Below are positions 1 to 64,000 of a stretch of DNA of 64,000 nt, piece by piece. Numbering within the stretch: position 1 is the first letter of the stretch; every line of letters starts with the position of its first letter. Made by a program: the position numbers and the translations under genes. Source of the DNA: Streptomyces himastatinicus ATCC 53653 (GTDB taxonomy: Bacteria > Actinomycetota > Actinomycetes > Streptomycetales > Streptomycetaceae); NCBI RefSeq assembly GCF_000158915.1, contig NZ_GG657754.1, forward strand, positions 10,312,152-10,376,151, read 5' to 3'. The notes beneath the pieces were generated by a model that was given only the letters and a program-made list of their open reading frames with translations, searched no databases and was not told where the DNA came from.

Positions 1-381
1 GATCTGGGTGACCTCCACGAAGTTCACGTTCCGGGACAGCAGAACGAGCGGGAAATCCCGCGCCCGGCAGGCGTCCACCAGCTCCGACGGCGGCTCGTGG
101 TACCGCCGGACCAGCTCGATGACCAGGCCCGCGGCACCGATGTCCGCCAGCTCCTCCACGTACCGGCGCACCAGCGCGGGGTCCTCGGGCAGCGGCATCC
201 CGGTGGTGAGGACCAGCTCCCCGCCCTTGAGGAAGGACGCCGGGTCGAGCAGTTCGGTGATGTGGACCCAGCGGACCGGACGGGACAGCTGATCATGGCC
301 GGACACCACCTCCGGTTGCCCGGCGGCCAGCACCGGCAGCCGCAGCGCGTCGCCGAGGGTGAGCGGAGCGGAGCCGTTCAT
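1..381 (-). CDS. PucR-family transcriptional regulator, N-terminal part (cut by window edge)
   Basis: Only the first 127 codons are inside the window, starting from ATG at 381. The product begins MNGSAPLTLGDALRLPVL and continues with the PucR N-terminal domain pattern: a W-V-H-I-T-E-L-L-D motif around residue 40, then GELVLTTGMPL, then an alternating hydrophobic Rossmann-like section ending RDFPLVLLSRNVNFVEVTQI. In the family this ligand-sensing half is followed by a C-terminal helix-turn-helix, which lies outside the window. The gene is divergent from a GABA aminotransferase/semialdehyde dehydrogenase pair, so by analogy with PucR-type activators of nitrogen-compound catabolism it probably controls that pair. 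Family assignment is firm; the target is inferred from position. Confidence 0.85.
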   Translation of the reverse strand, partial: MNGSAPLTLGDALRLPVLAAGQPEVVSGHDQLSRPVRWVHITELLDPASFLKGGELVLTTGMPLPEDPALVRRYVEELADIGAAGLVIELVRRYHEPPSELVDACRARDFPLVLLSRNVNFVEVTQI

Positions 382-436
382 GCAGGCCACTCTGGCAAGC
401 CGGCCGACCGGGCGCAACCATCGGTCACGGGTCTCC

Positions 437-480
437 TTGACAAAGTGTCCACCCGGTTCCGGTTGACACAACGTCCATCC
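437..480. promoter_or_regulatory. Direct repeat in the pucR-gabT divergent intergenic region
   Basis: TTGACAAAGTGTCCACCC at 437-454 and TTGACACAACGTCCATCC at 463-480 match at 14 of 18 positions and are 26 bp apart from start to start. Two similarly oriented copies between a regulator and its likely target are what an activator of the PucR type would be expected to bind. Each copy also opens with a perfect TTGACA, so one could double as a -35 box. Function is inferred. Confidence 0.45.
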
Positions 481-498
481 CGATCAGCTGCCCGCGAC

Positions 499-512
499 AC
501 AATGATCATTGT
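499..512. promoter_or_regulatory. 14-bp perfect palindrome upstream of the aminotransferase
   Basis: ACAATGATCATTGT reads the same on both strands. It lies 83 bp upstream of the aminotransferase ATG and 19 bp after the second direct repeat. It is AT-rich against a very GC-rich background, which makes a chance origin less likely, and is a plausible operator or promoter-proximal protein site. No binding protein can be assigned from sequence. Confidence 0.4.
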
Positions 513-594
513 CTTTCCCCGGTCCGCTCCCGCACGCTCGTATAAGCCCGAAGCAGTCCGGTCCACCGCCGTTCCGTGGGTGTTGGGAGAGATC

Positions 595-1857
595 ATGACC
601 AATCTGTCGCCGCAGCTCCGCCAAGCCACTCCGGTGGTCGCCGTCCGCGGAGAGGGGGCCTACCTCCACGGCGAGGACGGACGGCGCTATCTGGACTTCA
701 CCGCGGGCATCGGCGTCACCAGCACCGGGCACTGCCACCCGAAGGTCGTCGCCGCCGCCCAGGAGCAGGTCGGCACCCTCATCCACGGTCAGTACACGAC
801 CGTCATGCACAAGCCGCTCCAGCGGCTGACCGCCAAGCTCGGCGAGGTGCTGCCCGAGGGCCTCGACAGCCTGTTCTTCAACAACTCCGGCTCCGAGGCC
901 GTCGAGTCCGCGCTGCGCCTCGCCCGCCAGGCCACCGGCCGCCCGAACGTCCTGGTCTGCCACGGCGGCTTCCACGGCCGCACCGTCGCCGCCGCGTCCA
1001 TGACCACCTCCGGGACCCGCTTCCGCTCCGGCTTCTCGCCCCTGATGAGCGGCGCCATCGTGACCCCGTTCCCCACCGCCTACCGGTACGGCTGGGACGA
1101 GGAGACCGCGACCCGGTTCGCGCTGAAGGAACTGGACTACGTCCTCCAGACCATCTCCTCGCCCGACGACACCGCGGCGATCATCGTCGAGCCGGTGCTG
1201 GGCGAGGGCGGCTACGTACCCGCCACCGAGGGCTTCCTCCAGGGGCTGCGCGAGCGGGCCGACCGCCATGGCTTCCTGCTCATCCTGGACGAGGTCCAGA
1301 CCGGCGTCGGCCGCACCGGGCGGTTCTGGGGCCATGACCACTTCGGGGTCCGCCCCGACATCCTGATCACCGCCAAGGGCCTGGCCAGCGGCTTCCCGCT
1401 GTCCGGCATCGCCGCCTCCGAGGAACTGATGGCCAAGGCCTGGCCCGGCTCCCAGGGCGGCACCTACGGCGCCAACGCGGTCGCCTGCGCCGCCGCCGCG
1501 GCCACCCTCGACGTCGTACGCGAGGAGAACCTCGTCGCCAACGCCGACGCCATGGGCGCCCGGCTGCGCTCCGGCCTGGAGGACGTCGCCGCGAAGACCC
1601 CCGCCATCGGCGACGTACGCGGCCTCGGCCTCATGCTGGCCAGCGAATTCGTCACCGAGGACGGCGAACCCGACCCGGCGACCGCGGGCCGCGTGCAGCG
1701 CGCCGCCGTGGACGAGGGACTGTTGCTGCTCCTGTGCGGCGCCTGGAACCATGTGGTCCGGATGATCCCCGCGCTGGTCGTCGACGAAGCGGCGATCGAC
1801 GAGGGACTGCGCGCCTGGTCCGCCGCCGTGAGCGCCGGTACCTCCGGCACGGCCTGA
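595..1857 (+). CDS. gabT: Class III aminotransferase, probably 4-aminobutyrate aminotransferase
   Basis: The 420-residue product is a pyridoxal-phosphate enzyme of the class III (ornithine/GABA) fold. Visible landmarks are FNNSGSEAVESALRLAR near residue 100 (cofactor phosphate loop), LILDEVQTGVGRTGRFW near 230 (the Asp that contacts the pyridine nitrogen), and LITAKGLASGFPLSG near 260, whose lysine should form the Schiff base. Length is normal for the family. The ATG at 595 follows GGGAGAG. About 107 bp downstream lies a succinate-semialdehyde dehydrogenase-like gene, so the pair would convert GABA to succinate through the semialdehyde. Other omega-amino acids are possible substrates, since this family is broad. 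The divergent PucR-type gene is the likely regulator. Confidence 0.85.
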   Translation: MTNLSPQLRQATPVVAVRGEGAYLHGEDGRRYLDFTAGIGVTSTGHCHPKVVAAAQEQVGTLIHGQYTTVMHKPLQRLTAKLGEVLPEGLDSLFFNNSGSEAVESALRLARQATGRPNVLVCHGGFHGRTVAAASMTTSGTRFRSGFSPLMSGAIVTPFPTAYRYGWDEETATRFALKELDYVLQTISSPDDTAAIIVEPVLGEGGYVPATEGFLQGLRERADRHGFLLILDEVQTGVGRTGRFWGHDHFGVRPDILITAKGLASGFPLSGIAASEELMAKAWPGSQGGTYGANAVACAAAAATLDVVREENLVANADAMGARLRSGLEDVAAKTPAIGDVRGLGLMLASEFVTEDGEPDPATAGRVQRAAVDEGLLLLLCGAWNHVVRMIPALVVDEAAIDEGLRAWSAAVSAGTSGTA

Positions 1858-1964
1858 CGCGGCCGCGCGCCGCCCCTCAGCGGCCGCGCCGCCCATCACC
1901 CTCGGGAACCCCGGCCGCCGCCCGCCACCTGCGCGGGCGGCGGCCACAGAAGGAGAATGCCGCC

Positions 1965-3446
1965 ATGTCTGCCCAGCCCACCCCTTCGTTCCCCGCAGCG
2001 GGCGACGTCCTCGCGACGGTGCCCAAGAAGCTGTACATCGCCGGATCGTGGTCCGACGCGGCCGGCGGCCTGACCATGCCGGTCGACGACCCGGCCACCG
2101 GCGAGGTGCTGTGCGAGGTCGCCGACGCCAGCCCCGCCGACGGACAGCGCGCGCTCGACGCCGCCCTGGACGCCCAGGAGAAGTGGGCCGCCACCGCGCC
2201 CCGCGCCCGCAGTGAGATCTTGCGCCGCGCCTACGAACTCATCATGGAGCGCGCCGACGCGCTCGCCGCCCTGATGACGGCCGAGATGGGCAAGCCGCTG
2301 GCCGAGGCGCGCGGCGAGGCCGCGTACGCCGCCGAGTTCTTCCGCTGGTTCTCCGAAGAGGCCGTCCGCATCGACGGCGGATACGCCACCATGCCCGACG
2401 GCAAGAACCGCATGCTGCTCATGCGCCGCCCCGTCGGCCCCTGTCTCCTCGTCACCCCGTGGAACTTCCCGCTGGCCATGGGCACCCGCAAGATCGGCCC
2501 GGCGATCGCCGCCGGCTGCACCATGGTGCTCAAGCCCGCCCCGCAGACACCCCTGTCCTCGCTCGCCCTCGCGGGCATCCTGGAGGAAGCCGGGCTGCCC
2601 GCCGGGGTGCTCAACGTCGTCACCACCTCCCGGGCCGGTGAGGTCGTCGAACCACTGCTGACCGGCGGCCACATCCGCAAGCTGTCCTTCACCGGCTCCA
2701 CCCAGGTCGGCCGCGTCCTGCTCGGCCAGTGCGCGCCCGCCGTGGTCCGCACCTCCATGGAGCTCGGCGGCAACGCCCCCTTCATCGTCTTCGACGACGC
2801 GGACCTCGACGTCGCGGTCGAGGGCGCCATGACCGCCAAGATGCGCAACATGGGCGAGGCCTGCACCGCCGCCAACCGCTTCTTCGTCCACTCCTCCGTC
2901 GCCGCCGACTTCGCCGACCGCCTCGCCCGGCGCATGGGCGCCCTCGAGGTCGGCCCCGGCAGCCGCCCCGGCGTCGACGTCGGCCCGCTGATCGACCGGA
3001 CGGGCCGCGGCAAGGTCGAGGAACTGGTCGCCGACGCCGTCGCGCGCGGCGCCGAGGTCCTGGTCGGCGGCAGCACTCCCGAAGGCCCCGGCTGCTTCTA
3101 CCCGCCGACCGTGCTCACCGGCGTCTCGCCCGCCAGCCGGCTGATGGAGACCGAGATCTTCGGCCCGGTCGCCGCCGTCCTCACCTTCGAGGACGAGGAC
3201 GAAGTCGTCGCCACGGCCAACAGCACCGAATGGGGCCTGGTGGGCTACGTCTTCACCCGCGACCTCAACCGCTCACTGCGGGTGAGCGAACGGCTGGAGG
3301 TCGGCATGGTCGGCCTCAACACCGGCCTGGTCTCCAACCCGGCCGCCCCCTTCGGCGGCGTCAAGCAGTCCGGCCTCGGCCGCGAGGGCGGGCGCGTCGG
3401 CATCGACGAGTTCCTCGAGTACAAGTACATCGCCACCCCGGCCTGA
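1965..3446 (+). CDS. gabD: NAD(P)-dependent succinate-semialdehyde dehydrogenase
   Basis: The 493-residue aldehyde dehydrogenase contains the oxyanion asparagine in VTPWNFPLAMG (about residue 168), the nucleotide-binding FTGSTQVGR (about 245), the general-base glutamate in SMELGGNAPF (about 267), and the catalytic cysteine in NMGEACTAANR (about 301). The C-terminus carries PFGGVKQSGLGREGG, which is characteristic of the GabD branch. An AAGGAG box sits 10 bp before the ATG. It follows the aminotransferase on the same strand and should oxidise succinate semialdehyde to succinate for entry to the TCA cycle. Exact aldehyde preference cannot be read from sequence. Confidence 0.88.
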   Translation: MSAQPTPSFPAAGDVLATVPKKLYIAGSWSDAAGGLTMPVDDPATGEVLCEVADASPADGQRALDAALDAQEKWAATAPRARSEILRRAYELIMERADALAALMTAEMGKPLAEARGEAAYAAEFFRWFSEEAVRIDGGYATMPDGKNRMLLMRRPVGPCLLVTPWNFPLAMGTRKIGPAIAAGCTMVLKPAPQTPLSSLALAGILEEAGLPAGVLNVVTTSRAGEVVEPLLTGGHIRKLSFTGSTQVGRVLLGQCAPAVVRTSMELGGNAPFIVFDDADLDVAVEGAMTAKMRNMGEACTAANRFFVHSSVAADFADRLARRMGALEVGPGSRPGVDVGPLIDRTGRGKVEELVADAVARGAEVLVGGSTPEGPGCFYPPTVLTGVSPASRLMETEIFGPVAAVLTFEDEDEVVATANSTEWGLVGYVFTRDLNRSLRVSERLEVGMVGLNTGLVSNPAAPFGGVKQSGLGREGGRVGIDEFLEYKYIATPA

Positions 3447-3561
3447 CCTGTCCTCCATCGCCGCCGGGCGGGCCGTACACCGGCCCGCCCGGGCCCCCGG
3501 CACGAGCTCGGCGGCCGATTCCCGCCAGCACACCGCCTCCGGTGCCCAGCATGCTGGGGCC

Positions 3562-4161
3562 ATGTCTCACCCCTTCGTCGGCATCATCGACCGCTATCTG
3601 CTCTCCGGTTCCGAGTTCGCCCGCAGGCTGCGCACGGTACGGTCGGACCAGTGGACGGCGCCCACCCCCTGCGCGGAATGGGACGTCCGGCACCTCGTCA
3701 ACCACATGACCCGGGGCAACCTCAACTACATCGCCCTGCTGGACGGCGGCTCGGCCGCCGATTTCCTCCGGCTCCGGGACGAGGACGCCCTGGGCGGCGA
3801 TCCGGTGGGCGCGTACACCCGCTCGGTGCGGGACTGCGCCGAGGCGTTCCGCAGGCCCGGCGCCCTCCAGCAGATCCTGGACTACCCCCTCGGCCCGGTG
3901 ACCGGTGATCAGGCCCTCGCCGTCCGGACCACGGATTCGCTCATTCACACCTGGGATCTGGCCCGGGCCCTCGACGCTCCCGAGGGACTCGAACCGGGGC
4001 TCGTCGCCTGGGTCGAGGACCACCTCGCCGAGATCTACGCCGGTTTTGCGGAGTCGCCCGTCTCCGCCGACACCACCCACCGCTTCTTCGCCGCCCCAGG
4101 GTCCCCGCCCCCGGCCGGGGAGACCCGGCAGGCCCGATTGCTGCGGCTGATGGGCCGCTGA
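3562..4161 (+). CDS. TIGR03086-like metal-binding protein (DinB/maleylpyruvate isomerase fold)
   Basis: The 199-residue protein has the pattern of the actinobacterial TIGR03086 family: PTPCAEWDVRHLVNHM near residue 34, where the histidine is one expected metal ligand, and SLIHTWDLARALDAPE near residue 127 with further ligands. The family belongs to the DinB/mycothiol-dependent maleylpyruvate isomerase superfamily and may act as a mycothiol-dependent enzyme, although most members have no proven reaction. The gene stands alone between the gab pair and the TerD-CAP gene, with no obvious operon partner. Specific function unknown. Confidence 0.75.
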   Translation: MSHPFVGIIDRYLLSGSEFARRLRTVRSDQWTAPTPCAEWDVRHLVNHMTRGNLNYIALLDGGSAADFLRLRDEDALGGDPVGAYTRSVRDCAEAFRRPGALQQILDYPLGPVTGDQALAVRTTDSLIHTWDLARALDAPEGLEPGLVAWVEDHLAEIYAGFAESPVSADTTHRFFAAPGSPPPAGETRQARLLRLMGR

Positions 4162-4469
4162 GCCGTGCCCGTACCTGCGAATCCGGATGATCGTGCCGCC
4201 CCGGCCCATCGGCGCGCTGACTCGACGGGTCGTGACCCTCGTCTACCGGGCAGCTCAGCGCGGCCTGGCTGCGGTGCGCGGCCAGCTGCTGTTCCGGGCG
4301 ACCACGCGTCAGCCCGTCCGGCGATTGAGGACCGGGGTCCGGGGCGGAGCCTCGGTTGCGGGAAGGGGCGGGTAGGGGAAAAGCCCCCGCCCGGAACACC
4401 GGGACAGCCCGGGAACCGCCGCCGGGGGCGGGCCGTTGGCCTGGTGGGTACGGCACGAGGAGGGGACCC
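4162..4469. other. 308-bp stretch without a recognisable gene
   Basis: Open frames here show no family motifs and lack ribosome-binding sites. The only clear signal is at the end: a strong GAGGAGGGG box at 4457-4465 preceding the ATG at 4470 of the next gene. The promoter of the TerD-CAP gene is presumably inside, but no convincing -35/-10 pair was picked out. Confidence 0.5.
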
Positions 4470-5762
4470 ATGGCCGAGTTGGTGCCCGGCGGTCAACCAA
4501 CCGCTGCCGGACGGCACGCTGACCATCCGCGTCCCAGGCCCCTTCGACCTGTCCGCACTGATCACCGGCGACGACGGAAAGGTCGCGGGCGACGCCGACT
4601 TCGTCTTCTTCAACCAGCCCACCGCCCCCGGCACCCGGGTCGACGGAGACACCATCACCGTGCGGCCCGGGCAGCTGCGCCCCGGCGCCAGCCGGGTCAC
4701 CGTCGTCGTCAGCCCCGCCGACCCCGGCACCCCGCTGGGGCGGCTGCCCGTGCCCGTCATGAGCGTCACCGGAAGCGGCGGCGGCGCTCCGCTGGCCCGC
4801 TTCGCCCCGCCGCGCCCCGGGGCGGAGACGGTGCTGCTGCTCGCCGAGATCTACCGGCGCGGCACCCGGTGGAAGGTGCGGGCGATCGCCAGGGGTACGC
4901 GGACGGGCTGGCCGGGGTGGCGCGCGACTTCGGCGTGGACGTAGCGGACGACGGCACCGCGGAGCACCCGCCCGCGCCACCGCCCGGCGACGACGGATTC
5001 CTCGGGCTCGTCAACGCCGCCCGGTCCCGGCACGGCGTACCACCCGTGACCCTCGACCCGCGGCTCATCCGCGCCGCCGAGGCCCATGCGGCGGCCATGG
5101 CCGCCCACGGCGCGCTCGGCGCCGAGTGCCCCGACGGCACGTCGCTCTTCCACCGGATCGCCGCACACGGCTACGCACCGCTCACGGTCGCCGAGCACCT
5201 CGTCTCCGGGCCGCGCACCCCGGACGCGTTCGTCGACTACTGCCTGTCCGGTGAGGAGCGCCGCGGCCCGTTGCGGGACCCGGCGGTCACCCATGTGGGC
5301 ATCGGCCGGGCATCCGGCGCCGGAGACGTGTTCTGGACGGCGGTGTGGGCGCAGCCCTTCACCCCGGACGGGCTGCGCCGCTTCGCGTCCGAGGTGATCA
5401 CGCTCACCAACGCCGAGCGCGCCGCCGCCCGGCTGGCGCCGCTGGCCCCCGACCCGCGGCTGACGGCTGCGGCGCAGGCGCACAGCGACGACATGGTCGC
5501 CCGCGACTTCTACGACCACACCAGCCCCGAGGGCCGTCAGCCCTGGGACCGGGCGGCCACCGCCGGGGCCACCCACCGCGGTATCGGCGAGAACATCGCG
5601 TGCGGGCAGCGCGGCCCGGCGGAGGTGGTCCGCGGCTGGATGAACAGCCCCGGCCACCGTGCCAACATCCTCAAGCCCGCCTTCACCCACATAGGCGTCG
5701 GCTACGCCACGGGCAGCCGCGCCGGTACGTACTGGACCCAGGTCTTCGGCGCGAGCCGATAG
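4470..5762 (+). pseudogene. TerD-domain protein with two C-terminal CAP (SCP) domains; reading frame broken twice
   Basis: After ATG 4470 (strong GGAGGGG box) the reading is MAELVPGG. The homologous continuation NQPLPDGTLTIRVPG is then in another frame because of an extra C near 4494. The TerD-like domain (tellurium/stress-response, calcium-binding fold) runs to WKVRAI, where a G is missing near 4887, restoring the first frame at QGYADGLAGVARDFGVDV. The restored frame encodes two CAP domains. The first (about residues 175-285) is weak. The second (about 300-430) is canonical, with GENIACGQ and WMNSPGHRANIL. One insertion and one deletion cancel exactly, giving 430 residues if corrected. This suggests sequencing error rather than natural decay, although a true pseudogene is possible. 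Confidence 0.75.
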
Positions 5763-5816
5763 AGCCGATAGAGCCGAGAGAGCCGATAGAACCGACGGAA
5801 CCGAGAGGACCGACGG
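5754..5816 (+). repeat. Seven tandem 9-bp units at the 3' end of the CAP gene
   Basis: Units run AGCCGATAG (5754-5762), AGCCGATAG, AGCCGAGAG, AGCCGATAG, AACCGACGG, AACCGAGAG and GACCGACGG (to 5816). The first contains the TAG stop of the CAP-domain gene. In an alternative frame the array encodes a run of Glu-Pro-x tripeptides. It ends just before the stop codon of the convergent peptidoglycan-binding protein gene. Such arrays expand and contract by replication slippage. Confidence 0.75.
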
Positions 5817-5819
5817 CCG

Positions 5820-6557
5820 TCAGGTGATGGCGCCGGTCCGGGACTCCAGGTCGCGGCGCGTGGCATCGCCGTACACCCCGTCCTCGTCGCCGCGGATCCC
5901 GTACCACAGCTGGAAGCGGGCCACGGCCTCGGTGAGGGTCTGGTCGTACCGGCCGTTGACCTGTCCGTCCCGATAGACGTCGGGAATCTTCAGCAGCCGC
6001 GTCTGGAGCTCGGAGACCTGCGGACCGCTGTCCCCCTGGCTCAGCACACCGGCCTGGCTCCCCGGCGGCGCGGGGACCGCCGTCGTGGGAGCGGCGGACG
6101 CGGTCGGCGAACGGCCGGGATCCGACGCCGTGGGGCCGCCGCCCGGCGAGGCGACGTTGATGGCCGCGCCGCCGGGGAGGAGCAGGACGAGCGCGAGGGC
6201 GACGCCCAGCCCGACCCCCGCGACGATCAGCACCGCGGTGCGGGGATGGCGCCGTACGGTCGCGGACGGCGGGACAGCGGGCTCGGGCGGCGGGTTCGCG
6301 GCGCCCCAGGAGTCGGACGCCGAGACGCGGGCGGGATCGATCTCCTGGGTTTCGTCCTCGGCGAACCGGTCCGCCTCCGGAGGAGGCACGTCACCCGTTT
6401 CCCCCGGGGGCCGGAACAGATGCAGGTCCTCCATCCATTCCTCCACCGGCCCGTCCGCGTCCTCGCCGGACTCCGGATCCGGCCCCGCACGGAAGATCGC
6501 GGTCGGCTCGATCACGTGACGCCCGCCCGTCCGGTCGGGATCGGTTTCGGCTGCCAT
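5820..6557 (-). CDS. Membrane-anchored peptidoglycan-binding domain protein
   Basis: The 245-residue protein starts at ATG 6557, chosen because AAGGAGG lies 6 bp upstream; an earlier in-frame ATG at 6578 has none. Residues 1-105 are acidic and proline-rich and probably cytoplasmic. One transmembrane helix follows (AVLIVAGVGLGVALALVLLL, about 107-126), then a low-complexity Ala/Pro/Ser/Thr linker. The C-terminal 75 residues form a peptidoglycan-binding type 1 domain (GDSGPQVSELQTRLLKI, NGRYDQTLTEAVARFQ, GVYGDATRRDL). The topology suggests a sensor or anchor that touches the wall outside the membrane. It is convergent with the CAP-domain gene. No catalytic domain is present. Confidence 0.8.
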   Translation of the reverse strand: MAAETDPDRTGGRHVIEPTAIFRAGPDPESGEDADGPVEEWMEDLHLFRPPGETGDVPPPEADRFAEDETQEIDPARVSASDSWGAANPPPEPAVPPSATVRRHPRTAVLIVAGVGLGVALALVLLLPGGAAINVASPGGGPTASDPGRSPTASAAPTTAVPAPPGSQAGVLSQGDSGPQVSELQTRLLKIPDVYRDGQVNGRYDQTLTEAVARFQLWYGIRGDEDGVYGDATRRDLESRTGAIT

Positions 6558-6742
6558 ACAGACCTCCTTGTGCCCCACGCCATTCAGCGGGGGATACGGA
6601 CGGAAGTCCGGGAAGACTCAAGCCGATCGCCATTCAGCGATCGCGGAGCCGTGACGTTCACCCGACTGCCGCGCCCGGTGCCGGGCGCCCGGAGGGAATC
6701 GATACGGAGCGGCCCCGGAAGCACGCCGAAGGGAGCACATCG

Positions 6743-7984
6743 ATGGAGCGGACCACATGTTGCGTGGTGGGCGGCGGTCCCGCCGGGATGGTCCTCGGGC
6801 TGCTGCTGGCCCGGGCGGGCGTGGACGTCACCGTCCTGGAGAAACACGGCGACTTCCTCCGCGACTTCCGCGGCGACACCGTGCATCCCAGCACCCTGGC
6901 ACTGCTGGAGGACCTGGGCCTGGCCGAGCGGTTCGCCGCGCTGCCGCAGCGTCATGTCCACTCGGTCCAGCTGCCGATCGGCGTGGACGGGGAGCTGTTC
7001 ACCGTCGGCGATCTGAGCGCGCTGCCGGGCCCGTACAACTACGTAGCGATGGTGCCGCAGTGGGATCTGCTGAACCTGCTGGCGGACGAGGCCGGGAAGG
7101 AGCCGTCGTTCCATCTGCGGATGAACACCGAGGCCACCTCCTTCATCGAGGAGCGCGGCCGGATCACCGGGGTGCGCTACCGCACCGCCGAGGGCGACGC
7201 CGGTGAGCTGCGGGCCGCCCTCACGGTGGCCTGCGACGGCCGTGGTTCGCTGGCCCGGCAGCTGCCCGAGCTGGGGCTGCGGGAGTTCACCTGCCCGATG
7301 GACGCCTGGTGGTTCCGGCTGCCGCGGCAGGAAGGCGATCCGAGGGGGCTGGTGGGCAACGTCGGCGACCGCTTCCTGACCGCCATGATCGACCGCGGTG
7401 ACTACTGGCAGTGCGCCGTGCTGATCCCCAAGGGCGCCGACGCCACCCGCCGCGCGGGCGGTCTGGACCGGTTCCTGGCCGCGTTCGCGGACGCCACCCC
7501 GTGGATGGGCGACCGCGAGCCGGAGCTGCGCTCCTGGGACGAGGTGAAGCTGCTGGACGTACGGCTGGACCGGCTGCGCCGCTGGCACCGGCCCGGGCTG
7601 CTGTGCATCGGCGACGCGGCGCACGCCATGTCGCCCGTCTTCGGCATCGGCATCAACCTCGCCGTCGAGGACGCCGTCGCCGCCGCCCGGCATCTGGCCG
7701 GGCCGCTGCGCGACGGCACGGTGGGCCTGCACGCCGTCCGCGCCGTCCAGCGCCGCCGCTGGCCCACCGCCGCAGGCACCCAGGCGCTCCAGCGCATCGC
7801 CCACGCCCGGGTCATCGCGCCGCTGCTCGAGGGGCGGTCACCGCTCGGCGACGGCAGGAAGCCGCTGCGGCTGGCGGAGGTGCTGACGAAGGCGCCGTGG
7901 CTCAAGCGGGCCCCGGCGTACTTCCTCGCGTACGGCGCGAAGCGCGAGCGGCCGCCGGTCGCGTCGCTGCTGCGCGGGGATTAG
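6743..7984 (+). CDS. FAD-dependent monooxygenase (PF01494-type aromatic hydroxylase family)
   Basis: The 413-residue flavoprotein opens with the dinucleotide-binding CCVVGGGPAGMVLGLLLARAG and has the second FAD motif LLCIGDAAHAMSPVFGIGINLAVEDA near residue 290. The DG motif region TVACDGRGSLARQL is around residue 165. This arrangement is typical of p-hydroxybenzoate-hydroxylase-like single-component monooxygenases, which use NAD(P)H and oxygen. No neighbour identifies the substrate; the gene stands alone and is convergent with a permease gene. Antibiotic-inactivating, aromatic-degrading and biosynthetic roles are all possible. Confidence 0.82.
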   Translation: MERTTCCVVGGGPAGMVLGLLLARAGVDVTVLEKHGDFLRDFRGDTVHPSTLALLEDLGLAERFAALPQRHVHSVQLPIGVDGELFTVGDLSALPGPYNYVAMVPQWDLLNLLADEAGKEPSFHLRMNTEATSFIEERGRITGVRYRTAEGDAGELRAALTVACDGRGSLARQLPELGLREFTCPMDAWWFRLPRQEGDPRGLVGNVGDRFLTAMIDRGDYWQCAVLIPKGADATRRAGGLDRFLAAFADATPWMGDREPELRSWDEVKLLDVRLDRLRRWHRPGLLCIGDAAHAMSPVFGIGINLAVEDAVAAARHLAGPLRDGTVGLHAVRAVQRRRWPTAAGTQALQRIAHARVIAPLLEGRSPLGDGRKPLRLAEVLTKAPWLKRAPAYFLAYGAKRERPPVASLLRGD

Positions 7985-8018
7985 GGGCCGCGTACGACGA
8001 CGGGCCGCGTACGACGAC
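7985..8018. repeat. 17-bp perfect tandem duplication
   Basis: GGGCCGCGTACGACGAC occurs twice back to back (7985-8001 and 8002-8018), directly after the monooxygenase stop codon and directly before the terminator hairpin. Confidence 0.85.
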
Positions 8019-8058
8019 GGGGCCGGGTGCGCAGAAACGTATCTGCACACCCGGCCCC
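8019..8058. terminator. Bidirectional hairpin terminator between convergent genes
   Basis: The arms are GGGGCCGGGTGCGCAGA (8019-8035) and TCTGCACACCCGGCCCC (8042-8058) with a 6-base loop. They pair over 17 positions with one mismatch. There is no U tract, as is usual in Streptomyces. It sits between the monooxygenase (ends 7984) and the permease (ends 8089 on the other strand) and can serve both. Confidence 0.85.
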
Positions 8059-8088
8059 GCGGCATCGCGGTTCCGACGAGCCCTCGGC

Positions 8089-9609
8089 TCAGACGATGCC
8101 CTCGGCGATCTCCGCCTCCTCCCGGGCGGACCCATAGGCGGAGGGCGTGTTGTACGAACGGCGGGCGACGAACCACCAGACGGTGGCCAGGATCAGCACC
8201 GCGGCCAGGGCGATCGACGCGTAGTTCATCGAACCGACCGTCACCGGGCTGGACTGCGGCAGGCAGAACAGCACCGTCACCAGCGCCACCCACACCACCG
8301 CCACCCAGCCGATCGGCTTGCTCCAGCGGCCCAGATGCCACGGCCCCTTTTCGAACCGGTCCCCGGCGCGCAGCCGCAGGAAGACCGGGATCGCGTAGGC
8401 GGGCGTGATGCCGATGACGTTGATGGCCGTCACGGCGCCGTACGCGGTCTCCGAGTACAGGGACGGCAGCGCCAGCAGACATGCCACCCCGACCGACAGC
8501 CACACCGCGAGCACCGGGGTCTGGGTACGGGTGCTGACCCGCTGCCACAGCCGCGAGCCCGGCAGCGCGCCGTCCCGGCTGAACGCGAACACCATCCGGC
8601 TGGCCGCGGCCACCTCCGCGTTGCCGCAGAACAGCTGCGCGGTGATGACGATGAGCAGCATGGCGGTGGCGCCGCTGGTGCCGAGGGCATCGATGAGGAT
8701 CTGTGCGGGCGGGACACCGGTGGCGCTCTTCTGCGTCCCGGCGTAGTCCTGGATGGCGAACGTGAGCCCCGCCAGCAGCACGAAACCGGCCACCCAGGAC
8801 ACCCAGATGGCGCGCACGATGCCGCGGGCGGCGGACACGGATGCGTTGGAGGTCTCCTCGGACAGATGCGCCGAGGCGTCGTAGCCGGAAAAGGTGTACT
8901 GGGCGAGCAGCAGGCCGATGGCGGTGACATAAAGGGGATTCGACCAGCCGGTGTTGTTGACGAACTCGGTGAACACGAATTCCGGCGACTGATGGTGGGA
9001 CGGAATGATCGCCAGCGCCCCGACGATGATCGCGACTCCCGCCAAGTGCCACCACACGCTGACCGAGTTGAGCAGACTGACCAATCGCACTCCGAAGAGA
9101 TTCAGTGTGGCATGCACCAAAAGAATGCAGACGAAAATCACCATCGTCGAGCCCGGGGTGGGTTCGAATCCCCACTGCAAGTTGAGGAGCGCTCCGGTGA
9201 ACTGGGCCGCGCCGTAGTCGATACCGGCGATCGCGCCCAGCAGCCCCAGCAGGTTGAGCCAGCCGGTGTACCAGCCCCAGGCGCGCCCGCCGAGCCGGTC
9301 GGCCATGTAGTAAAGGGCGCCCGAGGTCGGATACGCGCTGGTGACCTCCGCGAGCGCCAGGCCCACGCACAAGACGAACAGCCCCACACCGGCCCAGCCC
9401 CACATCATGACCGAGGGGCCGCCGGTGTCCAGCCCGAACCCGTACAGGGTCATGCAGCCGGACAGAATGGAGATGACGGAGAAGCTGATGGCGAAATTGC
9501 CGAAGCCGCCCATGCGGCGGGCCAGCACCGGCTGATATCCCAGCTCGCGCAGTCTCTGTTCTTCGTCCCGCTGCGGTGTGGACACCGGGCGCGACCAGGG
9601 CGTGGACAT
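8089..9609 (-). CDS. APC-superfamily amino acid permease
   Basis: The 506-residue integral membrane protein has about 12 hydrophobic helices. The N-terminal signature (RLRELGYQPVLARRMGGFGNFAISFSVISI) is typical of the amino acid/choline permease branch that includes GABA and choline permeases. GALYYMADRLGGRAWGWYTGW near residue 100 is another family landmark. The ATG at 9609 follows GGAGGT. A gene of unknown function ends 81 bp upstream on the same strand and probably shares its transcript. Substrate is not determined; the GABA genes 5 kb away make GABA a reasonable guess, but nothing in the sequence proves it. Confidence 0.85.
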   Translation of the reverse strand: MSTPWSRPVSTPQRDEEQRLRELGYQPVLARRMGGFGNFAISFSVISILSGCMTLYGFGLDTGGPSVMMWGWAGVGLFVLCVGLALAEVTSAYPTSGALYYMADRLGGRAWGWYTGWLNLLGLLGAIAGIDYGAAQFTGALLNLQWGFEPTPGSTMVIFVCILLVHATLNLFGVRLVSLLNSVSVWWHLAGVAIIVGALAIIPSHHQSPEFVFTEFVNNTGWSNPLYVTAIGLLLAQYTFSGYDASAHLSEETSNASVSAARGIVRAIWVSWVAGFVLLAGLTFAIQDYAGTQKSATGVPPAQILIDALGTSGATAMLLIVITAQLFCGNAEVAAASRMVFAFSRDGALPGSRLWQRVSTRTQTPVLAVWLSVGVACLLALPSLYSETAYGAVTAINVIGITPAYAIPVFLRLRAGDRFEKGPWHLGRWSKPIGWVAVVWVALVTVLFCLPQSSPVTVGSMNYASIALAAVLILATVWWFVARRSYNTPSAYGSAREEAEIAEGIV

Positions 9610-9690
9610 GAACGTACCTCCGAAAGGGAATGCGGGGACGGTCAGCAGAGGTGGGGAAAGCGGCGGCGATACGGGGGATGAGGGGGCGGC

Positions 9691-10698
9691 TCAGCCGTCG
9701 TAGCCGGGTCTGTTTCCGCGGGCGCCCGCGAGACAGCGGACCCGGGCGCGCAGGAACATCTCCTCGGCCTGGGTGCGGTCATTCGCGTCGGACGTGCGAT
9801 AGGCCCAGGGGAGTGGGGTGAAATACGGACCCAGCGCGTCGAAGACCCGGGCCGCTTCGGTGAATTGCAGCGCGCCCCACAGGGCGTGCGCCAGATGGTT
9901 GAGGTCCAGCAGCGAGCTGGTTTCCCGCTCCGCGTGGTCGAACCACAGGCGCAGCGCCTTGTCGACGTCCCGCGCCGCGTCCTCGGTGGCCCAGTGCAGG
10001 TCCAGGGCCTTCTCGTAGCCCCGTTCCTCGCGGTACCGCTCGACGTGGACGTACAGCGGCAGTACGTGCAGCGGGGAGCCCTCGGGCGCCCCCGAGACCA
10101 CCCACTGCACGAAGTTGACCGCCTCGGCCAGCGAACCGCCCGCCCGCCGTGCGTACACGAACTGGAGCATCCGGTGGTATGCCTCGCGGTTGTACGGATC
10201 GCGCCGGTCGGCCTCCGCCAGCAGCCCCCACGGGCCGGGGAAGAGCAACGGCCCCGGCGGGTTCGCCCGGTGCTCCGGCAGCCGCTGCTCCTTGTCGAGC
10301 TGGGCGAGCGCCAGCAGACACACCCAGGGGACCGGGTCCGCCGGGGAGTTGTGCGCGGCCAGCTGGCAGGACTCCCACGCCTCCCGCCACAGCTCGTGGG
10401 TGCGCTGGTGCCCGTCGCGATGGGCGCGCATCGTCCGCTCCACCACCACCCGGGTGTACATCACCAGCGCGGCGACGCATCGAGGCTCCTCGGTCCGCCA
10501 CGCCTCCACCACGTTGGACCCCGCCGCCACCGCTGCCAGCACCTGGGTGCGCTGCGTCCACTGGGCCCAGGTCGGGGTCTCGGCCAGCAGGTCGCGCATG
10601 GATATCCAACGGCCCGTGCGCACGTCCTGAAGCGCGATGCGCAGTCCGCTGTCATAGCCCGCGGGGTGGTAGACGGGGCGGAACACTTCCTCGGGCAT
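9691..10698 (-). CDS. Protein of unknown function, probably co-transcribed with the permease
   Basis: The 335-residue soluble protein was not assigned to a family. It lacks signal peptide and membrane helices and is rich in Trp, Arg and Glu. The central part contains helical segments such as EAWESCQLAAHNSPADPVPW, DRRDPYNREAYHRMLQF and GYEKALDLHWATEDAARDV, which give an all-alpha, TPR-like impression. N-terminal residues 1-40 (VFRPVYHPAGYDSGLRIAL) may form a small beta unit. It precedes the permease gene by 81 bp on the same strand, suggesting a linked role. An antisense frame of similar length exists, but this frame has the expected third-position GC bias and an ATG start. Confidence 0.7.
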   Translation of the reverse strand: MPEEVFRPVYHPAGYDSGLRIALQDVRTGRWISMRDLLAETPTWAQWTQRTQVLAAVAAGSNVVEAWRTEEPRCVAALVMYTRVVVERTMRAHRDGHQRTHELWREAWESCQLAAHNSPADPVPWVCLLALAQLDKEQRLPEHRANPPGPLLFPGPWGLLAEADRRDPYNREAYHRMLQFVYARRAGGSLAEAVNFVQWVVSGAPEGSPLHVLPLYVHVERYREERGYEKALDLHWATEDAARDVDKALRLWFDHAERETSSLLDLNHLAHALWGALQFTEAARVFDALGPYFTPLPWAYRTSDANDRTQAEEMFLRARVRCLAGARGNRPGYDG

Positions 10699-10993
10699 CG
10701 GATGACTTTCGGACGGAGCGTGATGGACCGGGCGCGACGGATTCCAGGGCCTGACGAGTGGATGCCCGGGATCCTATAGCCATCCCGTCATGACTCAAGG
10801 GGGCCAGGGTCCGCATCCGGCCCGGGGCCACGGGCGGTGTCCAGCAAGCGGACTCCGGACATGCGGTCTTGACGCGGCCTCGCCGCTGCACCACGCTTTC
10901 AGCCAAGATCTCCCACTACCGCCGAACCACCACCGAACGCCGCCCTGCCGACGACCGCCCCCACGCGGAACGCCCCCCACCGAAGAACCGGAC

Positions 10994-12469
10994 ATGCTGC
11001 CTGACGAGCGTCCCCACCACGCACCCGCCGGCCCCGCGACCGGAGCGGTGCTCGCCGTCGACCAAGGCACCTCGGGCACCAAGGCGCTGGTCCTCTGCCC
11101 GGAGCGCGGTGTGCTCGGCTCCGCCGAGGTGGCCGTCCATCCGCGCCACCTCGCCGGCGGGCTGGTCGAGGTCGATCCCGCCGAACTCCTCGCCTCGGTC
11201 GTCGACGCCGGACGCCAGGCCCTCGCGCGGGCCGGTGAGCCGGTCGTGGCGGTCGGCCTCGCCAACCAGGGCGAAACGGTGCTGGTGTGGGACCCCGCGA
11301 CCGGAGCCCCGCTGACCGACGCCCTGGTGTGGCAGGACCGGCGGGCGGAGACGGTGTGCGCGGACCTCGGTGAACACGCCGACACCCTGCGCGAACTCAC
11401 CGGGCTGCCCCTCGACCCGTACTTCGCGGCGCCCAAGATGGCCTGGCTGCGCCGCCACCAGACCCGCGAGGGCGTCGTCACCACCAGCGACGTCTGGCTG
11501 ATCCACCAGCTCACCGGAGCGTTCGTCACCGACGCGGCCACCGCCGGGCGCACCGGGCTGCTCGACCTCGACCGCGTCGTCTGGTCCCCGGAGGCACTGG
11601 ACATCTACGGCCTGACGGCCGAGCAGATGCCCAGGGTCGTCGACGCGGACACCATGGCCGGAACCACCACCGCCTTCGGCGGCGAGATCCCGCTCACCGG
11701 CCTCCTCGTCGACCAGCAGGCCGCCCTGCTGGCCCAGAGCGTCACCGAGCCCGGCGCCGCCAAATGCACCTACGGCACCGGCGCGTTCCTGCTCGCCCAG
11801 ACCGGGCCGCGGCCCCGCCGTGGCACCAGCGGACTGGTGAGCTGCGTGGCCTGGCGGCTCGGCGGAAACACCAGCTACTGCCTCGACGGGCAGGTGTACA
11901 CCGCCGCCTCCGCCGTGCGCTGGCTCACCGGTATGGGCGTGATCGGCGGCCCCCAGGACCTCGACCCGGTGGGCGGCTCGGTGGCGGACACCGGGGGAGT
12001 GACGTTCGTACCGGCCCTTGCCGGACTCGCCGCCCCCTGGTGGCGCGGCGACCTCCGGGGCTCGGTGACCGGCCTCGGCCTCGACACCACCCCCGGCCAT
12101 CTGGTGCGCGCCCTGTGCGAGGGCATCGCCGCGCAGGTGGCCGAGATCGCCGACGCGGCCGCCGCCGACCTCGGCGCACCGCTCACCACCCTCCGCGCCG
12201 ACGGGGGCCTCACCCGCTCCGCGCTGCTCATGCAGGCCCAGGCCGATCTGTTGCAACTGCCCGTCGAAGTGTCCGCCCTGCCCGATGTCACCGCCCTCGG
12301 CGTGGGCGCCGTCGCCCGGCTGGGACTGGACCCCGGGCTGCCGGTCGCCAGGGCCGTCCCGGAGTGGAAACCTGCCGCCGTGTACACACCGCGGATCAGC
12401 GCGGACGAGGCCGCCGAGCGCCGGGCCGGATTCCGGTCGGCCGTGGACGCGCTGCTGACCCGTCACTGA
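10994..12469 (+). CDS. FGGY-family carbohydrate kinase (glycerol/xylulose kinase type)
   Basis: The 491-residue kinase has the N-terminal phosphate-binding AVLAVDQGTSGTKALVL (residues 15-31), the substrate-loop DALVWQDRRAETVC, and the C-terminal actin-like ATPase signatures KCTYGTGAFLLAQTG (about residue 260) and TLRADGGLTRSALLMQ (about 395). The WQDRR motif is shared with glycerol kinases. It is first in a run with a GlpA-like dehydrogenase 30 bp later and a third flavoprotein overlapping that, which supports glycerol or another small polyol as substrate, giving the phosphate ester that the dehydrogenase oxidises. The ATG lacks a strong Shine-Dalgarno; upstream in-frame codons are not family-like. 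Confidence 0.82.
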   Translation: MLPDERPHHAPAGPATGAVLAVDQGTSGTKALVLCPERGVLGSAEVAVHPRHLAGGLVEVDPAELLASVVDAGRQALARAGEPVVAVGLANQGETVLVWDPATGAPLTDALVWQDRRAETVCADLGEHADTLRELTGLPLDPYFAAPKMAWLRRHQTREGVVTTSDVWLIHQLTGAFVTDAATAGRTGLLDLDRVVWSPEALDIYGLTAEQMPRVVDADTMAGTTTAFGGEIPLTGLLVDQQAALLAQSVTEPGAAKCTYGTGAFLLAQTGPRPRRGTSGLVSCVAWRLGGNTSYCLDGQVYTAASAVRWLTGMGVIGGPQDLDPVGGSVADTGGVTFVPALAGLAAPWWRGDLRGSVTGLGLDTTPGHLVRALCEGIAAQVAEIADAAAADLGAPLTTLRADGGLTRSALLMQAQADLLQLPVEVSALPDVTALGVGAVARLGLDPGLPVARAVPEWKPAAVYTPRISADEAAERRAGFRSAVDALLTRH

Positions 12470-12499
12470 GCAACCCCACCAGGAGCCAAGGAACCCAGC

Positions 12500-13930
12500 A
12501 TGACCGTAACGACCACGGGTGACCTTCCCGGCGAGGTCTACGACGTGGCCATCATCGGCGCCGGAGTGGTCGGCACCGCCATCGCCCGCGAACTCGCCGC
12601 CCACCGGCTGCGCATCGCCCTCGTGGAAGCCTCCGACGACGTCGGTGACGGTACGTCCAAGGCCAACACCGCGATCCTGCACACCGGTTTCGACGCCACT
12701 CCCGGCACCCTGGAGGCCCGGCTGGTGCGCGAGGGCTACCGGCGGCTGAACACCTTCGCCGCAGAGGCGGGCATCCCGGTGGAACCGCTCGGCGCCCTGC
12801 TCGTCGCCTGGGACTCCGAACAGCTCGCCGCGCTGCCCGCCCTCGCGGAGAAGGCCGTACGCAACGACTGCCACGACACCCGGATCCTCGACGCGGACGA
12901 GGTGTACGCGCGCGAACCGCATCTGGGACCCGGTGCGCTCGGCGCCCTCGAAGTCCCCGGCGAGAGCATCATCTGCCCGTGGACGACCACCCTCGCCTAC
13001 GCCACCCAGGCGGTGCGCGCCGGAGCCGACCTGCACCTCAACTGCACCGCCGGAGCCATTACCACAGGCAGTCACCATGAAATCGCCACCAACCGTGGCC
13101 CGTTGCGCGCCCGCCACCTAGTCAACGCCGCCGGACTGCATTCGGACGAGATCGACCGGCGGCTCGGCCACACCGAGTTCAGCGTCACTCCGCGGCGCGG
13201 CCAGCTCATCGTCTTCGACAAGTTCGCCCGTGGCCTGGTCGGCCACATCCTGCTGCCGGTGCCGACGGCAGCGGGCAAGGGCGTGCTGGTGTCGCCGACC
13301 GTCTTCGGCAACGTCATGCTCGGCCCCACCGCCGAGGACCTCGACGACAAGCACGCCACCGGCTCCTCGGCCGCCGGGCTGTCCCTGCTCCTCGACAAGG
13401 GCGCCCGCATCATGCCGGAGCTGCTGGACGAGGAGGTCACCGCGGTCTACGCGGGGCTGCGCGCCGCCACCGAACACGCCGACTTCCAGATCCGCGCCCA
13501 CCCCGAACAGCGGTACGTGGCCGTCGGCGGCATCCGCTCCACCGGGCTGACCGCCTCGATGGCCATCGCCGCCCACGTCCGGGACCTGCTCGCCGACTGC
13601 GGCCTCGACCCGGGCCCCGCGCGGGAACTCGAACCGCCCCGCATGCCGAACCTCGGCGAGGCCTTCCGCCGCCCCTACCAGCGCGCCGACCTCATCGCCG
13701 CCGACCCCGCCTACGGCACCGTCGTCTGCCACTGCGAGCGCGTCACCCGCGGCGAGATCCGCGACGCCCTGCGGGCCACCGTGCCCCCGGGCTCACTCGA
13801 CGGACTGCGACGCCGCACCCGTGCGCAAAGCGGCCGCTGCCAGGGCTTCTACTGCGGAGCCGCCGTACGCGCCCAGTTCGACGAGGCCCGCGCCACCCCC
13901 GCCGCCGCACGGGCGGAGGCCCGCCGATGA
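12500..13930 (+). CDS. GlpA-like FAD-dependent glycerol-3-phosphate dehydrogenase with C-terminal BFD [2Fe-2S] domain
   Basis: The 476-residue protein begins with the FAD motif DVAIIGAGVVGTAIARELAAH and has the substrate region SKANTAILHTGFDATPGTLEA that is typical of GlpA/L-2-hydroxyglutarate-oxidase-type DAO proteins. The last 100 residues hold a bacterioferritin-ferredoxin-like domain with cysteines in VVCHCERVTRGEI and SGRCQGFYCG, which should bind a [2Fe-2S] cluster. Anaerobic-type glycerol-3-phosphate dehydrogenase subunit A has this same architecture. The ATG is preceded by AAGGAA. The stop overlaps the next start by 4 bp (ATGA), indicating coupled translation with the partner flavoprotein. 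It likely oxidises the phosphate made by the upstream kinase. Confidence 0.82.
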   Translation: MTVTTTGDLPGEVYDVAIIGAGVVGTAIARELAAHRLRIALVEASDDVGDGTSKANTAILHTGFDATPGTLEARLVREGYRRLNTFAAEAGIPVEPLGALLVAWDSEQLAALPALAEKAVRNDCHDTRILDADEVYAREPHLGPGALGALEVPGESIICPWTTTLAYATQAVRAGADLHLNCTAGAITTGSHHEIATNRGPLRARHLVNAAGLHSDEIDRRLGHTEFSVTPRRGQLIVFDKFARGLVGHILLPVPTAAGKGVLVSPTVFGNVMLGPTAEDLDDKHATGSSAAGLSLLLDKGARIMPELLDEEVTAVYAGLRAATEHADFQIRAHPEQRYVAVGGIRSTGLTASMAIAAHVRDLLADCGLDPGPARELEPPRMPNLGEAFRRPYQRADLIAADPAYGTVVCHCERVTRGEIRDALRATVPPGSLDGLRRRTRAQSGRCQGFYCGAAVRAQFDEARATPAAARAEARR

Positions 13931-15180
13931 CCACCGCAGACCGCACCCCTCGCACCGTGGACGTCCTGGTCATCGGCGCCGGACCCGCCGGACTCGCCGC
14001 CGCCACCCGGCTGGCCGAGGCCGGAGTGGACACCGTCCAGGTCATCGACCGCGAGCAGCACGCCGGTGGCATCCCCCGCCACTGCCACCACACCGGATTC
14101 GGGCTGCGCGATCTGCACCGGGTGCTCAGCGGCCCCGAGTACGCCCGCCGCCACATCGCCGCCGCGCTGCGCGCCGGGGTCAGCCTGCGCACCGGCGTCA
14201 CCGCCACCGGATGGGCCGGACCGCGCACCGTGGACGTCACCGCGCCGACCGGGCTGGAGCGCATCACGGCCGGGGCCGTGGTCCTCGCCACCGGCGCCCG
14301 CGAACGCCCCCGCAGCGCCCGACTGGTGCCCGGCACCCGGCCCGCGGGCGTCTACACCACCGGGCAGCTCCAGCAAGCCGTCCACGTACACCACCAGAGC
14401 ATCGGCCGCCGGGCCGTCGTCGTGGGCGCCGAACGCGTCGGCTACTCCGCCGTCGACACCCTCCGCGGCGCCGGAGTCGAGGTCGCCGCCATGGTCACCG
14501 GGCTGCCCCGCCACCAGGCCCACCCGGCACATGCCCTCGGTGCCCGGCTGCGCCACGAGGTTCCGCTGCTCACCGACACCACCGTGACCGGGCTGACCGG
14601 CCGCGGCCGGCTGACGGGCGTCCGCGTCGGGCACCGGGACGGCCGGACCGCGACCATCGGCTGCGACACCGTGGTGTTCACCGGCGACTGGATCCCCGAC
14701 CACGAACTGGCCCGCAGCGCCGGAATCCCCCTCGACCCCGGCACCCGGGGGCCGGAGACCGACCCCGCGTTCCGTACCGGCGAACCCGGGGTCTTCGCCG
14801 TGGGAAATTTGCTGCACCCCGTCGAGACGGCCGCCACGGCCGCGCTGGACGGCCGGTTCGCCGCCGGGCCCGTGCTGCGCCATCTGGCCGGTGAACCGTG
14901 GCCGCGGGCCCCGTTGCCGGTCCGCGCGGACGCGCCCCTGCGCTGGGTGGCGCCGGGCCGGATCGCCCCGGACGGGCCGCCCCCGCCGTACGGCCGCTTC
15001 ACCCTGCGCACCGCCGCGTTCCTCACCCGGCCGGTGCTCGTGGTCCGCCAGGACGGCCGTACGCTGCACCGGCAGCGCGTCCCGCGCACCGTGGCCCCGG
15101 GCCGCCCGCTCCAGCTGTCCGCCGACTGGATCGCCCGGGCCGACGCGCACGGCGGCCCGGTACGGATCGGCGTGGAGTGA
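13927..15180 (+). CDS. Pyridine nucleotide-disulfide-type FAD oxidoreductase, partner of the GlpA-like protein
   Basis: The 417-residue flavoprotein has two dinucleotide folds: DVLVIGAGPAGLAAATRLAEAG at the N-terminus and RRAVVVGAERVGYSAVDTL near residue 160, plus GVFAVGNLLHPVETAATAALDG near 285. It lacks the redox-active CxxC of thioredoxin reductase. In many bacteria a protein of this type follows a GlpA-like/BFD subunit, and the pair is thought to pass electrons from substrate-bound FAD through the [2Fe-2S] centre to a second flavin. Its start overlaps the GlpA-like stop. A hairpin follows the stop. The final electron acceptor is unknown. Confidence 0.78.
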   Translation: MTTADRTPRTVDVLVIGAGPAGLAAATRLAEAGVDTVQVIDREQHAGGIPRHCHHTGFGLRDLHRVLSGPEYARRHIAAALRAGVSLRTGVTATGWAGPRTVDVTAPTGLERITAGAVVLATGARERPRSARLVPGTRPAGVYTTGQLQQAVHVHHQSIGRRAVVVGAERVGYSAVDTLRGAGVEVAAMVTGLPRHQAHPAHALGARLRHEVPLLTDTTVTGLTGRGRLTGVRVGHRDGRTATIGCDTVVFTGDWIPDHELARSAGIPLDPGTRGPETDPAFRTGEPGVFAVGNLLHPVETAATAALDGRFAAGPVLRHLAGEPWPRAPLPVRADAPLRWVAPGRIAPDGPPPPYGRFTLRTAAFLTRPVLVVRQDGRTLHRQRVPRTVAPGRPLQLSADWIARADAHGGPVRIGVE

Positions 15181-15185
15181 CCGGG

Positions 15186-15216
15186 GCGGGCTGCCCCCCT
15201 CGGTGTCACAGCCCGC
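15186..15216. terminator. Hairpin between convergent genes
   Basis: GCGGGCTG (15186-15193) pairs perfectly with CAGCCCGC (15209-15216) across a 15-base loop containing a C run. It lies just after the flavoprotein stop and overlaps the 3' end of the convergent S4-domain gene. Confidence 0.5.
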
Positions 15217-15580
15217 GCAGCCGCTCCATATCGCGCCGGTCGCGCTTGGTCGGGCGGCCCGCACCACGGTCGCGCAGCCCGATGGGCACGGTCTGCTCCC
15301 GCGGCGGCGGAGGCGGGCTGTTGTCCACGTAGCACTCCACGGCCACCGGCGCCCCGACCCGCTTGCGCACGATCCGCGACACCACCACGACCCGCTCCCG
15401 CCCCGCGTGGCGCAGCCGCACCTCGTCACCCGCCCGCACCGCCTGCGCGGGCTTGACGCGCTCCCCGTTGACACGGACGTGCCCGGCCCGGCAGGCCGAG
15501 GCGGCGAGCGAACGCGTCTTGGTGAGCCGCACCGACCAGATCCAGCTGTCGACCCGAACGGACCCCTCGTCTGAAGCCAT
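15206..15580 (-). CDS. S4-domain RNA-binding protein (Hsp15-like)
   Basis: The 124-residue basic protein carries an S4 domain at residues 10-75: [50 protein letters not shown]. This matches the Hsp15/HslR subgroup, which binds free 50S subunits carrying stalled nascent chains. The C-terminal 40 residues are Arg- and Pro-rich ([18 protein letters not shown]) and end in [12 protein letters not shown]. The ATG at 15580 is 12 bp from the divergent dihydrolipoyl dehydrogenase start, so the two promoters must overlap into the opposing coding regions or the transcripts are leaderless. Confidence 0.85.
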
Positions 15581-15592
15581 ACCCCGACTCTA

Positions 15593-17011
15593 ATGTCTAA
15601 GGTGCGACGCATGAGCGCACATTTTGACGTCGTGGTCCTGGGGGCGGGGTCGGGCGGCTATGTGGCGGCGATCCGCGCCGCGCAGCTGGGCTTGCGCACG
15701 GCCGTCGTCGAGGAGCGGTTCTGGGGCGGCGTCTGCCTGAACGTGGGATGCATCCCGTCCAAGGCCCTGCTGCGCAACGCCGAGCTGGCCCATCTGCTCA
15801 CCCATGAGGCGCAGACCTTCGGCATCCGGGTGAACGGCGAGCTGAGCCTCGACTACCGGGTGGCGTACGAACGCAGCCGGAAGGTCGCGGACGGCCGGGT
15901 CAAAGGCATCCACTACCTGATGAAGAAGAACCAGATCACGCAGTACGACGGGCGGGGCACCTTCACCGACCCCCATACGCTGCGGGTCACGCTCTCCGAC
16001 GGCCGCGTGGAGGCCCTCACCTTCGACCACTGCGTCATCGCGACCGGAGCCGGTGCCAATCTGCTGCCCGGCACCTCGCTCAGCCAGCGGGTGGTCACCT
16101 ACGAGGAGCAGATCCTCGCACCGGACCTGCCCGGCAGCGTCCTGATCGCGGGCGCGGGCGCCATCGGCGTCGAGTTCGCGTACATCATGCACAGCTACGG
16201 GGTGCAGGTGACGCTCGTGGAGTTCCTGGACCGGATCGTCCCCCTGGAGGACGAGGACGTCTCCGCCGAGCTGACCCGCCGCTACCGCAGGCTCGGCATC
16301 AACATCCTCACCTCCACCCGGGTCGAGGCGGTCAACGACACGGGCGCCGCCGTCAAGGTCATGGTGACCACCGGCGGCCAACGCCAGACCCTCCAGGCCG
16401 GGCGGGTCCTCCAGGCGCTCGGCTTCCGGCCGCGGGTGCAGGGGTACGGGCTGGACCGGGCCGGGGTCCGGCTGACCGACCGGGGCGCCATCGACGTCGA
16501 CGGCCGGTGCCGCACCAGCGTGCCGCACATCTTCGCGGTCGGCGACGTGACTGCCAAGCTGATGCTCGCCCACGCCGCCGAGGCGATGGGCATCGTCGCG
16601 GCGGAGACCATCGCCGACGCGGAGACCATGGAACTCGACTACGTGATGATCCCGCGGGCCACCTTCTGCCAGCCGCAGATTGCCAGCTTCGGCTGGACCG
16701 AGGCCCAGGCGCGCGAACGCGGCTTCGACGTCAAGGTGGCCACCTTCCCGTTCACCGCCAACGGCAAGGCTCACGGCCTCGGCGACTCCAGCGGTTTCGT
16801 GAAGCTCATCAGCGACGGACGCCACGGCGAACTGCTCGGCGGCCACCTCATCGGCCCCGAGGTCACCGAACTCCTGCCGGAACTCACCCTCGCCCAGCAA
16901 TGGGACCTGACGGTCCACGAGGTGGCCCGCAACATCCACGCCCACCCCACGCTCAGCGAGGCGGTCAAGGAGGCCGTCCACGGCCTCGCGGGGCACATGG
17001 TCAACCTGTGA
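15593..17011 (+). CDS. lpdA: Dihydrolipoyl dehydrogenase
   Basis: The 472-residue E3 flavoprotein matches the actinobacterial Lpd family. It has [22 protein letters not shown] for FAD, the redox disulfide in [18 protein letters not shown] (cysteines 5 residues apart), the NAD site [22 protein letters not shown], and the C-terminal catalytic His-Glu in [15 protein letters not shown]. The first ATG (15593) gives [12 protein letters not shown]; the second at 15611 gives MSAHFDVVV, which agrees better with family N-termini and may be the true start. It oxidises dihydrolipoamide for 2-oxoacid dehydrogenase or glycine-cleavage complexes. No partner subunit is nearby. Confidence 0.93.
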
Positions 17012-17437
17012 CAGTTCAACCCCGTGCCCAAGAAGGCCGCGGAGCACGCAGAATCAGCAGGCAGCGGATCCAGGCGTTGGATGACCCACACCCACGGTGT
17101 GACGACCCACCGCTGATCGTCGTCACGGCAGCTGACCTCATGCCACTTTGCTGACGACGCGTCAGGAAGCGTGTAACGACACTTGCGAGTTTGGTGGACG
17201 TGGGGCCGGTCGGTCGGCGAGCCGAACGGTCCGAAACCAACGAAGCGATCGCCTGGTGGGCTGCGGCGTAGTCCTTCGGCGATACCCTCGGTGCGCATCG
17301 CGGTCTGGTCGTGTATACGGCCAGGGCGGCCCGCACCCGACCACAGCAGACGTCTTCTTGCCGGAGAGGCTGCCGCTCGGCGCGACGCCGATCACGAAGC
17401 CCCGACCCCCACCGGGCGAGCCGGCACCGGCCGGGCA
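17012..17437. other. 426-bp stretch with no recognisable gene
   Basis: Frames on both strands give Arg/Pro-rich shadow peptides without family motifs. A short CACACC/GGTGTG inverted repeat near 17089-17103 is the only structure found. The GC content is somewhat below that of the flanks, as in the rest of the 17-25 kb patch. It may be decayed DNA, but no ancestor was identified. Confidence 0.45.
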
Positions 17438-17968
17438 TCAGGGCCTCAGCAGTCCGCCCACCCACCAGTCGTGCGGCTTGCCATCGTTGGCGATGCCGCG
17501 ATTGCGCAGTGTCCCTTCGACGGTGAAGCCGAGTTTCTCGGCGACGGCACGCGAGCCGGTGTTCCCGGTCATGGCCCACCACTCGATGCGGTGGACGTCG
17601 AGGGTGGCCCAGCCCCAGTCACACAGGGCCCGAGCGGCCTCCACGGAGTACCCGCGTCCGCGCTGTTCCTTGACTGCCCAGTAACCCAGCTCCCAGACGC
17701 CGCGGCTGACGAGGGTCAGGCAGTACGAGCCGACCAGGGCGCCGGTGTCCTTGCGGAACGCGCCGAGGGTGTAGTCCCTGTCCTCGGCCCAGTGAGCGGG
17801 CAGCTTCTCGCCGACGAGCTTCTCCGCGTCCGCACGCCGGTACGGCACCGGCACCGGGGTGTAGAACTGGATGTCCTCGTCCTGGCAGGCTTCGTACACC
17901 GCATCCACGTCGGCAGGTGTGAAGGCCCGCAGCACCAGATGGTCGGTTTCAAGGGTCACTGGATCCAT
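17438..17968 (-). CDS. GNAT-family N-acetyltransferase (RimJ/RimL type)
   Basis: The 176-residue protein begins MDPVTLETDHLVLRAFTPADVDAVYEACQ, typical of the acetyltransf_3 (RimJ/RimL) branch. The acetyl-CoA loop is seen in VKEQRGRGYSVEAARALCDWG (residues about 107-127; R-G-x-G-Y pattern), followed by a conserved GNTGSRAVAEKLGFTVEGTLRN block. This branch acetylates ribosomal protein N-termini, other proteins or small amines. The ATG at 17968 was chosen because family homology starts there, although the frame is open further upstream. Substrate unknown. Confidence 0.82.
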   Translation of the reverse strand: MDPVTLETDHLVLRAFTPADVDAVYEACQDEDIQFYTPVPVPYRRADAEKLVGEKLPAHWAEDRDYTLGAFRKDTGALVGSYCLTLVSRGVWELGYWAVKEQRGRGYSVEAARALCDWGWATLDVHRIEWWAMTGNTGSRAVAEKLGFTVEGTLRNRGIANDGKPHDWWVGGLLRP

Positions 17969-18448
17969 CGCGGCAGTATGACCACCATAAACAAGCGGCG
18001 ACCAGCGAATATCCCGACCGGGAACCGCCCTCACAGCACCCCCGGGCTGGTCAACGGTCGTCGCACACCCCAGATCAGCTGCCCCCGAGACCTCTCGCTG
18101 GAGTCGCCGCCGGGCATGCGGAACGGGCGTCTCATTGTTGCGTCCAGCCCATGGCCCCAAGCTCCTGTCTGCGAAGCGCCGCCGCCAAGATGCGCCGCAG
18201 AGCCGCAAGGTGGCAGTGCCGCGGGCACGCTGAGTGACCCGCTGTGGGCCGGACGCTTGGAGGGGTCGGCCTTGAGACAGAGGCGTTTCGGTGCTTGTCG
18301 TTTGGATCAGCCCCCTCGGGTCGGCCAAGAGGTACCGCGCTTCACAGCCGGGCTGATCCAGACGACGGCCCTGGTGCTGCGCCGTGGAAGTTCCGCCGAT
18401 GAGTTTCCGGCGGTTGTGCGGTCTACCCGTCAACGAAGGGAGCGCACC
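17969..18448. other. 480-bp non-coding stretch with an 11-bp inverted repeat
   Basis: No frame shows a family signature. TGGATCAGCCC (18303-18313) and GGGCTGATCCA (18350-18360) are perfect inverted copies separated by 36 bp, 90 bp before the next start codon; a regulatory role or a remnant of mobile DNA are both possible. A GAAGGGAG box at 18435-18442 serves the downstream ATG at 18449. Confidence 0.5.
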
Positions 18449-19054
18449 ATGCGCAAGATCATCGTTTGCACGTTCCTGACGCTGGACGGCGTCATGCAGG
18501 CGCCGGGCGGTCCGGACGAGGATACTCAGAGCGGCTTCGAGTACGGCGGCTGGCAGAAGCCGGTGTCCGACGACGAGGTCGGCGCGGCCATCGCCGGTTG
18601 GTACGAGGTCTCCGACGCGATGCTGCTCGGCCGCAAGACGTACGAGATCTTCGCGTCGTACTGGCCGACCGCCGACCCGGACAACCCGTTCACCCATCGG
18701 ATGAACAGCATGCACAAGTACGTGGCGTCTCGGACCCTGACGTCCGTCGAGTGGCAGAACTCCACGCTGCTGGAGGGCGACATCGTCGATGCCGTACGCC
18801 AGCTCAAAGCGTCCGACGGCGGCGACATCAACGTCGTGGGCAGTGGCGACCTCGCCCAGACCCTCATTCGGCACGGTCTCGTCGACGAGTACCGGCTGAC
18901 CATCCATCCGGTGATCATCGGCACCGGCAAGCGGCTGTTCGCCGACGGAGCGATCCCCACTGCGCTGGAGCCGGTCAGCGTCTCGACGACGAAGGGCGGC
19001 ACCATCGTCGGCGTCTACCGGCCGAACGGTAAGCCCAGCTACGACAGCTATTAG
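18449..19054 (+). CDS. Dihydrofolate reductase-like (RibD C-terminal domain) protein
   Basis: The 201-residue protein starts MRKIIVCTFLTLDGVMQAPGGPDED, the signature of the stand-alone RibD-C/DHFR-like family. Further motifs are AMLLGRKTYEIFASYWP near 65 and GDINVVGSGDLAQTLIRHGLVDEYRL near 130, which forms the NADPH-binding strand-helix. These proteins are common in actinomycetes, often in several copies. They are presumed NAD(P)H-dependent reductases of pterin-like or other substrates, but the reaction is seldom known. The ATG follows GAAGGGAG. The long frame upstream of this ATG has no homology and was not included. Confidence 0.85.
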   Translation: MRKIIVCTFLTLDGVMQAPGGPDEDTQSGFEYGGWQKPVSDDEVGAAIAGWYEVSDAMLLGRKTYEIFASYWPTADPDNPFTHRMNSMHKYVASRTLTSVEWQNSTLLEGDIVDAVRQLKASDGGDINVVGSGDLAQTLIRHGLVDEYRLTIHPVIIGTGKRLFADGAIPTALEPVSVSTTKGGTIVGVYRPNGKPSYDSY

Positions 19055-19085
19055 GCGGCTTCGGGCACCTGGGTATGATCGTATG

Positions 19086-19109
19086 GCGGTCGCCCTTCCG
19101 GGCGACCGC
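19086..19109. terminator. Perfect 10-bp stem hairpin
   Basis: GCGGTCGCCC (19086-19095), loop TTCC, GGGCGACCGC (19100-19109). It lies between the DHFR-like gene and the convergent HxlR gene, so it can terminate both. No U tract, as is usual in high-GC actinomycetes. Confidence 0.8.
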
Positions 19110-19171
19110 ATCGTGTTCTCCGAGCTGGTGCCTGCCCTGCTCAAGGCCGTACGAGGCGCTTCCGGGCAGCC

Positions 19172-19690
19172 CTACGCCTTTTCCGCGGGAACGGCCGGCC
19201 GCGTCGCGTAGCGGATGCGCATCGCGTCGCTGGCTGCGGGGCCTGCGGTGAAGACGTAGGCGGCGCTGTCGTCGAGTCGGCGGCCGGTCTTGGCGTCGAC
19301 GACGACGGGCTCGACTTCCTCGCCGCTGTGCGCATCGACGAGGATCATGCTGCGCTCCGTCTGCGTGAGGCGGGAGTTGCCCCACGCCGCCAGGGCGACG
19401 ATCACCGGGCGCAAGGAGCGCCCGAGTTCGGTCAGGACGTACTCGTGCCGGACGGGACTGGTCTGGTAGGGCCGACGCTCCAGCAGGCCGTCCGCGACCA
19501 GGGTCTTCAGCCGGGTGGTGAGCATGCTGGAGGAGATGCCCAGGCTCTCCTGGAACTGGTCGAAGCGGGTGTAGCCGTCGAAGGCGTCGTGGAGGATCAG
19601 CAGCGTCCACCACTCGCCGACGTGTTGCACCGTCGTGGACAGCGGGCACTCCCGGTCCTCCAGCCTGATCCGGCTTGCCACGGCGACCAT
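19172..19690 (-). CDS. HxlR-family winged-helix transcriptional regulator
   Basis: The 172-residue protein has the HxlR pattern: an N-terminal cysteine (ECPLSTTVQHVGEWWTLLILHDAF), the helix-turn-helix FDQFQESLGISSSMLTTRLKTLVADGLLERRPYQ, and the wing PVRHEYVLTELGRSLRPVIVALAAWG. HxlR proteins often respond to electrophiles or oxidants through such cysteines. A C-terminal extension of about 60 residues (VDAKTGRRLDDSAAYVFTAGPAA) is common in actinobacterial members. The gene is divergent from an SDR oxidoreductase, which it most likely represses. The intergenic region contains inverted repeats. Confidence 0.88.
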   Translation of the reverse strand: MVAVASRIRLEDRECPLSTTVQHVGEWWTLLILHDAFDGYTRFDQFQESLGISSSMLTTRLKTLVADGLLERRPYQTSPVRHEYVLTELGRSLRPVIVALAAWGNSRLTQTERSMILVDAHSGEEVEPVVVDAKTGRRLDDSAAYVFTAGPAASDAMRIRYATRPAVPAEKA

Positions 19691-19702
19691 CCCCTCGGTT
19701 AC

Positions 19703-19737
19703 TGCTAAAGTCGAAGTTAGTAGATTCTAATTTAGCA
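19703..19737. promoter_or_regulatory. Candidate HxlR operator in the hxlR-SDR intergenic region
   Basis: TGCTAAA (19703-19709) and TTTAGCA (19731-19737) are perfect inverted copies. A second pair, TTAG (19717-19720) and CTAA (19727-19730), lies between them, in a strongly AT-rich 35-bp patch. The patch is only 12 bp from the regulator start codon and 52 bp from the SDR start, so binding would block both promoters. Operator function is inferred from position and symmetry. Confidence 0.55.
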
Positions 19738-19789
19738 CTCGAGGCGGGAGCGGAGTCTCGCGTGGCCGCGCCCGGAAACGGAACACACC

Positions 19790-20575
19790 GTGACCACATC
19801 CATCAGTGAATCCCTTGAAGGGCGAAGCGCTCTGGTCACCGGCGGTACCAAGGGCACCGGAGCCGCCATCGCCCGACGCCTGGCCCAGGCCGGTGCGACC
19901 GTGCTCGTCACAGCCCGCAGCCGCCCCGACGGCGTCGAGGAGAAGACCTTCATCGCCGCCGACCTGTCCTTGGTCGAAGGCGCCGCCCGCGTGGCCGCCG
20001 AGGTGGATGCCCGCGCGGGAGGCGTCGACATCCTGGTCAACACCCTCGGCGGTTCCGAGGCGCCGGCCGGAGGGTTCGCGGCGCTGGGCGAGGACGACTG
20101 GGCCAGGGAGCTGAATACGAATCTGCTGGCCGCCGTCCGCCTGGACCGGGCCCTCCTCCCGTACATGATCGTCAAGGGCAGGGGCGCGATCGTGCACGTC
20201 ACCTCGATCCAGCGCCGCATGCCGCTGTGGAACGGAACCCTGGCCTACGCCGCCGCCAAAGCCGCCCTGACGACGTACAGCAAAGGACTGGCCAACGAGG
20301 TCGCCCCCCACGGCGTTCGCGTCAACACCGTCTCACCCGGCTTCATCCAGACCTCGGCCGCCGACGACCTCGTATCCCGGATCGCCCGCGACGCCGACAT
20401 CACCCAGGAAGCGGCGCTGGGCCGGCTCATGGACTCCCTGGGAGGCATCCCGCTCGGCCGCCCCAACCAGCCCGAGGAAGTCGCCGAACTCGTCGCCTTC
20501 CTCGTCTCCGACCGCGCCTCGGCCATCGTCGGCGCCGAACACGTCATCGACGGCGGCACCACGCCCACCGTCTGA
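19790..20575 (+). CDS. Short-chain dehydrogenase/reductase
   Basis: The 261-residue SDR has the cofactor motif [19 protein letters not shown] (Gly-rich TGxxxGxG variant, residues 13-31), NTLGG in place of the usual NNAG (near 85), the catalytic Tyr-Lys in [20 protein letters not shown] (near 155), and a C-terminal [20 protein letters not shown] typical of classical SDRs. Thr/Ser before the Tyr is present in HVTSIQRR. The substrate is unknown. Divergent HxlR regulation suggests induction by a reactive carbonyl, quinone or similar stress. Confidence 0.87.
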
Positions 20576-20931
20576 ACCCGCCACCGTGCACCAGCGCGGT
20601 GGGGAACTGATCCGGGTGCTTCCCGTCTGCTTGCCGTACAGCACTTTCGACGCCGGTGGTGCGGCCGGTGATACCGGGCACGTGTGGGGACTCATGGGAG
20701 TGTTCACCTTCCTCGAAGCAAGGGTGCGGTGACGCGGTCGTTGCGCCGCACCGCCACGGAAGCTGAACAACGTCATGCTGTGGCGACAATCAAAGTTGTT
20801 CTCACAGCACGGGCACAGGTTGTGCTGCGCCCGTGCAGGTTGAACCGAAGGGTGTCACACGCCGGGTGTCAGGGCGCTGGTCGACACGGAAGAGACCGCC
20901 ACGACAACGCGGCGGCGGACACGTGCCGCTC
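20576..20931. other. Non-coding stretch with two consecutive hairpins
   Basis: No gene is seen in these 356 bases. Two nested hairpins lie side by side: GCTGTG/CACAGC with an inner ACAA/TTGT (20777-20808), then GCACGGGC/GCCCGTGC (20807-20836). They could terminate transcription leaving the SDR gene, although they start 200 bp after its stop. Confidence 0.4.
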
Positions 20932-21245
20932 TCAGGGGCGTTGGGTGCGGGTCTGGGCCGTGGCGAGCCGCCGCGCCGCGGCCTTGACCGCGGTGCTGTA
21001 GGCGTCGAGGGAGCGGAGCGCCCAGGTCACCCTCGACGAGATCACAGACCTGATCACTCGTGCTGTCGAGCAGGAGGGCGCGACCGGATGCCGTGACGTG
21101 CAGGGGCGAGGTGCGGCCCACCCAGCCGTCGGCCTGGGGGAGTGCGTCGACCGCTCCCGGAGGATGGTGAAGGAGCGGTTCCCCTGCGGGACGGACAGCA
21201 GGGCCGTCTCATGGATCTCCGCCACCAGGGCCCGCATCACAACGT
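20932..21245 (-). pseudogene. Remnant of an IclR-family regulator (effector domain)
   Basis: One frame from 21240 reads LVAEIHETALLSVPQG, like the ETxxL-V segment that opens the IclR effector domain. The next frame (from 21121) reads GRTSPLHVTASGRALLLDS then DQVCDLVEGDLGA, matching the PLHATASGKALLA core of the family. A third segment (LRSLDAYSTAVKAAARRLATA) returns to the first frame. At least two frameshifts separate them, and the N-terminal helix-turn-helix and C-terminal part are missing. Adjacent decayed genes support genuine degeneration rather than isolated sequencing errors. Confidence 0.55.
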
Positions 21246-21336
21246 GTACGGATCCGGGCTTGCAGACCGGTGAGGTGCCCGCCCGGGATGACGCCGCGGG
21301 CGATGAGATCCCGTTCGCATCCGGGTCCGCGCCGCC

Positions 21337-22083
21337 TCACATCCGGGATCTCAGCACGTCGACCTCACAGCCGGGCGCGAAGGGGTCGAAGCCGTGCTCG
21401 ATCAGCCAGCGAACTGCCAGCAGGCTTCGCAACGACCACCACGCGTGGATCACGTCGAGGTCGATATCGGTGCCATAGCCGGCAATGACGTCGTCGAGGT
21501 GCTCCCCGTGTCCGAGCGTGAAGGTGGCGAGGTCGTACAGGGCATCACCCTGGCCCGCCTCGGACCAGTCGATGACGCCGGTGACCTCGTCGCCGTCGAC
21601 GAAGACGTGCGCGATCTGCAGGTCGCCGTGTGTGAACGCCGGAGTCCACGGCCGGAGCGCGGCCTCGGCGACCTGGCGGTTGCGGGTGACCAGGTCAGCG
21701 GGCAGGAGGCTGTTCGTCACGAGCAACTCGCACTCGTCGTCGAGTTCCTGCGCCAGCGCGACGATGCTCCGGCCGGCCCGGCCCGGCCGCGGCGGCAGGG
21801 GCGCTTCGTGCAGCTTCCGGATGGCGGCGCCCGCCGCGGCCCACGCCGCCGGCGCCCCGGTCGACGGCCCGCCGAGGCGCCCAAGCGTCGTCCCCGGGAG
21901 TGCGGCGATCGCGAGCACGGGCGGCTTGCGCCACAGGACCTCCGGGGTCGGGACCGGCGCGAGGGACATCGCCTCGACCTCGCCGTCGATGCGAGCCTGA
22001 TCGGCGTCCACCTTCAAGAACACGTCACCGACGCGCAGAGTCGCGCGCTCGGAATGGGCGACGACGACTTTGACCTCATCCAT
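21337..22083 (-). CDS. Aminoglycoside phosphotransferase-family (APH) kinase-like protein
   Basis: The 248-residue protein has the APH/choline-kinase catalytic core: the Brenner-type motif AFTHGDLQIAHVFVDGDEVTGVIDWSEAGQGDALYDLA (residues about 165-202), where HGD supplies the catalytic Asp and IDW the metal-binding Asp. The N-terminal lobe contains VFLKVDADQARIDGEVEAM with the ATP-binding lysine and glutamate. It is shorter than typical aminoglycoside enzymes and its substrate is unknown; many such actinobacterial genes do not confer resistance. The ATG at 22083 overlaps the edge of a decayed region upstream. Confidence 0.82.
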   Translation of the reverse strand: MDEVKVVVAHSERATLRVGDVFLKVDADQARIDGEVEAMSLAPVPTPEVLWRKPPVLAIAALPGTTLGRLGGPSTGAPAAWAAAGAAIRKLHEAPLPPRPGRAGRSIVALAQELDDECELLVTNSLLPADLVTRNRQVAEAALRPWTPAFTHGDLQIAHVFVDGDEVTGVIDWSEAGQGDALYDLATFTLGHGEHLDDVIAGYGTDIDLDVIHAWWSLRSLLAVRWLIEHGFDPFAPGCEVDVLRSRM

Positions 22084-22099
22084 GGGCGACCAGTATCCC

Positions 22100-22490
22100 G
22101 GGGACGATAGCGGACGTCGCCAGGTTTGTCGGGCGTACTTGGGTGTGTCTGACGTTCGTGAGGAGGTCCTGGGTGAAGCGCACTTCGTCGAACGTGACGG
22201 CACACCCTTCCCCGGTCGGCGACTGGGCCTCGAAGCTGATCAGGGCCCGGCGGGCGGGGCCGTCGAGGACGAAGAAGCGGATCATGTGCCACGTGGTGCG
22301 GCCGCCCCTGCGGGGAGTACTCGAAGCAGCTTGGCCCAGTGACGTTCGTCGATCCACAGCAGCAGGACCCCGGCATCGAAGGTCGAGGAGAAGCCGACGC
22401 TCACCCGGGCGCTGAGCTGGAAGTCCCCGGCGGGCGGCTGTCCCAGCAACGTGGCGGCGTTGAGGTGCGTCTGCGACGTGGGCGGTCAGA
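22100..22490 (-). pseudogene. Remnant of a DUF1349 (concanavalin-like) protein
   Basis: Minus-strand fragments in different frames read NAATLLGQPPAGDFQLSARV and STFDAGVLLLWIDERHWAKL (22330-22480), then CFEYSPQGRP after a frame change, and finally FEAQSPTGEGCAVTFDEVRF (near 22150-22230). Together these follow the order of the DUF1349 family, but a central block of several tens of residues is missing and the frame changes at least twice. The gene is non-functional. It lies between an intact APH gene and a GNAT remnant. Confidence 0.6.
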
Positions 22491-22529
22491 CGGGAGACGT
22501 GGTCTGCAGGCTGATCCAGAAGAAAACGG

Positions 22530-22705
22530 CCACTGTAGCCAGGCCCGGGGAGACCTTGTTGGATCGCACCGAGGGCGCATGAAGCGAGGCAGTCTCCCGG
22601 TCCGTAGACGACGAAGGCGGCCATGTGCGTGCCGTTCGCCAAGCCCTCGGCGAGATGCTGTTCCAGTGCTGCGAACCAGGGGTCTTCCGGCGCTTCGTTG
22701 ATCAA
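22530..22705 (-). pseudogene. N-terminal remnant of a GNAT acetyltransferase
   Basis: From a TTG at 22705 the frame reads MINEAPEDPWFAALEQHLAEG, then THMAAFVVYGPGDCLASCALGAI and QQGLPGPGYSGRF, resembling the N-terminal half of small GNAT enzymes (substrate strand and the segment before the acetyl-CoA loop). The R-G-x-G-x loop and the C-terminal half are absent; downstream sequence belongs to a different gene remnant. Called a pseudogene on that basis. Confidence 0.45.
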
Positions 22706-22740
22706 TTCGGCGCGTGCGTGGGCCAGCGCGGTGGCATCGG

Positions 22741-23015
22741 CCGGTGGAGATCCTCCCGCTGGGCACCGAGACGGATAACGCGGTCGCGGATACGGGGCAG
22801 GGCCGGGCGTTCGTGAAGGCGTACCCGCGGAGCGCGGACCTGGTGGTGAGGGAGGGGCGCATCTCCCTGATGGAGCTCGGCCGTGCGGCGGGCAGCCCCT
22901 TTCCGGCGGTGCGTCGGACCGTGATGGGCATCTGATCGCCCGCCCCGGAGAGGTGACGCTGTCGGTGTGGGAGTGGGTGGATGCCGCTTCGCTCAGGCTC
23001 TGGGGGCCCGCTGCC
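22741..23015 (+). pseudogene. N-terminal remnant of an APH-type phosphotransferase
   Basis: The plus strand encodes VEILPLGTETDNAVADTGQG, then AFVKAYPRSADLV and LGRAAGSPFPAVRRT, resembling the ATP-binding lobe of actinobacterial APH proteins (lysine in FVKAY). A one-base shift near 22925 moves the continuation GHLIARPGEVTLSVWEWVD to another frame. The sequence then runs into the 3' end of the convergent TetR gene and the catalytic lobe is missing. Confidence 0.5.
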
Positions 23016-23673
23016 GCTGGGGACTGTCAGCTGCAATCGGGAGACTGCGCAGTGCCAGCGCAGTCGGCGGAGGCAGCGGCTCGTTGGCCGTGTCGGCGCG
23101 GAACGACTGGAGCAGGTAGGCCACCAGACGCCGGGACGCTGCACCGTCGCCCGGTAGGGTGGCCACCAGACCGCAGTGTGCCAACAGGACCACGGCGAGG
23201 TCGGAAGGGTGAAAATCGGCGCGCAGAGCGCCCGACGCCTGAGCCCTGCGTACCAAAGTTGTGAAGTCCCGCTCGGCTCGTTGCCGGGACTGCGCGTGTT
23301 CCGACGTGCTTTCCGGGAAGGCCGCGACGAACGCGGCCGGGAACCCGCGTTCCTCCCGTTGCAGAGCGCAGACCGTCTCGATCAGCTGCTGGAATCCCTG
23401 CCACGGGTCAGGGGCGGCCAGAGCCTCGGTGAGCGCCCGCACACAGGTGTCCATCTGCTGCGCGAACGCGTCCCGCACCAGGGCGTCCCGGGTCGGGAAA
23501 TGCCGGTACAGCGTCGCCACGCCGACTCCGGCCCGACGCGCCACGGTCGCCATCGGGGCGTCGATCCCGTGCTCCGCGAAGACCGCACGGGCGGCGGCGA
23601 GGACGCGCTCCCGGTTGCGTCGGGCGTCGGCCCGCAGCCCGTCCTGGGCTGCGATCCGAGAGGATTCCACCAT
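22993..23673 (-). CDS. TetR-family transcriptional regulator
   Basis: The 226-residue regulator has a TetR DNA-binding domain at residues 10-60: RADARRNRERVLAAARAVFAEHG, then MATVARRAGVGVATLYRHFPTRDALVRDAF. The ligand-binding C-terminal half is helical, ending in a Pro/Ala-rich tail. ATG 23673 was chosen over an upstream in-frame GTG at 23715 because the latter adds 14 residues without family similarity. It is divergent from a quinone oxidoreductase-like gene about 100 bp away, its probable target. The inducer is unknown. Confidence 0.88.
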   Translation of the reverse strand: MVESSRIAAQDGLRADARRNRERVLAAARAVFAEHGIDAPMATVARRAGVGVATLYRHFPTRDALVRDAFAQQMDTCVRALTEALAAPDPWQGFQQLIETVCALQREERGFPAAFVAAFPESTSEHAQSRQRAERDFTTLVRRAQASGALRADFHPSDLAVVLLAHCGLVATLPGDGAASRRLVAYLLQSFRADTANEPLPPPTALALRSLPIAADSPQRQRAPRA

Positions 23674-23774
23674 CACTGCCTCTCGCTTCGGGGCCAAACG
23701 GACGATTGCGTCCACTTAGGAGCCTACCGTCGGTGTTAATTCCTTGTACGACCACCGGCGGCAAAGGCGGAACA

Positions 23775-24740
23775 ATGAACGACCGCATGATGAAAGCTGT
23801 GCTCTACGACCGCTACGGCGGCCCCGATGTGCTGTACCTGGGCCGCGTGCCGCGCCCTGAGCCGACCGTCGGCGAGGTTCTGGTGAAGGTGCAGGCGTTC
23901 AGCGTCAACGGTGGAGAACTGGCAGCCCGTGCCGGCCATCTCCGTCTCGTGGACGGCCGGAGATTCCCCAAGCGTGTCGGCTTGGACTTCACCGGCGAGG
24001 TCGCCGCGATGGGGGCCGGAGTCACACGGCTCGCGGTCGGCGACCGCGTATGGGGGGTCTTGGGCCGCACCTCGGGGTTCGGCAGCGCCGCCGAATACGC
24101 GACCGTGCCCGCCGAGCGGGTCGGCAGGCTCCCCGACGGCCTTGACCTGGTGGAAGCCGCCGCGCTGCCGGTGGCCACCACGGCCATTACCGCGCTGCGG
24201 GACAAAGCCGGGCTGCGCCCCGGTGAACGACTCCTCGTCCGGGGCGCGGCGGGCGGCGTCGGCAACGCCGCCGTCCAGCTCGGACGGGCGTACGGCGCCG
24301 AGGTCACGGCCCTCGCCCGTGCAGCCAACCTCGACTTCGTCCGCGGGCTCGGCGCCCACAAAGCCGTCGACCACCGGACCGTGCGGTCGGCGGAACTGGG
24401 AGACTTCGACGTGGTATTGGACACTGTCGGGACCGATGTGCGGGCCTACCGGCGCCAACTGAATCCCGGCGGGCGCATGGTGACCATCGCCTTCGACGTG
24501 AAACGGCCCGCTGCGTCGCTCGGCTACGTCGCGGCCAGCATGGTCCACGGACACGGCCGGGTGCGCTTGTTCAGCGGCAACCCCACGCGGGCGCACTTCG
24601 ACGACCTCGCCCGCCATGTGGTCGAGGGAAAGCTGAGCCCCGCGGTGGACACGGTCTTCCCCCTGGAGGAGACCGCGGCGGCCCACCGGGCGCTGGAGGC
24701 GGGCGGCGTCCAGGGCAAGTACGTGGTCAGGGTCGCGTAG
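23775..24740 (+). CDS. Zinc-independent quinone oxidoreductase-like NADP-dependent dehydrogenase (MDR family)
   Basis: The 321-residue protein begins MKAVLYDRYGGPDVLYLGRVPRPEPTVGEVLVKV, the MDR catalytic fold. It lacks the GHE zinc motif and structural cysteines, consistent with the quinone oxidoreductase branch. The NADPH site is RLLVRGAAGGVGNAAVQLGRAYGAEVTALA (residues about 153-182). The C-terminal VFPLEETAAAHRALEAGGVQGKYVVRVA is family-typical. Divergent TetR regulation suggests a stress or xenobiotic response. ATG 23775 follows AAAGGCGG; a second methionine four codons on (MMKAV) is an alternative start. Confidence 0.87.
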   Translation: MNDRMMKAVLYDRYGGPDVLYLGRVPRPEPTVGEVLVKVQAFSVNGGELAARAGHLRLVDGRRFPKRVGLDFTGEVAAMGAGVTRLAVGDRVWGVLGRTSGFGSAAEYATVPAERVGRLPDGLDLVEAAALPVATTAITALRDKAGLRPGERLLVRGAAGGVGNAAVQLGRAYGAEVTALARAANLDFVRGLGAHKAVDHRTVRSAELGDFDVVLDTVGTDVRAYRRQLNPGGRMVTIAFDVKRPAASLGYVAASMVHGHGRVRLFSGNPTRAHFDDLARHVVEGKLSPAVDTVFPLEETAAAHRALEAGGVQGKYVVRVA

Positions 24741-24744
24741 GCCC

Positions 24745-25090
24745 CCTGTGGAGGTGCTGCCACCGCGGGAGCCGAGTTTCCTGCGATTCCGGGCCTGGTC
24801 GGCCCTGTCTGGGATGGTGCAGCGGATTCCGCGGCGACGCAGGTAGGCGCGGGACATGGGCTTCTGGCCGTGCTCGACGGCGAAGTTCCTTCTGCGAGTC
24901 ACCCCGCTTCCGGGCGCTGGCCGCATGCTGATGGGCGCGGCACACTGTGGAGTCGACGCTCAGGTCCCACGTGATCGCACCTTCGCGTCGGCCAGGTTCT
25001 GGAGCCGGGTGAGGACTCGGTGCCAAGTGCCGTCCCGCTGCCATCGGCGGCACTGGCGGGTGCTCGGGCAGCGGTGTGGTGCGACCCGAG
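24745..25090 (-). mobile_element. Truncated IS5-family transposase remnant
   Basis: Minus-strand pieces read CPSTRQCRRWQRDGTWHRVL with LTRLQNLADAK (about 24960-25080), DLSVDSTVCRAHQHAASA in another frame (about 24910-24970), and RAYLRRRGIRCTIPDRADQA with RNRRKLGSRGG (about 24745-24850). These are the consecutive blocks of Streptomyces IS5-type transposases, including the DxSVD catalytic aspartate. The central block, about 80-100 residues between HQHAA and the AYLRRR block, is missing, and the frame changes. Terminal inverted repeats were not found. The element is dead and marks the right edge of the decayed patch. Confidence 0.75.
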
Positions 25091-25108
25091 CACCCTGGGA
25101 CGTGCGGG

Positions 25109-25720
25109 TCAGCCGCCCTGACCGATGCCCCCGATCGGTCCGACCTTCACCGGGGAGCCGGAACCGTCCGTGACGGGCAGTGTGCTGGCACCCGGCCAGT
25201 CGAGGGTGACCGACTTCGTCTCGTTCGGCGGGGTCACCACGAGCCCCGTGATGCGGACGCCGGAGCCGCCCGAGTCGTTGATCGGGTAGTTGACGCCGAA
25301 GTACGTCGACTCCCCGTCCTTGAGGGTGTGCGGGTCGGCCGACTGGCCACTGCGCTTCGCGGACAGCGACCCCTCGCTGGTCTTCAGGTCGACGCCCGCG
25401 AACCCGGAGATCGCGCAGTCCCGGCCGCCGCCGTTCTTCAGCGTCACGGCGACGGTGCCCTCGCCGTCGCCGTCGATGGTGCGGTCCGCCGCCGTGATCT
25501 CCAGCTCGTCGGTGCGGCACTTGCCGACCTGGCCGTTCTCGTCGGAGCCGGTCCCGGCGGATTCCTTCCCACCGCCCTGCCCCGAACCGCCGCCCGAGGA
25601 AGACGCGGAGGATGCGGAGGACGGGTCGCTCTTTTCCGTGCCGTCGTCGTTCTGGCAGGCCGTGAGTGAGAGACCCGCGGCAACGGCAAGAGCGACGAAG
25701 GTGAGCTTGTGAACGCGCAT
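25109..25720 (-). CDS. DUF4232-type secreted lipoprotein
   Basis: The 203-residue protein has a lipoprotein signal peptide: MRVHKLTFVALAVAAGLSLTAC with lipobox L-T-A-C, so cysteine 22 should be lipidated. A Ser/Gly/Lys-rich linker (residues 25-65) leads to a DUF4232-like domain: CRTDELEITAADRTIDGDGEG, then VTLKNGGGRDCAISGFAGVDL, with two cysteines probably forming a disulfide. The C-terminal NETKSVTLDWPGASTLPVTDG completes the domain. Members are abundant surface proteins of actinomycetes without established role. It is preceded by an inverted repeat. Confidence 0.8.
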   Translation of the reverse strand: MRVHKLTFVALAVAAGLSLTACQNDDGTEKSDPSSASSASSSGGGSGQGGGKESAGTGSDENGQVGKCRTDELEITAADRTIDGDGEGTVAVTLKNGGGRDCAISGFAGVDLKTSEGSLSAKRSGQSADPHTLKDGESTYFGVNYPINDSGGSGVRITGLVVTPPNETKSVTLDWPGASTLPVTDGSGSPVKVGPIGGIGQGG

Positions 25721-25753
25721 CGTTTCTTCCTCAGTATCGGTTGGGGGTGCCGG

Positions 25754-25779
25754 CCGCTCGTACGAGTCGGTACGAGCGG
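25754..25779. repeat. 10-bp perfect inverted repeat upstream of the DUF4232 gene
   Basis: CCGCTCGTAC (25754-25763) and GTACGAGCGG (25770-25779) with a 6-base spacer, 34 bp before the lipoprotein start codon. It lies where a promoter operator or 5'-leader hairpin would be. The remaining DNA to 26017 holds no gene; the FHA-ABC gene promoter must lie there. Confidence 0.55.
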
Positions 25780-26017
25780 GCGTTTCTGAGCACCAAGATC
25801 GAACCGGCCGGTGAACCGTTCAGTCCAACCGCCCCCTAATACAGTCCTGTTACACGCACCGCCTCGGTGGCGCGGTACGCGGTACGGATTCCCGGATCCG
25901 TGTCATGACGCGCAACCTCCGCATGTCCCGAGCCCTCTTCCACAGCGGCCATGATCGACGTGCTGATGTGCCCCGGACCGGGCCGCACACCGGCTGACCG
26001 ACTCCACGAGGACAGAC

Positions 26018-28468
26018 GTGCCGGAACTTGTACTGCATGCCCATGGACGCACCTGGACCCTGGACGCGTCCCGGAGCTACACCATCGGGCGCGATCAGCA
26101 GGCCGACATCTCGTGCGTCGACCGCCGGGTTTCCCGGCGCCACCTCGTGATCCGTTGCGACGGCGGAACGTGGGTCATCGAAGATCTCGACAGTGCGAAT
26201 GGCACGTTCGCCGAAGGGCGCCGTATTCAGCGGATCGAGATCGGCCACGGTTCGATCGTCCGGCTGGGCGACGTCTCCACCGGCACGCGGCTGGACTTCA
26301 CCGGAGCGTCGGCGGCGGTGAGCGACGATCAGGCGCGTGCTGATGTTCGGCCGGCCGCGGGGCCGCCCCAGGGAGAGGCCCGGGACACCCACCGGCCCGA
26401 GGGACCCACAGCCGAGCCCCGTGGAGCCGCTGCGACCCTTTCCATCGACCGGGAACCCTCGGGCGTCCACCGATTCGTCCTGGGACAACGGCTGCGTATC
26501 GGTCGAGCGCAGGACAACGAACTCGTGGTGGAGGGCCCGTATGTCTCCCGCTACCACGCGGAGTTCCGGCCCCTGCCCGGTGGCCGCTTCGAAATCGTCG
26601 ACCTCGGCAGTCACAACGGCACCTATGTCAATGGGCAGCCCGTGGACCGCCGCCGGGTCATCGGCCCGCATGACATCGTCGGGGTCGGCCACTCCACTTT
26701 CCGTCTCGCCGGGGACCGGCTGGAGGAGTTCGTCGATACCGGGGAGGTCACCTTCACCGCCCGCGACCTGACAGTGACCGTCGGGGGCGGCAAGACCATC
26801 CTGGACGACGTTTCCTTCGGCGTCCCCGAGAAGTCGCTGGTCGCGGTGATCGGGCCGTCGGGTTCCGGGAAGTCCACCCTGCTGCGCGCCCTCACCGGCT
26901 ACCGGCCCGCGGACCGTGGCCAGGTGTTCTACGACCACCGTGATCTCTACGCCCAGTTCGCCGAGTTGCGCCACCGTATCGGCCTCGTCCCGCAGGACGA
27001 CATCCTGCACAAGGAGCTGACCGTCGACGTCGCTCTGAAGTATGCCGCCAGGCTCCGCTTTCCCGGTGACACCAAGGCGGCCGAGCGCAAGGCCCGTATC
27101 GACGAGGTGCTCCAGGAGCTCAAACTCGACGTTCACCGGGGCAAGAAGGTCGCCTCGCTCTCCGGCGGGCAGCGCAAACGGGTGTCCGTCGCCCTGGAAC
27201 TGCTGACCAAGCCCTCCCTGCTCTTCCTCGACGAGCCCACCTCCGGTCTGGACCCGGGCCTGGACCGTGATGTCATGAAGTTGCTGCGGGAGCTCGCCGA
27301 TGACGGCCGCACCGTGCTGGTGGTGACGCACTCGGTCGCCGAACTGGCCCTGTGCGACCGGGTGTTGGTGATGGCTCCCGGTGGCTCCGTGGCGTACTTC
27401 GGTGCCCCGGGCGAGGCCCTGGACTTCTTCGGTCACGAAAGCTGGGCCGATGTGTTCTCCGCCTTCGAGAACCATCGCGACGACGACTGGGGCGGGCGCT
27501 GGCTGGCGTCCCGGCAGTACGACCGGTGCGTCGCGGAGATCGACTCGGCCGAACCGCCGCAACAGCCGGGCGCGCCTGCGGCCCAGCCGGCCGCGCGAGC
27601 CCTGAAGCCCAAACCACAGGGCTGGATCGGTCAGTTGTGGACGCTGATGCGCCGCTATGTGTCGGTCATCGCCTCCGACAAGGGCTTCATGGCGCTGATG
27701 CTGCTGCTCCCGGCCGTGCTGGGCGGGGTGAGCTGTCTGATCCCGGCGCCATACGGACTCGCCCCACCACCGCCCGACAGCCGTTACCGCTACAACCAGG
27801 AGTCCGGAACCATTCTGCTGGTGTTGGTCGTCGGAATGTGCTTCTCCGGCGCGGCCAACTCCGTACGTGAATTGATCAAAGAACGGGTGATCTACGAACG
27901 CGAGAGGGCCACGGGGCTGTCCCGATCCGCGTATCTGATGTCGAAGGTGATCGTCCTCGGGCTGATCACCGCGATGCAGGGTGTCGTCATCTGCGTGATC
28001 GGGTTCTCCGTCCGTCAGCTGCCTGCCCAGGGGCTGCTCATGCCCACTGCGGTCGAGGTCTGCGTGGTCATCAGCGCGCTGGGCTTCACCACGATGATGT
28101 TCGGCCTGGTCATCTCCGCGCTGGTGAGGACAGCGGAAAAGACCATGCCGCTGCTCGTGATGTTCGCCGTCGTCCAGGTCGTCTTCACCGGGGTCCTCTT
28201 CAAGCTGTTCGCCTCTCCGGGCATCGAACAGATCGGCTGGCTGATGCCCGCCCGCTGGGCGGTCGCGGGCGCCGGGACGACGCTCGACCTCGCGCACACC
28301 ATGCCGCCCTGGGATCTCAACAAGCCGGACGATATCGACCCGCTGTGGGCCCACACCGTCACCCAGTGGGGCATCGACCTCGGTGTGCTCCTGGCGATCG
28401 GGCTGGTCTGCGGCTTCACGGTGGCCCGCCTGCTGCGCCGGCACGAACCCGAGGTCATGCGGGACTGA
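26018..28468 (+). CDS. FHA-FHA-ABC transporter: fused ATPase and ABC-2 type permease
   Basis: The 816-residue protein starts at GTG 26018. Residues about 1-90 form one FHA domain (YTIGRDQQADISCVDRRVSRRHLVI, NGTFAEGRRI) and about 150-235 a second (LRIGRAQDNELVVEGPYVSRYHAEF, NGTYVNGQPV); both keep the Arg, Ser and Asn residues used to bind phosphothreonine. The ABC ATPase follows at about 245-465 with Walker A IGPSGSGKSTLL, signature SLSGGQRKRVSVALE and Walker B LLFLDEPTSGLD. The C-terminal half has about six membrane helices of the ABC-2 type. It is an exporter or lipid-linked transporter controlled by Ser/Thr kinases. The architecture is known in actinobacteria; cargo unknown. Confidence 0.9.
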   Translation: MPELVLHAHGRTWTLDASRSYTIGRDQQADISCVDRRVSRRHLVIRCDGGTWVIEDLDSANGTFAEGRRIQRIEIGHGSIVRLGDVSTGTRLDFTGASAAVSDDQARADVRPAAGPPQGEARDTHRPEGPTAEPRGAAATLSIDREPSGVHRFVLGQRLRIGRAQDNELVVEGPYVSRYHAEFRPLPGGRFEIVDLGSHNGTYVNGQPVDRRRVIGPHDIVGVGHSTFRLAGDRLEEFVDTGEVTFTARDLTVTVGGGKTILDDVSFGVPEKSLVAVIGPSGSGKSTLLRALTGYRPADRGQVFYDHRDLYAQFAELRHRIGLVPQDDILHKELTVDVALKYAARLRFPGDTKAAERKARIDEVLQELKLDVHRGKKVASLSGGQRKRVSVALELLTKPSLLFLDEPTSGLDPGLDRDVMKLLRELADDGRTVLVVTHSVAELALCDRVLVMAPGGSVAYFGAPGEALDFFGHESWADVFSAFENHRDDDWGGRWLASRQYDRCVAEIDSAEPPQQPGAPAAQPAARALKPKPQGWIGQLWTLMRRYVSVIASDKGFMALMLLLPAVLGGVSCLIPAPYGLAPPPPDSRYRYNQESGTILLVLVVGMCFSGAANSVRELIKERVIYERERATGLSRSAYLMSKVIVLGLITAMQGVVICVIGFSVRQLPAQGLLMPTAVEVCVVISALGFTTMMFGLVISALVRTAEKTMPLLVMFAVVQVVFTGVLFKLFASPGIEQIGWLMPARWAVAGAGTTLDLAHTMPPWDLNKPDDIDPLWAHTVTQWGIDLGVLLAIGLVCGFTVARLLRRHEPEVMRD

Positions 28469-28490
28469 GAGGTCGCACGGTGAGCGGCGA

Positions 28491-29504
28491 TCACGCTCGG
28501 CCCGACACGGCCGAGCCCACCGCGTCGAGGGCCGCCACGAGTGCCCGTCCCGCGTGCGTCCAGGTCCACGCCCGCTGCTCGCGCGAGTACCGGCGGGGCA
28601 CGGTCTCGACCAGCATGATCAAATACAGGTAGCAGCGGTAGAGGTCAAGCCTCAGGCGTGCGGAATCGGTGAACTCCACGGCGCCGCCCGCCGCCGCGCA
28701 TCCGGTGAGGAAGGCTTCGTCCCGTTCGATGTCCCCGAACAGGGCGAGGGACACGAACTCGGCGACCGGGTCGCCCCAGAACATCCGCTCGCCGTCGATG
28801 ATCCCGCCGATGGTCCGCTCTCCCGGTGGGCCGTCGAGCAGCAGATTGCCCTGCCACAGGTCGAAGTGGACGAGCGCGGGACGGGTGACGTCATCCAGGA
28901 CGTCCGCGGCCGAGGCGAGCACCGTGCGCACGGTCGCCACGGGCCGGGGCAGCCGGGCGCCGTAGCGCTCGGCGTCGTCCAGGACGGCGTCGGTCATGTC
29001 CGTGAAGGCCCGCCGCCACGAGGAAGCGGGGAACTCGAACGGCCGGGAAGGGTAACCGAATCCAGGACCTGTCACCGTGTGCAGCCGGGCGACGAGGTAC
29101 CCCAACTCCTCGCGAAGTCCGGCCCGGTTGTCCGGAGCCAATCTCTCGTCGGTCTCGTGCCAGGGAGTTCCGGGACACTCGGCCATGATGAGACTCGATA
29201 CGAGCGGTGGCTCGGGGCCGAGCCCCGTGTGCACCACGTGCGGTACCGGTACGCCGGAGACCTCGGTCGCGGCGCGGTAGTAGACGCTCTCCCCGTACAG
29301 CAGATTGTGCTCGTACGTCAGCGTCGTTCCGCTGTTCCCGGGCGGCGGCAGCTTCACCACCCAGCGCCGCCCGTCGCGCAGCACCACCCTCGTCACCGCG
29401 TTGTACGTGCCTCCGGTCAGCGGCACGCACTCGACGACGTCGTCGGGCGTGACCGAGACCGCGGCCAACGCGTCGGCCATCGACGGATCCAGGGCCAGAC
29501 TCAT
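28491..29504 (-). CDS. APH-family phosphotransferase
   Basis: The 337-residue protein has the kinase-like fold of APH proteins: the nucleotide lobe with RWVVKLPPPGNS (ATP-binding lysine near 62), and the catalytic block LVHFDLWQGNLLLDGPPGERTIGGIIDGERMFWGDPVAE (about 228-266) in which HFD replaces the usual HGD and IDGE the metal Asp. ATG 29504 gives MSLALDPSMADALAAV; the frame continues upstream but those codons belong to a decayed transporter gene. It converges closely with the FHA-ABC gene (22 bp apart). Substrate unknown. Confidence 0.82.
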   Translation of the reverse strand: MSLALDPSMADALAAVSVTPDDVVECVPLTGGTYNAVTRVVLRDGRRWVVKLPPPGNSGTTLTYEHNLLYGESVYYRAATEVSGVPVPHVVHTGLGPEPPLVSSLIMAECPGTPWHETDERLAPDNRAGLREELGYLVARLHTVTGPGFGYPSRPFEFPASSWRRAFTDMTDAVLDDAERYGARLPRPVATVRTVLASAADVLDDVTRPALVHFDLWQGNLLLDGPPGERTIGGIIDGERMFWGDPVAEFVSLALFGDIERDEAFLTGCAAAGGAVEFTDSARLRLDLYRCYLYLIMLVETVPRRYSREQRAWTWTHAGRALVAALDAVGSAVSGRA

Positions 29505-29559
29505 GTGTACTCCGGCTTGCGCGTCGCCAAGGGGGTCTTGGACCAGTGGGGCCTCACGG

Positions 29560-29712
29560 TAATCGACCGATGCCGGCAGGGCGAAGACGGCGACCAGGAC
29601 GGACACGACGCACCAGGCCGTAGCCGACCAGCAGTGGCAGCCGGGCGCCGTAGCGGTCCGCGAGTACGCCGCCCCGGACGCTGGGCACCGGAGCGAGCTT
29701 CGTCGCCGTCAA
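29560..29712 (-). pseudogene. Remnant of an MFS transporter
   Basis: The minus strand reads VRGGVLADRYGARLPLLVGY followed by GLV, the loop 2-3 signature of MFS transporters (G-x-L-A-D-R-x-G-x-R). After a frameshift it continues as SVLVAVFALPAS, a membrane-like segment. Only about 50 codons survive, without start, further helices or stop. It adjoins the APH gene, whose open frame runs back into it. Confidence 0.5.
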
Positions 29713-29832
29713 CAACATCGAGGCGTCCCGGCTGGCGGTGAACCATCTGACCGGCCACCCGGCTGCTGCCCGCGCGGCTGGTCACCAGGGACTCCACCGC
29801 GCCTCCGGACCACACCGGCTGACGCCGAGGTT

Positions 29833-29845
29833 TGGTTGGACCAAT
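29833..29845. promoter_or_regulatory. FCD-regulator operator, copy 1
   Basis: TTGGTTGGACCAA fits the symmetric pattern TTGGTnnnACCAA typical of FadR/FCD-type GntR operators. It is 123 bp upstream of the regulator start at 29968. Two related sites (29881-29895, 30737-30749) flank the same regulator gene. Confidence 0.7.
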
Positions 29846-29880
29846 TCGCGGTCTGCCTCTTCGGGGCAGCGCAAGCGTAC

Positions 29881-29895
29881 ATTGGTACAACCAAT
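29881..29895. promoter_or_regulatory. FCD-regulator operator, copy 2
   Basis: ATTGGTACAACCAAT contains TTGGT-ACA-ACCAA, with arms identical to those of the site at 29833, and 73 bp before the regulator start. A site at this distance would autoregulate the gene. Confidence 0.7.
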
Positions 29896-29967
29896 ACACT
29901 GCTGCGTGCCCCAGCACGACTGGCTGGGCGCCGCGTCGAAGCCCGCCAGGGCGAGGAGGGGTCGGGC

Positions 29968-30672
29968 ATGGACTCGGAGACCGAGCTTCTGGTGAACCTG
30001 TTGACCCAGGCCACCATGGACGGGACCTCCGGGCGACTGCCTACGGAGCGTGAACTGGGGGCCAGCCTGGGGGTGAGCCGTGGCGCTCTGCGTGAGCGGC
30101 TGGCCACCCTTGAGGCGATGGGCATGGTGCGGCGCAGGCAGGGCAGCGGGACCTATGTCGAGGCGCCCGACCCGGCGTTCGCCCGGCTGTATTTCAGTCT
30201 GGCCGTGCGGTTCGGCCAGATCTCCACGGCCGAGCTGGAGCGGGCCAGGGAGATGCTGGAACTGGCGGTCGTCCGTAGTGCCGCGGAGCGTGCCACAGCC
30301 CAGGACGTCGGGGGACTGCGCGCCCAGATCGACGAGATGTACGCGGCATCATCGGCGAACGACGTCGAACGCGGCGACAACGCCGACTACGAGTTCCATC
30401 GCCTGCTCTACCGGATCGCCGACAACCCGGTGCTGGACCTGCTCACCGACGGCCTGTCGGCGGCGCTGCGCGGACTGCTGCACAATCGGCGCCGCACCGC
30501 CTGGGAGGCTGAGGACCTGAGGGTCGGCAGTACACCGCGTCGCCGGGAAACGGACGTGATCCACGAGGAGATCGCGGACGCGATCGCCGCGAGCGACCCT
30601 GACGCGGCGATGGTTGCCGTGAAGCGCCACTACGAAGTGTGGCGACGGGTCACCGGCGAGACCGCGGACTGA
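29968..30672 (+). CDS. GntR-family regulator with FCD ligand domain
   Basis: The 234-residue protein starts at ATG 29968 after a GAGGAGGG box; homology begins at this methionine. Residues 10-75 form the winged helix (GRLPTERELGASLGVSRGALRERLATLEAMGMVRRRQGSGTYVE). The C-terminal FCD domain (about 95-225) keeps the metal-ligand pattern: D in DADYEFHRLLYRIADNP (D and H) and later histidines in RRETDVIHEEIADAI and VKRHYEVWRR. Operator-like TTGGTnnnACCAA sites lie before its own gene and before the downstream sugar operon, so it probably represses both until a pathway sugar or phosphate binds. Confidence 0.88.
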   Translation: MDSETELLVNLLTQATMDGTSGRLPTERELGASLGVSRGALRERLATLEAMGMVRRRQGSGTYVEAPDPAFARLYFSLAVRFGQISTAELERAREMLELAVVRSAAERATAQDVGGLRAQIDEMYAASSANDVERGDNADYEFHRLLYRIADNPVLDLLTDGLSAALRGLLHNRRRTAWEAEDLRVGSTPRRRETDVIHEEIADAIAASDPDAAMVAVKRHYEVWRRVTGETAD

Positions 30673-30736
30673 CATCCTTCGCGCTCTGCGGAACTGAGAG
30701 TCGGTGCGGAGCTGCTGTGTGCGCCGGCCTCTGGAA

Positions 30737-30749
30737 TTTGTTGGACCAA
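30737..30749. promoter_or_regulatory. FCD-regulator operator, copy 3, before the tetrulose-type operon
   Basis: TTTGTTGGACCAA differs from the first copy by one base. It ends 4 bp before a perfect -35 box and 97 bp before the isomerase start codon, a position expected to block the operon promoter. Confidence 0.65.
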
Positions 30750-30753
30750 TTCG

Positions 30754-30783
30754 TTGACAGGTCTTCTTCGGGGTACCTACGTT
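30754..30783 (+). promoter_or_regulatory. Probable promoter of the sugar-phosphate operon
   Basis: TTGACA (30754-30759) and TACGTT (30778-30783) with an 18-bp spacer fit a housekeeping actinomycete promoter. Transcription would start near 30790, about 55 bp before the ATG at 30846, with the operator immediately upstream. Confidence 0.55.
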
Positions 30784-30845
30784 CGTTCCGTCGCTGACCG
30801 CCGCGGCACGTCCCATCCCGAGGACCCGTTCCGGAAGGACCTGTC

Positions 30846-31715
30846 ATGTCTGTCGTAGCGCCGACAGGGCGCACCATCGCCGAGCGCCTCGGTGTGTCCA
30901 CCGTCTGCTTCCGGCACCTTGAGCTGGCTCCCGCCCTGGAACGGATCGCCGAGCTCGGCGCGGGCGCCGTCGACCTCGTCGCGCTGCGCGGGCTGTGCGA
31001 ACACATCTGCCCCGACGGCGAAACCGGGAAGTTGCGGAGGGCCGCGGCCACGGTGCGGGCCAGCGGCCTGAAGCCGCTCGCGCTGAACGCGGACCCCCAG
31101 TCCTTCGACGAGCAGGACGCCGCCGTGGTCCTGAGCCGTACAGCAAGGCTGGCCGAGTTCTGCGCCACGGTCGGTGCACCTCTGCTCATCCTGCCCGGCG
31201 GTGCTTTCGAGGCCGGGGCCGAAAGCAGCAGTGCCGGTGACGTCACGACACGGCTCGCCCAGGTCGTCGAGGGCTCCCTCGAGGCGGCGACCGTCGCACA
31301 GCGATGCGGGGTGCGGGTCGCCGTCGAGGCACCGCACTACCTCCGGCTGGCCGCCACGCTCGACCTGGCCGACCGATTGGGCGCCCAACTGCCGCTGGTG
31401 TTCGACACCTCGCACGTCGCAGCAGGCGGCGTCGATCCGGCAGAGGCGTTCTCGCCACGCGCCCACCAGATAGCACATGTGCAGTTGCGCGACGCTGTAG
31501 CCGGTGACATACGGCGTGCGATCGGCCACGGCGGTATCGACTTCGCCCGGTTCTTCGACGCCGCGGAATCCTCCGGCTACCAAGGCCCGTACGTCCTGGA
31601 GCTGGAGACCCACAACAGCCCGTTCGCCAGCAAGGATGCCGAAGTGACGGCAGCCCGTACCGCGCTGCTGCACGCAGCCACCGGAAACGGGCACGGCGGC
31701 GAGGAGGACCAGTGA
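30846..31715 (+). CDS. Xylose isomerase-like TIM-barrel sugar (phosphate) isomerase/epimerase
   Basis: The 289-residue protein is an AP-endonuclease-2/xylose-isomerase-like TIM barrel (PF01261). Metal-ligand candidates appear in order: Glu in RVAVEAPHYLRLA (about 157), Asp and His in LPLVFDTSHVAAGG (about 185), His in IAHVQLRDAV (about 212) and the final Glu in YVLELETHN (about 258). It begins an operon with a DhaK-type kinase (4-bp overlap) and an RpiB-like isomerase. In mycobacteria a protein of this fold (LerI) interconverts L-erythrulose 1-phosphate and D-erythrulose 4-phosphate; the same role fits here. A free-sugar isomerase, as in apiose catabolism, is an alternative. Confidence 0.8.
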   Translation: MSVVAPTGRTIAERLGVSTVCFRHLELAPALERIAELGAGAVDLVALRGLCEHICPDGETGKLRRAAATVRASGLKPLALNADPQSFDEQDAAVVLSRTARLAEFCATVGAPLLILPGGAFEAGAESSSAGDVTTRLAQVVEGSLEAATVAQRCGVRVAVEAPHYLRLAATLDLADRLGAQLPLVFDTSHVAAGGVDPAEAFSPRAHQIAHVQLRDAVAGDIRRAIGHGGIDFARFFDAAESSGYQGPYVLELETHNSPFASKDAEVTAARTALLHAATGNGHGGEEDQ

Positions 31716-33460
31716 CCCGTCTGTTCAACGATCCGGCGACCTTTACCGAGGACATGCTCGCCGGATTCCTCGACGCCAACTCCGGCTACGTCGCCGGTGT
31801 GCCCGGTGGCGTGGTGCGTGCCCGGGAGACTCCACCGGGCAAAGTGGCCGTCGTCGTCGGAGGCGGCTCCGGGCACTACCCGGCCTTCTGCGGCGTCGTC
31901 GGCCGTGGCTTCGCCGACGGCGCTGTGGTCGGGAACATCTTCACCTCGCCCTCCGCGCAGGAGGCCTACACCGTGGCGAAGGCCGCCGCCGGTGATGCCG
32001 GGGTGCTGATCCTCTCCGGCAACTACGCGGGCGACGTCCTGAACTTCACCAGCGCCGCCCAGCGGCTGACCGCCGAAGGCACCGCGGCCCGGGTGCTGTT
32101 CGTCACCGACGATCTCGCCAGCGCGCCGGCCGCCGAGCTCGACCGCCGCCGCGGGGTCGCCGGGGACTTCGTGGTGTTCCGCGTGGCGGGCGCCGCGGCC
32201 GAGGCCGGTTACGACCTTGACGCGGTCGAGAAGGTGGCGCGCCGCGCCAACGACTGCACCCGCACCCTCGGTGTGGCTTTCTCCGGCTGCACCCTGCCAG
32301 GTGCACAGACGCCCCTCTTCACCGTCCCCGACCGGCGCATGGGCGTCGGGCTGGGGATCCACGGTGAACCGGGGGTGTCCGAGGCTGCCCTGCCGTCCGC
32401 TGCCGACCTGGCGGCCCAGCTCGTCGATGGTGTCCTCGCCGAACGGCCCGCCAACTGCGCGGGCCGGATCGCCGTGGTCCTCAATGGCCTCGGTGCCACC
32501 AAGTACGAGGAACTCTTCGTCCTGTGGGCCACGGTCTCGAAGCTGCTGGCCGAACGGGGTCTCACCGTCGTCGAACCGGAGGTGGGCGAGTTGGTGACCA
32601 GCCTCGACATGGCCGGTGTCTCCCTCACGGTGACGTTCCTCGACGAGGAGCTGGAATCGCTGTGGCGCGCACCGGCGGACACCCCGGCCTACCGCAAGGG
32701 GCTCGTCGGCCTTGCCCAGGAGGAAGGCGGGAGCCGACTGCGCTCTCAGGCAGTACAGGACGACGCGCCCGTCGAGGTCGCACAGGTCCCGCACGCGACG
32801 CCCGCATCCCGGCACGCTGCTGCCGCTGTCGTGGCCGCCCTGAACAGCATGCGGACCGCACTGACTCGCTCCGCGGAGGAGCTGGGACGCATCGACGCGG
32901 TCGCCGGCGACGGCGACCACGGCCGGGGCATGGTCAAGGGCGTGACCGCCGCCGTCGAGGCGGCCACGTCACGTGCCGAGCACGGAGCCGGCGTGGCCAC
33001 CGTGCTGACCGCCGCGGGCGATGCCTGGGCCGCGAAAGCCGGTGGCACCTCCGGCGCCCTGTGGGGTGCCGGACTGCGCGCGGCCGGGGAACGCCTGACC
33101 GACGTCGTGCCCACCATCACCGCACAGGATGTGTCCGACGCCGTTCGATGCGGGCTCGACACCATCGTCACCATCGGCAAGGCGGCCCTTGGCGACAAGA
33201 CCTTGCTGGACGCGGCCCTGCCGTTCGCCGATGTCCTGGAGGCCGCCATCGGCCGTGGCACGGACTTGCGGAGCGCGTGGAACGAGGCGGCGACAGCAGC
33301 CCACACCGCTGCCCTGGCCACCGCGGATCTCGTGCCGAAGACGGGACGGGCGCGCCCGCTGGCGGCCCGCAGCGTCGGCACACCCGACGCCGGTGCGGTG
33401 TCCTACGCCCTGTGCGTCCAATCAGTCCTTTCCACGCGTACGAAGGAGCAGGTGGGATGA
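31712..33460 (+). CDS. DhaK-DhaL fused kinase, erythrulose-kinase type
   Basis: The 582-residue protein fuses a DhaK domain (residues 1-330) to a DhaL domain (about 370-575). DhaK shows [21 protein letters not shown], where the His forms the hemiaminal with the substrate carbonyl; HYPAF replaces the HEP of true dihydroxyacetone kinases and resembles the actinobacterial L- and D-erythrulose kinases. [15 protein letters not shown] closes the domain. DhaL has the ATP/Mg loop [21 protein letters not shown], rather than PTS phosphate, is the expected donor because of the fusion. It overlaps both neighbours by 4 bp, so the three enzymes are translationally coupled. Substrate assigned by motif and context. 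Confidence 0.82.
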
Positions 33461-33933
33461 CCGGACAGCAGCAGCCACTGCGACTGATCGTCGGCTGTGA
33501 TGACGCGGGCCTGGAGTACAAGGAGGCTCTGAAGAGCGATCTGCTCGCTGACGGCCGGATCGCCGAGGTCGTCGACGTGGGGGTGAGCGTCGGGGATACC
33601 ACCGCGTATCCGCACGTGGCGGTCACCGCGGCCAGGCTGGTGGCCGAAGGGAAGGCGGAGCGGGCGCTCCTCGTCTGTGGCACCGGGCTCGGGATGGCCA
33701 TATCCGCGAACAAGGTGCCGGGTGTCCGGGCTGTGACCGCTCACGACAGCTTCTCCGTCGAGCGGGCCGTACTGTCCAATGACGCCCAGGTGCTGTGCTT
33801 CGGCCAACGGGTGGTGGGCTTGGAACTCGCTCGCCGTCTTGCCCGCGAGTGGCTCGACTACCGGTTCGACACCAGCTCGGCCTCCGCGGCCAAGGTCGCG
33901 GCAATCTGCGGATACGAGGAGCGCGGCGGTTGA
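33457..33933 (+). CDS. RpiB/LacAB-family sugar-phosphate isomerase, probably tetrose-phosphate specific
   Basis: The 158-residue protein has the RpiB fold: [20 protein letters not shown] at the N-terminus and [22 protein letters not shown] (residues about 68-89), whose cysteine is the catalytic base in RpiB. The usual Asp-His near residue 13 is Asp-Asp, a change that suggests a different substrate from ribose 5-phosphate. In erythritol/threitol pathways an RpiB homolog (EryI) turns D-erythrulose 4-phosphate into D-erythrose 4-phosphate, which fits the preceding isomerase and kinase. The start overlaps the kinase stop (ATGA). Confidence 0.82.
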
Positions 33934-33959
33934 CGACGAGGCGGAGATGTCGCCCAGGT

Positions 33960-34637
33960 CTATGAGGGAGTGGCGTGCATGCCCATCTGTTCGACCGCCA
34001 AGGCCATGTGCGCGTGCAGGATCTGCTGGGCCGCCGCGGCGTCTCCGCGGGCGATCGCGTCGGCGATGGGCTCGTGAGCTGTTGCGGACATGGCCACGTC
34101 GCGGCGTTCGCCCGCGGCGCTCATGATCACCACGCGCATCGGCCCCTCGAGCTGCCGCCAGGTCTTGAGGAGCATCGAGTTGCCGGACAGCTCGCACAAC
34201 AGGAGGTGGAAGCCGAGATCGGCCTCGACCCTCGTGGCCAGATCCGCGCCTGACTCGAAGGCGTCCTGGAGCTTTTTCAGGGCCTTGCGCAGAGCCTCCG
34301 CCGCGTCCTTTCGACGCGGTGACGCGATGATCTGCGCTATCGCGAGTCCCTCCAGCGCTTCCCGGACCTGGAAGAGTTCCCGCGTCTCGGTCGGGGTCAG
34401 CTGGGAGACGCGCAGCATGCCGCGCGCGCCCGCGGTGACCAGCCCTTCCTGCTGAAGGTGGCGCAGGGCTTCGCGCACCGTGCCGCGGCTCACCGACAGG
34501 TGCTCGGCGATCTCCACTTCCCCGAGGTGGTCGCCGGGGCGGTACAGGCCGGTGGTGATGGCCGTCCGCAGTGCTACGAGCGCGCGCTCCCGGAGGGTTG
34601 TGGAGCGGGTGAGACTGGAGAGCGCCTGAACGGACAC
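33960..34637 (-). CDS. Second GntR-family regulator with FCD domain
   Basis: The 225-residue regulator is read from GTG 34637 because GAGGAGG lies 8 bp upstream; an in-frame ATG at 34670 would add 11 residues without such a box. The winged helix (residues about 12-70) reads RERALVALRTAITTGLYRPG, then LGEVEIAEHLSVSRGTVREALRHLQQEGLV. The FCD domain has ELFQVREALEGLAIAQII and GFHLLLCELSGNSML (Asp/His ligands), and ends AHMALAVEQMGMHATPS. It is divergent from the transporter-transketolase operon; two similar palindromes in the intergenic space are probable operators. A different palindrome from that of the first FCD regulator implies separate control. Confidence 0.86.
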   Translation of the reverse strand: MSVQALSSLTRSTTLRERALVALRTAITTGLYRPGDHLGEVEIAEHLSVSRGTVREALRHLQQEGLVTAGARGMLRVSQLTPTETRELFQVREALEGLAIAQIIASPRRKDAAEALRKALKKLQDAFESGADLATRVEADLGFHLLLCELSGNSMLLKTWRQLEGPMRVVIMSAAGERRDVAMSATAHEPIADAIARGDAAAAQQILHAHMALAVEQMGMHATPS

Positions 34638-34691
34638 CGTTGGATCCTCCTCAACTGCACGAGTGATCATAATAGCCCGAAATGCTGTCGT

Positions 34692-34706
34692 CTGTTGACA
34701 GTCGGC
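34692..34706. promoter_or_regulatory. Candidate operator of the second GntR regulator, copy 1
   Basis: CTGTTGACAGTCGGC shares 14 of 15 bases with the copy at 34826-34840. It is 55 bp upstream of the regulator GTG start, suited to autoregulation. Confidence 0.55.
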
Positions 34707-34823
34707 ATGACTGAGCAGCCCGGACGGCCGGATTGCCGTGCCTCTGGGCGCTACTCGAGTAGACCCCGGATCTCCGGTCGAGGCTCTTGACACCGTCTCG
34801 CCGACAGGCCCAGCATCTCTCTC

Positions 34824-34837
34824 GACTGTTAACAGTC
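34824..34837. promoter_or_regulatory. Candidate operator of the second GntR regulator, copy 2
   Basis: GACTGTTAACAGTC is a perfect 14-bp palindrome 60 bp before the transporter ATG, followed by the same CGGC as copy 1. It is placed to control the transporter-transketolase-SDR operon. Confidence 0.6.
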
Positions 34838-34896
34838 GGCAGACAACAGCCGAAACCCGGGACGGCTGCACCCGCCTACGATCAAGGAGGATCGGC

Positions 34897-36261
34897 ATGG
34901 CTGAGTTCGAAGGGCCGCAGCGGGCGCCGGAGCAGGCGGCCCATGGGTCGCCGGAGCGTCTGAGAGTCGCCGTCGGGTGCGGAGTCGGCGCGACCATCGA
35001 GACGTACGACTTCATCGGCTTCGGAACGGCCGCGGCGCTCTACTTCGGCGACGTGTTCTTCCCCGACTCCGACCCGTTGTCGGCCACCTTGCTGTCCTTC
35101 GCGACGCTGGGGATCGGCTTCGCCGCGCGGCCGCTGGGCGGTGTGATCGCCGGTCATCTCGGGGACCGGGTCGGCCGCAAACCCGTACTGGTCGGCTCCC
35201 TGCTCGTGATGGGCATCGCGACGGTGCTGATCGGCTGCCTGCCCACCTACCAGATGGTCGGGGTCTGGGCACCGGTCCTGCTGGTGGCCGTCCGCGTGCT
35301 CCAGGGGCTCGCCTTCGGCGCCGAGTGGGGCGGTGCCATCCTGATGACCTTCGAGCACGCCCCCTGGCGACGACGCGGCCTGTACACGGGCATCACCCAG
35401 GCCGGTTTCCCGGTGGGTCTGCTGCTCGCCAATCTCGCTTTCCTGTTCAGCCGGCACACCCTGGACGACACCTGGGCCTGGCGCGTGCCGTTCCTGCTCA
35501 GTGCCGTACTGATCGCCGTGGGCATCTTCATCCGGCTCAAGATCGACGAGTCTCCCCAGTTCGAGGCGCTCAAGGAGTCCGGTGAGGTCGTCAAGAACCC
35601 GCTGCTCGCGGTGATCCGGGAGGACTGGCGCAACGTTCTGCGGGCCTTCTGCCTGCGGATCACGGAGACCGCGGGGTACGCCGTCTCGGTCACCTTCGTG
35701 CTGTCCTACCTGGGTGACGACGACGCTCCCGACGTCTCCAGCACGACCAGCCTCATCGCCCTGGTGACCGCCGCGGCTCTCGGTGTCGCCGCCACCACGC
35801 TCTGGGGCCGCCTGTCGGACCGGATCGGCCGCCGCCCGGTCTACCTGCTGGGCTGCGCGGTGAGCGTCGTATGGGGCATCCCGCTCTTCCTGCTCGTCAA
35901 CACCGAAGCCGCGGTACTCGTCCTGATCGCCTTCGTGATCAGCTATGCCGTCTGCCAGAACTCGCTGGCCGGTGTCCAAGGGGCCTGGTTCTGCGAGCTG
36001 TTCGCCACCAAGACCCGCACCGCCGGAACATCCCTGGCCTACCAGCTGTCCGCGGTCGTCTCCGGCTTCACTCCCATGATCGCCACCGCGCTCTACTCCG
36101 CCACCGGATGGACCGGGCCCGCGGTTCTCTTCAGTGCTTACGGGCTCCTGGGGTTCGTGGCGACGTTGGTGACGCGCGAAACGTGGGGTGCCGACGAGCG
36201 CCGGGAAGCCGACCGAGCCGTGACCGCGTCGGCCGAACCCGCCCTGCCCGCAGTCCACTGA
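34897..36261 (+). CDS. MHS-family (metabolite:proton symporter) MFS transporter
   Basis: The 454-residue protein starts at ATG 34897 after AAGGAGG. It shows about 12 membrane helices and the MHS subfamily signatures: GCGVGATIETYDFIGFGTAAALYFGDVFFP at the first helix, HLGDRVGRKPVLVGSLLVMG in loop 2-3, VLQGLAFGAEWGGAILMTFEHAP near helix 4-5, and GRLSDRIGRRPVYLLGC in the central loop. MHS proteins import organic acids, shikimate, proline or polyols with protons. Position at the head of the transketolase operon suggests uptake of the pathway sugar or polyol. The following transketolase subunit starts 20 bp after the stop. Confidence 0.87.
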   Translation: MAEFEGPQRAPEQAAHGSPERLRVAVGCGVGATIETYDFIGFGTAAALYFGDVFFPDSDPLSATLLSFATLGIGFAARPLGGVIAGHLGDRVGRKPVLVGSLLVMGIATVLIGCLPTYQMVGVWAPVLLVAVRVLQGLAFGAEWGGAILMTFEHAPWRRRGLYTGITQAGFPVGLLLANLAFLFSRHTLDDTWAWRVPFLLSAVLIAVGIFIRLKIDESPQFEALKESGEVVKNPLLAVIREDWRNVLRAFCLRITETAGYAVSVTFVLSYLGDDDAPDVSSTTSLIALVTAAALGVAATTLWGRLSDRIGRRPVYLLGCAVSVVWGIPLFLLVNTEAAVLVLIAFVISYAVCQNSLAGVQGAWFCELFATKTRTAGTSLAYQLSAVVSGFTPMIATALYSATGWTGPAVLFSAYGLLGFVATLVTRETWGADERREADRAVTASAEPALPAVH

Positions 36262-36281
36262 CAGAAACGAGGACCACCACG

Positions 36282-37235
36282 ATGTCCGCTCAGTCCACAT
36301 CGGCGCCCAGCCGCGCTACCCCCGAAGGCGCCCCGCAGGACGCATCGCAAGCGCCGCACAGCCGACGCGTCAGCGCCCTTAAGGACTCCGCCCACCGCAT
36401 CCGCATGCACGCACTGGACATGGGGGAGATCCAGGGGCAGGGCTACATCGGACAGGCGCTGGGCGTGGCGGACATCCTGGCCGTCGTGTACAAGGACGCT
36501 CTCAACCACCGTGCCGACGAGCCGGAGTGGCCGCGGCGCGACAGGTTCCTGCTGTCGATCGGCCACTACGCGATCGCCCTGTACGCGGCGCTCGCCGAGG
36601 CCGGTGTGCTGGATGCCGGCGAACTCGCCACCTACGGAAGTGACGACTCGCGCCTTCCCATGTCGGGCATGGCCTCCTACACACCCGGCATGGAGATCTC
36701 CGGCGGCTCCCTCGGACACGGCCTGGGCGTAGCCACCGGAATGGCGCTCGGACTGCGTCACCAGGGCAGCGACGCACACGTGTACAACCTGCTGTCGGAC
36801 GGTGAGCTGGACGAGGGATCCACCTGGGAGGCGGCGCTCGCCTGCGCCCACCACGGTCTGGACAACGTCACCGCCATCGTTGACGTCAACGCCCTCCAAG
36901 CGGACGGCCCGACCAGCGGTGTGCTGCGCACCGAGCCGGTCACGGCCAAGTGGGAGGCGTTCGGCTGGCACGCGATCCGCGTGGACGGCAACGACATCGA
37001 CGCGCTCGTCGCGGCCTTCGACAGTCTGCGCGAGCACCGCGGATCACCGGCGGTACTCGTGTGCGACACCAGGATCGGGTGCGGCGTACCGATGCTGGAG
37101 ACCCGGGAGAAGGCGCACTTCATGCGGGTCGAAGAGCACGAATGGCAGCTCGCGCGCGAGCAGCTGGCACAACGCCACCGGACGCATTCCGGCTCCGGCC
37201 GCGCAACCGACCAGGGAGAAGGACCCGTTCGATGA
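36282..37235 (+). CDS. Transketolase, N-terminal (thiamine diphosphate-binding) subunit
   Basis: The 317-residue protein corresponds to the first third of full-length transketolase. The diphosphate-binding motif is VYNLLSDGELDEGSTWEAALACAHHGLDNVTAIVDVN (residues about 168-204), with GDG changed to SDG as in other split enzymes. The substrate/cofactor histidine region SGMASYTPGMEISGGSLGHGLGVATGMALG matches the family. It forms a two-subunit enzyme with the next gene, which overlaps it by 4 bp. Transketolases move two-carbon ketol units; here the acceptor or donor is likely D-erythrose 4-phosphate made by the adjacent operon. Split transketolases also act on apulose 4-phosphate, an alternative. 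Confidence 0.88.
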   Translation: MSAQSTSAPSRATPEGAPQDASQAPHSRRVSALKDSAHRIRMHALDMGEIQGQGYIGQALGVADILAVVYKDALNHRADEPEWPRRDRFLLSIGHYAIALYAALAEAGVLDAGELATYGSDDSRLPMSGMASYTPGMEISGGSLGHGLGVATGMALGLRHQGSDAHVYNLLSDGELDEGSTWEAALACAHHGLDNVTAIVDVNALQADGPTSGVLRTEPVTAKWEAFGWHAIRVDGNDIDALVAAFDSLREHRGSPAVLVCDTRIGCGVPMLETREKAHFMRVEEHEWQLAREQLAQRHRTHSGSGRATDQGEGPVR

Positions 37236-38257
37236 ACACCTCAGCGCCGACTCAGGCGGCACACCCGCCGCCCGGGGCCTTGGGACGCAAGCTCACCACG
37301 TCCGCCATGATCGCCTCCATCGCCGAAGAGGGGCAGCGCACCACCCGGGCCCCCTTCGGGCACGCGCTGGCCCGGCTCGCGGGCGAACGTCCCGACGTGG
37401 TCGGGCTCTCGGCGGACCTGGCGAAGTACACCGACATGCACGTGTTCCGGGAGGCCCACCCCGACCGCTTCTTCCAGATGGGGATGGCGGAACAGGTGAT
37501 GCTGGGCGCGGCCGCGGGGCTGGCCGAGGTGGGCCTGACCCCGTTCGCCTCCACCTACTCCGTCTTCGCCACCCGGCGCGCGTACGACTTCCTGTGCCTC
37601 GACATCGCCGAGCCGCAGCTGAACGTCAACGTCGTCGGCGCCCTGCCCGGCCTGACCACCGGCTACGGCCCCAGCCACCAGGCGACCGAGGACCTGGCCA
37701 TCCTGCGGGGCATGCCCGGTTTGACGATCGTGGACCCCGCGGACTCGGTGGACATCGAACAGGCCGTGCCGGCCCTGGCCGCCCACCCGGGCCCCACCTA
37801 CCTGCGGCTGCTGCGCGGAGCCGTGCCCACGGTCCTCGACGAGTACGACTACCGGTTCGAACTCGGCAAGGCGGCGGAACTGCGCGGTGGGCGCGATGTC
37901 CTGTTCATCTCCACCGGTCTGATGACGGTACGTGCCCTGACCGCGGCCCGGGAACTCGCGGACGACCATGTGGACGCCGCCGTCCTCCACGTACCGACGA
38001 TCAAGCCGTTCGACCGCGAGACGGTACTGCGGGAGGCCGCCAAGGGGCGCCTCGTGGTGACACTCGAGAACCACAGCGTCGTCGGGGGCCTCGCCGAGTC
38101 CGTGGCGTCCTGCCTGGCCTTCGCCCAGCAGACGGCACGCATCGTCCCGGTCGGACTGCCCGATGAGTTCCTCGCCGCGGGCGCTCTGCCCACGCTCCAC
38201 GACCGCTACGGCCTGTCCGTCGCAGCGATCAAGGAGCGCGTCCGCCGCGAACTCTGA
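37232..38257 (+). CDS. Transketolase, C-terminal (pyrimidine-binding and regulatory) subunit
   Basis: The 341-residue protein contains the pyrimidine-binding domain (ALARLAGERPDVVGLSADLAKYTDM, RFFQMGMAEQVMLGAAAGLAEVG; the Glu in MAEQ activates thiamine) and the C-terminal transketolase domain (VLFISTGLMTVRALTAA, LHVPTIKPFDRETV). GYGPSHQATEDLAILRGMPGLTIVDPAD is typical of the family. The ATG overlaps the stop of the N-terminal subunit gene, which gives a 1:1 ratio through coupling. Together the two subunits equal one full transketolase of about 658 residues. Confidence 0.88.
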   Translation: MNTSAPTQAAHPPPGALGRKLTTSAMIASIAEEGQRTTRAPFGHALARLAGERPDVVGLSADLAKYTDMHVFREAHPDRFFQMGMAEQVMLGAAAGLAEVGLTPFASTYSVFATRRAYDFLCLDIAEPQLNVNVVGALPGLTTGYGPSHQATEDLAILRGMPGLTIVDPADSVDIEQAVPALAAHPGPTYLRLLRGAVPTVLDEYDYRFELGKAAELRGGRDVLFISTGLMTVRALTAARELADDHVDAAVLHVPTIKPFDRETVLREAAKGRLVVTLENHSVVGGLAESVASCLAFAQQTARIVPVGLPDEFLAAGALPTLHDRYGLSVAAIKERVRREL

Positions 38258-38318
38258 TCGGCGCGGACCAAGGCCCCGAGCACGACACCGTCTTCACCCT
38301 CTTCCTCAGGAGAACCGC

Positions 38319-39086
38319 ATGGCCACCGAGCACACCCCCCGCACCGCCGTCGTCACCGGGGCGGGATCGCGCCGCGGCATAGGGCGCGCCACCGCGCACG
38401 CCCTGGCCGCCGCCGGCTACCACATCGCCATCCTCGACCTGGACAAGGAGGCGGCCGAGGACACCGCCCGGGAAGTCGCCGCCCGGCACGGCGTGGAAGC
38501 CCTGGGCCTCAGGGCGGACGTCACCGACGCCGACGCGGTCGACGCGGCCATCGGGGAGGTCGAGGCGGCACTCCCGCCGATCGGCGCCCTCGTGAACAAC
38601 GCGGGCATCACGTCCCCGATCCGCTTCGTCGATGTCACGCCCGCGGAGTGGGACCGGGTCTTCGAGGTCAACGTCCGCGGGAGCTTCCTGGTCACCCACC
38701 GCGTGGCTGCCGGGATGGCCGAGCGGAACTTCGGCCGCATCGTCTTCCTGTCGTCCGTCTCGGCCGAGCGCGGGGGCGGGGTGTTCGGGGGAGTGGCCTA
38801 CTCGGCGGCCAAGGCCGCCCTCCTGGGCTTCGCCCGCTCGCTCGCCCGCGAGCTAGGCCCCTCCGGAGTCACGGTCAACTCCGTGGCCCCGGGCCTGATC
38901 GACACCGACATCACGCAGGGGAAGCTGAGCGAGGAGCGCAAGGCAGCCATGATCGCGGAAGTTCCGGCACGCCGCATCGGCGATGTCGAGGACGTGGCCG
39001 ACGTCATCGCCTTCCTGGCCCGGCCCGAGTCGAGCTACCTGACCGGAGCGACGTACGACGTCAATGGCGGGTCGCACATTCACTGA
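38319..39086 (+). CDS. Short-chain dehydrogenase, probable polyol or ketose dehydrogenase
   Basis: The 255-residue SDR has TAVVTGAGSRRGIGRATAHALAAAG (NAD site, residues 8-32), NNAGITSP (near 88), Ser in VFLSSVSAERGG (near 138), Tyr-Lys in AYSAAKAALLGFARSLARELG (near 153) and PGLIDTDI. An Asp after the second strand (AILDLDKEA) favours NAD over NADP. AGGAG precedes the ATG. It closes the transporter-transketolase run. In mycobacterial tetritol pathways an SDR oxidises D-threitol to erythrulose, so oxidation of an imported tetritol is the leading guess. Confidence 0.84.
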   Translation: MATEHTPRTAVVTGAGSRRGIGRATAHALAAAGYHIAILDLDKEAAEDTAREVAARHGVEALGLRADVTDADAVDAAIGEVEAALPPIGALVNNAGITSPIRFVDVTPAEWDRVFEVNVRGSFLVTHRVAAGMAERNFGRIVFLSSVSAERGGGVFGGVAYSAAKAALLGFARSLARELGPSGVTVNSVAPGLIDTDITQGKLSEERKAAMIAEVPARRIGDVEDVADVIAFLARPESSYLTGATYDVNGGSHIH

Positions 39087-39250
39087 GCAGGGCGTCGGCG
39101 AAGTCGTGCACCGCCACGGGCACCTGCACCGTACGCGTCGGGTGCTGCTCTCGCCCTTCGCAGGGATCATGCGTCGCGGTAATCGCAGTGGCGCGCGATT
39201 GAGCTTGTCGGTGCCGGTCCCCGGTGCGGATCGGGTCCGGACGGGCGCGT

Positions 39251-39797
39251 CTATGGAGCGGTGTGCGGCTTGGCGGCGCGCGCCAGAAGGTTTCGGGCCC
39301 GCTCCAGTACCGGCTTGTCGACCATGTGGCCGTCCACCGTTGTGACGGCTTCTCCGGTGCCCAGGACGGCTCGGGCCCAGCGGAGTTCGCTCTCGGAGGG
39401 GGCGAAACCGTCGGTGACAGGGCCTATTTGCGCCGGGTGGATGCAGAGCTTGCCCGCGTAGCCCAGTCGGCGGGCATGGGCGGTGTCGGCGGCGAGAGCC
39501 TGTGGGTCCCGTACGGCGGTGGTGACGCCGTCCACTGGCGGGCGGATGCCCGCTTTTGCGGGCGGCTATGCCGGCCAGGGCGGTGGAGTCCTCGGCCTTC
39601 GGGACCATCACCGGGCAGCCGTGGTCGGCGGCCATCCGCAGGTCCGCCTCGAACCACGGGGTGCCGGGCGCGTTGACGCGTACGACGGTCCGGTTGCCGA
39701 GGCCGGGCCAGTCGGCGGCGGCCTTGTCGAAGCGGTCCGGGCGGTGGCCCGGCACGAAGAGCAGGGCGAGCTTGAGTTCTAGTGGTCGTCGCAACAC
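39251..39797 (-). pseudogene. CitE/HpcH-type lyase with internal deletions
   Basis: The minus strand starts LALLFVPGHRPDRFDKAAA, jumps directly to NRTVVRVNAPGTPWFEADLR (the usual acidic DLEDAV block of about 35 residues is missing), runs to KAEDSTALAGIAAR, then after a second gap and a frame change continues VDGVTTAVRDPQALAADTAHARRLGYAGKLCIHPAQIGPV to the stop at 39251. The second gap removes about 60 residues including part of the active site. Intact relatives are citramalyl-CoA or malyl-CoA lyases. The gene cannot make an active enzyme. A perfect hairpin GCCCGC-TTTT-GCGGGC (39548-39563) sits at the second deletion scar. Confidence 0.8.
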
Positions 39798-40681
39798 CCC
39801 AGCTCAGGGGATGCGAAGGTCACCTCCGCGGTGGCGTGCTGTGCGTCGCGGTGGGTGGCGGTACGCAGTTGGGCGCCGGTGCCGGAGGGGGTGCCCTCGG
39901 CGAGGAGGTGTTCGCCCGCGAACACCGGTCGGCGGAGTCGGAACGAGAGTGAGCGCACTCGGCGCTCGGGGGCGTTGCGGCGCACCACGTCGAGCATGAG
40001 CAGGGCGAGCAGCGGGCCGTGGACGACGAGGTCGGGGTAGCCCTCGGTGTCGTGGCAGTAGGGGGCGTCGTAGTGGATGCGGTGGGCGTTCGCGGTGAGG
40101 GCGCTGAGGCGGAACAGGAGGGTCGGGTCGGGCCGGAGGCCCAGATACCACGGGCCCTCGGGACCGGGGGCGGGGCGGTCGTCGATGGTGGCCGGATGCT
40201 GTCCGCCGGCGCTGCGGCCGGAGCGGTAGACGATGTCCTGCTCCTCGACCATGCACACCTGGCCCGCCTGGCGGAACTCCTGGCGCTCGGTCACGAACAG
40301 CAGCTCTCCGCTGCGGCCGTGCTTCGGTGTCACGGCGCCCAGACTGCTGACCCGCTCGGCCGGTTCGCCCAGGCGCAGCGGCTCGGTGATCTCGCAGCGT
40401 CCGCCCGCGAACATGCGCTGCCGGTCGGGAATGGGCGGGAGGAAGCGAGCGTCACGCAGGTGGCCGTCCGGGCCCAACTCGTGTTGGGCGGGCCAGCGCA
40501 GGAAGTGGAACCACTGCCACAGTGGAGGGAGCGGGTCACCGGTGCGCGCGGCGGGTTCGGGCAGGTCCAGGAGGGCGGAGATGGCGGCGGCGGGGCCCGG
40601 GTCCATGGGGTCGTGAGCGGTGACCGCCTCGGGGTGCCACGTTTCGACGTAGGAGCTGAGGGGCGTGGTGGCGGGCTGCAT
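39779..40681 (-). CDS. FAS1-type dehydratase/MaoC-like hydratase (mesaconyl-CoA hydratase family)
   Basis: The 300-residue protein is read from ATG 40681 (MQPATTPLSSYVETWHPEAV). It has the double hot-dog layout of HTD2/mesaconyl-C4-CoA hydratases: an N-terminal FAS1-DH-like half (RFLPPIPDRQRMFAGGRCEI, LRLGEPAERVSSLGAVTPKHGRSGELLFVTERQEF) and a C-terminal MaoC half with the Asp-His catalytic region in ANAHRIHYDAPYCHDTEGYPDLVVHGPLLALLML. It hydrates a branched enoyl-CoA such as mesaconyl- or itaconyl-CoA. Upstream codons in the same open frame are a fragment of an MFS transporter and are not part of this protein. Neighbouring CitE and CoA-transferase genes are damaged. Confidence 0.82.
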   Translation of the reverse strand: MQPATTPLSSYVETWHPEAVTAHDPMDPGPAAAISALLDLPEPAARTGDPLPPLWQWFHFLRWPAQHELGPDGHLRDARFLPPIPDRQRMFAGGRCEITEPLRLGEPAERVSSLGAVTPKHGRSGELLFVTERQEFRQAGQVCMVEEQDIVYRSGRSAGGQHPATIDDRPAPGPEGPWYLGLRPDPTLLFRLSALTANAHRIHYDAPYCHDTEGYPDLVVHGPLLALLMLDVVRRNAPERRVRSLSFRLRRPVFAGEHLLAEGTPSGTGAQLRTATHRDAQHATAEVTFASPELGCCDDH

Positions 40682-40719
40682 GGTGGTGTGACCTCGTGGT
40701 TCAGGTGAGTGGGGCGGGG

Positions 40720-41036
40720 ATTCCTGGCCGGTGTCCTTCAGCGCCAGTGCGATCGGCTCGGTGAGGCCGCCGAAAGTGGCGGTGACCAGAGCGTGGGGGA
40801 GGCCCACGCCCAGGGCCCGGACCTTGGTGGGGAAAATCTCGGCCTTGATGACGGCGGCAAGGGCGGAATAGCCGGTGACGAACGTCAGGGCGGCGGTCAT
40901 GAGGAGGAACGCGAGCCAGGGGTTGCCGGTGCGGCCGAGGAGTGTCATCAGGGGCACGGTCAGCAGCATGCAGCCGCCGGAGAAGGCGAACATCACCGGA
41001 CGGCGGCCGATGCGGTCGGACAGAGCGCCGACGGCC
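40720..41036 (-). pseudogene. C-terminal fragment of an MHS-type MFS transporter
   Basis: The minus strand encodes AVGALSDRIGRRPVMFAFSGG followed by membrane-like segments (LLTVPLMTLLGR, LAFLLMTAALTFVTGYSAL), the family block KAEIFPTKVRALGVGLPHAL and ALALKDTGQES. These are the last three or four helices of an MHS permease. The first two thirds and the natural stop are missing; the frame runs on into the MaoC-type gene. It joins abruptly to an aldehyde dehydrogenase fragment at about 41036. Confidence 0.75.
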
Positions 41037-41096
41037 GCAGTTCTCCGTGGGGGGCGGGTGGCTCTCTCCGTCGATGAACATGTCGTAGCGCTGCAT
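41037..41096 (-). pseudogene. N-terminal stub of an aldehyde dehydrogenase
   Basis: From ATG 41096 the minus strand reads MQRYDMFIDGESHPPPTEN, the typical opening of an ALDH protein (Y-x-x-F-I-D-G-E). After 19 codons the sequence switches, out of frame, to the MFS fragment. The catalytic protein is gone. The start codon and a short leader survive. Confidence 0.5.
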
Positions 41097-41114
41097 AGGG
41101 GTTACTCGATTCGG

Positions 41115-41358
41115 CGAGGACCGGACGGTCGGGCTTGGCGAGGGCGACTCCCAGGGCGAGCGGCGCGGCGGCCCCCATCGCACCCCACAGGTAGAAGGTG
41201 CCCGGACGGTCACCGGCCGCGCAGACGTCGTAGCTCGGCGAGCCGAGGCCGGTGACGACGAGGGCGTCCTCGGGGAGGCGGGCGACCAGGTCGGCGACGA
41301 ACCGTCGCCGGTCGAGCCGGGCGTCCGGCGCGGTGGGCGAGGCGGTGGCGGTGGCCAT
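41115..41358 (-). pseudogene. Truncated beta subunit of a thiamine diphosphate-dependent decarboxylase-like enzyme
   Basis: From ATG 41358 the product reads RRRFVADLVARLPEDALVVT, GLGSPSYDVCAAGD and FYLWGAMGAAAPLALGVALAKP, then breaks off at about PDRPVL, directly before where the GDG...N cofactor motif should occur. It resembles the beta subunit of sulfopyruvate/phosphonopyruvate decarboxylase-type enzymes. Without the diphosphate-binding site it cannot work. The start overlaps the stop of the alpha-subunit gene, the normal arrangement for the pair. Confidence 0.72.
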
Positions 41359-41852
41359 CAGTCGCGCCCCCACTTCTTGCGGCCGATCAGCTTCTGCCCG
41401 AGGAGTACGGCGACGCGTTCACCGGCGCCGAAGGCCGACTCCAGGGCGGCGTCGACGGTCTCCCCGACGTCTTCGGGGGCATCGGCGCGCAGGACGGTGA
41501 TGCCCATGAGCTCCAGTGCCTGCTGGGTGGTGCGGCCCATGGGGCTCTGCCACGGGTTGAACTCGGCGTGCTCCCCGCGCATCGTCACCAGCGCGAGAGA
41601 GGGGAACTGGCCCATCTGTAGCAGCGAGAACATGTTGACGCAGTTGCCGACGCCGCTGCTCTGCATCAGCAGTACGGCGCGCTGCCCGCCCAGCCACGCT
41701 CCGCTGACGACGGCGACGCCCTCCTCCTCGGTGGTGAGCACGACGTCGTGAATGGCGGGATCCCGCTGTGCCTCACGGATGGCGTGGGGGTGGCCCGCGT
41801 CCGGGACGTAGGCGATCTGCTGGATGTCGTGTTTCTTCAATGCGGTGAACAC
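41358..41852 (-). CDS. Alpha subunit of a thiamine diphosphate-dependent decarboxylase-like enzyme
   Basis: The 164-residue protein matches the pyrimidine-binding subunit of ComD-like decarboxylases: TALKKHDIQQIAYVPDAGHP, VVLTTEEEGVAVVSGAWLGGQRAVLLMQSSGVGNCVN (the Glu activates the cofactor), LVTMRGEHAEFNPWQSPMG. It is read from GTG 41852; homologous residues (PSWQED) extend a few codons upstream, but no good start is found before a stop at 41921, so its 5' end may also be damaged. Its partner beta subunit is truncated, so the enzyme is probably inactive. The 2-oxoacid substrate is not known. Confidence 0.7.
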   Translation of the reverse strand: MFTALKKHDIQQIAYVPDAGHPHAIREAQRDPAIHDVVLTTEEEGVAVVSGAWLGGQRAVLLMQSSGVGNCVNMFSLLQMGQFPSLALVTMRGEHAEFNPWQSPMGRTTQQALELMGITVLRADAPEDVGETVDAALESAFGAGERVAVLLGQKLIGRKKWGRD

Positions 41853-41918
41853 GTCCTCCTGCCAGGAGGGGGGTGCGGTTTCCGCATGGTTGAAGGCGGC
41901 GGCGCAGCGGTGCCGGCG

Positions 41919-42872
41919 TCACATGTCTGGGTCCGGTGCGTGCGACGAGTGCGACTGGGCGGACGGCCACCGCCCCTGCGACACGGCCGTATCGATGTGG
42001 CGGACCAGCTCGTGTGCGACGACCTCGACGGCCGGTGGCACGCGTCCGTAGCGCGGGGTCCCCAGGACGATCGACCGCCAGATGTCGGGCTCGGACAGGG
42101 GAGCGGCGCTGAGGGTGCCGTTCGTGATGTCCTCGGCGATGCCGAGGCCGGGCAGGATGGTCCAGCCGTGTCCGGCCAGGACGAGCTGTTTCTGCACGTC
42201 CATGGAGTTGGTCTGCACCGTCACGTCCATCGTCTCTCCGGACCGGGTCGCCGCGGCGTCGATCAGGGTGCGCAGAGCGTGGCCGGAGGCAGGCATCACC
42301 AGGGGGTGTGCCGCCACCTCCGCGAAGGCGACCGGACGGGCGGCGCGCAGCCCGGCGGCCACCGGGGCCACCGCCCACAGGCGCTCCCGCACCAGTGGCC
42401 GGGCGTTGAGGGACGGCGTGCTGTCCAGGTTGTACAGCAAGGACAGGTCCAGGTCGCCGTCGTCGAGCCACTGCTGGAGATGACCGGAGTAGCCGGTCAT
42501 CAGACGCAGCTCCACCCCCGGATGGGCCTCGCCGACAGCCGAGACCAGCGGTTCGGCGAGCAGGTCGAGCGTGCTCTCCAGCAGGCCGAGGGTGACGATG
42601 CCGGTCACCTCACCGGGGCTGGGCTGCACCTCGGCGCGGGCCCGCTCCAGTTCGTTCAGGGCGCGGCGCGCCCGTTCGATCATGATCTCGCCGGCCTCGG
42701 TGGGCCGCATGCCCTGTCGCGTGCGCTGGAAGAGGGGGACACCGAGCTCCTCCTCCAGGGTGCGGATCTGCCGGGTGACGGCGGGCTGCACCAAGTGCAA
42801 CAGCTCCGCAGCACGGGTCACGCTGCCCACCTCGGCGACCGTGATGAGCGCCTTCAGCTGCTTGACGTCCAT
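41919..42872 (-). CDS. LysR-family transcriptional regulator
   Basis: The 317-residue regulator starts at ATG 42872 (MDVKQLKALITVAEVGSVTRAAELL) behind an AAAGGAAAGG box. The winged helix is at residues 1-60 (LVQPAVTRQIRTLEEELGVPLFQRTRQGMRPTEAG), and the periplasmic-binding-protein-like effector domain covers 90-300 (IVTLGLLESTLDLLAEPLV, GWTILPGLGIAEDI). It is divergent from a CoA-transferase gene and leads into the damaged decarboxylase genes, so it probably controlled the CoA-thioester locus on both sides. The inducer is unknown. The gene itself appears intact. Confidence 0.87.
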   Translation of the reverse strand: MDVKQLKALITVAEVGSVTRAAELLHLVQPAVTRQIRTLEEELGVPLFQRTRQGMRPTEAGEIMIERARRALNELERARAEVQPSPGEVTGIVTLGLLESTLDLLAEPLVSAVGEAHPGVELRLMTGYSGHLQQWLDDGDLDLSLLYNLDSTPSLNARPLVRERLWAVAPVAAGLRAARPVAFAEVAAHPLVMPASGHALRTLIDAAATRSGETMDVTVQTNSMDVQKQLVLAGHGWTILPGLGIAEDITNGTLSAAPLSEPDIWRSIVLGTPRYGRVPPAVEVVAHELVRHIDTAVSQGRWPSAQSHSSHAPDPDM

Positions 42873-43002
42873 CGGGGCCTTTCCTTTCCTCGCCATCCGC
42901 AGCCCGCATGGTGACATTACGGATTGCTATTTCACTCAGCGACTCATGAGTGCTCATGATGTTACTCCGGCTCGGGTCACCCACATCTCCGGAGGGCAAC
43001 AC

Positions 43003-43863
43003 ATGGCCGAACACACAGTGCCCGCCGATGGCCTGCCACTGTCGGGCATCACCACGTGAGCATCGAGCAGGCGGTGGCCGCTCCCTTCGCCACCCGTCAG
43101 CTCGCCGACCTCGGAGCACGGATCTCCCGCCTCCAGAACCTGGCCCCCGGTGCTGCCGCCCGCATGGGCCTGGGCGCCGAAGACCTGGCGGCGCGGTTCC
43201 CGTCGCTGGTCCCGTGCTCGATCTCCGGCTATGGGACAAGCGGGCCATGGGCGGACCGCAAGACGTACGACCTGCTCGTGCAGTGCCCGATCGGCCTGGT
43301 CTCCCTGACCGGCAGTGCTCAGGAAGCGGCGCGGGTGGGTGTGTCCATCGCAGACATCGCAGCCGGTATGTACGCCTACAGCGGCATCCTCACCGCGCTG
43401 TTCACAAGGGCCACCCGCGGTTCGGTCCGGGCGGTCGAGGTCTCGCTGTTCGAGGGGCTGGCCGAGTGGATGAGTCAGTCCGCCTACTACACGGCCTACA
43501 GCGGTACGCAGCCGCCCAGGGCCGGCACTCAGCACGCCACCATCGCCCCCTACGGCACCTACACCGCGGCCGATGGCAAGGACGTACTGCTCTCCGTCCA
43601 GAACGAACGCGAATGGGCCGCCCTGTGCGAGCACTTCCTCAACACCCCCGGCCTGACCGGCGACACCCCGCGACCGCTGGCGCCAGGTGCGGATACCCGG
43701 CGGAGAGACGGTGGCCGCCCTGCTGCCGCCAGTGGACCTGGCAGGCACCACTCCGCGCAACGACGCCGTCCCCGCCCTCGGCGAGCACACCGAGCAGATT
43801 CTTGCCCAACTGGGCCACGACACCACCCGTATCGCAGCTCTTCGGGCCGAGGGCGCCCTCTGA
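43003..43863 (+). pseudogene. Family III CoA-transferase with internal deletions
   Basis: ATG 43003 opens MAEHTVPADGLPLSGIT, then a frameshift near 43056 leads to SIEQAVAAPFATRQLADLGAR. The next residues, LQNLAPGAAARMG, follow only after a gap of roughly 60 residues relative to the family, removing the catalytic-Asp region. A good block (CSISGYGTSGPWADRKTYDL, VEVSLFEGLAEWMSQSAYYT, GTQHATIAPYGTYTAADG) follows. Near 43670 a second gap and frame change remove about 70 residues, and the end reads VRIPGGETVAALLPPVDLAG to the stop at 43863. Formyl-CoA/itaconate/mesaconate-type CoA-transferases are the intact relatives. Confidence 0.8.
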
Positions 43864-43908
43864 CCCCTCGGCGTCCCCACCAGAGACCGAAACAAGGAGA
43901 TCTCCTTC

Positions 43909-45075
43909 ATGAGCACTCTCGACACCGTGTCCGAGGACGAGCAGTTCATCGTCCGGACGGTGCACGACTTCGTCGACAAGGACATCAAGCCCGTCGCGCA
44001 AGGACTCGACCACGCCAACACCTATCCCGAGGCCCTCATCGAGCAGATGAAGGAACTCGGCATCTTCGGCCTCGCCATCCCGGAGGAGTACGGCGGTACG
44101 CCGGTGTCGACCCCCTGCTATGTCCTCGTCACCGAGGAACTCGCCCGGGGCTGGATGAGCCTGGCCGGAGCCATGGGCGGCCACACCGTCGTCGCCAAGC
44201 TGCTGCTGCACTTCGGCACCGAGGAGCAGAGGCGCCGCTACCTGCCGAGGATGGCCACCGGCGAGATCCGCGCCACCATGGCCCTGACCGAGCCGGGCGG
44301 AGGCTCGGACCTGCAAGCGATGCGCACGGTCGCCCGGCGGGACGGCGATGATTTCGTGGTCAACGGCACGAAGACATGGATCACCAACTCCCGCCGCTCG
44401 CAGCTGATCGCGCTGCTGTGCAAGACCGACCCGGACGCCAGCCCTGCGCACAAGGGCATCTCGATCCTGCTGGTCGAGCACGGTCCGGGACTGACGGTCT
44501 CCCGCGACCTGCCCAAGCTCGGCTACAAGGGTGTGGAGAGCTGCGAGTTGTCCTTCGAGGACTACCGCGCCCCGGCGGACGCGGTGCTCGGCGGAGCCGA
44601 GGGCAAGGGCTTCGCCCAGATGATGAAGGGCCTGGAGACCGGCCGGCTCCAGGTCGCCGCCCGGGCGCTGGGAGTCGGGCGGGCGGCGCTGGAGGACGCG
44701 CTGGCGTACGCGCAGGAGCGGGAGTCGTTCGGCAAGCCGATCTGGCAGCACCAGTCGATCGGCAACTACCTGGCGGACATGGCCACGTCGCTCACCGCGG
44801 CGCGCCAGCTGACCCTGTACGCGGCGCGCGAGGCGGATGCGGGCCGCCGGGTGGACATGGAGGCGGGCATGGCGAAACTCTTCGCATCCGAGACGGCCAT
44901 GCAGATCGCGCTCAACGCCGTCCGTATCCATGGTGGTTACGGCTACTCGACCGAGTTCGACGTCGAACGCTACTTCCGGGACGCACCGCTGATGATCGTC
45001 GGTGAGGGCACCAACGAGATCCAGCGCAACGTGATCGCGAGCCAGCTCGTGAAGCGCGGAGGTCTCGACGCATGA
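43909..45075 (+). CDS. Acyl-CoA dehydrogenase
   Basis: The 388-residue flavoprotein has the family's features: FAD/substrate-binding MALTEPGGGSDLQAMRTVARRDGDDFVVNGTKTWITN (residues about 125-160), RLQVAARALGVGRAALEDALAYAQERESFGKPI (about 245-277), and VRIHGGYGYSTEFDVERYFRDAPLMIVGEGTNEIQRNVIA, where GEG supplies the catalytic glutamate. Length is normal. It lies 45 bp after the broken CoA-transferase gene, which has close relatives paired with such dehydrogenases in branched dicarboxylate degradation. The gene is intact although its operon partners are not; an AAGGAG box precedes the ATG. Confidence 0.88.
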   Translation: MSTLDTVSEDEQFIVRTVHDFVDKDIKPVAQGLDHANTYPEALIEQMKELGIFGLAIPEEYGGTPVSTPCYVLVTEELARGWMSLAGAMGGHTVVAKLLLHFGTEEQRRRYLPRMATGEIRATMALTEPGGGSDLQAMRTVARRDGDDFVVNGTKTWITNSRRSQLIALLCKTDPDASPAHKGISILLVEHGPGLTVSRDLPKLGYKGVESCELSFEDYRAPADAVLGGAEGKGFAQMMKGLETGRLQVAARALGVGRAALEDALAYAQERESFGKPIWQHQSIGNYLADMATSLTAARQLTLYAAREADAGRRVDMEAGMAKLFASETAMQIALNAVRIHGGYGYSTEFDVERYFRDAPLMIVGEGTNEIQRNVIASQLVKRGGLDA

Positions 45076-45087
45076 ACGCTAGGCTGT

Positions 45088-46050
45088 TCACAGCACCGCC
45101 GCCAGCGAGTCCAATGACGCCAGGTAGTCGGGGCCCACCGGCGTGAGGACGGCGCTGTTGACACCGGCGTCGAACAAGTCTGCCAGCCTGGATCGTGCCT
45201 GGTCCGGCGTGCCTGCCACGGCCAGCTGCCGCACCCATTCGTCGGGCATGGTGCGGGTGAACTCTTGCGGGCTGTCGCAGCGCGAGCGCAGGGCGGCGAG
45301 ATCTTCGTGGAAGGGCAGCGGAGCGACGTGGGGCTGCCAGTCCGGTTCTCCGACCACGTCGAGGGCGGGGCGGACAGCTGTCAGCGCCATGCTGGGGTCG
45401 TCATCGACTGCCGCGATGTTGTAGGCGACCAGACGGTGCGGACGGGCGGGGGCGATGTGCTCGAGAGCTTCTCGTACGTAGGCGGGTGCCACCGGTTCCG
45501 CGAGGAGGGTTCCGTCGGCCACCTGACCTGAAACGGCCAGAGACTTGGGGCCGCGTACACCGGCCAAAACTGGTGGCGCTGCCGCTGGTGTGGCGCTTTC
45601 GTGCAGTTGCACCCCGTCGATGCGCACGTACTGCCCTTCGTGATCGACGAGTTGACCGCTGAGCAGTGACCTCAGGACGGTGATGTACTCGCTCAGAAGG
45701 GTGAGCGGACTCTTGGGCCATGCTCCGACGCTGCGCATCCAGGACGGCATGCCGTGGCCGACGGCGATGTCGATGCGGCCGGGATGCAACTGGGCGAGGC
45801 TTGCGATCTCCATCGCGGTGAACGCCACGTTGCGGGCGGAGGCCGGCAGCAGCCCGACGCCGACGCGGACCCGGGCAGTGGCGGCGAGGACGGTGGCTGC
45901 CTGGACCAGCCCTCCTCGATAGCCGAGGTCTTCCACTACCCACAGCTCGTCGAAGCCGTGTGCCTCCGCACGTTGGGCGAAGGCGACGATGTGTCGCGCC
46001 GCGATGTCGCGTGGCATGAGGACGCCGATGGCGCCTTCCCGTGTCGTCAT
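45088..46050 (-). CDS. LLM-class flavin-dependent oxidoreductase
   Basis: The 320-residue protein is a bacterial luciferase-like TIM barrel: IGVLMPRDIAARHIVAFAQRAEAHGFDELWVVEDLG at the N-terminus, TARVRVGVGLLPASARNVAFTAMEIASLAQLHPGRIDIAVGHG near residue 60-100, and AVAGTPDQARSRLADLFDAGVNSAVL near the end. The form with HPGRI and a GxGHG-type loop suggests an F420- or FMN-dependent enzyme. It is convergent with the acyl-CoA dehydrogenase (12 bp apart). The ATG 46050 was selected by homology; a much longer frame upstream is the shadow of the sulfatase gene. Substrate unknown. Confidence 0.85.
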   Translation of the reverse strand: MTTREGAIGVLMPRDIAARHIVAFAQRAEAHGFDELWVVEDLGYRGGLVQAATVLAATARVRVGVGLLPASARNVAFTAMEIASLAQLHPGRIDIAVGHGMPSWMRSVGAWPKSPLTLLSEYITVLRSLLSGQLVDHEGQYVRIDGVQLHESATPAAAPPVLAGVRGPKSLAVSGQVADGTLLAEPVAPAYVREALEHIAPARPHRLVAYNIAAVDDDPSMALTAVRPALDVVGEPDWQPHVAPLPFHEDLAALRSRCDSPQEFTRTMPDEWVRQLAVAGTPDQARSRLADLFDAGVNSAVLTPVGPDYLASLDSLAAVL

Positions 46051-46215
46051 GGGGCTTTCATTCCCAGGAGGTTCACGTTCAATGGCTGCTGTCGCAGTTG
46101 CGCGTTCCTCGACTTGCTTCGCGGCCGCACGCGGCCGTGGCATCACAAGAAACCCACAAAGTCGTTCCCTACGGTGCCTGGCTCCGGAGTCCCGCAGCTC
46201 ATGGAGGTTCGCCCC

Positions 46216-47739
46216 GTGTCCGGCAACCGCTACCCACGCACCGTGCGCACCGCGTTGTGCGCGTCCCTGGCCGTCGTATTGCTGGCTTCTTGTTCGAGAG
46301 CATCGGACACGGCCACCGAGAGCGCCCCGTCCGCCGACGATGCCTCGGGTTCCGCGAAGAAGCCCAACATCGTGTACGTCCTCACCGACGACCTGGACTG
46401 GAACCTCGTGAAGTACATGCCGCACGTGCGGCAGATGCAGGACACGGGAGCGACCTTCACGAACTACTTGGCCACGGACTCGCTGTGCTGTCCGGCGCGC
46501 TCCTCCGTCCTCACCGGCCAGTACCCCCACAACACCGGTGTCTTCACCAACAACGGGGACGACGGCGGCTACGGCGCGTTCATGAGGAACGGCAACGAAA
46601 AGAAGACCTTCGGGCCCGCGCTGCAACGCGCCGGGTACCGGACCGGATTCATGGGGAAGTACCTGAACGGGTACCAGCCCGGCGACAAGAACGGTACGTC
46701 CCGGCCGTACGTTCCCTCCGGCTGGGACGAGTGGAACGTCGCCGGTGACGGGTACCAGGAGTTCGACTACGACCTGAACGAGAACGGCAAGGTCGTGCCC
46801 TACGGGGACGACCCCGAGGACTACCTGACGGATGTGCTGTCGAGGAAGGCCACGTCGTTCGTCGACTCCTCGGCGAAGGCGAAGAAGCCGTTCATGCTGG
46901 AAGTGGCGACGTTCGCCCCCCACGGCCCGTCCACTCCCGCACCGCGCGACGAAGACACGTTCCCCGGGCTCAAGGCCCCGCGGACCGACGCCTACGACGA
47001 GGCGACCCGCAACGCGCCCGAGTGGCAGCAGGCGCTGAGCCCGCTGACGTCGAAGGAGAAGAAGCGGATCGACCGGAAGTTCGCCCAGCGGGTGCGGTCC
47101 GTCCAGGCCGTCGACAAGATGATCGGGCGGCTGAAGAGCACGCTGGAGGCGAAGGGCCTGGCGGACGACACCTACATCATGTTCGGGTCGGACAACGGCT
47201 TCCACATGGGCGAGCACCGGCTCAGGCCGGGGAAGCAGACGGCCTACGACACCGACGTCAGGGTGCCGATGATGGTCACCGGCCCCGGCGTACCGTCCGG
47301 CGAGAAGGTGTCGCGGCTCGCGGCGAACGTCGACCTCAACCCGACCTTCCTCGAACTCGCGGGCTTGGAGCCCCCGTCGACCGTGGACGGGCAGAGCCTC
47401 ACCGGCCTGATGCGCGGCAGGCCGGAGGACGACTGGCGCCAGGCCGTGCTGATCGAGCACCATCGTGCGGCGTCCAAGAAGGGCGATCCCGACGCGGCGC
47501 CCGAGGACAGCGGCGACCCCCCGACCTACGGGGCGATGCGCACCGCGGACTCCCTCTATGTCGAGTACGCCGACGGGGAACGCGAGTTCTATGCGCTGGA
47601 TTCCGACCCCGGCCAGCTGACCAACAGGGCATCGTCCCTGTCGGCGGACCAGCGCGCCTCCCTGCACCGCACTCTGGTGGCGCTACAGCGCTGCAAGGGC
47701 GCGGAGAGCTGCCGGACCGCTTCCCGGCCCCACTCCTGA
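46216..47739 (+). CDS. Sulfatase-family lipoprotein
   Basis: The 507-residue protein is read from GTG 46216, 8 bp after GGAGG; an ATG five codons earlier would overlap that box. It begins with a lipoprotein signal ending LLASC (Cys about 22). The alkaline-phosphatase-like core starts PNIVYVLTDDLDWNLVKYMP, whose paired Asp residues bind Ca2+. The formylglycine motif C-x-P-x-R is in DSLCCPARSSVLTGQYPHNTG (about residue 95). Asp-Asn metal ligands lie in IMFGSDNGFHMGEHRL (about 320). It is surface-anchored and probably hydrolyses sulfate esters of polysaccharide or aryl compounds. A ROK regulator follows 8 bp downstream. Confidence 0.88.
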   Translation: MSGNRYPRTVRTALCASLAVVLLASCSRASDTATESAPSADDASGSAKKPNIVYVLTDDLDWNLVKYMPHVRQMQDTGATFTNYLATDSLCCPARSSVLTGQYPHNTGVFTNNGDDGGYGAFMRNGNEKKTFGPALQRAGYRTGFMGKYLNGYQPGDKNGTSRPYVPSGWDEWNVAGDGYQEFDYDLNENGKVVPYGDDPEDYLTDVLSRKATSFVDSSAKAKKPFMLEVATFAPHGPSTPAPRDEDTFPGLKAPRTDAYDEATRNAPEWQQALSPLTSKEKKRIDRKFAQRVRSVQAVDKMIGRLKSTLEAKGLADDTYIMFGSDNGFHMGEHRLRPGKQTAYDTDVRVPMMVTGPGVPSGEKVSRLAANVDLNPTFLELAGLEPPSTVDGQSLTGLMRGRPEDDWRQAVLIEHHRAASKKGDPDAAPEDSGDPPTYGAMRTADSLYVEYADGEREFYALDSDPGQLTNRASSLSADQRASLHRTLVALQRCKGAESCRTASRPHS

Positions 47740-47747
47740 GGGCCCTC

Positions 47748-48890
47748 ATGGTGGCAGTGACGGAGAAGTGGATGCGTTCTTCCCTGAGAAAGCACGAGAG
47801 CCTGGTCCTGGGGATGTTGCGCAGGCACGGTCCGCTGACCCGGGGCGAGTTGGGGGATCTCTCCGGCCTGTCGCGCACCACGATCTACACCGTGGTCGGC
47901 GCGCTCCTGGACAGCGGTGCCGTGCGCGCTTCGGTGCCGACAGTGGGCGGACGGGGGCGGGGCCGTGGCCGCCCGGCGGAGCAGCTGTCCTTGAACCTCC
48001 GGGTCGCCGACCTGCTCGGCATCGACTTCGCGCGGCAGACGGTACGGGTGGCGACGATGACCGCGGCGCACGGGAGGATCAGCAGCGCGAGCCGGCAGCA
48101 CGGCCCCGACGCATCGTGGGAGGAGCGCATCGACATCGCGCGGTGGCTGACCGGCAGGCTGACCGGGGGAACACCGCGGCTGGACACGCTGGGTGGCATC
48201 GGCGTGGGGCTGACCGGCCCGGTCGGCCCACCGGGGGAGGCGTTACCCGGCTCGGTCCACCGGGACGCCGTGTCGGCGCTGGTGAGCGAGAGGTTCGGCA
48301 TGCCGGCGTGCCTCGACAGCAACACACGCCTGGCCACCTTGGCCGAGAGGACCTGGGGCGCGGCCGTCGACGAGCAGGACGTCCTGTACCTGTGCCTGTC
48401 GCACAGCGTCGGGGGCGGCCTCGTAGTGGGCGGAACGCTGCATCGAGGTGCCCACGGGGTGTCGGGGCAGTTCGGCCACATCACCGTCGATCCCGAGGGC
48501 GAATCCTGCCCATGCGGCCGCGTGGGGTGCCTGGAGACCGTGGCGTCGATCGGGGCCGTGCTCGGCGCCCACGGTTCCGCCACGGATGTGCCGCAACTGG
48601 TGGCCGCACTGGACGCGGGTGACGAGGCCGCGTACGCGGCGCTGGCCCGGGCCGGAACATTTACCGGCAAGGTCCTGGCCGACCTGTGCAACGCCGTCGG
48701 CCCCGGCGTCATCGTCCTGGGCGGCGAGCTGACCGGCGCCGGTCCGGCCCTGATGGAGCCGTTGCGGCGCGAGCTGGACGCGAACGCGACCTGCCGGGGC
48801 TCGCGGCCGCCGCCACGTGTGCGTCCGGCCGAACTCGGCGACGCGGGCGCCGCGCTCGGCGCCCTCGCCCTGCTGCTGCACCGGCCCTAG
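47748..48890 (+). CDS. ROK-family transcriptional regulator
   Basis: The 380-residue protein has an N-terminal MarR-like winged helix (HESLVLGMLRRHGPLTRGELGDLSGLSRTTIYTVVGALLDSG, residues about 15-56) and a C-terminal ROK domain: LLGIDFARQTVRVATMTA (phosphate-binding start), CLSHSVGGGLVVGGTLHRGAHGVSGQFGHI, and the zinc motif CPCGRVGCLETVAS. The ROK repressors bind sugars; the kinase Asp region (SVHRDAVSALVS, ACLDSNTRLATLAERTWGAA) is retained in part. It is 8 bp after the sulfatase gene, so the two may be co-transcribed and the regulator may sense a desulfated sugar. Confidence 0.86.
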   Translation: MVAVTEKWMRSSLRKHESLVLGMLRRHGPLTRGELGDLSGLSRTTIYTVVGALLDSGAVRASVPTVGGRGRGRGRPAEQLSLNLRVADLLGIDFARQTVRVATMTAAHGRISSASRQHGPDASWEERIDIARWLTGRLTGGTPRLDTLGGIGVGLTGPVGPPGEALPGSVHRDAVSALVSERFGMPACLDSNTRLATLAERTWGAAVDEQDVLYLCLSHSVGGGLVVGGTLHRGAHGVSGQFGHITVDPEGESCPCGRVGCLETVASIGAVLGAHGSATDVPQLVAALDAGDEAAYAALARAGTFTGKVLADLCNAVGPGVIVLGGELTGAGPALMEPLRRELDANATCRGSRPPPRVRPAELGDAGAALGALALLLHRP

Positions 48891-48940
48891 CATGACCCGG
48901 GGCTTCGGCCGGGGACCACCCACGACCAGCGGAGGTGCGC

Positions 48941-49666
48941 ATGACCGGCAGTGCCGGACGGGTGCTCGTGGCCGACGACGACGATGCCACCCGGCGCTCA
49001 CTGAGGAGGGGGCTGCGGCTCAGCGGTTATGACGTGACGCTGGCCGACGGCGGCCACGCCGCGCTGGACGTGATGCGCACCGACCATCCCGACATCGTCG
49101 TCCTGGACATCTGCATGCCCGACGTCAGCGGCATCGACGTGTGCCGCGCCCTGCGCGAGGGCGGCGACGACGTACCGGTGCTGATGCTCTCCGCCCTCGA
49201 CGAGGTCGACGACCGGGTCGCCGGGCTACAAGCCGGGGGAGACGACTATCTGGTCAAGCCGTTCGCCCTGCGCGAGCTGGAGCTGCGCCTTCGCGCACTG
49301 CTGCGGCGCCGCCCGCCGACCGCCCTCGACCGGGTGCGGGTCGGCGGCCTCGTCCTCGAACCGGCCACCCGCCAGACGTCCGTGGACGGGAGGCCGATGA
49401 ACCTGACGCGGCGCGAGTTCGAGCTGCTGGAGATCCTGGCCCGCAACGCGGGCATCGTCCTGACCCGCGACCAGTTGATGGACCGGGTGTGGGGGTACGA
49501 CTTCCAGGTCCGCACGGACGTGGTGGACACCTTCGTCAGCTATCTGAGACGCAAGCTGGAGGCGGGCGGACGTCACCGGACACTCCACACCGTCCGCGGA
49601 GTCGGCTTCGTCCTGCGCGAGGAGCGTCCGGACCGGATGGGCCGGCCGGCCGGAGACGGGCGATGA
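48941..49666 (+). CDS. OmpR/PhoB-type response regulator
   Basis: The 241-residue protein has a receiver domain (RVLVADDDDATRRSLRRGLR; phosphoacceptor Asp in DIVVLDICMPDVSGIDVC near residue 53; Thr/Ser in LMLSALDE; Lys in YLVKPFA) and a C-terminal winged helix (MNLTRREFELLEILARNAGIVLTRDQLMDRVWG, VVDTFVSYLRRKLEAGG). ATG 48941 follows GGAGG. The stop overlaps the next start by 4 bp, coupling it to the histidine kinase. This is the MprA/CseB-like arrangement common in actinomycetes. Stimulus and targets are not evident. Confidence 0.92.
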   Translation: MTGSAGRVLVADDDDATRRSLRRGLRLSGYDVTLADGGHAALDVMRTDHPDIVVLDICMPDVSGIDVCRALREGGDDVPVLMLSALDEVDDRVAGLQAGGDDYLVKPFALRELELRLRALLRRRPPTALDRVRVGGLVLEPATRQTSVDGRPMNLTRREFELLEILARNAGIVLTRDQLMDRVWGYDFQVRTDVVDTFVSYLRRKLEAGGRHRTLHTVRGVGFVLREERPDRMGRPAGDGR

Positions 49667-51171
49667 GGCTGTCCACCCGGCTCGCGCTCGCGGTGGGCGT
49701 GAGCGTACCCCTCCTGGTCCTGGCCACGGGGTGGCTGCTGCTGCGCCTGGTCGCCGATGACCTGCGCGCACACCAGGAGGCGCAACTGAGCGCCAGGGCG
49801 ACGGCCGTCTCCCAGAACGCCAACCGGTACCTCCACGCGAGAGAAGACGACCAGCCGGTCATCGCCGAGAAGTCCCGGCGGCGGCTGGAGGGCTCCGCAC
49901 GGGACATGGGGATCCGGCTGACCGGACCGGACGACACGCTCTCGGCCGGTCCGCAGCCCGCCGCCGACACCCGGCTGCCCGCCCGCGCCCCGCACCCGGT
50001 CACCGTGCGCTCCGGCGACGAGACCTGGCATGTGCTCTCGCGACGCGTCTACACCGCGGGGCAGAAAGCTGAGCCGAATCTATGGATCTTCGCCCCGGAC
50101 AGCGCCTACCAGGAGGAGGTCTCCTTGGTGCGCGAGCGGGTCGTGACGGTCACGCTGCTGGCCGCGCCGTTGGCCGGGGCCATCGCCTGGGCGATCTCCG
50201 CCCGGGCGGTCCTGCCGCTGCGGCGACTCCAGCGCCGTACGAGCGGTCTGGACCCCAGGAACAGCACCACGCGCCTGGAGCACACGCGGACCCGCATCAC
50301 CGAAGTCGACGACCTGGCCCACACGGTGCAGACCGTGTTCGCCCGCTACGACCAACAAGCGGGCCGCACCAACGAGGCACTCGCCACGGCCCGCTCGTTC
50401 ACCGCGGCCGCCTCCCATGAGCTGCGCACCCCCTTGATGAGCATGCGGACCAACCTCGACATCCTCACCGCCCACGCCGACCTCGACGCCGTCGACCGGG
50501 CCGAGGTCCTGGAGGACCTGGGGCGTGAACACGCCCGGCTGCTCGGGCTGGTGGTGATGCTCAAGACCCTCGGGCAGGGCGACCTGGTCGAGGCGGACTC
50601 ATTCACGCCGGTGGACCTGGCGGAACTGGTCGAAGACGCGGCCGCCGATCTGCGCCGTGCCCACCCGGACGCCGCGGTGACCGTACGCGCCCCCGCGGGG
50701 CTGCTGGTCCACGGCTGGGAGCAGGGGCTGCGCTCCGCCGTGGGCAACCTGCTGACCAACGCTTCGACACACGGCCGCATGGAGGACGATCAGGCTCGTA
50801 TCGAGATGGCGCTGCGCCCGTCCCGGGAGGAGGATCGCCCGGCGGCGGTGCTCACGGTGGACGACCACGGCCCCGGTATCCCCGCCGCACGGCGCGAAGA
50901 GGTCTTCGAACGCTTCCGCCGCGGCCCGAACAGCCCCGGCTCCGGCCTCGGCCTGACGCTGGTCGCCCAGCAGATCGCCCTCCACCGAGGCCGCATCACC
51001 GTACGGGACCGCCCCGACGGGCGTTCCGGCGCACGCTTCGAGATATGGCTGCCGCTCACCGACACGTCGGTCGTGGAAGACACCCTGCCGCTGGTGCGCC
51101 GGGATTGGCTGACGGCTGCCGCGGGGCGCCAGGACCCCCGTACGACCGTGGTCCAGCGGACACGGAGGTAG
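49663..51171 (+). CDS. Two-component sensor histidine kinase
   Basis: The 502-residue kinase has a first membrane helix (LALAVGVSVPLLVLATGWLLLRLV), an extracellular domain of about 120 residues (40-165), a second helix (VVTVTLLAAPLAGAIAWAISARAVLPL), a HAMP linker, the H-box FTAAASHELRTPLMSMRTNLDIL (His near 250), the N-box SAVGNLLTNASTHG, and ATP-lid motifs VDDHGPGIP and GSGLGLTLVAQQIALHRG. It partners the overlapping response regulator. The extracellular domain has no recognisable ligand site. The C-terminal tail of about 30 residues is basic and not part of the catalytic core. Confidence 0.9.
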   Translation: MRLSTRLALAVGVSVPLLVLATGWLLLRLVADDLRAHQEAQLSARATAVSQNANRYLHAREDDQPVIAEKSRRRLEGSARDMGIRLTGPDDTLSAGPQPAADTRLPARAPHPVTVRSGDETWHVLSRRVYTAGQKAEPNLWIFAPDSAYQEEVSLVRERVVTVTLLAAPLAGAIAWAISARAVLPLRRLQRRTSGLDPRNSTTRLEHTRTRITEVDDLAHTVQTVFARYDQQAGRTNEALATARSFTAAASHELRTPLMSMRTNLDILTAHADLDAVDRAEVLEDLGREHARLLGLVVMLKTLGQGDLVEADSFTPVDLAELVEDAAADLRRAHPDAAVTVRAPAGLLVHGWEQGLRSAVGNLLTNASTHGRMEDDQARIEMALRPSREEDRPAAVLTVDDHGPGIPAARREEVFERFRRGPNSPGSGLGLTLVAQQIALHRGRITVRDRPDGRSGARFEIWLPLTDTSVVEDTLPLVRRDWLTAAAGRQDPRTTVVQRTRR

Positions 51172-51261
51172 CCCCGGGACCGCGAGCCAGTCGGCGGACG
51201 CGTCCGTGCCCGTCAATGCCGCTGCCAGGTGTGCTGTATATCCATATGTTAGAAAAAGTCT

Positions 51262-53790
51262 GTGAAGGTGCGTTCTGCCCTGGGCTTGCGCAGCGTCGCC
51301 GGGCAGGTGTGCGCCCTGATGCTGGTGATCGTGACGCTGCTGGTGCTCGCCACAGGGACCACGCTGGTCCTTCAGGCCCGCAGCGGCCATGAGGCGCAGG
51401 CCCGGGGACGCGCCCTCGCCATCGCGGACACCCTCGCGGCCGCCCCCGGCGTCCGGCGGGCGCTGGAGTCGCGCGATCCCTCCGCGATCCTCCAGCCCTA
51501 CGCGACGAGGCTCCGGCGCGAGTCCGGTGTCGGCTACATCGTGGTGACCAGCCCCCGGGGCATCCGGTACGCCCACCCCGACCCGAAGCTCATCGGCACC
51601 CGCGCCACCCTTCCCCTTCATCCGGCCACGGCCGGCCGGGCCTTCACGGACGAGAACCCGGCCGCCCCCCTCTCCGGGCCCTCGATCCGCGCGGCAGTCC
51701 CCGTCACCGGGACCGGGGGCCGGGTCGTCGGCATCGTCAACGTCGGGGTCGTCCTTCCCGAGGTGTCCGCGTCGGTGAGCCGTCAACTGCCGGTGCTCTA
51801 CGGGGCCACGGCGCTCGCCCTCGTCCTCGGCGCAGCGGGCGCGGCGCTGGTCGGCCGACGGCTGCGACGCCTGACCCACCGGCTGGACCCCGCCGAGCTC
51901 ACCAGGATGTACGAACACCACGACGCCGTACTGCGCGCCGTACGGGAGGGCGTGCTCATCCTCGACGGTCAGGGTCGGCTGGTGCTCGCCAACGACGAGG
52001 CCAGGCGGCTGCTCGGACTGCCGCCTGAGGTGCGTGACGGGCGGATCACCGAGGCCGGGCTGACCCCGGAGACCGCGGGGCTGCTCGCCTCTGGCCGCGC
52101 CGTCACCGACGAGGTGATCCAGGTCGGGGACCGGCTGCTGGCCGTCAACCAGCGCCCTGCCTCGCGCCGCGGACAGCTCTGGGGCAGCGTCGCCACCCTG
52201 CGCGACACCACCGAACTCCAGGCGCTGACCGACAAGGCCGACGCGGCATGGGCGCGCCTGGAACTGCTGTACGACGCGAGCGTCCGGGTGGGCACCAGTC
52301 TCGACATGACGCGCACCGCCGAGGAACTGGGCGACGTCGCGGTCCCGCGCTTCGCCGACTTCGCCACCGTCGACCTGCTGGAGTCCGTGCTGCGCGGTGA
52401 GGAGCCGGTCGACGCGCGGTCCCGCATGCGCCGGGTCGCGGTCAGCGCCGTACGGGAGGAGCGGCCCCGCCCGCCCTCCGGCCACACCCTGCTGGCCGTC
52501 CCGCTCAGCGCCCGGGGAGTGCTGCTGGGGCAGGTCGAGTTCCGGCGCCTGGAGGGGGCCGCGCCCTTCGATGACGAGGACCGGTCCTTCGCCGACGAAC
52601 TGGTCGGCCAGGCGGCGGTCGCCATCGACAACGCCCGGCGGTACGCCCGCGAACACGCCACCGCGCTGGCGCTCCAGCAGAGCCTGCTGCCCCGCGGGCG
52701 GCCCGAACAGTACGCCGTCGAAGCCGCCTACCGCTATCTGCCCGCCCACGCCGGTGTGGGCGGCGACTGGTTCGACATCATCCCGCTGTCCGGCGCGCGG
52801 GTCGCCCTCGTCGTCGGCGACGTCGTCGGCCACGGGCTGCACGCCGCCGCCACCATGGGCCGGCTGCGCACCGCGGTCCACAACTTCTCCGTCGTCGACC
52901 TGCCGCCCGACGAACTCCTCACTCAGCTCGACGACGTGGTGGCCCAGCTCGACCAGGAGGAGGCCGCCAGGAACGGCGGAATCGGCGCGGTCGGGGCCAG
53001 CTGTCTGTACGCCGTCTACGATCCGGTCGCGCAGCGCTGCACCCTGGCACGGGCCGGTCATCCGCCGCCCGCCGTGGTCGACCCGGGCGGCACCGTGACC
53101 ATCCCGGACCTGCCCGCCGGGCCGCCGCTGGGGCTCGGCGGGCGGCTCTTCGAGGTGGCCGCGATCCCGCTGCCCGCGGGCAGCCGTCTGGTCCTCTACA
53201 CCAATGGACTCGTCCAGGACCGCGAACGGGACATCGACACCGGGCTCGATCTGCTGCGCCGGGCCCTCGGCCCCGCCGACCCCGACCCGGGGCGCACCTG
53301 CGACGCCGTGATGGGCGCCCTGCTGCCGCCGCGCCCCACCGACGACGTGGTCCTGCTCGTCGCCCGCACCACCGCCCTGGACGAGCGGCACGTCGCCTCC
53401 TGGGACCTGCCCCCGGACCCCTCCGTGGTCGCCGGAATGCGGGCCGCCGTCTCCCGCACGCTGGCCGACTGGAACCTGGACGAGGCGGTCTTCACTACCG
53501 AACTGGTCGTCAGCGAACTCCTCGGCAACGCCATCCGGCACGCCGACGGCCCCATCCGCCTGCGGCTGCTGCGCAACCGCACGCTGATCTGCGAGGTCGC
53601 CGACGGCAGCAGCACCTCCCCGCATCTGCGCCGCGCCGCCATCACCGACGAGGGCGGCCGGGGCCTGTTCCTGGTCGCCCAGATGGTCCAGCGCTGGGGC
53701 ACCCGCTACACCAGCGAAGGAAAGATCATCTGGGCGGAGCAGGACCTGCCGCGCGGCCTGCCGGAGGATCTGCCGTCGGCGCTCAGCTGA
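51262..53790 (+). CDS. Membrane sensor SpoIIE/PP2C phosphatase with PAS, GAF and anti-sigma-type kinase domains
   Basis: The 842-residue protein from GTG 51262 has a membrane helix (residues about 15-37), an extracytoplasmic sCache/DcuS-like sensor (about 40-165; VGYIVVTSPRGIRYAHPDPKLIG), a second helix, a PAS domain (VREGVLILDGQGRLVLANDEARRLLGL), a GAF-like domain (about 330-465), a PP2C/SpoIIE phosphatase (GVGGDWFDIIPLSGARVALVVGDVVGHGLHAAATMG; acidic metal ligands), and a C-terminal HATPase_c_2 domain (VVSELLGNAIRHADG, DEGGRGLFLVAQMV). Such proteins control sigma factors through anti-sigma antagonists. The start is preceded by an AT-rich patch. Its 3' end overlaps the convergent gene by 8 bp. 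Confidence 0.9.
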   Translation: MKVRSALGLRSVAGQVCALMLVIVTLLVLATGTTLVLQARSGHEAQARGRALAIADTLAAAPGVRRALESRDPSAILQPYATRLRRESGVGYIVVTSPRGIRYAHPDPKLIGTRATLPLHPATAGRAFTDENPAAPLSGPSIRAAVPVTGTGGRVVGIVNVGVVLPEVSASVSRQLPVLYGATALALVLGAAGAALVGRRLRRLTHRLDPAELTRMYEHHDAVLRAVREGVLILDGQGRLVLANDEARRLLGLPPEVRDGRITEAGLTPETAGLLASGRAVTDEVIQVGDRLLAVNQRPASRRGQLWGSVATLRDTTELQALTDKADAAWARLELLYDASVRVGTSLDMTRTAEELGDVAVPRFADFATVDLLESVLRGEEPVDARSRMRRVAVSAVREERPRPPSGHTLLAVPLSARGVLLGQVEFRRLEGAAPFDDEDRSFADELVGQAAVAIDNARRYAREHATALALQQSLLPRGRPEQYAVEAAYRYLPAHAGVGGDWFDIIPLSGARVALVVGDVVGHGLHAAATMGRLRTAVHNFSVVDLPPDELLTQLDDVVAQLDQEEAARNGGIGAVGASCLYAVYDPVAQRCTLARAGHPPPAVVDPGGTVTIPDLPAGPPLGLGGRLFEVAAIPLPAGSRLVLYTNGLVQDRERDIDTGLDLLRRALGPADPDPGRTCDAVMGALLPPRPTDDVVLLVARTTALDERHVASWDLPPDPSVVAGMRAAVSRTLADWNLDEAVFTTELVVSELLGNAIRHADGPIRLRLLRNRTLICEVADGSSTSPHLRRAAITDEGGRGLFLVAQMVQRWGTRYTSEGKIIWAEQDLPRGLPEDLPSALS

Positions 53791-55081
53791 CGATGGCGGC
53801 CGCCGTGGTCAGCAACTCGGGGAGCGTGCCGGTGAAGTCGGGCAGCAGCCGCAGCGCCAGCGCCCATGCCTCCGGATCCTCGCCCAGATGGGCGGTGGCC
53901 AGCTCCAGGACCTTGCGGCTCGCCGCGAGCGCCGCCGGGTCCGGTCCGTCCTGCCGCGTGCGGTGGTGGCGGTACGCCAGATAGGCGGCCGCGTCCCCGG
54001 CGGGCCTCGCCTCGTGCAGCACGTCCAGCGGGGTCAGCATGCCGAGGCCGGCCGCCTTGTCCAGCCAGTCGTTCCGGCGGTGATGGGGGCGCGGCAGCGG
54101 ATGGTGGCGCACCAGTTCCAGGGGGCTCGGCCGGGGCCCGGTGGACTTGTGCGGATGCGCCTGGTGCTGGAGCCGCAGATCCGCGACCCCGCACTCGGTG
54201 CGCAACTCCTCCGGGCAGTCGTCCTCGTCGGCGAGCACCACCAGCAGGGAGTCGGCGAGCGGATCGCGCTCGTGTTCCCGGGCCAGCTCCGCCCAGGGCA
54301 GCCCCGGCCCGGTCTCTTCGGCCAGCCGCTCCAGCGCCGTCGCGAAGAGGTCGCGGGTGCCGCTGTGGGCGCGCAGGAACGCCACCTGGCCCGCGGGCCC
54401 CCGGGAGCGGTCCAGCTCCGCGCGCAGCACGGCCAGACCGTCCGCCGCCTCCAGCGCGTCCCGGACGATGTCATGCGTCGCCTGCGGCAGCGGATGCTTG
54501 CGGCTGCGGCGCTCGGGGAACTCGGTCTCCTCCAGCAGCCCCCGCACCTCCTCGGCACCGTGCCGCTCCCACACCCGGACCAGCAGATACAGCTGTCCGG
54601 CGAGCGTATGCAGCTTGATCTTGCCGAGCAGGACGCGGGCCAGCCGCGGATCGCCCGACTCGCAGATCGGCAGCAGCCAGTGCCGGCGCCCACTGAGCCG
54701 CATCTGGTCGATCAGCTCATCCGTGATCGGCAGCGGTTCCGGATCCTCCGCGGCTTCCGTTGCCGGGCGGGGGCCGAACCGGCGGCCCGCGAGGATGCCC
54801 CGGCGCTGCTCGTCGGCGAGCGGCGTGTAGACGTACAGCTTGGTGTTGATCTCGGGGTCGTCGAGGACCACCAGCTCCCCGATCTTCTCCGCGGGCAGCT
54901 CCCAGTCGGAGGCGACGGAGGCCAGCACCGCTGTGCCGTGGAGGCTGACGAACAGGTCGCGCAGGGCGGGCGACGGCTGGTGGAAGACCAGCAGATGCTG
55001 GACGCAACGGCGGTCCAGATGCGGCGCCAGCGCCGTCTGCACCTCCTCGGGGGCCTGGGAGGAACAGCTGGAGGGAACCAC
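53783..55081 (-). CDS. Unknown protein B of the VWA-AAA cluster (paralog of the preceding gene)
   Basis: The 432-residue product, read from GTG 55081, has no recognised domain, signal or membrane segment. It is helix-rich with many charged residues. Two short blocks match the neighbouring gene product: GLPWAELAREHERDPL with DCPEEL (about residues 255-290) and LGEDPEAWALALRLLPDFTG near the C-terminus; these correspond to GVDWELLLAEHKREPF/DCPDEL and LGDDFAAWRALYSLLPRFTG. The gene ends an apparent four-gene operon (27 bp after its paralog) and converges with the phosphatase gene. The start is uncertain because upstream codons are weak. A partner or substrate adaptor for the AAA ATPase is a reasonable guess. 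Confidence 0.62.
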   Translation of the reverse strand: MVPSSCSSQAPEEVQTALAPHLDRRCVQHLLVFHQPSPALRDLFVSLHGTAVLASVASDWELPAEKIGELVVLDDPEINTKLYVYTPLADEQRRGILAGRRFGPRPATEAAEDPEPLPITDELIDQMRLSGRRHWLLPICESGDPRLARVLLGKIKLHTLAGQLYLLVRVWERHGAEEVRGLLEETEFPERRSRKHPLPQATHDIVRDALEAADGLAVLRAELDRSRGPAGQVAFLRAHSGTRDLFATALERLAEETGPGLPWAELAREHERDPLADSLLVVLADEDDCPEELRTECGVADLRLQHQAHPHKSTGPRPSPLELVRHHPLPRPHHRRNDWLDKAAGLGMLTPLDVLHEARPAGDAAAYLAYRHHRTRQDGPDPAALAASRKVLELATAHLGEDPEAWALALRLLPDFTGTLPELLTTAAAIVS

Positions 55082-55108
55082 CGGCGCGGAGCCCCGGGCG
55101 GACCGCTT

Positions 55109-56446
55109 TCACCGGAATACTCGGCTTCCAGCGGCCTCGGGCAGCTTCTGCCGCGGTGCTTGGCCTTTCTGCTCGACCGCGGCGGCGAACAGCTCCGTGC
55201 TCGAACCGGTGAACCGGGGGAGCAGTGAATACAGCGCGCGCCAGGCCGCGAAGTCGTCGCCCAGCGTCTCCAGCAGCCCGGCCATCGCCGGGCCGAGCGG
55301 CTCCTTGCCGTGCGGCAGCGAGGCCAGGACCCGGGAGGCGGGCCGTACCTCGGCCAGGACGCGGTCCACCGGGTACGCGCCGTCCCGGATGCCGCGCCGC
55401 AGCAGCTGCGCCAGACGGTCGTGGTGGTAGCCGTCCTTCCAGTCGGTCTCGGTGAGCAACCGCCAGGGCAGTGGGGAGGTGTCCGGGAGGCGCGAGGACC
55501 TCCGGTACGCGGCCAGCACCAGCTCGTCCGGACAGTCCGGGCGGGCCGCCAGCAGGCCGAGCTGGAGTCCGGGGAAGGGCTCGCGCTTGTGCTCGGCCAG
55601 CAGCAGTTCCCAGTCCACGCCGCCCAGCGGGAACTTCCCGTACCCGTACCTCAGCTCGCGGAGGCGACGCACCAGCTCATCGCCGGTCGGGGCCGGTGCG
55701 GTCTCCTCGGTCTCCCCGGCCGCCGCCTCACCGGCGGCTGCCTGCCCGGGGGCCGCCGTCTCGCCTGGGGAAGCCGCCTCGGCGGCCGCCCGTTCGGCCG
55801 CCTCCAGCACGGCGGCCGGGTCCTGCGCCGCCTCCGCCCGGCGCACCACCTCCGTCACCGCCGAGTGCAGGAAGGGCACTTCGGCCAGGGCTCCAAGCTC
55901 GTGCACCCCGCCGTGGGTGAGCGTCGCACGGCAGGCCCTCAGCTGCTGCTGCCTGTCCAGCGAGGTGCCGATCTTCTCGAGCACATGCCGCACCACCTCG
56001 GGGAAGGGTGCTTCCAGCGCCGGGAGCAGGTCGTACGACGCGGTGGCGGACAGCAGGAAGTCCACCAAGCCACCCGGGGCGCGCCAGCCGGGGTCGGCCG
56101 GGTGGACGGCCGCCGCGCCGAGCACGGTGCTCCGCAGGTGCTGCCGCCAGGAGCCGGGCAGCGGCTCGCTGTAGAGCGCCCGGGCCAGGCCGGGGTCGGC
56201 CAGCTCGGCGAGCCGGAGCAGCACGCCCTCGCGCTCGACGCCGACCCGCGCCCCGGCCAGGGCCTCCAGCAGCTCCCGGTCGCCTGAGGCGAACACCTCG
56301 TCCACCAGGTGGGCGGGCAGTCGCTCCCGGGACCGGAGCAGCGCCAGGGTCTCCTGCCGGAACCGGGGCAGCAGCGCCGAGGTGAGGGAGGGGCCGGCCA
56401 GCTGGAAGGCGGTGGACACCAGGGCGTCCCGTTCGTAGGTCACCAC
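55109..56446 (-). CDS. Unknown protein A of the VWA-AAA cluster
   Basis: The 445-residue product starts MVTYERDALVSTAFQLAGPSL and appears all-helical, with repeated Leu/Ala-rich stretches (LLRLAELADPGLARALYSEPL, LLPALEAPFPEVVRHVLEKIG) reminiscent of HEAT/armadillo-type solenoids. An Ala/Glu/Gly low-complexity linker lies at about 225-265. The C-terminal 180 residues share blocks with the next gene product (see its entry). No catalytic motif is seen. It lies 79 bp after the AAA ATPase gene on the same strand. Family not recognised; an adaptor or scaffold role is suggested only by context. Confidence 0.65.
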   Translation of the reverse strand: MVTYERDALVSTAFQLAGPSLTSALLPRFRQETLALLRSRERLPAHLVDEVFASGDRELLEALAGARVGVEREGVLLRLAELADPGLARALYSEPLPGSWRQHLRSTVLGAAAVHPADPGWRAPGGLVDFLLSATASYDLLPALEAPFPEVVRHVLEKIGTSLDRQQQLRACRATLTHGGVHELGALAEVPFLHSAVTEVVRRAEAAQDPAAVLEAAERAAAEAASPGETAAPGQAAAGEAAAGETEETAPAPTGDELVRRLRELRYGYGKFPLGGVDWELLLAEHKREPFPGLQLGLLAARPDCPDELVLAAYRRSSRLPDTSPLPWRLLTETDWKDGYHHDRLAQLLRRGIRDGAYPVDRVLAEVRPASRVLASLPHGKEPLGPAMAGLLETLGDDFAAWRALYSLLPRFTGSSTELFAAAVEQKGQAPRQKLPEAAGSRVFR

Positions 56447-56525
56447 GCGGGGTGCGCTCCGTTCGTCGTTCGGTCCCGCTGCGGAAGCGGGGAGGGGGAG
56501 AGTACGGAAGGGGCGGGGGCCGGGA

Positions 56526-58478
56526 TCATCCGGCGCCGGACAGCTCCGTCATCCGGGCCAGCGCGCCGATCCAGAACCGCTGCCGCTCCGGCGACTGGCC
56601 CACCATGTGGGCCGCGCGCAGCTTGGGTGGCACATGGCGCAGTAGCCGGGCGACCACTTCGGCGTTCCGCTTGAGCTGGGACACCTCGGCGTTGGCGAGC
56701 ACCTGGTGCACCAGATCGGTGTCATTGGTCCCCTCGTCCGACGTTTCGGACGCGGCCGCCAGCCGGGCCTCCCAGCGGTCGATGTCGCGCGCTATCTCCC
56801 GCAGCCCGATCACCCGCTGCTCGGCCCGCTCGGCGAGCCGCGCCTCCAGCTTGGACAGCGGCACCGGGGCGTACTCGCCCTCACCCAGATAGATCAGCCC
56901 CGTCTCCAGCGGCTGCCCGGCCTGGTGCAGCTTGATCAGCCGCTCCAGGGTGCGCTTGGTGATCCAGTCCCGGCCCTCGTCGTCGATGTCGTTCTTCCAC
57001 CACTCCAGAACCGTCTCGGCCACCTCGCCATAGGTGGCGATCAGCCACTCGTTGGCCGGGATGTCCTGCGGGCGAACCTCGTAGCTCACCGTGAAACGGC
57101 TGGCCTGGGCCACATTGTTGCTGCTGACCAGCAGCTTGCGGCCGAGGTGGTACGGCGGGTTCTGCAACGCGACCTGGGCGCGCAGGCCCGGGATCGGGCG
57201 GCCGGCCAGCGACCACTCCTGGGTGATCTCCATCAGCTTGGCGAAGGTGGCCTTGTCCTTGGGGCGGTTGTACTCGTCCCAGACGATCACCTTGGGGTCG
57301 GGGCCCACCAGCACGCGGCTGAACAGGGTGTCCAGCGTGCCGTCCGGAGTGGGGATCGGCATGCACAGATCCTCCACGTTGGTCACCGGCAGCGAGAAGT
57401 ACACCGGATCGCTTCCGCTCTCCTCGCGGACCACCGCCTTGGTGATCTCCGTCTTGCCGCAGCCGGGCGGCCCCTGGAGCAGCACCGCCCAGTTCTCCCG
57501 GACCGCGGTGCGCAGAATGCTCCGCACCGGGTCGGGGATGGTGGCGGGGTTGGGGAGGCCCAGCGCCCCGGCGATGGCGTCGAGAAGCTCGGCGGTGCGG
57601 TCCGGCCCGGGAGTGCCGTCGGCCTTGCGGTCGTGCAGCCGCAGCCGCACCCCGCCCACCAGCGGCAGCCCCCAGGACAGCGGGAACCCGGCGCGGGCGC
57701 AGTCCAGAACGTGCTGGAGGGTGCGCGGGGAGAGCAGCGAGCGCAGGTACGGGGTGAGCCCGGCCCAGATCTGGAACACCCCGGTCAGGTCCCAGTCCTC
57801 GTACCGCTCGGCCAGTGTGGACCGCCAGGCGGTGTCGTTGGCCGTGATCCGCAGGGTGACCATGCGGTCCAGGACGGCCAGATCGCTGCGCCGGGCGCTG
57901 GTCTCGGCCAGCGACTCGTTGTCCGCGAGGAAGACTCCGACGCAGCCGAGCGCGCGCAGATCGTGTTCGCCCAGTGTCCAGTTGCAGGCGATCTGCATCA
58001 GCTGGGACTGGATGGTCTCGCCGGCCTGGAGCGAGTCGTCGATGAGCAGGACGAAGGGCACACCCGGGGTGAGCTGACGTATGATCAGCTGAGTGAGCAC
58101 CAGCTCCCCGGTGCGGTCGTCCCGCACCGGCGCGTTCACCAGCAGGTCGTCGGGGGTGAGGTTGGCCGCCGGGACGAGGATCACCTCGGTGCCCGGGTGG
58201 GCGTGCGGGATATAGGACAGAAACGTCGACGTCTTGCCGATTCCGTGCTCGCCGAAGACCTGGCCGGTCTGCCGCATCGCGATCATGGCGCTGATGAACT
58301 GCTCCAGCCGTGCCCCGGTCCGCCCCGGCGGCTCGGGGTAGGTGGCGGTGGCCCGCCGGCCGCTTCCCTCGGCCGCCCGCTCCTGCCGCCCGGCGGCCGC
58401 GTCCTTCGCGGTCGGCGCCATGGTGTCCACACTGCTCACGGTGACTGCATCCCCCGTTGTTCCGTGTTGTTCGTCCAT
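56526..58478 (-). CDS. Tandem AAA+ ATPase (MoxR-like), partner of the VWA protein
   Basis: The 650-residue protein from ATG 58478 has two AAA modules. The first (residues about 55-290) has Walker A GQVFGEHGIGKTSTFLSY and Walker B FVLLIDDSLQAGE. The second (about 305-530) has VLLQGPPGCGKTEITKAVV, VIVWDEYNRPKDKATFAKLME (D-E Walker B) and sensor-1-like LLVSSNNVAQASRFT. The N-terminal 50 residues are disordered. MoxR-type ATPases work with VWA proteins to remodel or insert cofactors into targets; the VWA gene lies 50 bp upstream. Double AAA units in such systems are unusual. The C-terminal 100 residues are helical (KLEARLAERAEQRVIGLREI). Confidence 0.85.
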   Translation of the reverse strand: MDEQHGTTGDAVTVSSVDTMAPTAKDAAAGRQERAAEGSGRRATATYPEPPGRTGARLEQFISAMIAMRQTGQVFGEHGIGKTSTFLSYIPHAHPGTEVILVPAANLTPDDLLVNAPVRDDRTGELVLTQLIIRQLTPGVPFVLLIDDSLQAGETIQSQLMQIACNWTLGEHDLRALGCVGVFLADNESLAETSARRSDLAVLDRMVTLRITANDTAWRSTLAERYEDWDLTGVFQIWAGLTPYLRSLLSPRTLQHVLDCARAGFPLSWGLPLVGGVRLRLHDRKADGTPGPDRTAELLDAIAGALGLPNPATIPDPVRSILRTAVRENWAVLLQGPPGCGKTEITKAVVREESGSDPVYFSLPVTNVEDLCMPIPTPDGTLDTLFSRVLVGPDPKVIVWDEYNRPKDKATFAKLMEITQEWSLAGRPIPGLRAQVALQNPPYHLGRKLLVSSNNVAQASRFTVSYEVRPQDIPANEWLIATYGEVAETVLEWWKNDIDDEGRDWITKRTLERLIKLHQAGQPLETGLIYLGEGEYAPVPLSKLEARLAERAEQRVIGLREIARDIDRWEARLAAASETSDEGTNDTDLVHQVLANAEVSQLKRNAEVVARLLRHVPPKLRAAHMVGQSPERQRFWIGALARMTELSGAG

Positions 58479-58528
58479 GCGTGTCCGCACCCCGCCCGGC
58501 GGCGGGGACGGTGTCTTGGTTCCTCGGC

Positions 58529-59945
58529 TCAGCTGTCGCCGGTGACCACCCGGTGGCAGGCCATCGGCGGGTCATGCCGCTCCGGCCAGTCGTCACCGCC
58601 GTCCGTGATCAGCCAGATCCACCGGTCGGGCTGGGCCGGGGTCACCTTCGGGGCGTGGCCGTCGGTGACCATGATGACCGCGTCGGCGCGCTCCTCGAAC
58701 CGCCGCCCGTTCACCGCCCGCCGCCCCTCCACGTAGTCCACGACCTGCTGGAAGTCGGTGCCCCCGCCGCCGTGCACCCGCTCTCCGGGGACGAACGGCA
58801 TCAACGCGCCGTCGAAGCTCAGCCAGTGGCTCTCGACTCCCTCGGCGCGGCCCACCAGCGTGGTGATCCAGTCGATCACCGGCTGGGGCATCGACCCCGA
58901 GGTATCCAGCGCGATGACCACGACCTTGGTGCGCTCCGCGCCCCGCCGCGCCAGCATCGGATCGTGCCCGAGCGCCAGCAGCACCGCCCCCTGCTTCTTC
59001 GGGTAGATCAGCCGCTCACCCTCGCGGAGCTTGGAGGAGAGGGTGTCGGACAGCCACCGCCGCCACCACTCCACCCGCCGGGTCCGCTGCGTCTCTCCGC
59101 GCAGCTCGCCCAGCCCCATCCGCCCCCACATCTTCTCCAGCCGCTTGCCACCGCCGGTGGTGCGGTCCGCGAGGGCCAGCAACTCGTCCCGGGCGAGCCC
59201 TTCGCCGCGCAGCGCACCGCGCATCACCTCGGCAAGCGTCTCCTCGACCGCCGAGGTCACCGCCTCCGCGTCCATCGGCGGCCGCTGCTTCGCCCCGGTC
59301 CCCTCGCCGTCCCCGCCGGGGCCCATGTGGATGCACAGGACCGGCGGCACGGGAGGGGTGCGCATCCGCTTCAGCTCCCCGTAGATCCTCAGGTCGGTCT
59401 CGGTGAAGTCCCGGTAGGACAGCGGCTCGAAGCCCTGCTCGCGCAGATCGGCCACATACCGCTGGTGCACCTCGTGCGGATCCACGCCCACCGGCTCCCG
59501 GCGGGTGCCTCCCGCGCCGTCCGGCACCTCACGGGTCGGCAGGCCGCCCTGGGTCAGCCGGAGCAACGCCACATGGTTGATCGCGACTTCGGCCGCCAGG
59601 TCGAAGACCGGGTCGGCGCGCAGTTCCTCGTCCACGTACAGATGGCGGTGGATCAGATGCCGCGCCTCGTGGAACAGGACGAAGCGCACCCCGCTTTGCC
59701 CGATCGCGACGAAGAACTCCGGGTTGTACAGCAGCAGACAGGTGCCGTCCCCCGTGGCCACCACCGCCGCCGTGGCCACCGCCGTGGTGGGGATCTGGTA
59801 GTGGCACTTGGCATACAGCCACGAGGACACCACGCTGTCCTTGACCCCGAAGTCCAGCAGCACCGCCTCCTTGAGCCTGCGGCCCTCCTCGGCCACCGCC
59901 GGATCGTCCGGTTGGCAGGCCAGCAATGCCCGGCGGTCGGCCAGA
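58529..59945 (-). CDS. VWA domain protein with HExxH metallopeptidase-like domain (DUF2201-like); 5' end disrupted
   Basis: Recognisable sequence starts at LADRRALLACQPDDPAVAEE and the frame reaches the stop at 58529 (about 470 residues). An N-terminal domain carries HEARHLIHRH (residue about 100), an HExxH-type site, followed by a conserved EVAINHVALLRL helix, as in the putative metallopeptidase DUF2201. The C-terminal VWA-like domain has the MIDAS D-T-S-G-S in VVVIALDTSGSMPQPVIDW and GGGGTDFQQVVDYVEG. Upstream of 59943 the sequence is homopolymer-rich and the apparent start (59977) encodes MGGGVVGGFFF, which is not credible, so the true start is lost. It begins the VWA-AAA-A-B run. Confidence 0.8.
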
Positions 59946-60130
59946 AAAAAAAAACCCCCGACAACACCCCCTCCCAAACTATCCCCCCGCTACCTGTGCC
60001 ACTGCCTTCCCTCAGCTGAAGAGATGCATGGGGACCCCAAAAACCAAAACCGTGGGGGGGGATTTGCCCCCCCTCGCCGTGAAGGTTATCCGCCGGGTAC
60101 GACAACGCGGTGGTGAGTGGAGGGGACAGC
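59943..60130. other. Homopolymer-rich, probably artefactual sequence (assembly join)
   Basis: Runs of A10, C5, C6, G7 and repeated CCAAAAACC/CCAAAACC stretches interrupt otherwise normal coding DNA. Third-position GC bias vanishes. The stretch cuts off the start of the VWA gene on one side and the last codons of the MBL hydrolase on the other. The composition is unlike anything else in the window and resembles low-quality read ends joined together. Coordinates are approximate. Confidence 0.65.
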
Positions 60131-61106
60131 CCTGCCGCAGGTCCCAGGCCACCTGGGCGACAACGGCGATCATGGCGACGATGTCCGGCCGGTCCTCGCC
60201 GCCGTTCAGATGCCGGTACTCGGTGCCCACCGTGATCACCATGCGCTCGGGCAGCCCCGGCAGCGGGAACGCGTTCTCGGCGATGAGCTTGCGGGCCGCC
60301 TCCAGGGCGGGGACCCCGGCCGTGTGCAACTCCCGCGCCCGGTCCCGGATGTGCTCCAGATAGCCGATGTGGCCGCGGACGCCCTCCCGGTCCAGCACCG
60401 GCCCATGGCCGGGGACGATGGTCTGCGCCCCGGTGTCCAGCACCCGCTCGCACGCGGCGATCACACTGTCCAGCGGACCGGCCCAGTGCACCGCGTGGTC
60501 GCCGGGGTCATCGGGGCTGGAGGCGAAGATGACATCGCCGGTGAACGCCACCTTCTGCTGCGGCAGATAGGCGATGAGGTCGCCGGTGGTGTGCGCGGCG
60601 GGCAGCGCGGTCAGCTGCACCGGCACCTGCCCGATCCGCAGGTCCAGCTCGCCCGTGAAGGTCGTCGTGGGCTCGACGACCTCGGTGTCGGCCCAGTCGA
60701 ACCGTCCGAAGTGGCTCTGGAGATACCATCCGAGCGGCGTCTCCGGGTCGCTGCCGCGCACCATGGCGTGCAGCTGCTTCGGAGCCGGTTCGTACTCGAT
60801 GTGGCCGAGCGCCTCGCGGGTGGCCACGATGTCGGCACCGCGCACGACCTCCGCGCCCCACAGATGGTCACCGTTCGCATGGGTGACGATCACCCGCCCG
60901 ATCCTGCCCCCCTCGGGCAGCAGCGATCGGCTGCGCTCCAGGAAGTCCTGGGCCATGCGCCGGTCGTAAGGGGAGTCGATCCAGGCGGCGGTGCCATCGG
61001 GGGACACGATCAGCCCACAGTTGGCGAGGCCCCATCCGGCGCTGGGCGTGGGGCTCCACAGGTGGACACCGTCGGCGAGGCGGAGGAGTGGTGAAGGCGA
61101 GTTCAT
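60012..61106 (-). CDS. Metallo-beta-lactamase-fold hydrolase (3' end unreliable)
   Basis: The product from ATG 61106 opens LLRLADGVHLWSPTPSAGWGLANCGLIV and carries the MBL motif IVTHANGDHLWGAEVVRGAD, in which the second His of HxHxDH is Asn. Further ligands are ALPAAHTTGDLIAY and AFTGDVIFAS, and TIVPGHGPVLDREG. Genuine homology ends near VAQVAWDLRQ (about 60140); the final 40 codons are encoded by the homopolymer-rich insert and are probably spurious. The natural protein would be about 325 residues. HANGDH enzymes form a known subgroup of uncertain substrate. It is 58 bp after the gltD stop on the same strand. Confidence 0.78.
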   Translation of the reverse strand: MNSPSPLLRLADGVHLWSPTPSAGWGLANCGLIVSPDGTAAWIDSPYDRRMAQDFLERSRSLLPEGGRIGRVIVTHANGDHLWGAEVVRGADIVATREALGHIEYEPAPKQLHAMVRGSDPETPLGWYLQSHFGRFDWADTEVVEPTTTFTGELDLRIGQVPVQLTALPAAHTTGDLIAYLPQQKVAFTGDVIFASSPDDPGDHAVHWAGPLDSVIAACERVLDTGAQTIVPGHGPVLDREGVRGHIGYLEHIRDRARELHTAGVPALEAARKLIAENAFPLPGLPERMVITVGTEYRHLNGGEDRPDIVAMIAVVAQVAWDLRQGCPLHSPPRCRTRRITFTARGGKSPPTVLVFGVPMHLFS

Positions 61107-61164
61107 GGTCGCACAGTACTCAGCGGCGGCCGGACGTTCACTCGAACCCGCCCGTGGCTCCGGC

Positions 61165-62679
61165 TCAGGCCGTCATGGGCCGGTCCGCCGGCCCGACCGG
61201 GGCCGGGAGGGCGGTGTCACCGGCCAGATAGCGGTCCACCGCGGCCGCCGCCGAGCGGCCCTCGGCGATCGCCCATACGATCAGCGACTGTCCGCGCCCC
61301 GCGTCACCGGCCACGAAGATCCCCTCCCTGCCGGTTCCGAAGGAGGCATCGCGGGCGATGTTGCCGCGCGCGTCCAGCTCCAGACCGAGCTGGCCGAACA
61401 GTCCACGGTCCCGTTCCGGGCCGTGGAAGCCGAGCGCGAGCAGCACCAGATCGGCCCGCAGCACCCGCTCGCCGCGTCCGTCCCCGGGCGCCTCGGCCCG
61501 GCCCTCCGGCCCCGTCCCGACGAGGCGCAGCGCCCGGACCCTGCCGTGCGGCCGCCCCTGGCCCGGCGCGTCCCCCTCGAAGCGAACGGTGGTGGCCGAG
61601 AAGAGCCGGGCGTCCGCGTCCGCCTCCGGGGAGGCCGCCAGTTCCCGCGCCTCCTCGTGCGCGGCGGACATCCGGTAGATCTTGGGGTACGTGGGCCAGG
61701 GCTCGTCCTCCGCCCGCTCGTCCCCGGGCAGCGGGTGGATGTCCAGCTGGGTCACGGAGGCGGCGCCCTGCCGCAGCACCGTGCCCAGGCAGTCCGCGCC
61801 GGTGTCCCCGCCGCCGACGATGACCACGTGCTTGCCCTCGGCGGTGATCGGCGGCCGGTCGTAGTCGCCCTCCTGGACCCGGTTGGCCAGGGGCAGGTAC
61901 TCCATCGCCTGGTGGATCCCGGCCAGCTCCCGGCCCGGCACCGGCAGTTCGCGCCAGGCCCGTGCGCCCACCGCTATCACCAGCGCGTCATAGCGCGCCC
62001 GCAGCTCGGCGGCGTCCACATCGGTGCCCACGCCCACCCCGGTGCGGAACTTGGTGCCCTCCGCGCGCATCTGCCACAGCCGCCGGTCCAGATGGTGCTT
62101 CTCCATCTTGAACGAGGGGATGCCGTACCGCAGCAGCCCGCCCACCCGGTCGTCCCGCTCGTACACCGCCACCGTGTGCCCCGCGCGGGTGAGCTGCTGG
62201 GCGGCGGCCAGCCCCGCGGGGCCCGAGCCGATCACGGCCACGGTCCGCCCCGACAGCCGCTCCGGCGGCTTCGGGACCGCGTAGCCGCTCTCCCAGGCCC
62301 GGTCGGCGATGGCGACCTCGACGTTCTTGATGGTCACCGCGGGCTGGTTGATCGCCAGCACGCACGCACTCTCGCAGGGCGCCGGGCACAGCCGCCCGGT
62401 GAACTCCGGAAAGTTGTTGGTCGCGTGCAGCCGCTCGCTCGCCCGCCGCCAGTCGTCGCGGGACACCAGGTCGTTCCAGTCCGGGATGAGATTCCCCAGC
62501 GGGCAGCCGTCATGGCAGAACGGGATCCCGCAGTCCATGCAGCGGTCCGCCTGCGCGGTGATGATCGGCAGCAGTCCGCCGGGGACGTACACCTCGTCCC
62601 AGTCGTGCACCCGCTCCTCCACCGGGCGGCGTGGCGGAAGGCGGCGTGGTGTGGTGAGAAAGCCCTTGGGGTCGGCCAT
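61165..62679 (-). CDS. gltD: Glutamate synthase, small (beta) subunit
   Basis: The 504-residue protein has the N-terminal iron-sulfur domain with CMDCGIPFCHDGCPLGNLIPDWND and LCPAPCESACVLAIN (two 4Fe-4S clusters), the FAD site TVAVIGSGPAGLAAAQQLTRAGHTVAVYERDDRVGGLLRYGIPSFKM, the NADPH site HVVIVGGGDTGADCLGTVLRQGA, and the final FAD contact GIFVAGDAGRGQSLIVWAIAEGRSAA. It passes electrons from NADPH to the large subunit GltB for glutamate formation from glutamine and 2-oxoglutarate. In actinomycetes gltB normally lies directly upstream; here the upstream genes are different, so this is a solitary copy or a paralog. Confidence 0.92.
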   Translation of the reverse strand: MADPKGFLTTPRRLPPRRPVEERVHDWDEVYVPGGLLPIITAQADRCMDCGIPFCHDGCPLGNLIPDWNDLVSRDDWRRASERLHATNNFPEFTGRLCPAPCESACVLAINQPAVTIKNVEVAIADRAWESGYAVPKPPERLSGRTVAVIGSGPAGLAAAQQLTRAGHTVAVYERDDRVGGLLRYGIPSFKMEKHHLDRRLWQMRAEGTKFRTGVGVGTDVDAAELRARYDALVIAVGARAWRELPVPGRELAGIHQAMEYLPLANRVQEGDYDRPPITAEGKHVVIVGGGDTGADCLGTVLRQGAASVTQLDIHPLPGDERAEDEPWPTYPKIYRMSAAHEEARELAASPEADADARLFSATTVRFEGDAPGQGRPHGRVRALRLVGTGPEGRAEAPGDGRGERVLRADLVLLALGFHGPERDRGLFGQLGLELDARGNIARDASFGTGREGIFVAGDAGRGQSLIVWAIAEGRSAAAAVDRYLAGDTALPAPVGPADRPMTA

Positions 62680-62716
62680 GACCTCCTCCAGTACCGATGT
62701 CCTGGTCTGGCCGCTT

Positions 62717-63790
62717 TCACCCCACTGTACGGCCGCCGGGCATTCGGTCCAGGGCCTCGGCGGCCTCGGCCATGATCCGCTCCACCAGCTCCGCGCACGA
62801 CGGCAGATCGTCGATCACCCCCGCCACCTGCCCGGATGCCATCACACCGGTGTCGGTGCGGCCGTCCACCATCGACGCCTTCAGCAGCATCGGGGTGTTG
62901 GCGGCCAGCAGCACCTGGCTCCAGGAGAGTCCCTTGCCGCGCCGCATCGCCCGGCCGTCGCGCACCATGCGCGCCCAGCTCAGCCCGGACAGCCGCCGGA
63001 AGGCCGCGGCGTGGCGCACGGCACGGACGAGGGCGGCGGCGCGCCCGGAACGCTCCAGGGAGGCGACCAGCTCGCTGCGGAGCATCCGGTGGGGGAGCCC
63101 GTCCACCGCGGTGGTGACCGTGACGTCCGGGGCCGCCGCCGCCAGATAGCGGGCCTTCACCGCGGCCGGGACGGTGCTGTCGGAGGTCAGCAGGAAGCGG
63201 GTGCCCATGGCGATCCCGGCCGCCCCGTACGCGAGCGCCGCCACCAGGCCGCGCCCGTCGTGGAAGCCGCCCGCGGCCACCACCGGGATGTCCACCGCGT
63301 CCACGACCTGGGGGAGCAGCACAGTGGTCGCCACCTCGCCGGTGTGGCCGCCGCCCTCGCCGCCCTGCACCACCACCGCGTCCGCGCCCCAGCCCGCCAC
63401 CTTCTCGGCGTGCCGCCGGGCGCCGACGGACGGGATGACCACTACGCCCGCGTCCTTCAGCCGGGAGATCAGCTCACGCTTCGGGGCCAGCGCGAAGGAC
63501 GCCACCCGCACGCCCTCCTCGATGATGATCCGCACCCGCTCCGCGGCGTCCCCCGCGTCGGCCCGCAGATTGACGCCGAAGGGTGCCTCGGTGCGGGACG
63601 CGACCTCCCGCACCGCCGACCGCAGCCGCTCCGGGGACATGGTGGCGGAGGCGAGGATGCCCAGCGCCCCCGCGTTGGCGGTCGCCGAGACCAGCCGGGG
63701 GCCCGCCACCCACCCCATGCCCGTCTGGACGATCGGATGCCGCACGCCGACGAGCCGGGTCAGTGCGGTGCCCATCGGCGCGGTGTCCAT
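62717..63790 (-). CDS. ipdC: Nitronate monooxygenase-family flavoenzyme, probable IpdC
   Basis: The 357-residue FMN TIM barrel opens ALTRLVGVRHPIVQTGMGWVAGPRLVSATANAGALGILASATM and has VVVQGGEGGGHTGEVATTVLLPQV and VVAAGGFHDGRGLVAALAYGA for phosphate binding. Similarity to the mycobacterial IpdC (kstR2 regulon) spans the whole length, including the C-terminal LSWSQVLLAANTPMLLKA and SGQVAGVIDDLPSC. In that pathway IpdC acts in cholesterol C/D-ring degradation, next to IpdA/IpdB. The start overlaps the stop of an upstream CoA-transferase-like beta subunit gene, the same order as in mycobacteria. A general nitronate monooxygenase is the alternative. Confidence 0.82.
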   Translation of the reverse strand: MDTAPMGTALTRLVGVRHPIVQTGMGWVAGPRLVSATANAGALGILASATMSPERLRSAVREVASRTEAPFGVNLRADAGDAAERVRIIIEEGVRVASFALAPKRELISRLKDAGVVVIPSVGARRHAEKVAGWGADAVVVQGGEGGGHTGEVATTVLLPQVVDAVDIPVVAAGGFHDGRGLVAALAYGAAGIAMGTRFLLTSDSTVPAAVKARYLAAAAPDVTVTTAVDGLPHRMLRSELVASLERSGRAAALVRAVRHAAAFRRLSGLSWARMVRDGRAMRRGKGLSWSQVLLAANTPMLLKASMVDGRTDTGVMASGQVAGVIDDLPSCAELVERIMAEAAEALDRMPGGRTVG

Positions 63791-64000
63791 CAGGGCCGTA
63801 CCTCCCGCTCGCGCAGCCCTGCCGGATCGAGCACCTCCCGGATCAGCCGCAGCTCCTCGGCGGTCGGTTCCCGGGTGGCGGGAACGCCGTCCGCGATGGC
63901 GAGCGGGAAGCCGGTCGCCTCCCGTACCCGCTCGGCGGACACCCCCGGGTGCAGGGAGCGCACCCGCAGGGTGCGGTCCGGGGTGTCGAAGTCGAGCACC
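63790..64000 (-). CDS. ipdB: CoA-transferase-like beta subunit, C-terminal part (probable IpdB)
   Basis: Only the last 70 codons are in the window. They read LDFDTPDRTLRVRSLHPGVS followed by AERVREATGFPLAIAD, then REPTAEELRLIREVLDPAGL, the C-terminus of glutaconate/3-oxoadipate-type CoA-transferase beta subunits. In the steroid C/D-ring pathway IpdAB has this fold but hydrolyses a ring instead of transferring CoA. The gene continues beyond the right edge. The stop overlaps the ipdC-like start (ATGA), indicating one operon. Confidence 0.78.
   Translation of the reverse strand, partial: VLDFDTPDRTLRVRSLHPGVSAERVREATGFPLAIADGVPATREPTAEELRLIREVLDPAGLREREVRP

Follow-up and report, generated by a model that had tools for sequence, protein, structure and literature searches.

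Within a 64,000-nucleotide stretch of the Streptomyces himastatinicus genome (the window), three adjacent genes on the minus strand encode a VWA protein with an HExxH motif, a tandem AAA ATPase and a predicted helical solenoid. With confidence that is about evenly balanced, we propose that they form an AAA-VWA protein-remodelling machine in which the solenoid is the client adaptor. Our searches in the open-licence PMC literature recovered no published description of such a module. A preliminary description of the locus correctly gave the order on one strand, motifs and coordinates of the HExxH/VWA gene and the two-unit AAA gene that follows it, as well as the gaps of 50, 79 and 27 bp between successive ORFs (the first being 50 bp if the AAA protein starts at the ATG at 58478).

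A VWA protein with a zincin-like N-terminal domain

The first gene occupies 58529..59950 of the minus strand (within an ORF spanning 58529-59977), with a provisional start, since the disturbed sequence upstream makes the position of the start codon ambiguous in the window. Its product combines a zincin-like N-terminal DUF2201_N domain (PF13203; E 1.6e-5, 25.1 bits against a cut-off of 23.2), which Pfam searches recovered in all 74 aligned members of the family (E <= 0.01), with a C-terminal VWA domain (58535..58933) recognized from its invariant residues and by structure comparison. The Pfam model for the DUF2201 VWA-like domain (PF09967) matches 26 of the 74 members at E <= 0.01 and gives the window protein 11.5 bits, below its cut-off. 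Structure comparison placed a VWA fold at model residues 340-472 with Z-scores of about 11; most of its matches cover residues 314-472 and are hence uninformative on the HExxH domain. Foldseek searches with the model gave no matches at E <= 0.001, and a PDB sequence search with the protein gave no useful match.

The 74 aligned proteins, that of the window included, invariantly share H94, E95 and H98 of a HEARH metal-binding motif (59657-59671, minus strand, read directly from the letters), the MIDAS residues D349, S351 and S353 (DxSxS, 58892-58906), T398 (58757-58759) and D430 (58661-58663), and E121 (59588-59590), a Glu 23 residues beyond the HExxH that might supply the third ligand of the metal site. 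Judging from the HExxH and this Glu, a proteolytic output is possible. In mechanisms of the NorQD type, a finger of the VWA protein inserts into the AAA pore. By eye, we also noted a conserved stretch ahead of the VWA domain (window residues 311-322), which is a candidate for a pore-insertion finger.

The ATPase has two AAA_5-like units

The second gene (56526..58490, minus strand) encodes a protein with two AAA units. A comparison by hhalign shows homology between its N- and C-terminal halves (probability 94%, E 9e-8), and the P-loops of both are invariant among 33 AAA proteins. The first unit has the Walker A motif GEHGIGKT (58230..58253) and a Walker B DD (58035-58040), and the second GPPGCGKT (57450..57473) and DE (57273-57278). 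All 33 members match AAA_5 (PF07728) at E <= 0.001, with the second unit of the window protein scoring 25.7-26.1 bits against a cut-off of 22. AAA_3 (PF07726) is missing both from the 13 families that match the 33 members at E <= 0.001 and from the 21 families that match the protein of the window at E values of up to 1; a search of the same genome with AAA_3 returned matches elsewhere but none at this protein. The pairing of an AAA protein with a VWA protein and a conserved helical neighbor, as originally described, is upheld, while the designation MoxR in the strict sense is not, the family matched being AAA_5 and not AAA_3.

The predicted solenoid is one gene read as two ORFs

Downstream of the AAA gene, the window has two ORFs (55109-56446 and 53783-55081, minus strand), which the preliminary description took for two distinct proteins of a four-gene module. 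They lie in the same frame, separated by one TGA (55109-55111), and at least 12 related loci have a single ORF in their place: 16 ORFs in 12 loci cover most of the family model, and L020, the closest relative, encodes the protein in a single ORF of 870 amino acids. We therefore discard the four-gene reading and treat the two ORFs as halves of one gene (53783..56446), bringing the module to three genes. Two loci, L093 and L060, have additional long solenoid ORFs in which the matches are rearranged. The junction (55059..55168) combines the TGA with a burst of small indels, with 9 indel events in 110 bp relative to L020, six of them 1-base insertions; the entire alignment of the window with L020 has 77 events per 8939 aligned columns. 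A second patch of clustered small indels (59951..60127, minus strand) runs from the end of a metallo-beta-lactamase-fold gene to the VWA start and is partly intergenic; 15 indel events relative to L020 fall within 59954-60127. Taken together, the sequence comparison suggests that the break in the window is probably a sequence error or a recent frameshift, and the apparent twin proteins are a caution for annotation.

The structure model of the solenoid is all-helical and devoid of strands (mean pLDDT 87.2). Its top structure matches in the PDB, which include karyopherins, RRP12 and CAND1 (Foldseek, E 2e-3 to 2e-2), are what we take to be largely HEAT/ARM proteins. None reaches E <= 0.001, a PDB sequence search gave no useful match, and HEAT_2 has one match in the family, in L084, under the cut-off. 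Structure prediction, which had been advanced as a way to place the helix-rich proteins, accordingly yields a predicted HEAT/ARM-like, all-helical solenoid on the strength of the model, without a Foldseek assignment at E <= 0.001.

A gene for a SpoIIE-type sensor phosphatase (51262..53790, plus strand) converges on the solenoid ORF with an overlap of 8 bp. The same convergent arrangement is seen in L024 and L025, which have another gene of the SpoIIE cluster upstream, and L034 has a partial match (33%). Near the module, L020, the closest relative, has no match, and neither do L021 and L022. We therefore place this gene outside the conserved module and reject the functional link once suggested for it, since the neighbor is not conserved across relatives.

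A conserved AAA-VWA core with varying repeat-protein partners

Scattered actinobacteria share the core pair. The VWA gene lies at most 400 bp upstream of the AAA gene in 72 of 80 related loci; among the remaining eight, five have the AAA gene at a contig edge and three have the VWA gene 3.1-6.7 kb upstream. The scan of genome contigs for related loci needed an exact MQIACNW or MEITQEW and so missed distant AAA relatives. Because our own gene caller at times called an antisense frame in place of the AAA gene (cluster c9), locus counts were taken from six-frame or tblastn searches; one count of solenoids away from the pair used called genes. The solenoid family is found near the pair in 61 of the 80 loci, on the opposite strand in L028 and L036, and, in tables read by eye, within 10 kb of the VWA gene in 28 of the 41 VWA-positive genomes of the order. 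It was not found in L029, L032-L035, L037, L040, L044, L054, L063 and L075, and in L040, L044, L054 and L075 other partner families were likewise not found. Of the 350 genomes of the order that lack a VWA match, 41 also have the family, which implies that it is not dedicated to the AAA-VWA machine, as had been supposed. Hence, the anticipated co-occurrence holds for the AAA-VWA pair and only in part for the solenoid. The genome samples of the order and the phylum overlap the named loci, so that counts over genomes and counts over loci are not independent of each other.

That the solenoid is also found away from the pair, and the pair in some loci without it, is compatible with an ordinary housekeeping-type AAA-VWA pair that diverged from the canonical DUF2201-AAA pair and has the solenoid as a loosely linked neighbor; indeed, the same genome has a canonical pair of a single AAA protein and DUF2201 (about C2:1.297-1.299 Mb). 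However, the linkage frequencies given above, both among loci and among genomes, make this explanation very improbable.

The partner sets follow the clades of the VWA tree, with 10 changes against a mean of 28.8 for shuffled labels (partner labels having been assigned by hand). Sister clades have either a short solenoid and an SDR, often with an LRR protein too, or an LRR protein and an unknown protein. Across the 80 loci, the SDR family (c3) is found in 51, an LRR family (c11) in 38, and the c40 protein along with another LRR family (c30) in six. The SDR-type oxidoreductase has a cysteine-rich N-terminal stretch. By eye, c40 resembles an Fe/2OG oxygenase; it has no match in Pfam or the PDB, each searched up to E 1. 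S. smaragdinus and Actinomadura alba each have two versions of the module, so that the idea that the adaptor sets the client could be tested within a single cell.

These linked genes bear on an alternative whereby the AAA-VWA pair is a maturation chaperone that loads a linked oxidoreductase with a metal or cofactor, like NorQD and CoxDE, while the repeat proteins hold the client. Known AAA-VWA pairs do act in this way, the SDR-type oxidoreductase is linked in most loci, and the c40 protein is found in 6 of 6 loci of a sub-branch. In contrast, no such enzyme is conserved beside the window-type loci: the metallo-beta-lactamase-fold gene adjoins the VWA gene in the window and L020, whereas in L021 and L022 almost 5 kb separate the two, and L024 and L025 have no match for it. 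We therefore regard this alternative as rather unlikely.

Is the module a conflict system?

Another possibility is a conflict or antiphage system akin to the MoxR-vWA ternary systems, with the AAA-VWA pair setting a threshold, the solenoid sensing an invader and the HExxH domain acting as the effector. The distribution is suitably patchy, with VWA-positive genomes amounting to 41 of 391 in the order and 2 of 396 in the phylum sample, the window's own included. Many hosts of the module are, we presume, filamentous. Ternary systems are commoner in multicellular bacteria, according to PMC7159879. The solenoid also evolves fast: in 6 overlapping window-type pairs, simple Nei-Gojobori point estimates of dN/dS, uncorrected for codon bias (the pairs share members, and the window-L021 solenoid is left out) are 0.55-0.74 for the solenoid, 0.11-0.22 for the AAA protein, 0.13-0.25 for GltD and 0.15-0.32 for the VWA protein. 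However, solenoids away from the pair also give 0.29-0.53 (4 pairs), and the short solenoid reaches only 0.26-0.48, against 0.15-0.29 for VWA, among the 14 side II pairs that are closest, the two being once nearly equal (0.26 and 0.24). Fast evolution is thus largely a trait of the solenoid family, and these controls weaken it as a sign of conflict.

The genomic setting argues in the same direction. PADLOC, run on a hand-chosen 65 of the 88 listed neighbors of 11 window-type loci, gave one match at E <= 1e-10 (mad2, 9e-13), on which basis we reject a defence-island setting, and it gave no convincing match for the four window ORFs. The VWA protein has no match among phage sequences. The AAA protein has one match in the plasmid collection, covering 20% of it, on an 11.8 Mb Nonomuraea record, and no full copy there. 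In many side II Streptomyces, the locus sits in conserved surroundings. The role in defence considered in the preliminary description consequently finds little in its favor, and we hold it to be distinctly unlikely.

A proposed client-remodelling machine

Under the favored reading as a remodelling machine, the AAA protein would assemble into a two-tier ring, to which the VWA protein would couple in the manner of NorD and NorQ. The solenoid would recruit a specific client protein, which ATP-driven movement would then remodel, and the HExxH site might either cut the presented client or hold a structural metal. As the AAA and VWA proteins persist in sister clades alongside other repeat proteins, this core is probably a motor of general use, with the client range set by its repeat-protein partner. 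A stronger version, which we offer tentatively and think somewhat improbable, is an unfoldase-protease that swaps partners and stands apart from Clp, FtsH, Lon and the proteasome, made up of a tandem-AAA motor and a VWA-zincin coupler. Its repeat adaptors, namely the long HEAT-like solenoid, a short solenoid with or without LRR, or LRR alone, would have been exchanged in actinobacterial evolution, leading to clade-specific client selection and cleavage.

Comparison with known systems

The canonical pair of DUF2201 and a single AAA_5-type ATPase likewise has an HExxH domain followed by a VWA domain and an adjoining AAA protein. Protein A3 aligns with the DUF2201 protein of its own genome over the VWA part (hhalign 93%, E 4e-7), and the AAA proteins of the canonical pair and the window align weakly around the P-loop (39%, E 3e-4). 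The canonical order is, however, AAA then VWA with a single AAA unit, as opposed to VWA then tandem AAA in the window, and inspection of L130 by eye revealed no solenoid beside the canonical pair.

CbbQ_C, which typically follows the AAA domain in NorQD and CbbQO, is absent from the 21 Pfam families matching the window AAA protein up to E 1, contrary to what a system of that kind would lead one to expect. To our knowledge, NorQ-NorD, CbbQ-CbbO and RavA-ViaA have a single AAA unit and neither an HExxH domain nor a solenoid partner. What they have in common with the module is the coupling of an AAA motor to a VWA/MIDAS protein, as described in PMC13036017, PMC9976466 and PMC10910872, the mechanism being known from NorQD (PMC13036017).

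The MoxR-vWA ternary systems of Kaur et al. 2020 (PMC7159879; VMAP, iSTAND, FtsH, beta-propeller) share with the module an AAA protein, a VWA protein and a fast-evolving third component. Their gene order is VMAP-MoxR-vWA, in contrast to VWA-AAA-solenoid in the window. The window proteins further differ in the N-terminal HExxH domain, the tandem AAA units and the want of a C-terminal effector, the VWA domain reaching residue 472 of 473. VMAP-C was not found in the solenoid; with the same model, three matches came up at other places of the genome, of which two exceed the cut-off and none lies in the window. Given the lack of VMAP-C, the different gene order and the absence of a domain past the VWA, we do not retain the membership in these systems raised earlier.

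Midasin/Rea1 and dynein resemble the module in having several AAA units of the AAA_5 type, and midasin also in its MIDAS domain. They differ in being single giant eukaryotic polypeptides, and a PDB sequence search with the AAA protein gave short P-loop matches only, of about 33 residues (midasin/dynein type). If the proposal is correct, the module is a further AAA-VWA machine, one that has a metallopeptidase-like domain built in and repeat-protein adaptors that can be swapped, which would be a bacterial counterpart, by layout and not by ancestry, of adaptor-guided unfoldases.

Organization of the locus and a single solenoid gene

The module lies on the minus strand of contig C2 in the two-contig, 11.0 Mb genome of S. 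himastatinicus (the window being C2:10312152-10376151), and re-reading the window sequence recovers the four ORFs, motifs and intergenic gaps of the preliminary description. Upstream on the same strand are genes for a metallo-beta-lactamase-fold hydrolase, the glutamate synthase small subunit and a nitronate monooxygenase-like protein, while a convergent gene for a SpoIIE-type phosphatase lies downstream. In the related loci L024 and L025 the module is flanked on both sides by SpoIIE-cluster genes (upstream and also convergent downstream).

The two ORFs previously taken for twin proteins proved to be halves of one gene, coding for a predicted all-helical, solenoid-like protein (53783-56446, minus strand), as a single ORF covers both in relatives. 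The window ORFs (55109-56446 and 53783-55081) share one frame, with a single TGA and 27 bp between them, and towards their C-termini they are paralogues of each other (blastp E 2e-8, ~170 aa). Most of the solenoid family model is covered by 16 ORFs from 12 related loci (L020-L022, L024-L028, L030, L031, L036 and L038, of which L027 runs off its contig). The nearest relative, L020 from Streptomyces sp. NBRC 110028, has a stop-free solenoid of 870 aa, and in a whole-genome profile search the window copy is a single match that spans positions 2-858 of 858 and includes one TGA. Alignment with L020 reveals nine indel events of the window in a 110-bp stretch at the ORF junction, six of them 1-base insertions, and a further 15 at 59954-60127; elsewhere in coding regions, small indels for the most part resemble compensating pairs by eye. 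The bursts are likely consensus errors, though the one at the solenoid junction may instead be a recent frameshift. Clustered homopolymer-like letters (e.g. ten T amid ~71% GC) occur at 59951-60127, a patch that disturbs two genes, the metallo-beta-lactamase-fold one at its end and the VWA one at its start.

The VWA-AAA core pair

Loci were collected by a contig scan of genomes with an AAA alignment, retaining the best 80 of 104 relatives. In 72 of these best 80 of 104, the AAA gene is preceded on the same strand by the VWA gene within 400 bp; in five of the 80 it sits at a contig edge, and in L084, L095 and L096 the VWA gene is 3.1-6.7 kb upstream. The VWA protein is DUF2201-like, with DUF2201_N in all 74 aligned members; these show no variation in the HExxH motif, E121 or any of the five MIDAS residues. 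Structure comparison places the VWA fold at residues 340-472 (Z ~11, rmsd ~3, ~125 aligned); Foldseek alone gave E 1.9e-3 for the model. The AAA protein comprises two mutually homologous units, and Pfam AAA_5 was recovered in 33/33 members. The Walker B residues are DD for the first unit and DE for the second, so the first may hydrolyse poorly.

The solenoid family and its distribution

Pfam, PADLOC and NCBIfam offered no fitting family for the solenoid, the only matches being weak, sub-cut-off ones such as HEAT_2 in L084. The predicted structure of the L020 solenoid is all-helical (mean pLDDT 87.2, pTM 0.59); its best Foldseek matches in the PDB are large helical-repeat proteins at E ~2e-3, with none at E <= 0.001.

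The proposed co-occurrence of partner and pair held in part: family members (E <= 1e-3) lie near the pair in 61 of the best 80 of 104 loci, but are also found away from it. Among the 19 loci without one, five are close to a contig edge (L052, L081, L086, L089 and L099) and three contain a distant candidate (L087, L088 and L091; hhalign 91%, E 1e-6); in L029, L032-L035, L037, L040, L044, L054, L063 and L075 no solenoid was found, a C-terminal profile being likewise negative. L021 and L022 each have two long solenoids, one on either side of the pair.

Counting genomes, which include related ones and are hence not independent, the VWA protein matches in 41/391 of the order (E <= 1e-20) and in 2/396 of a phylum sample, where the window's own genome accounts for one of the two. 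An initial sample of relatives gave 10/61, with no match in 36 genomes of the same genus besides the window's own. The solenoid profile matches 76/391 genomes of the order (E <= 1e-5), namely 35 of the 41 with the VWA protein and 41 of the 350 without it. The two lie within 10 kb in 28/41 genomes, 26 by reading of the tables and two (G323, G081) by closer search, which was negative for G147, G214, G281, G379 and G393; eight Catenulispora-type genomes have the distant solenoid candidate upstream of the VWA gene.

Away from the pair, the family occurs beside hrcA-dnaJ and, in short forms, by dxr (gene names assigned by eye). In a set of four Streptomyces-type genomes (loci L102, L104, L105, L107), one to three large genes (~800-885 aa) adjoin hrcA- and dnaJ-like genes, in tandem at L102 and L105. 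The short genes at L115:7962-9275 and L119:8428-9765 directly adjoin a dxr-like gene and are fast evolving (dN/dS 0.53). The window's own genome (G000) encodes a second, 634-aa member near the opposite end of C2 (L100:7931-9835, ~53.9-55.8 kb), where none of the adjacent called genes matches AAA or VWA. An apparently decayed copy, L108:7873-10552, has a 287-aa AAA piece adjoining a shortened solenoid, and no VWA match among its called genes.

Partner sets and function

The tree of 74 VWA sequences splits deeply into two sides, of 20 and 54 rows. The window type (VWA-AAA-long solenoid) falls on side I, as does a sub-branch in which an LRR protein (c30) and the protein cluster c40 occur together in 6/6 loci (L029, L032-L035, L037); on side II, most loci have a short solenoid upstream. 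The c40 proteins (~630-670 aa) look Fe/2OG oxygenase-like by eye, and the one member searched had no Pfam or PDB match. Among the best 80 of 104 loci, an SDR with a cysteine-rich N-terminus is present in 51 and an LRR protein of another cluster (c11) in 38, in both cases always outside the window type. Partner labels need 10 changes on the tree versus a shuffled mean of 28.8. Two module versions coexist both in S. smaragdinus (L028, L048) and in Actinomadura alba (L029, L095). Counter to the clade pattern, L040, L044, L054 and L075 yielded none of the partners looked for (solenoid, SDR, LRR, c40).

Most branches combine the core with a repeat protein, and we suggest that this partner picks the client of the pair. 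For the SDR and c40 branches it is plausible that the AAA-VWA pair is a cofactor-insertion chaperone for the linked SDR or c40 protein; however, window-type loci have no conserved enzyme neighbour. The solenoid also evolves faster than its companions in six overlapping window-type pairs (dN/dS 0.55-0.74 versus 0.11-0.22 for AAA and 0.15-0.32 for VWA), as might befit a conflict system. That role nevertheless appears improbable: in the 14 closest side II pairs the short solenoid shows 0.26-0.48 against 0.15-0.29 for VWA, solenoids away from the pair show 0.29-0.53 (four pairs), the neighbour genes are not known defence genes (a PADLOC match in one of 65), and searches of VWA against phages and AAA against a plasmid collection gave no phage match and no full plasmid copy.

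For the module a mechanism may be sketched by analogy. In NorQD, a VWA finger is reported to enter the AAA pore, with the ring bound by the VWA C-terminus and the coupler twisted by ATP use (PMC13036017). The window module would act similarly, its VWA finger in the pore of a two-tier AAA ring and its VWA coupler twisted by ATP use; the HExxH site could be catalytic or structural.

Relation to known systems

The same genome also encodes a canonical DUF2201 plus single-AAA pair, in a run at L130:6781-14786 (G000:C2, ~1.297-1.305 Mb) that presumably resembles YehL/YehM. This run further contains a 956-aa and a 459-aa protein, both without a Pfam match at E <= 0.001, and another AAA_5 ATPase. VMAP-C matches over the cut-off occur elsewhere in the genome, at C2:891496-892227, by eye near a large NB-ARC/TPR-like protein, and at C2:4560407-4560886. 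Our search of open-licence papers found no published description of the window module. Its AAA protein only weakly resembles that of the canonical DUF2201 pair. The module is neither the canonical DUF2201 pair nor of the VMAP type, and we take it as a variant of the AAA-VWA kind.
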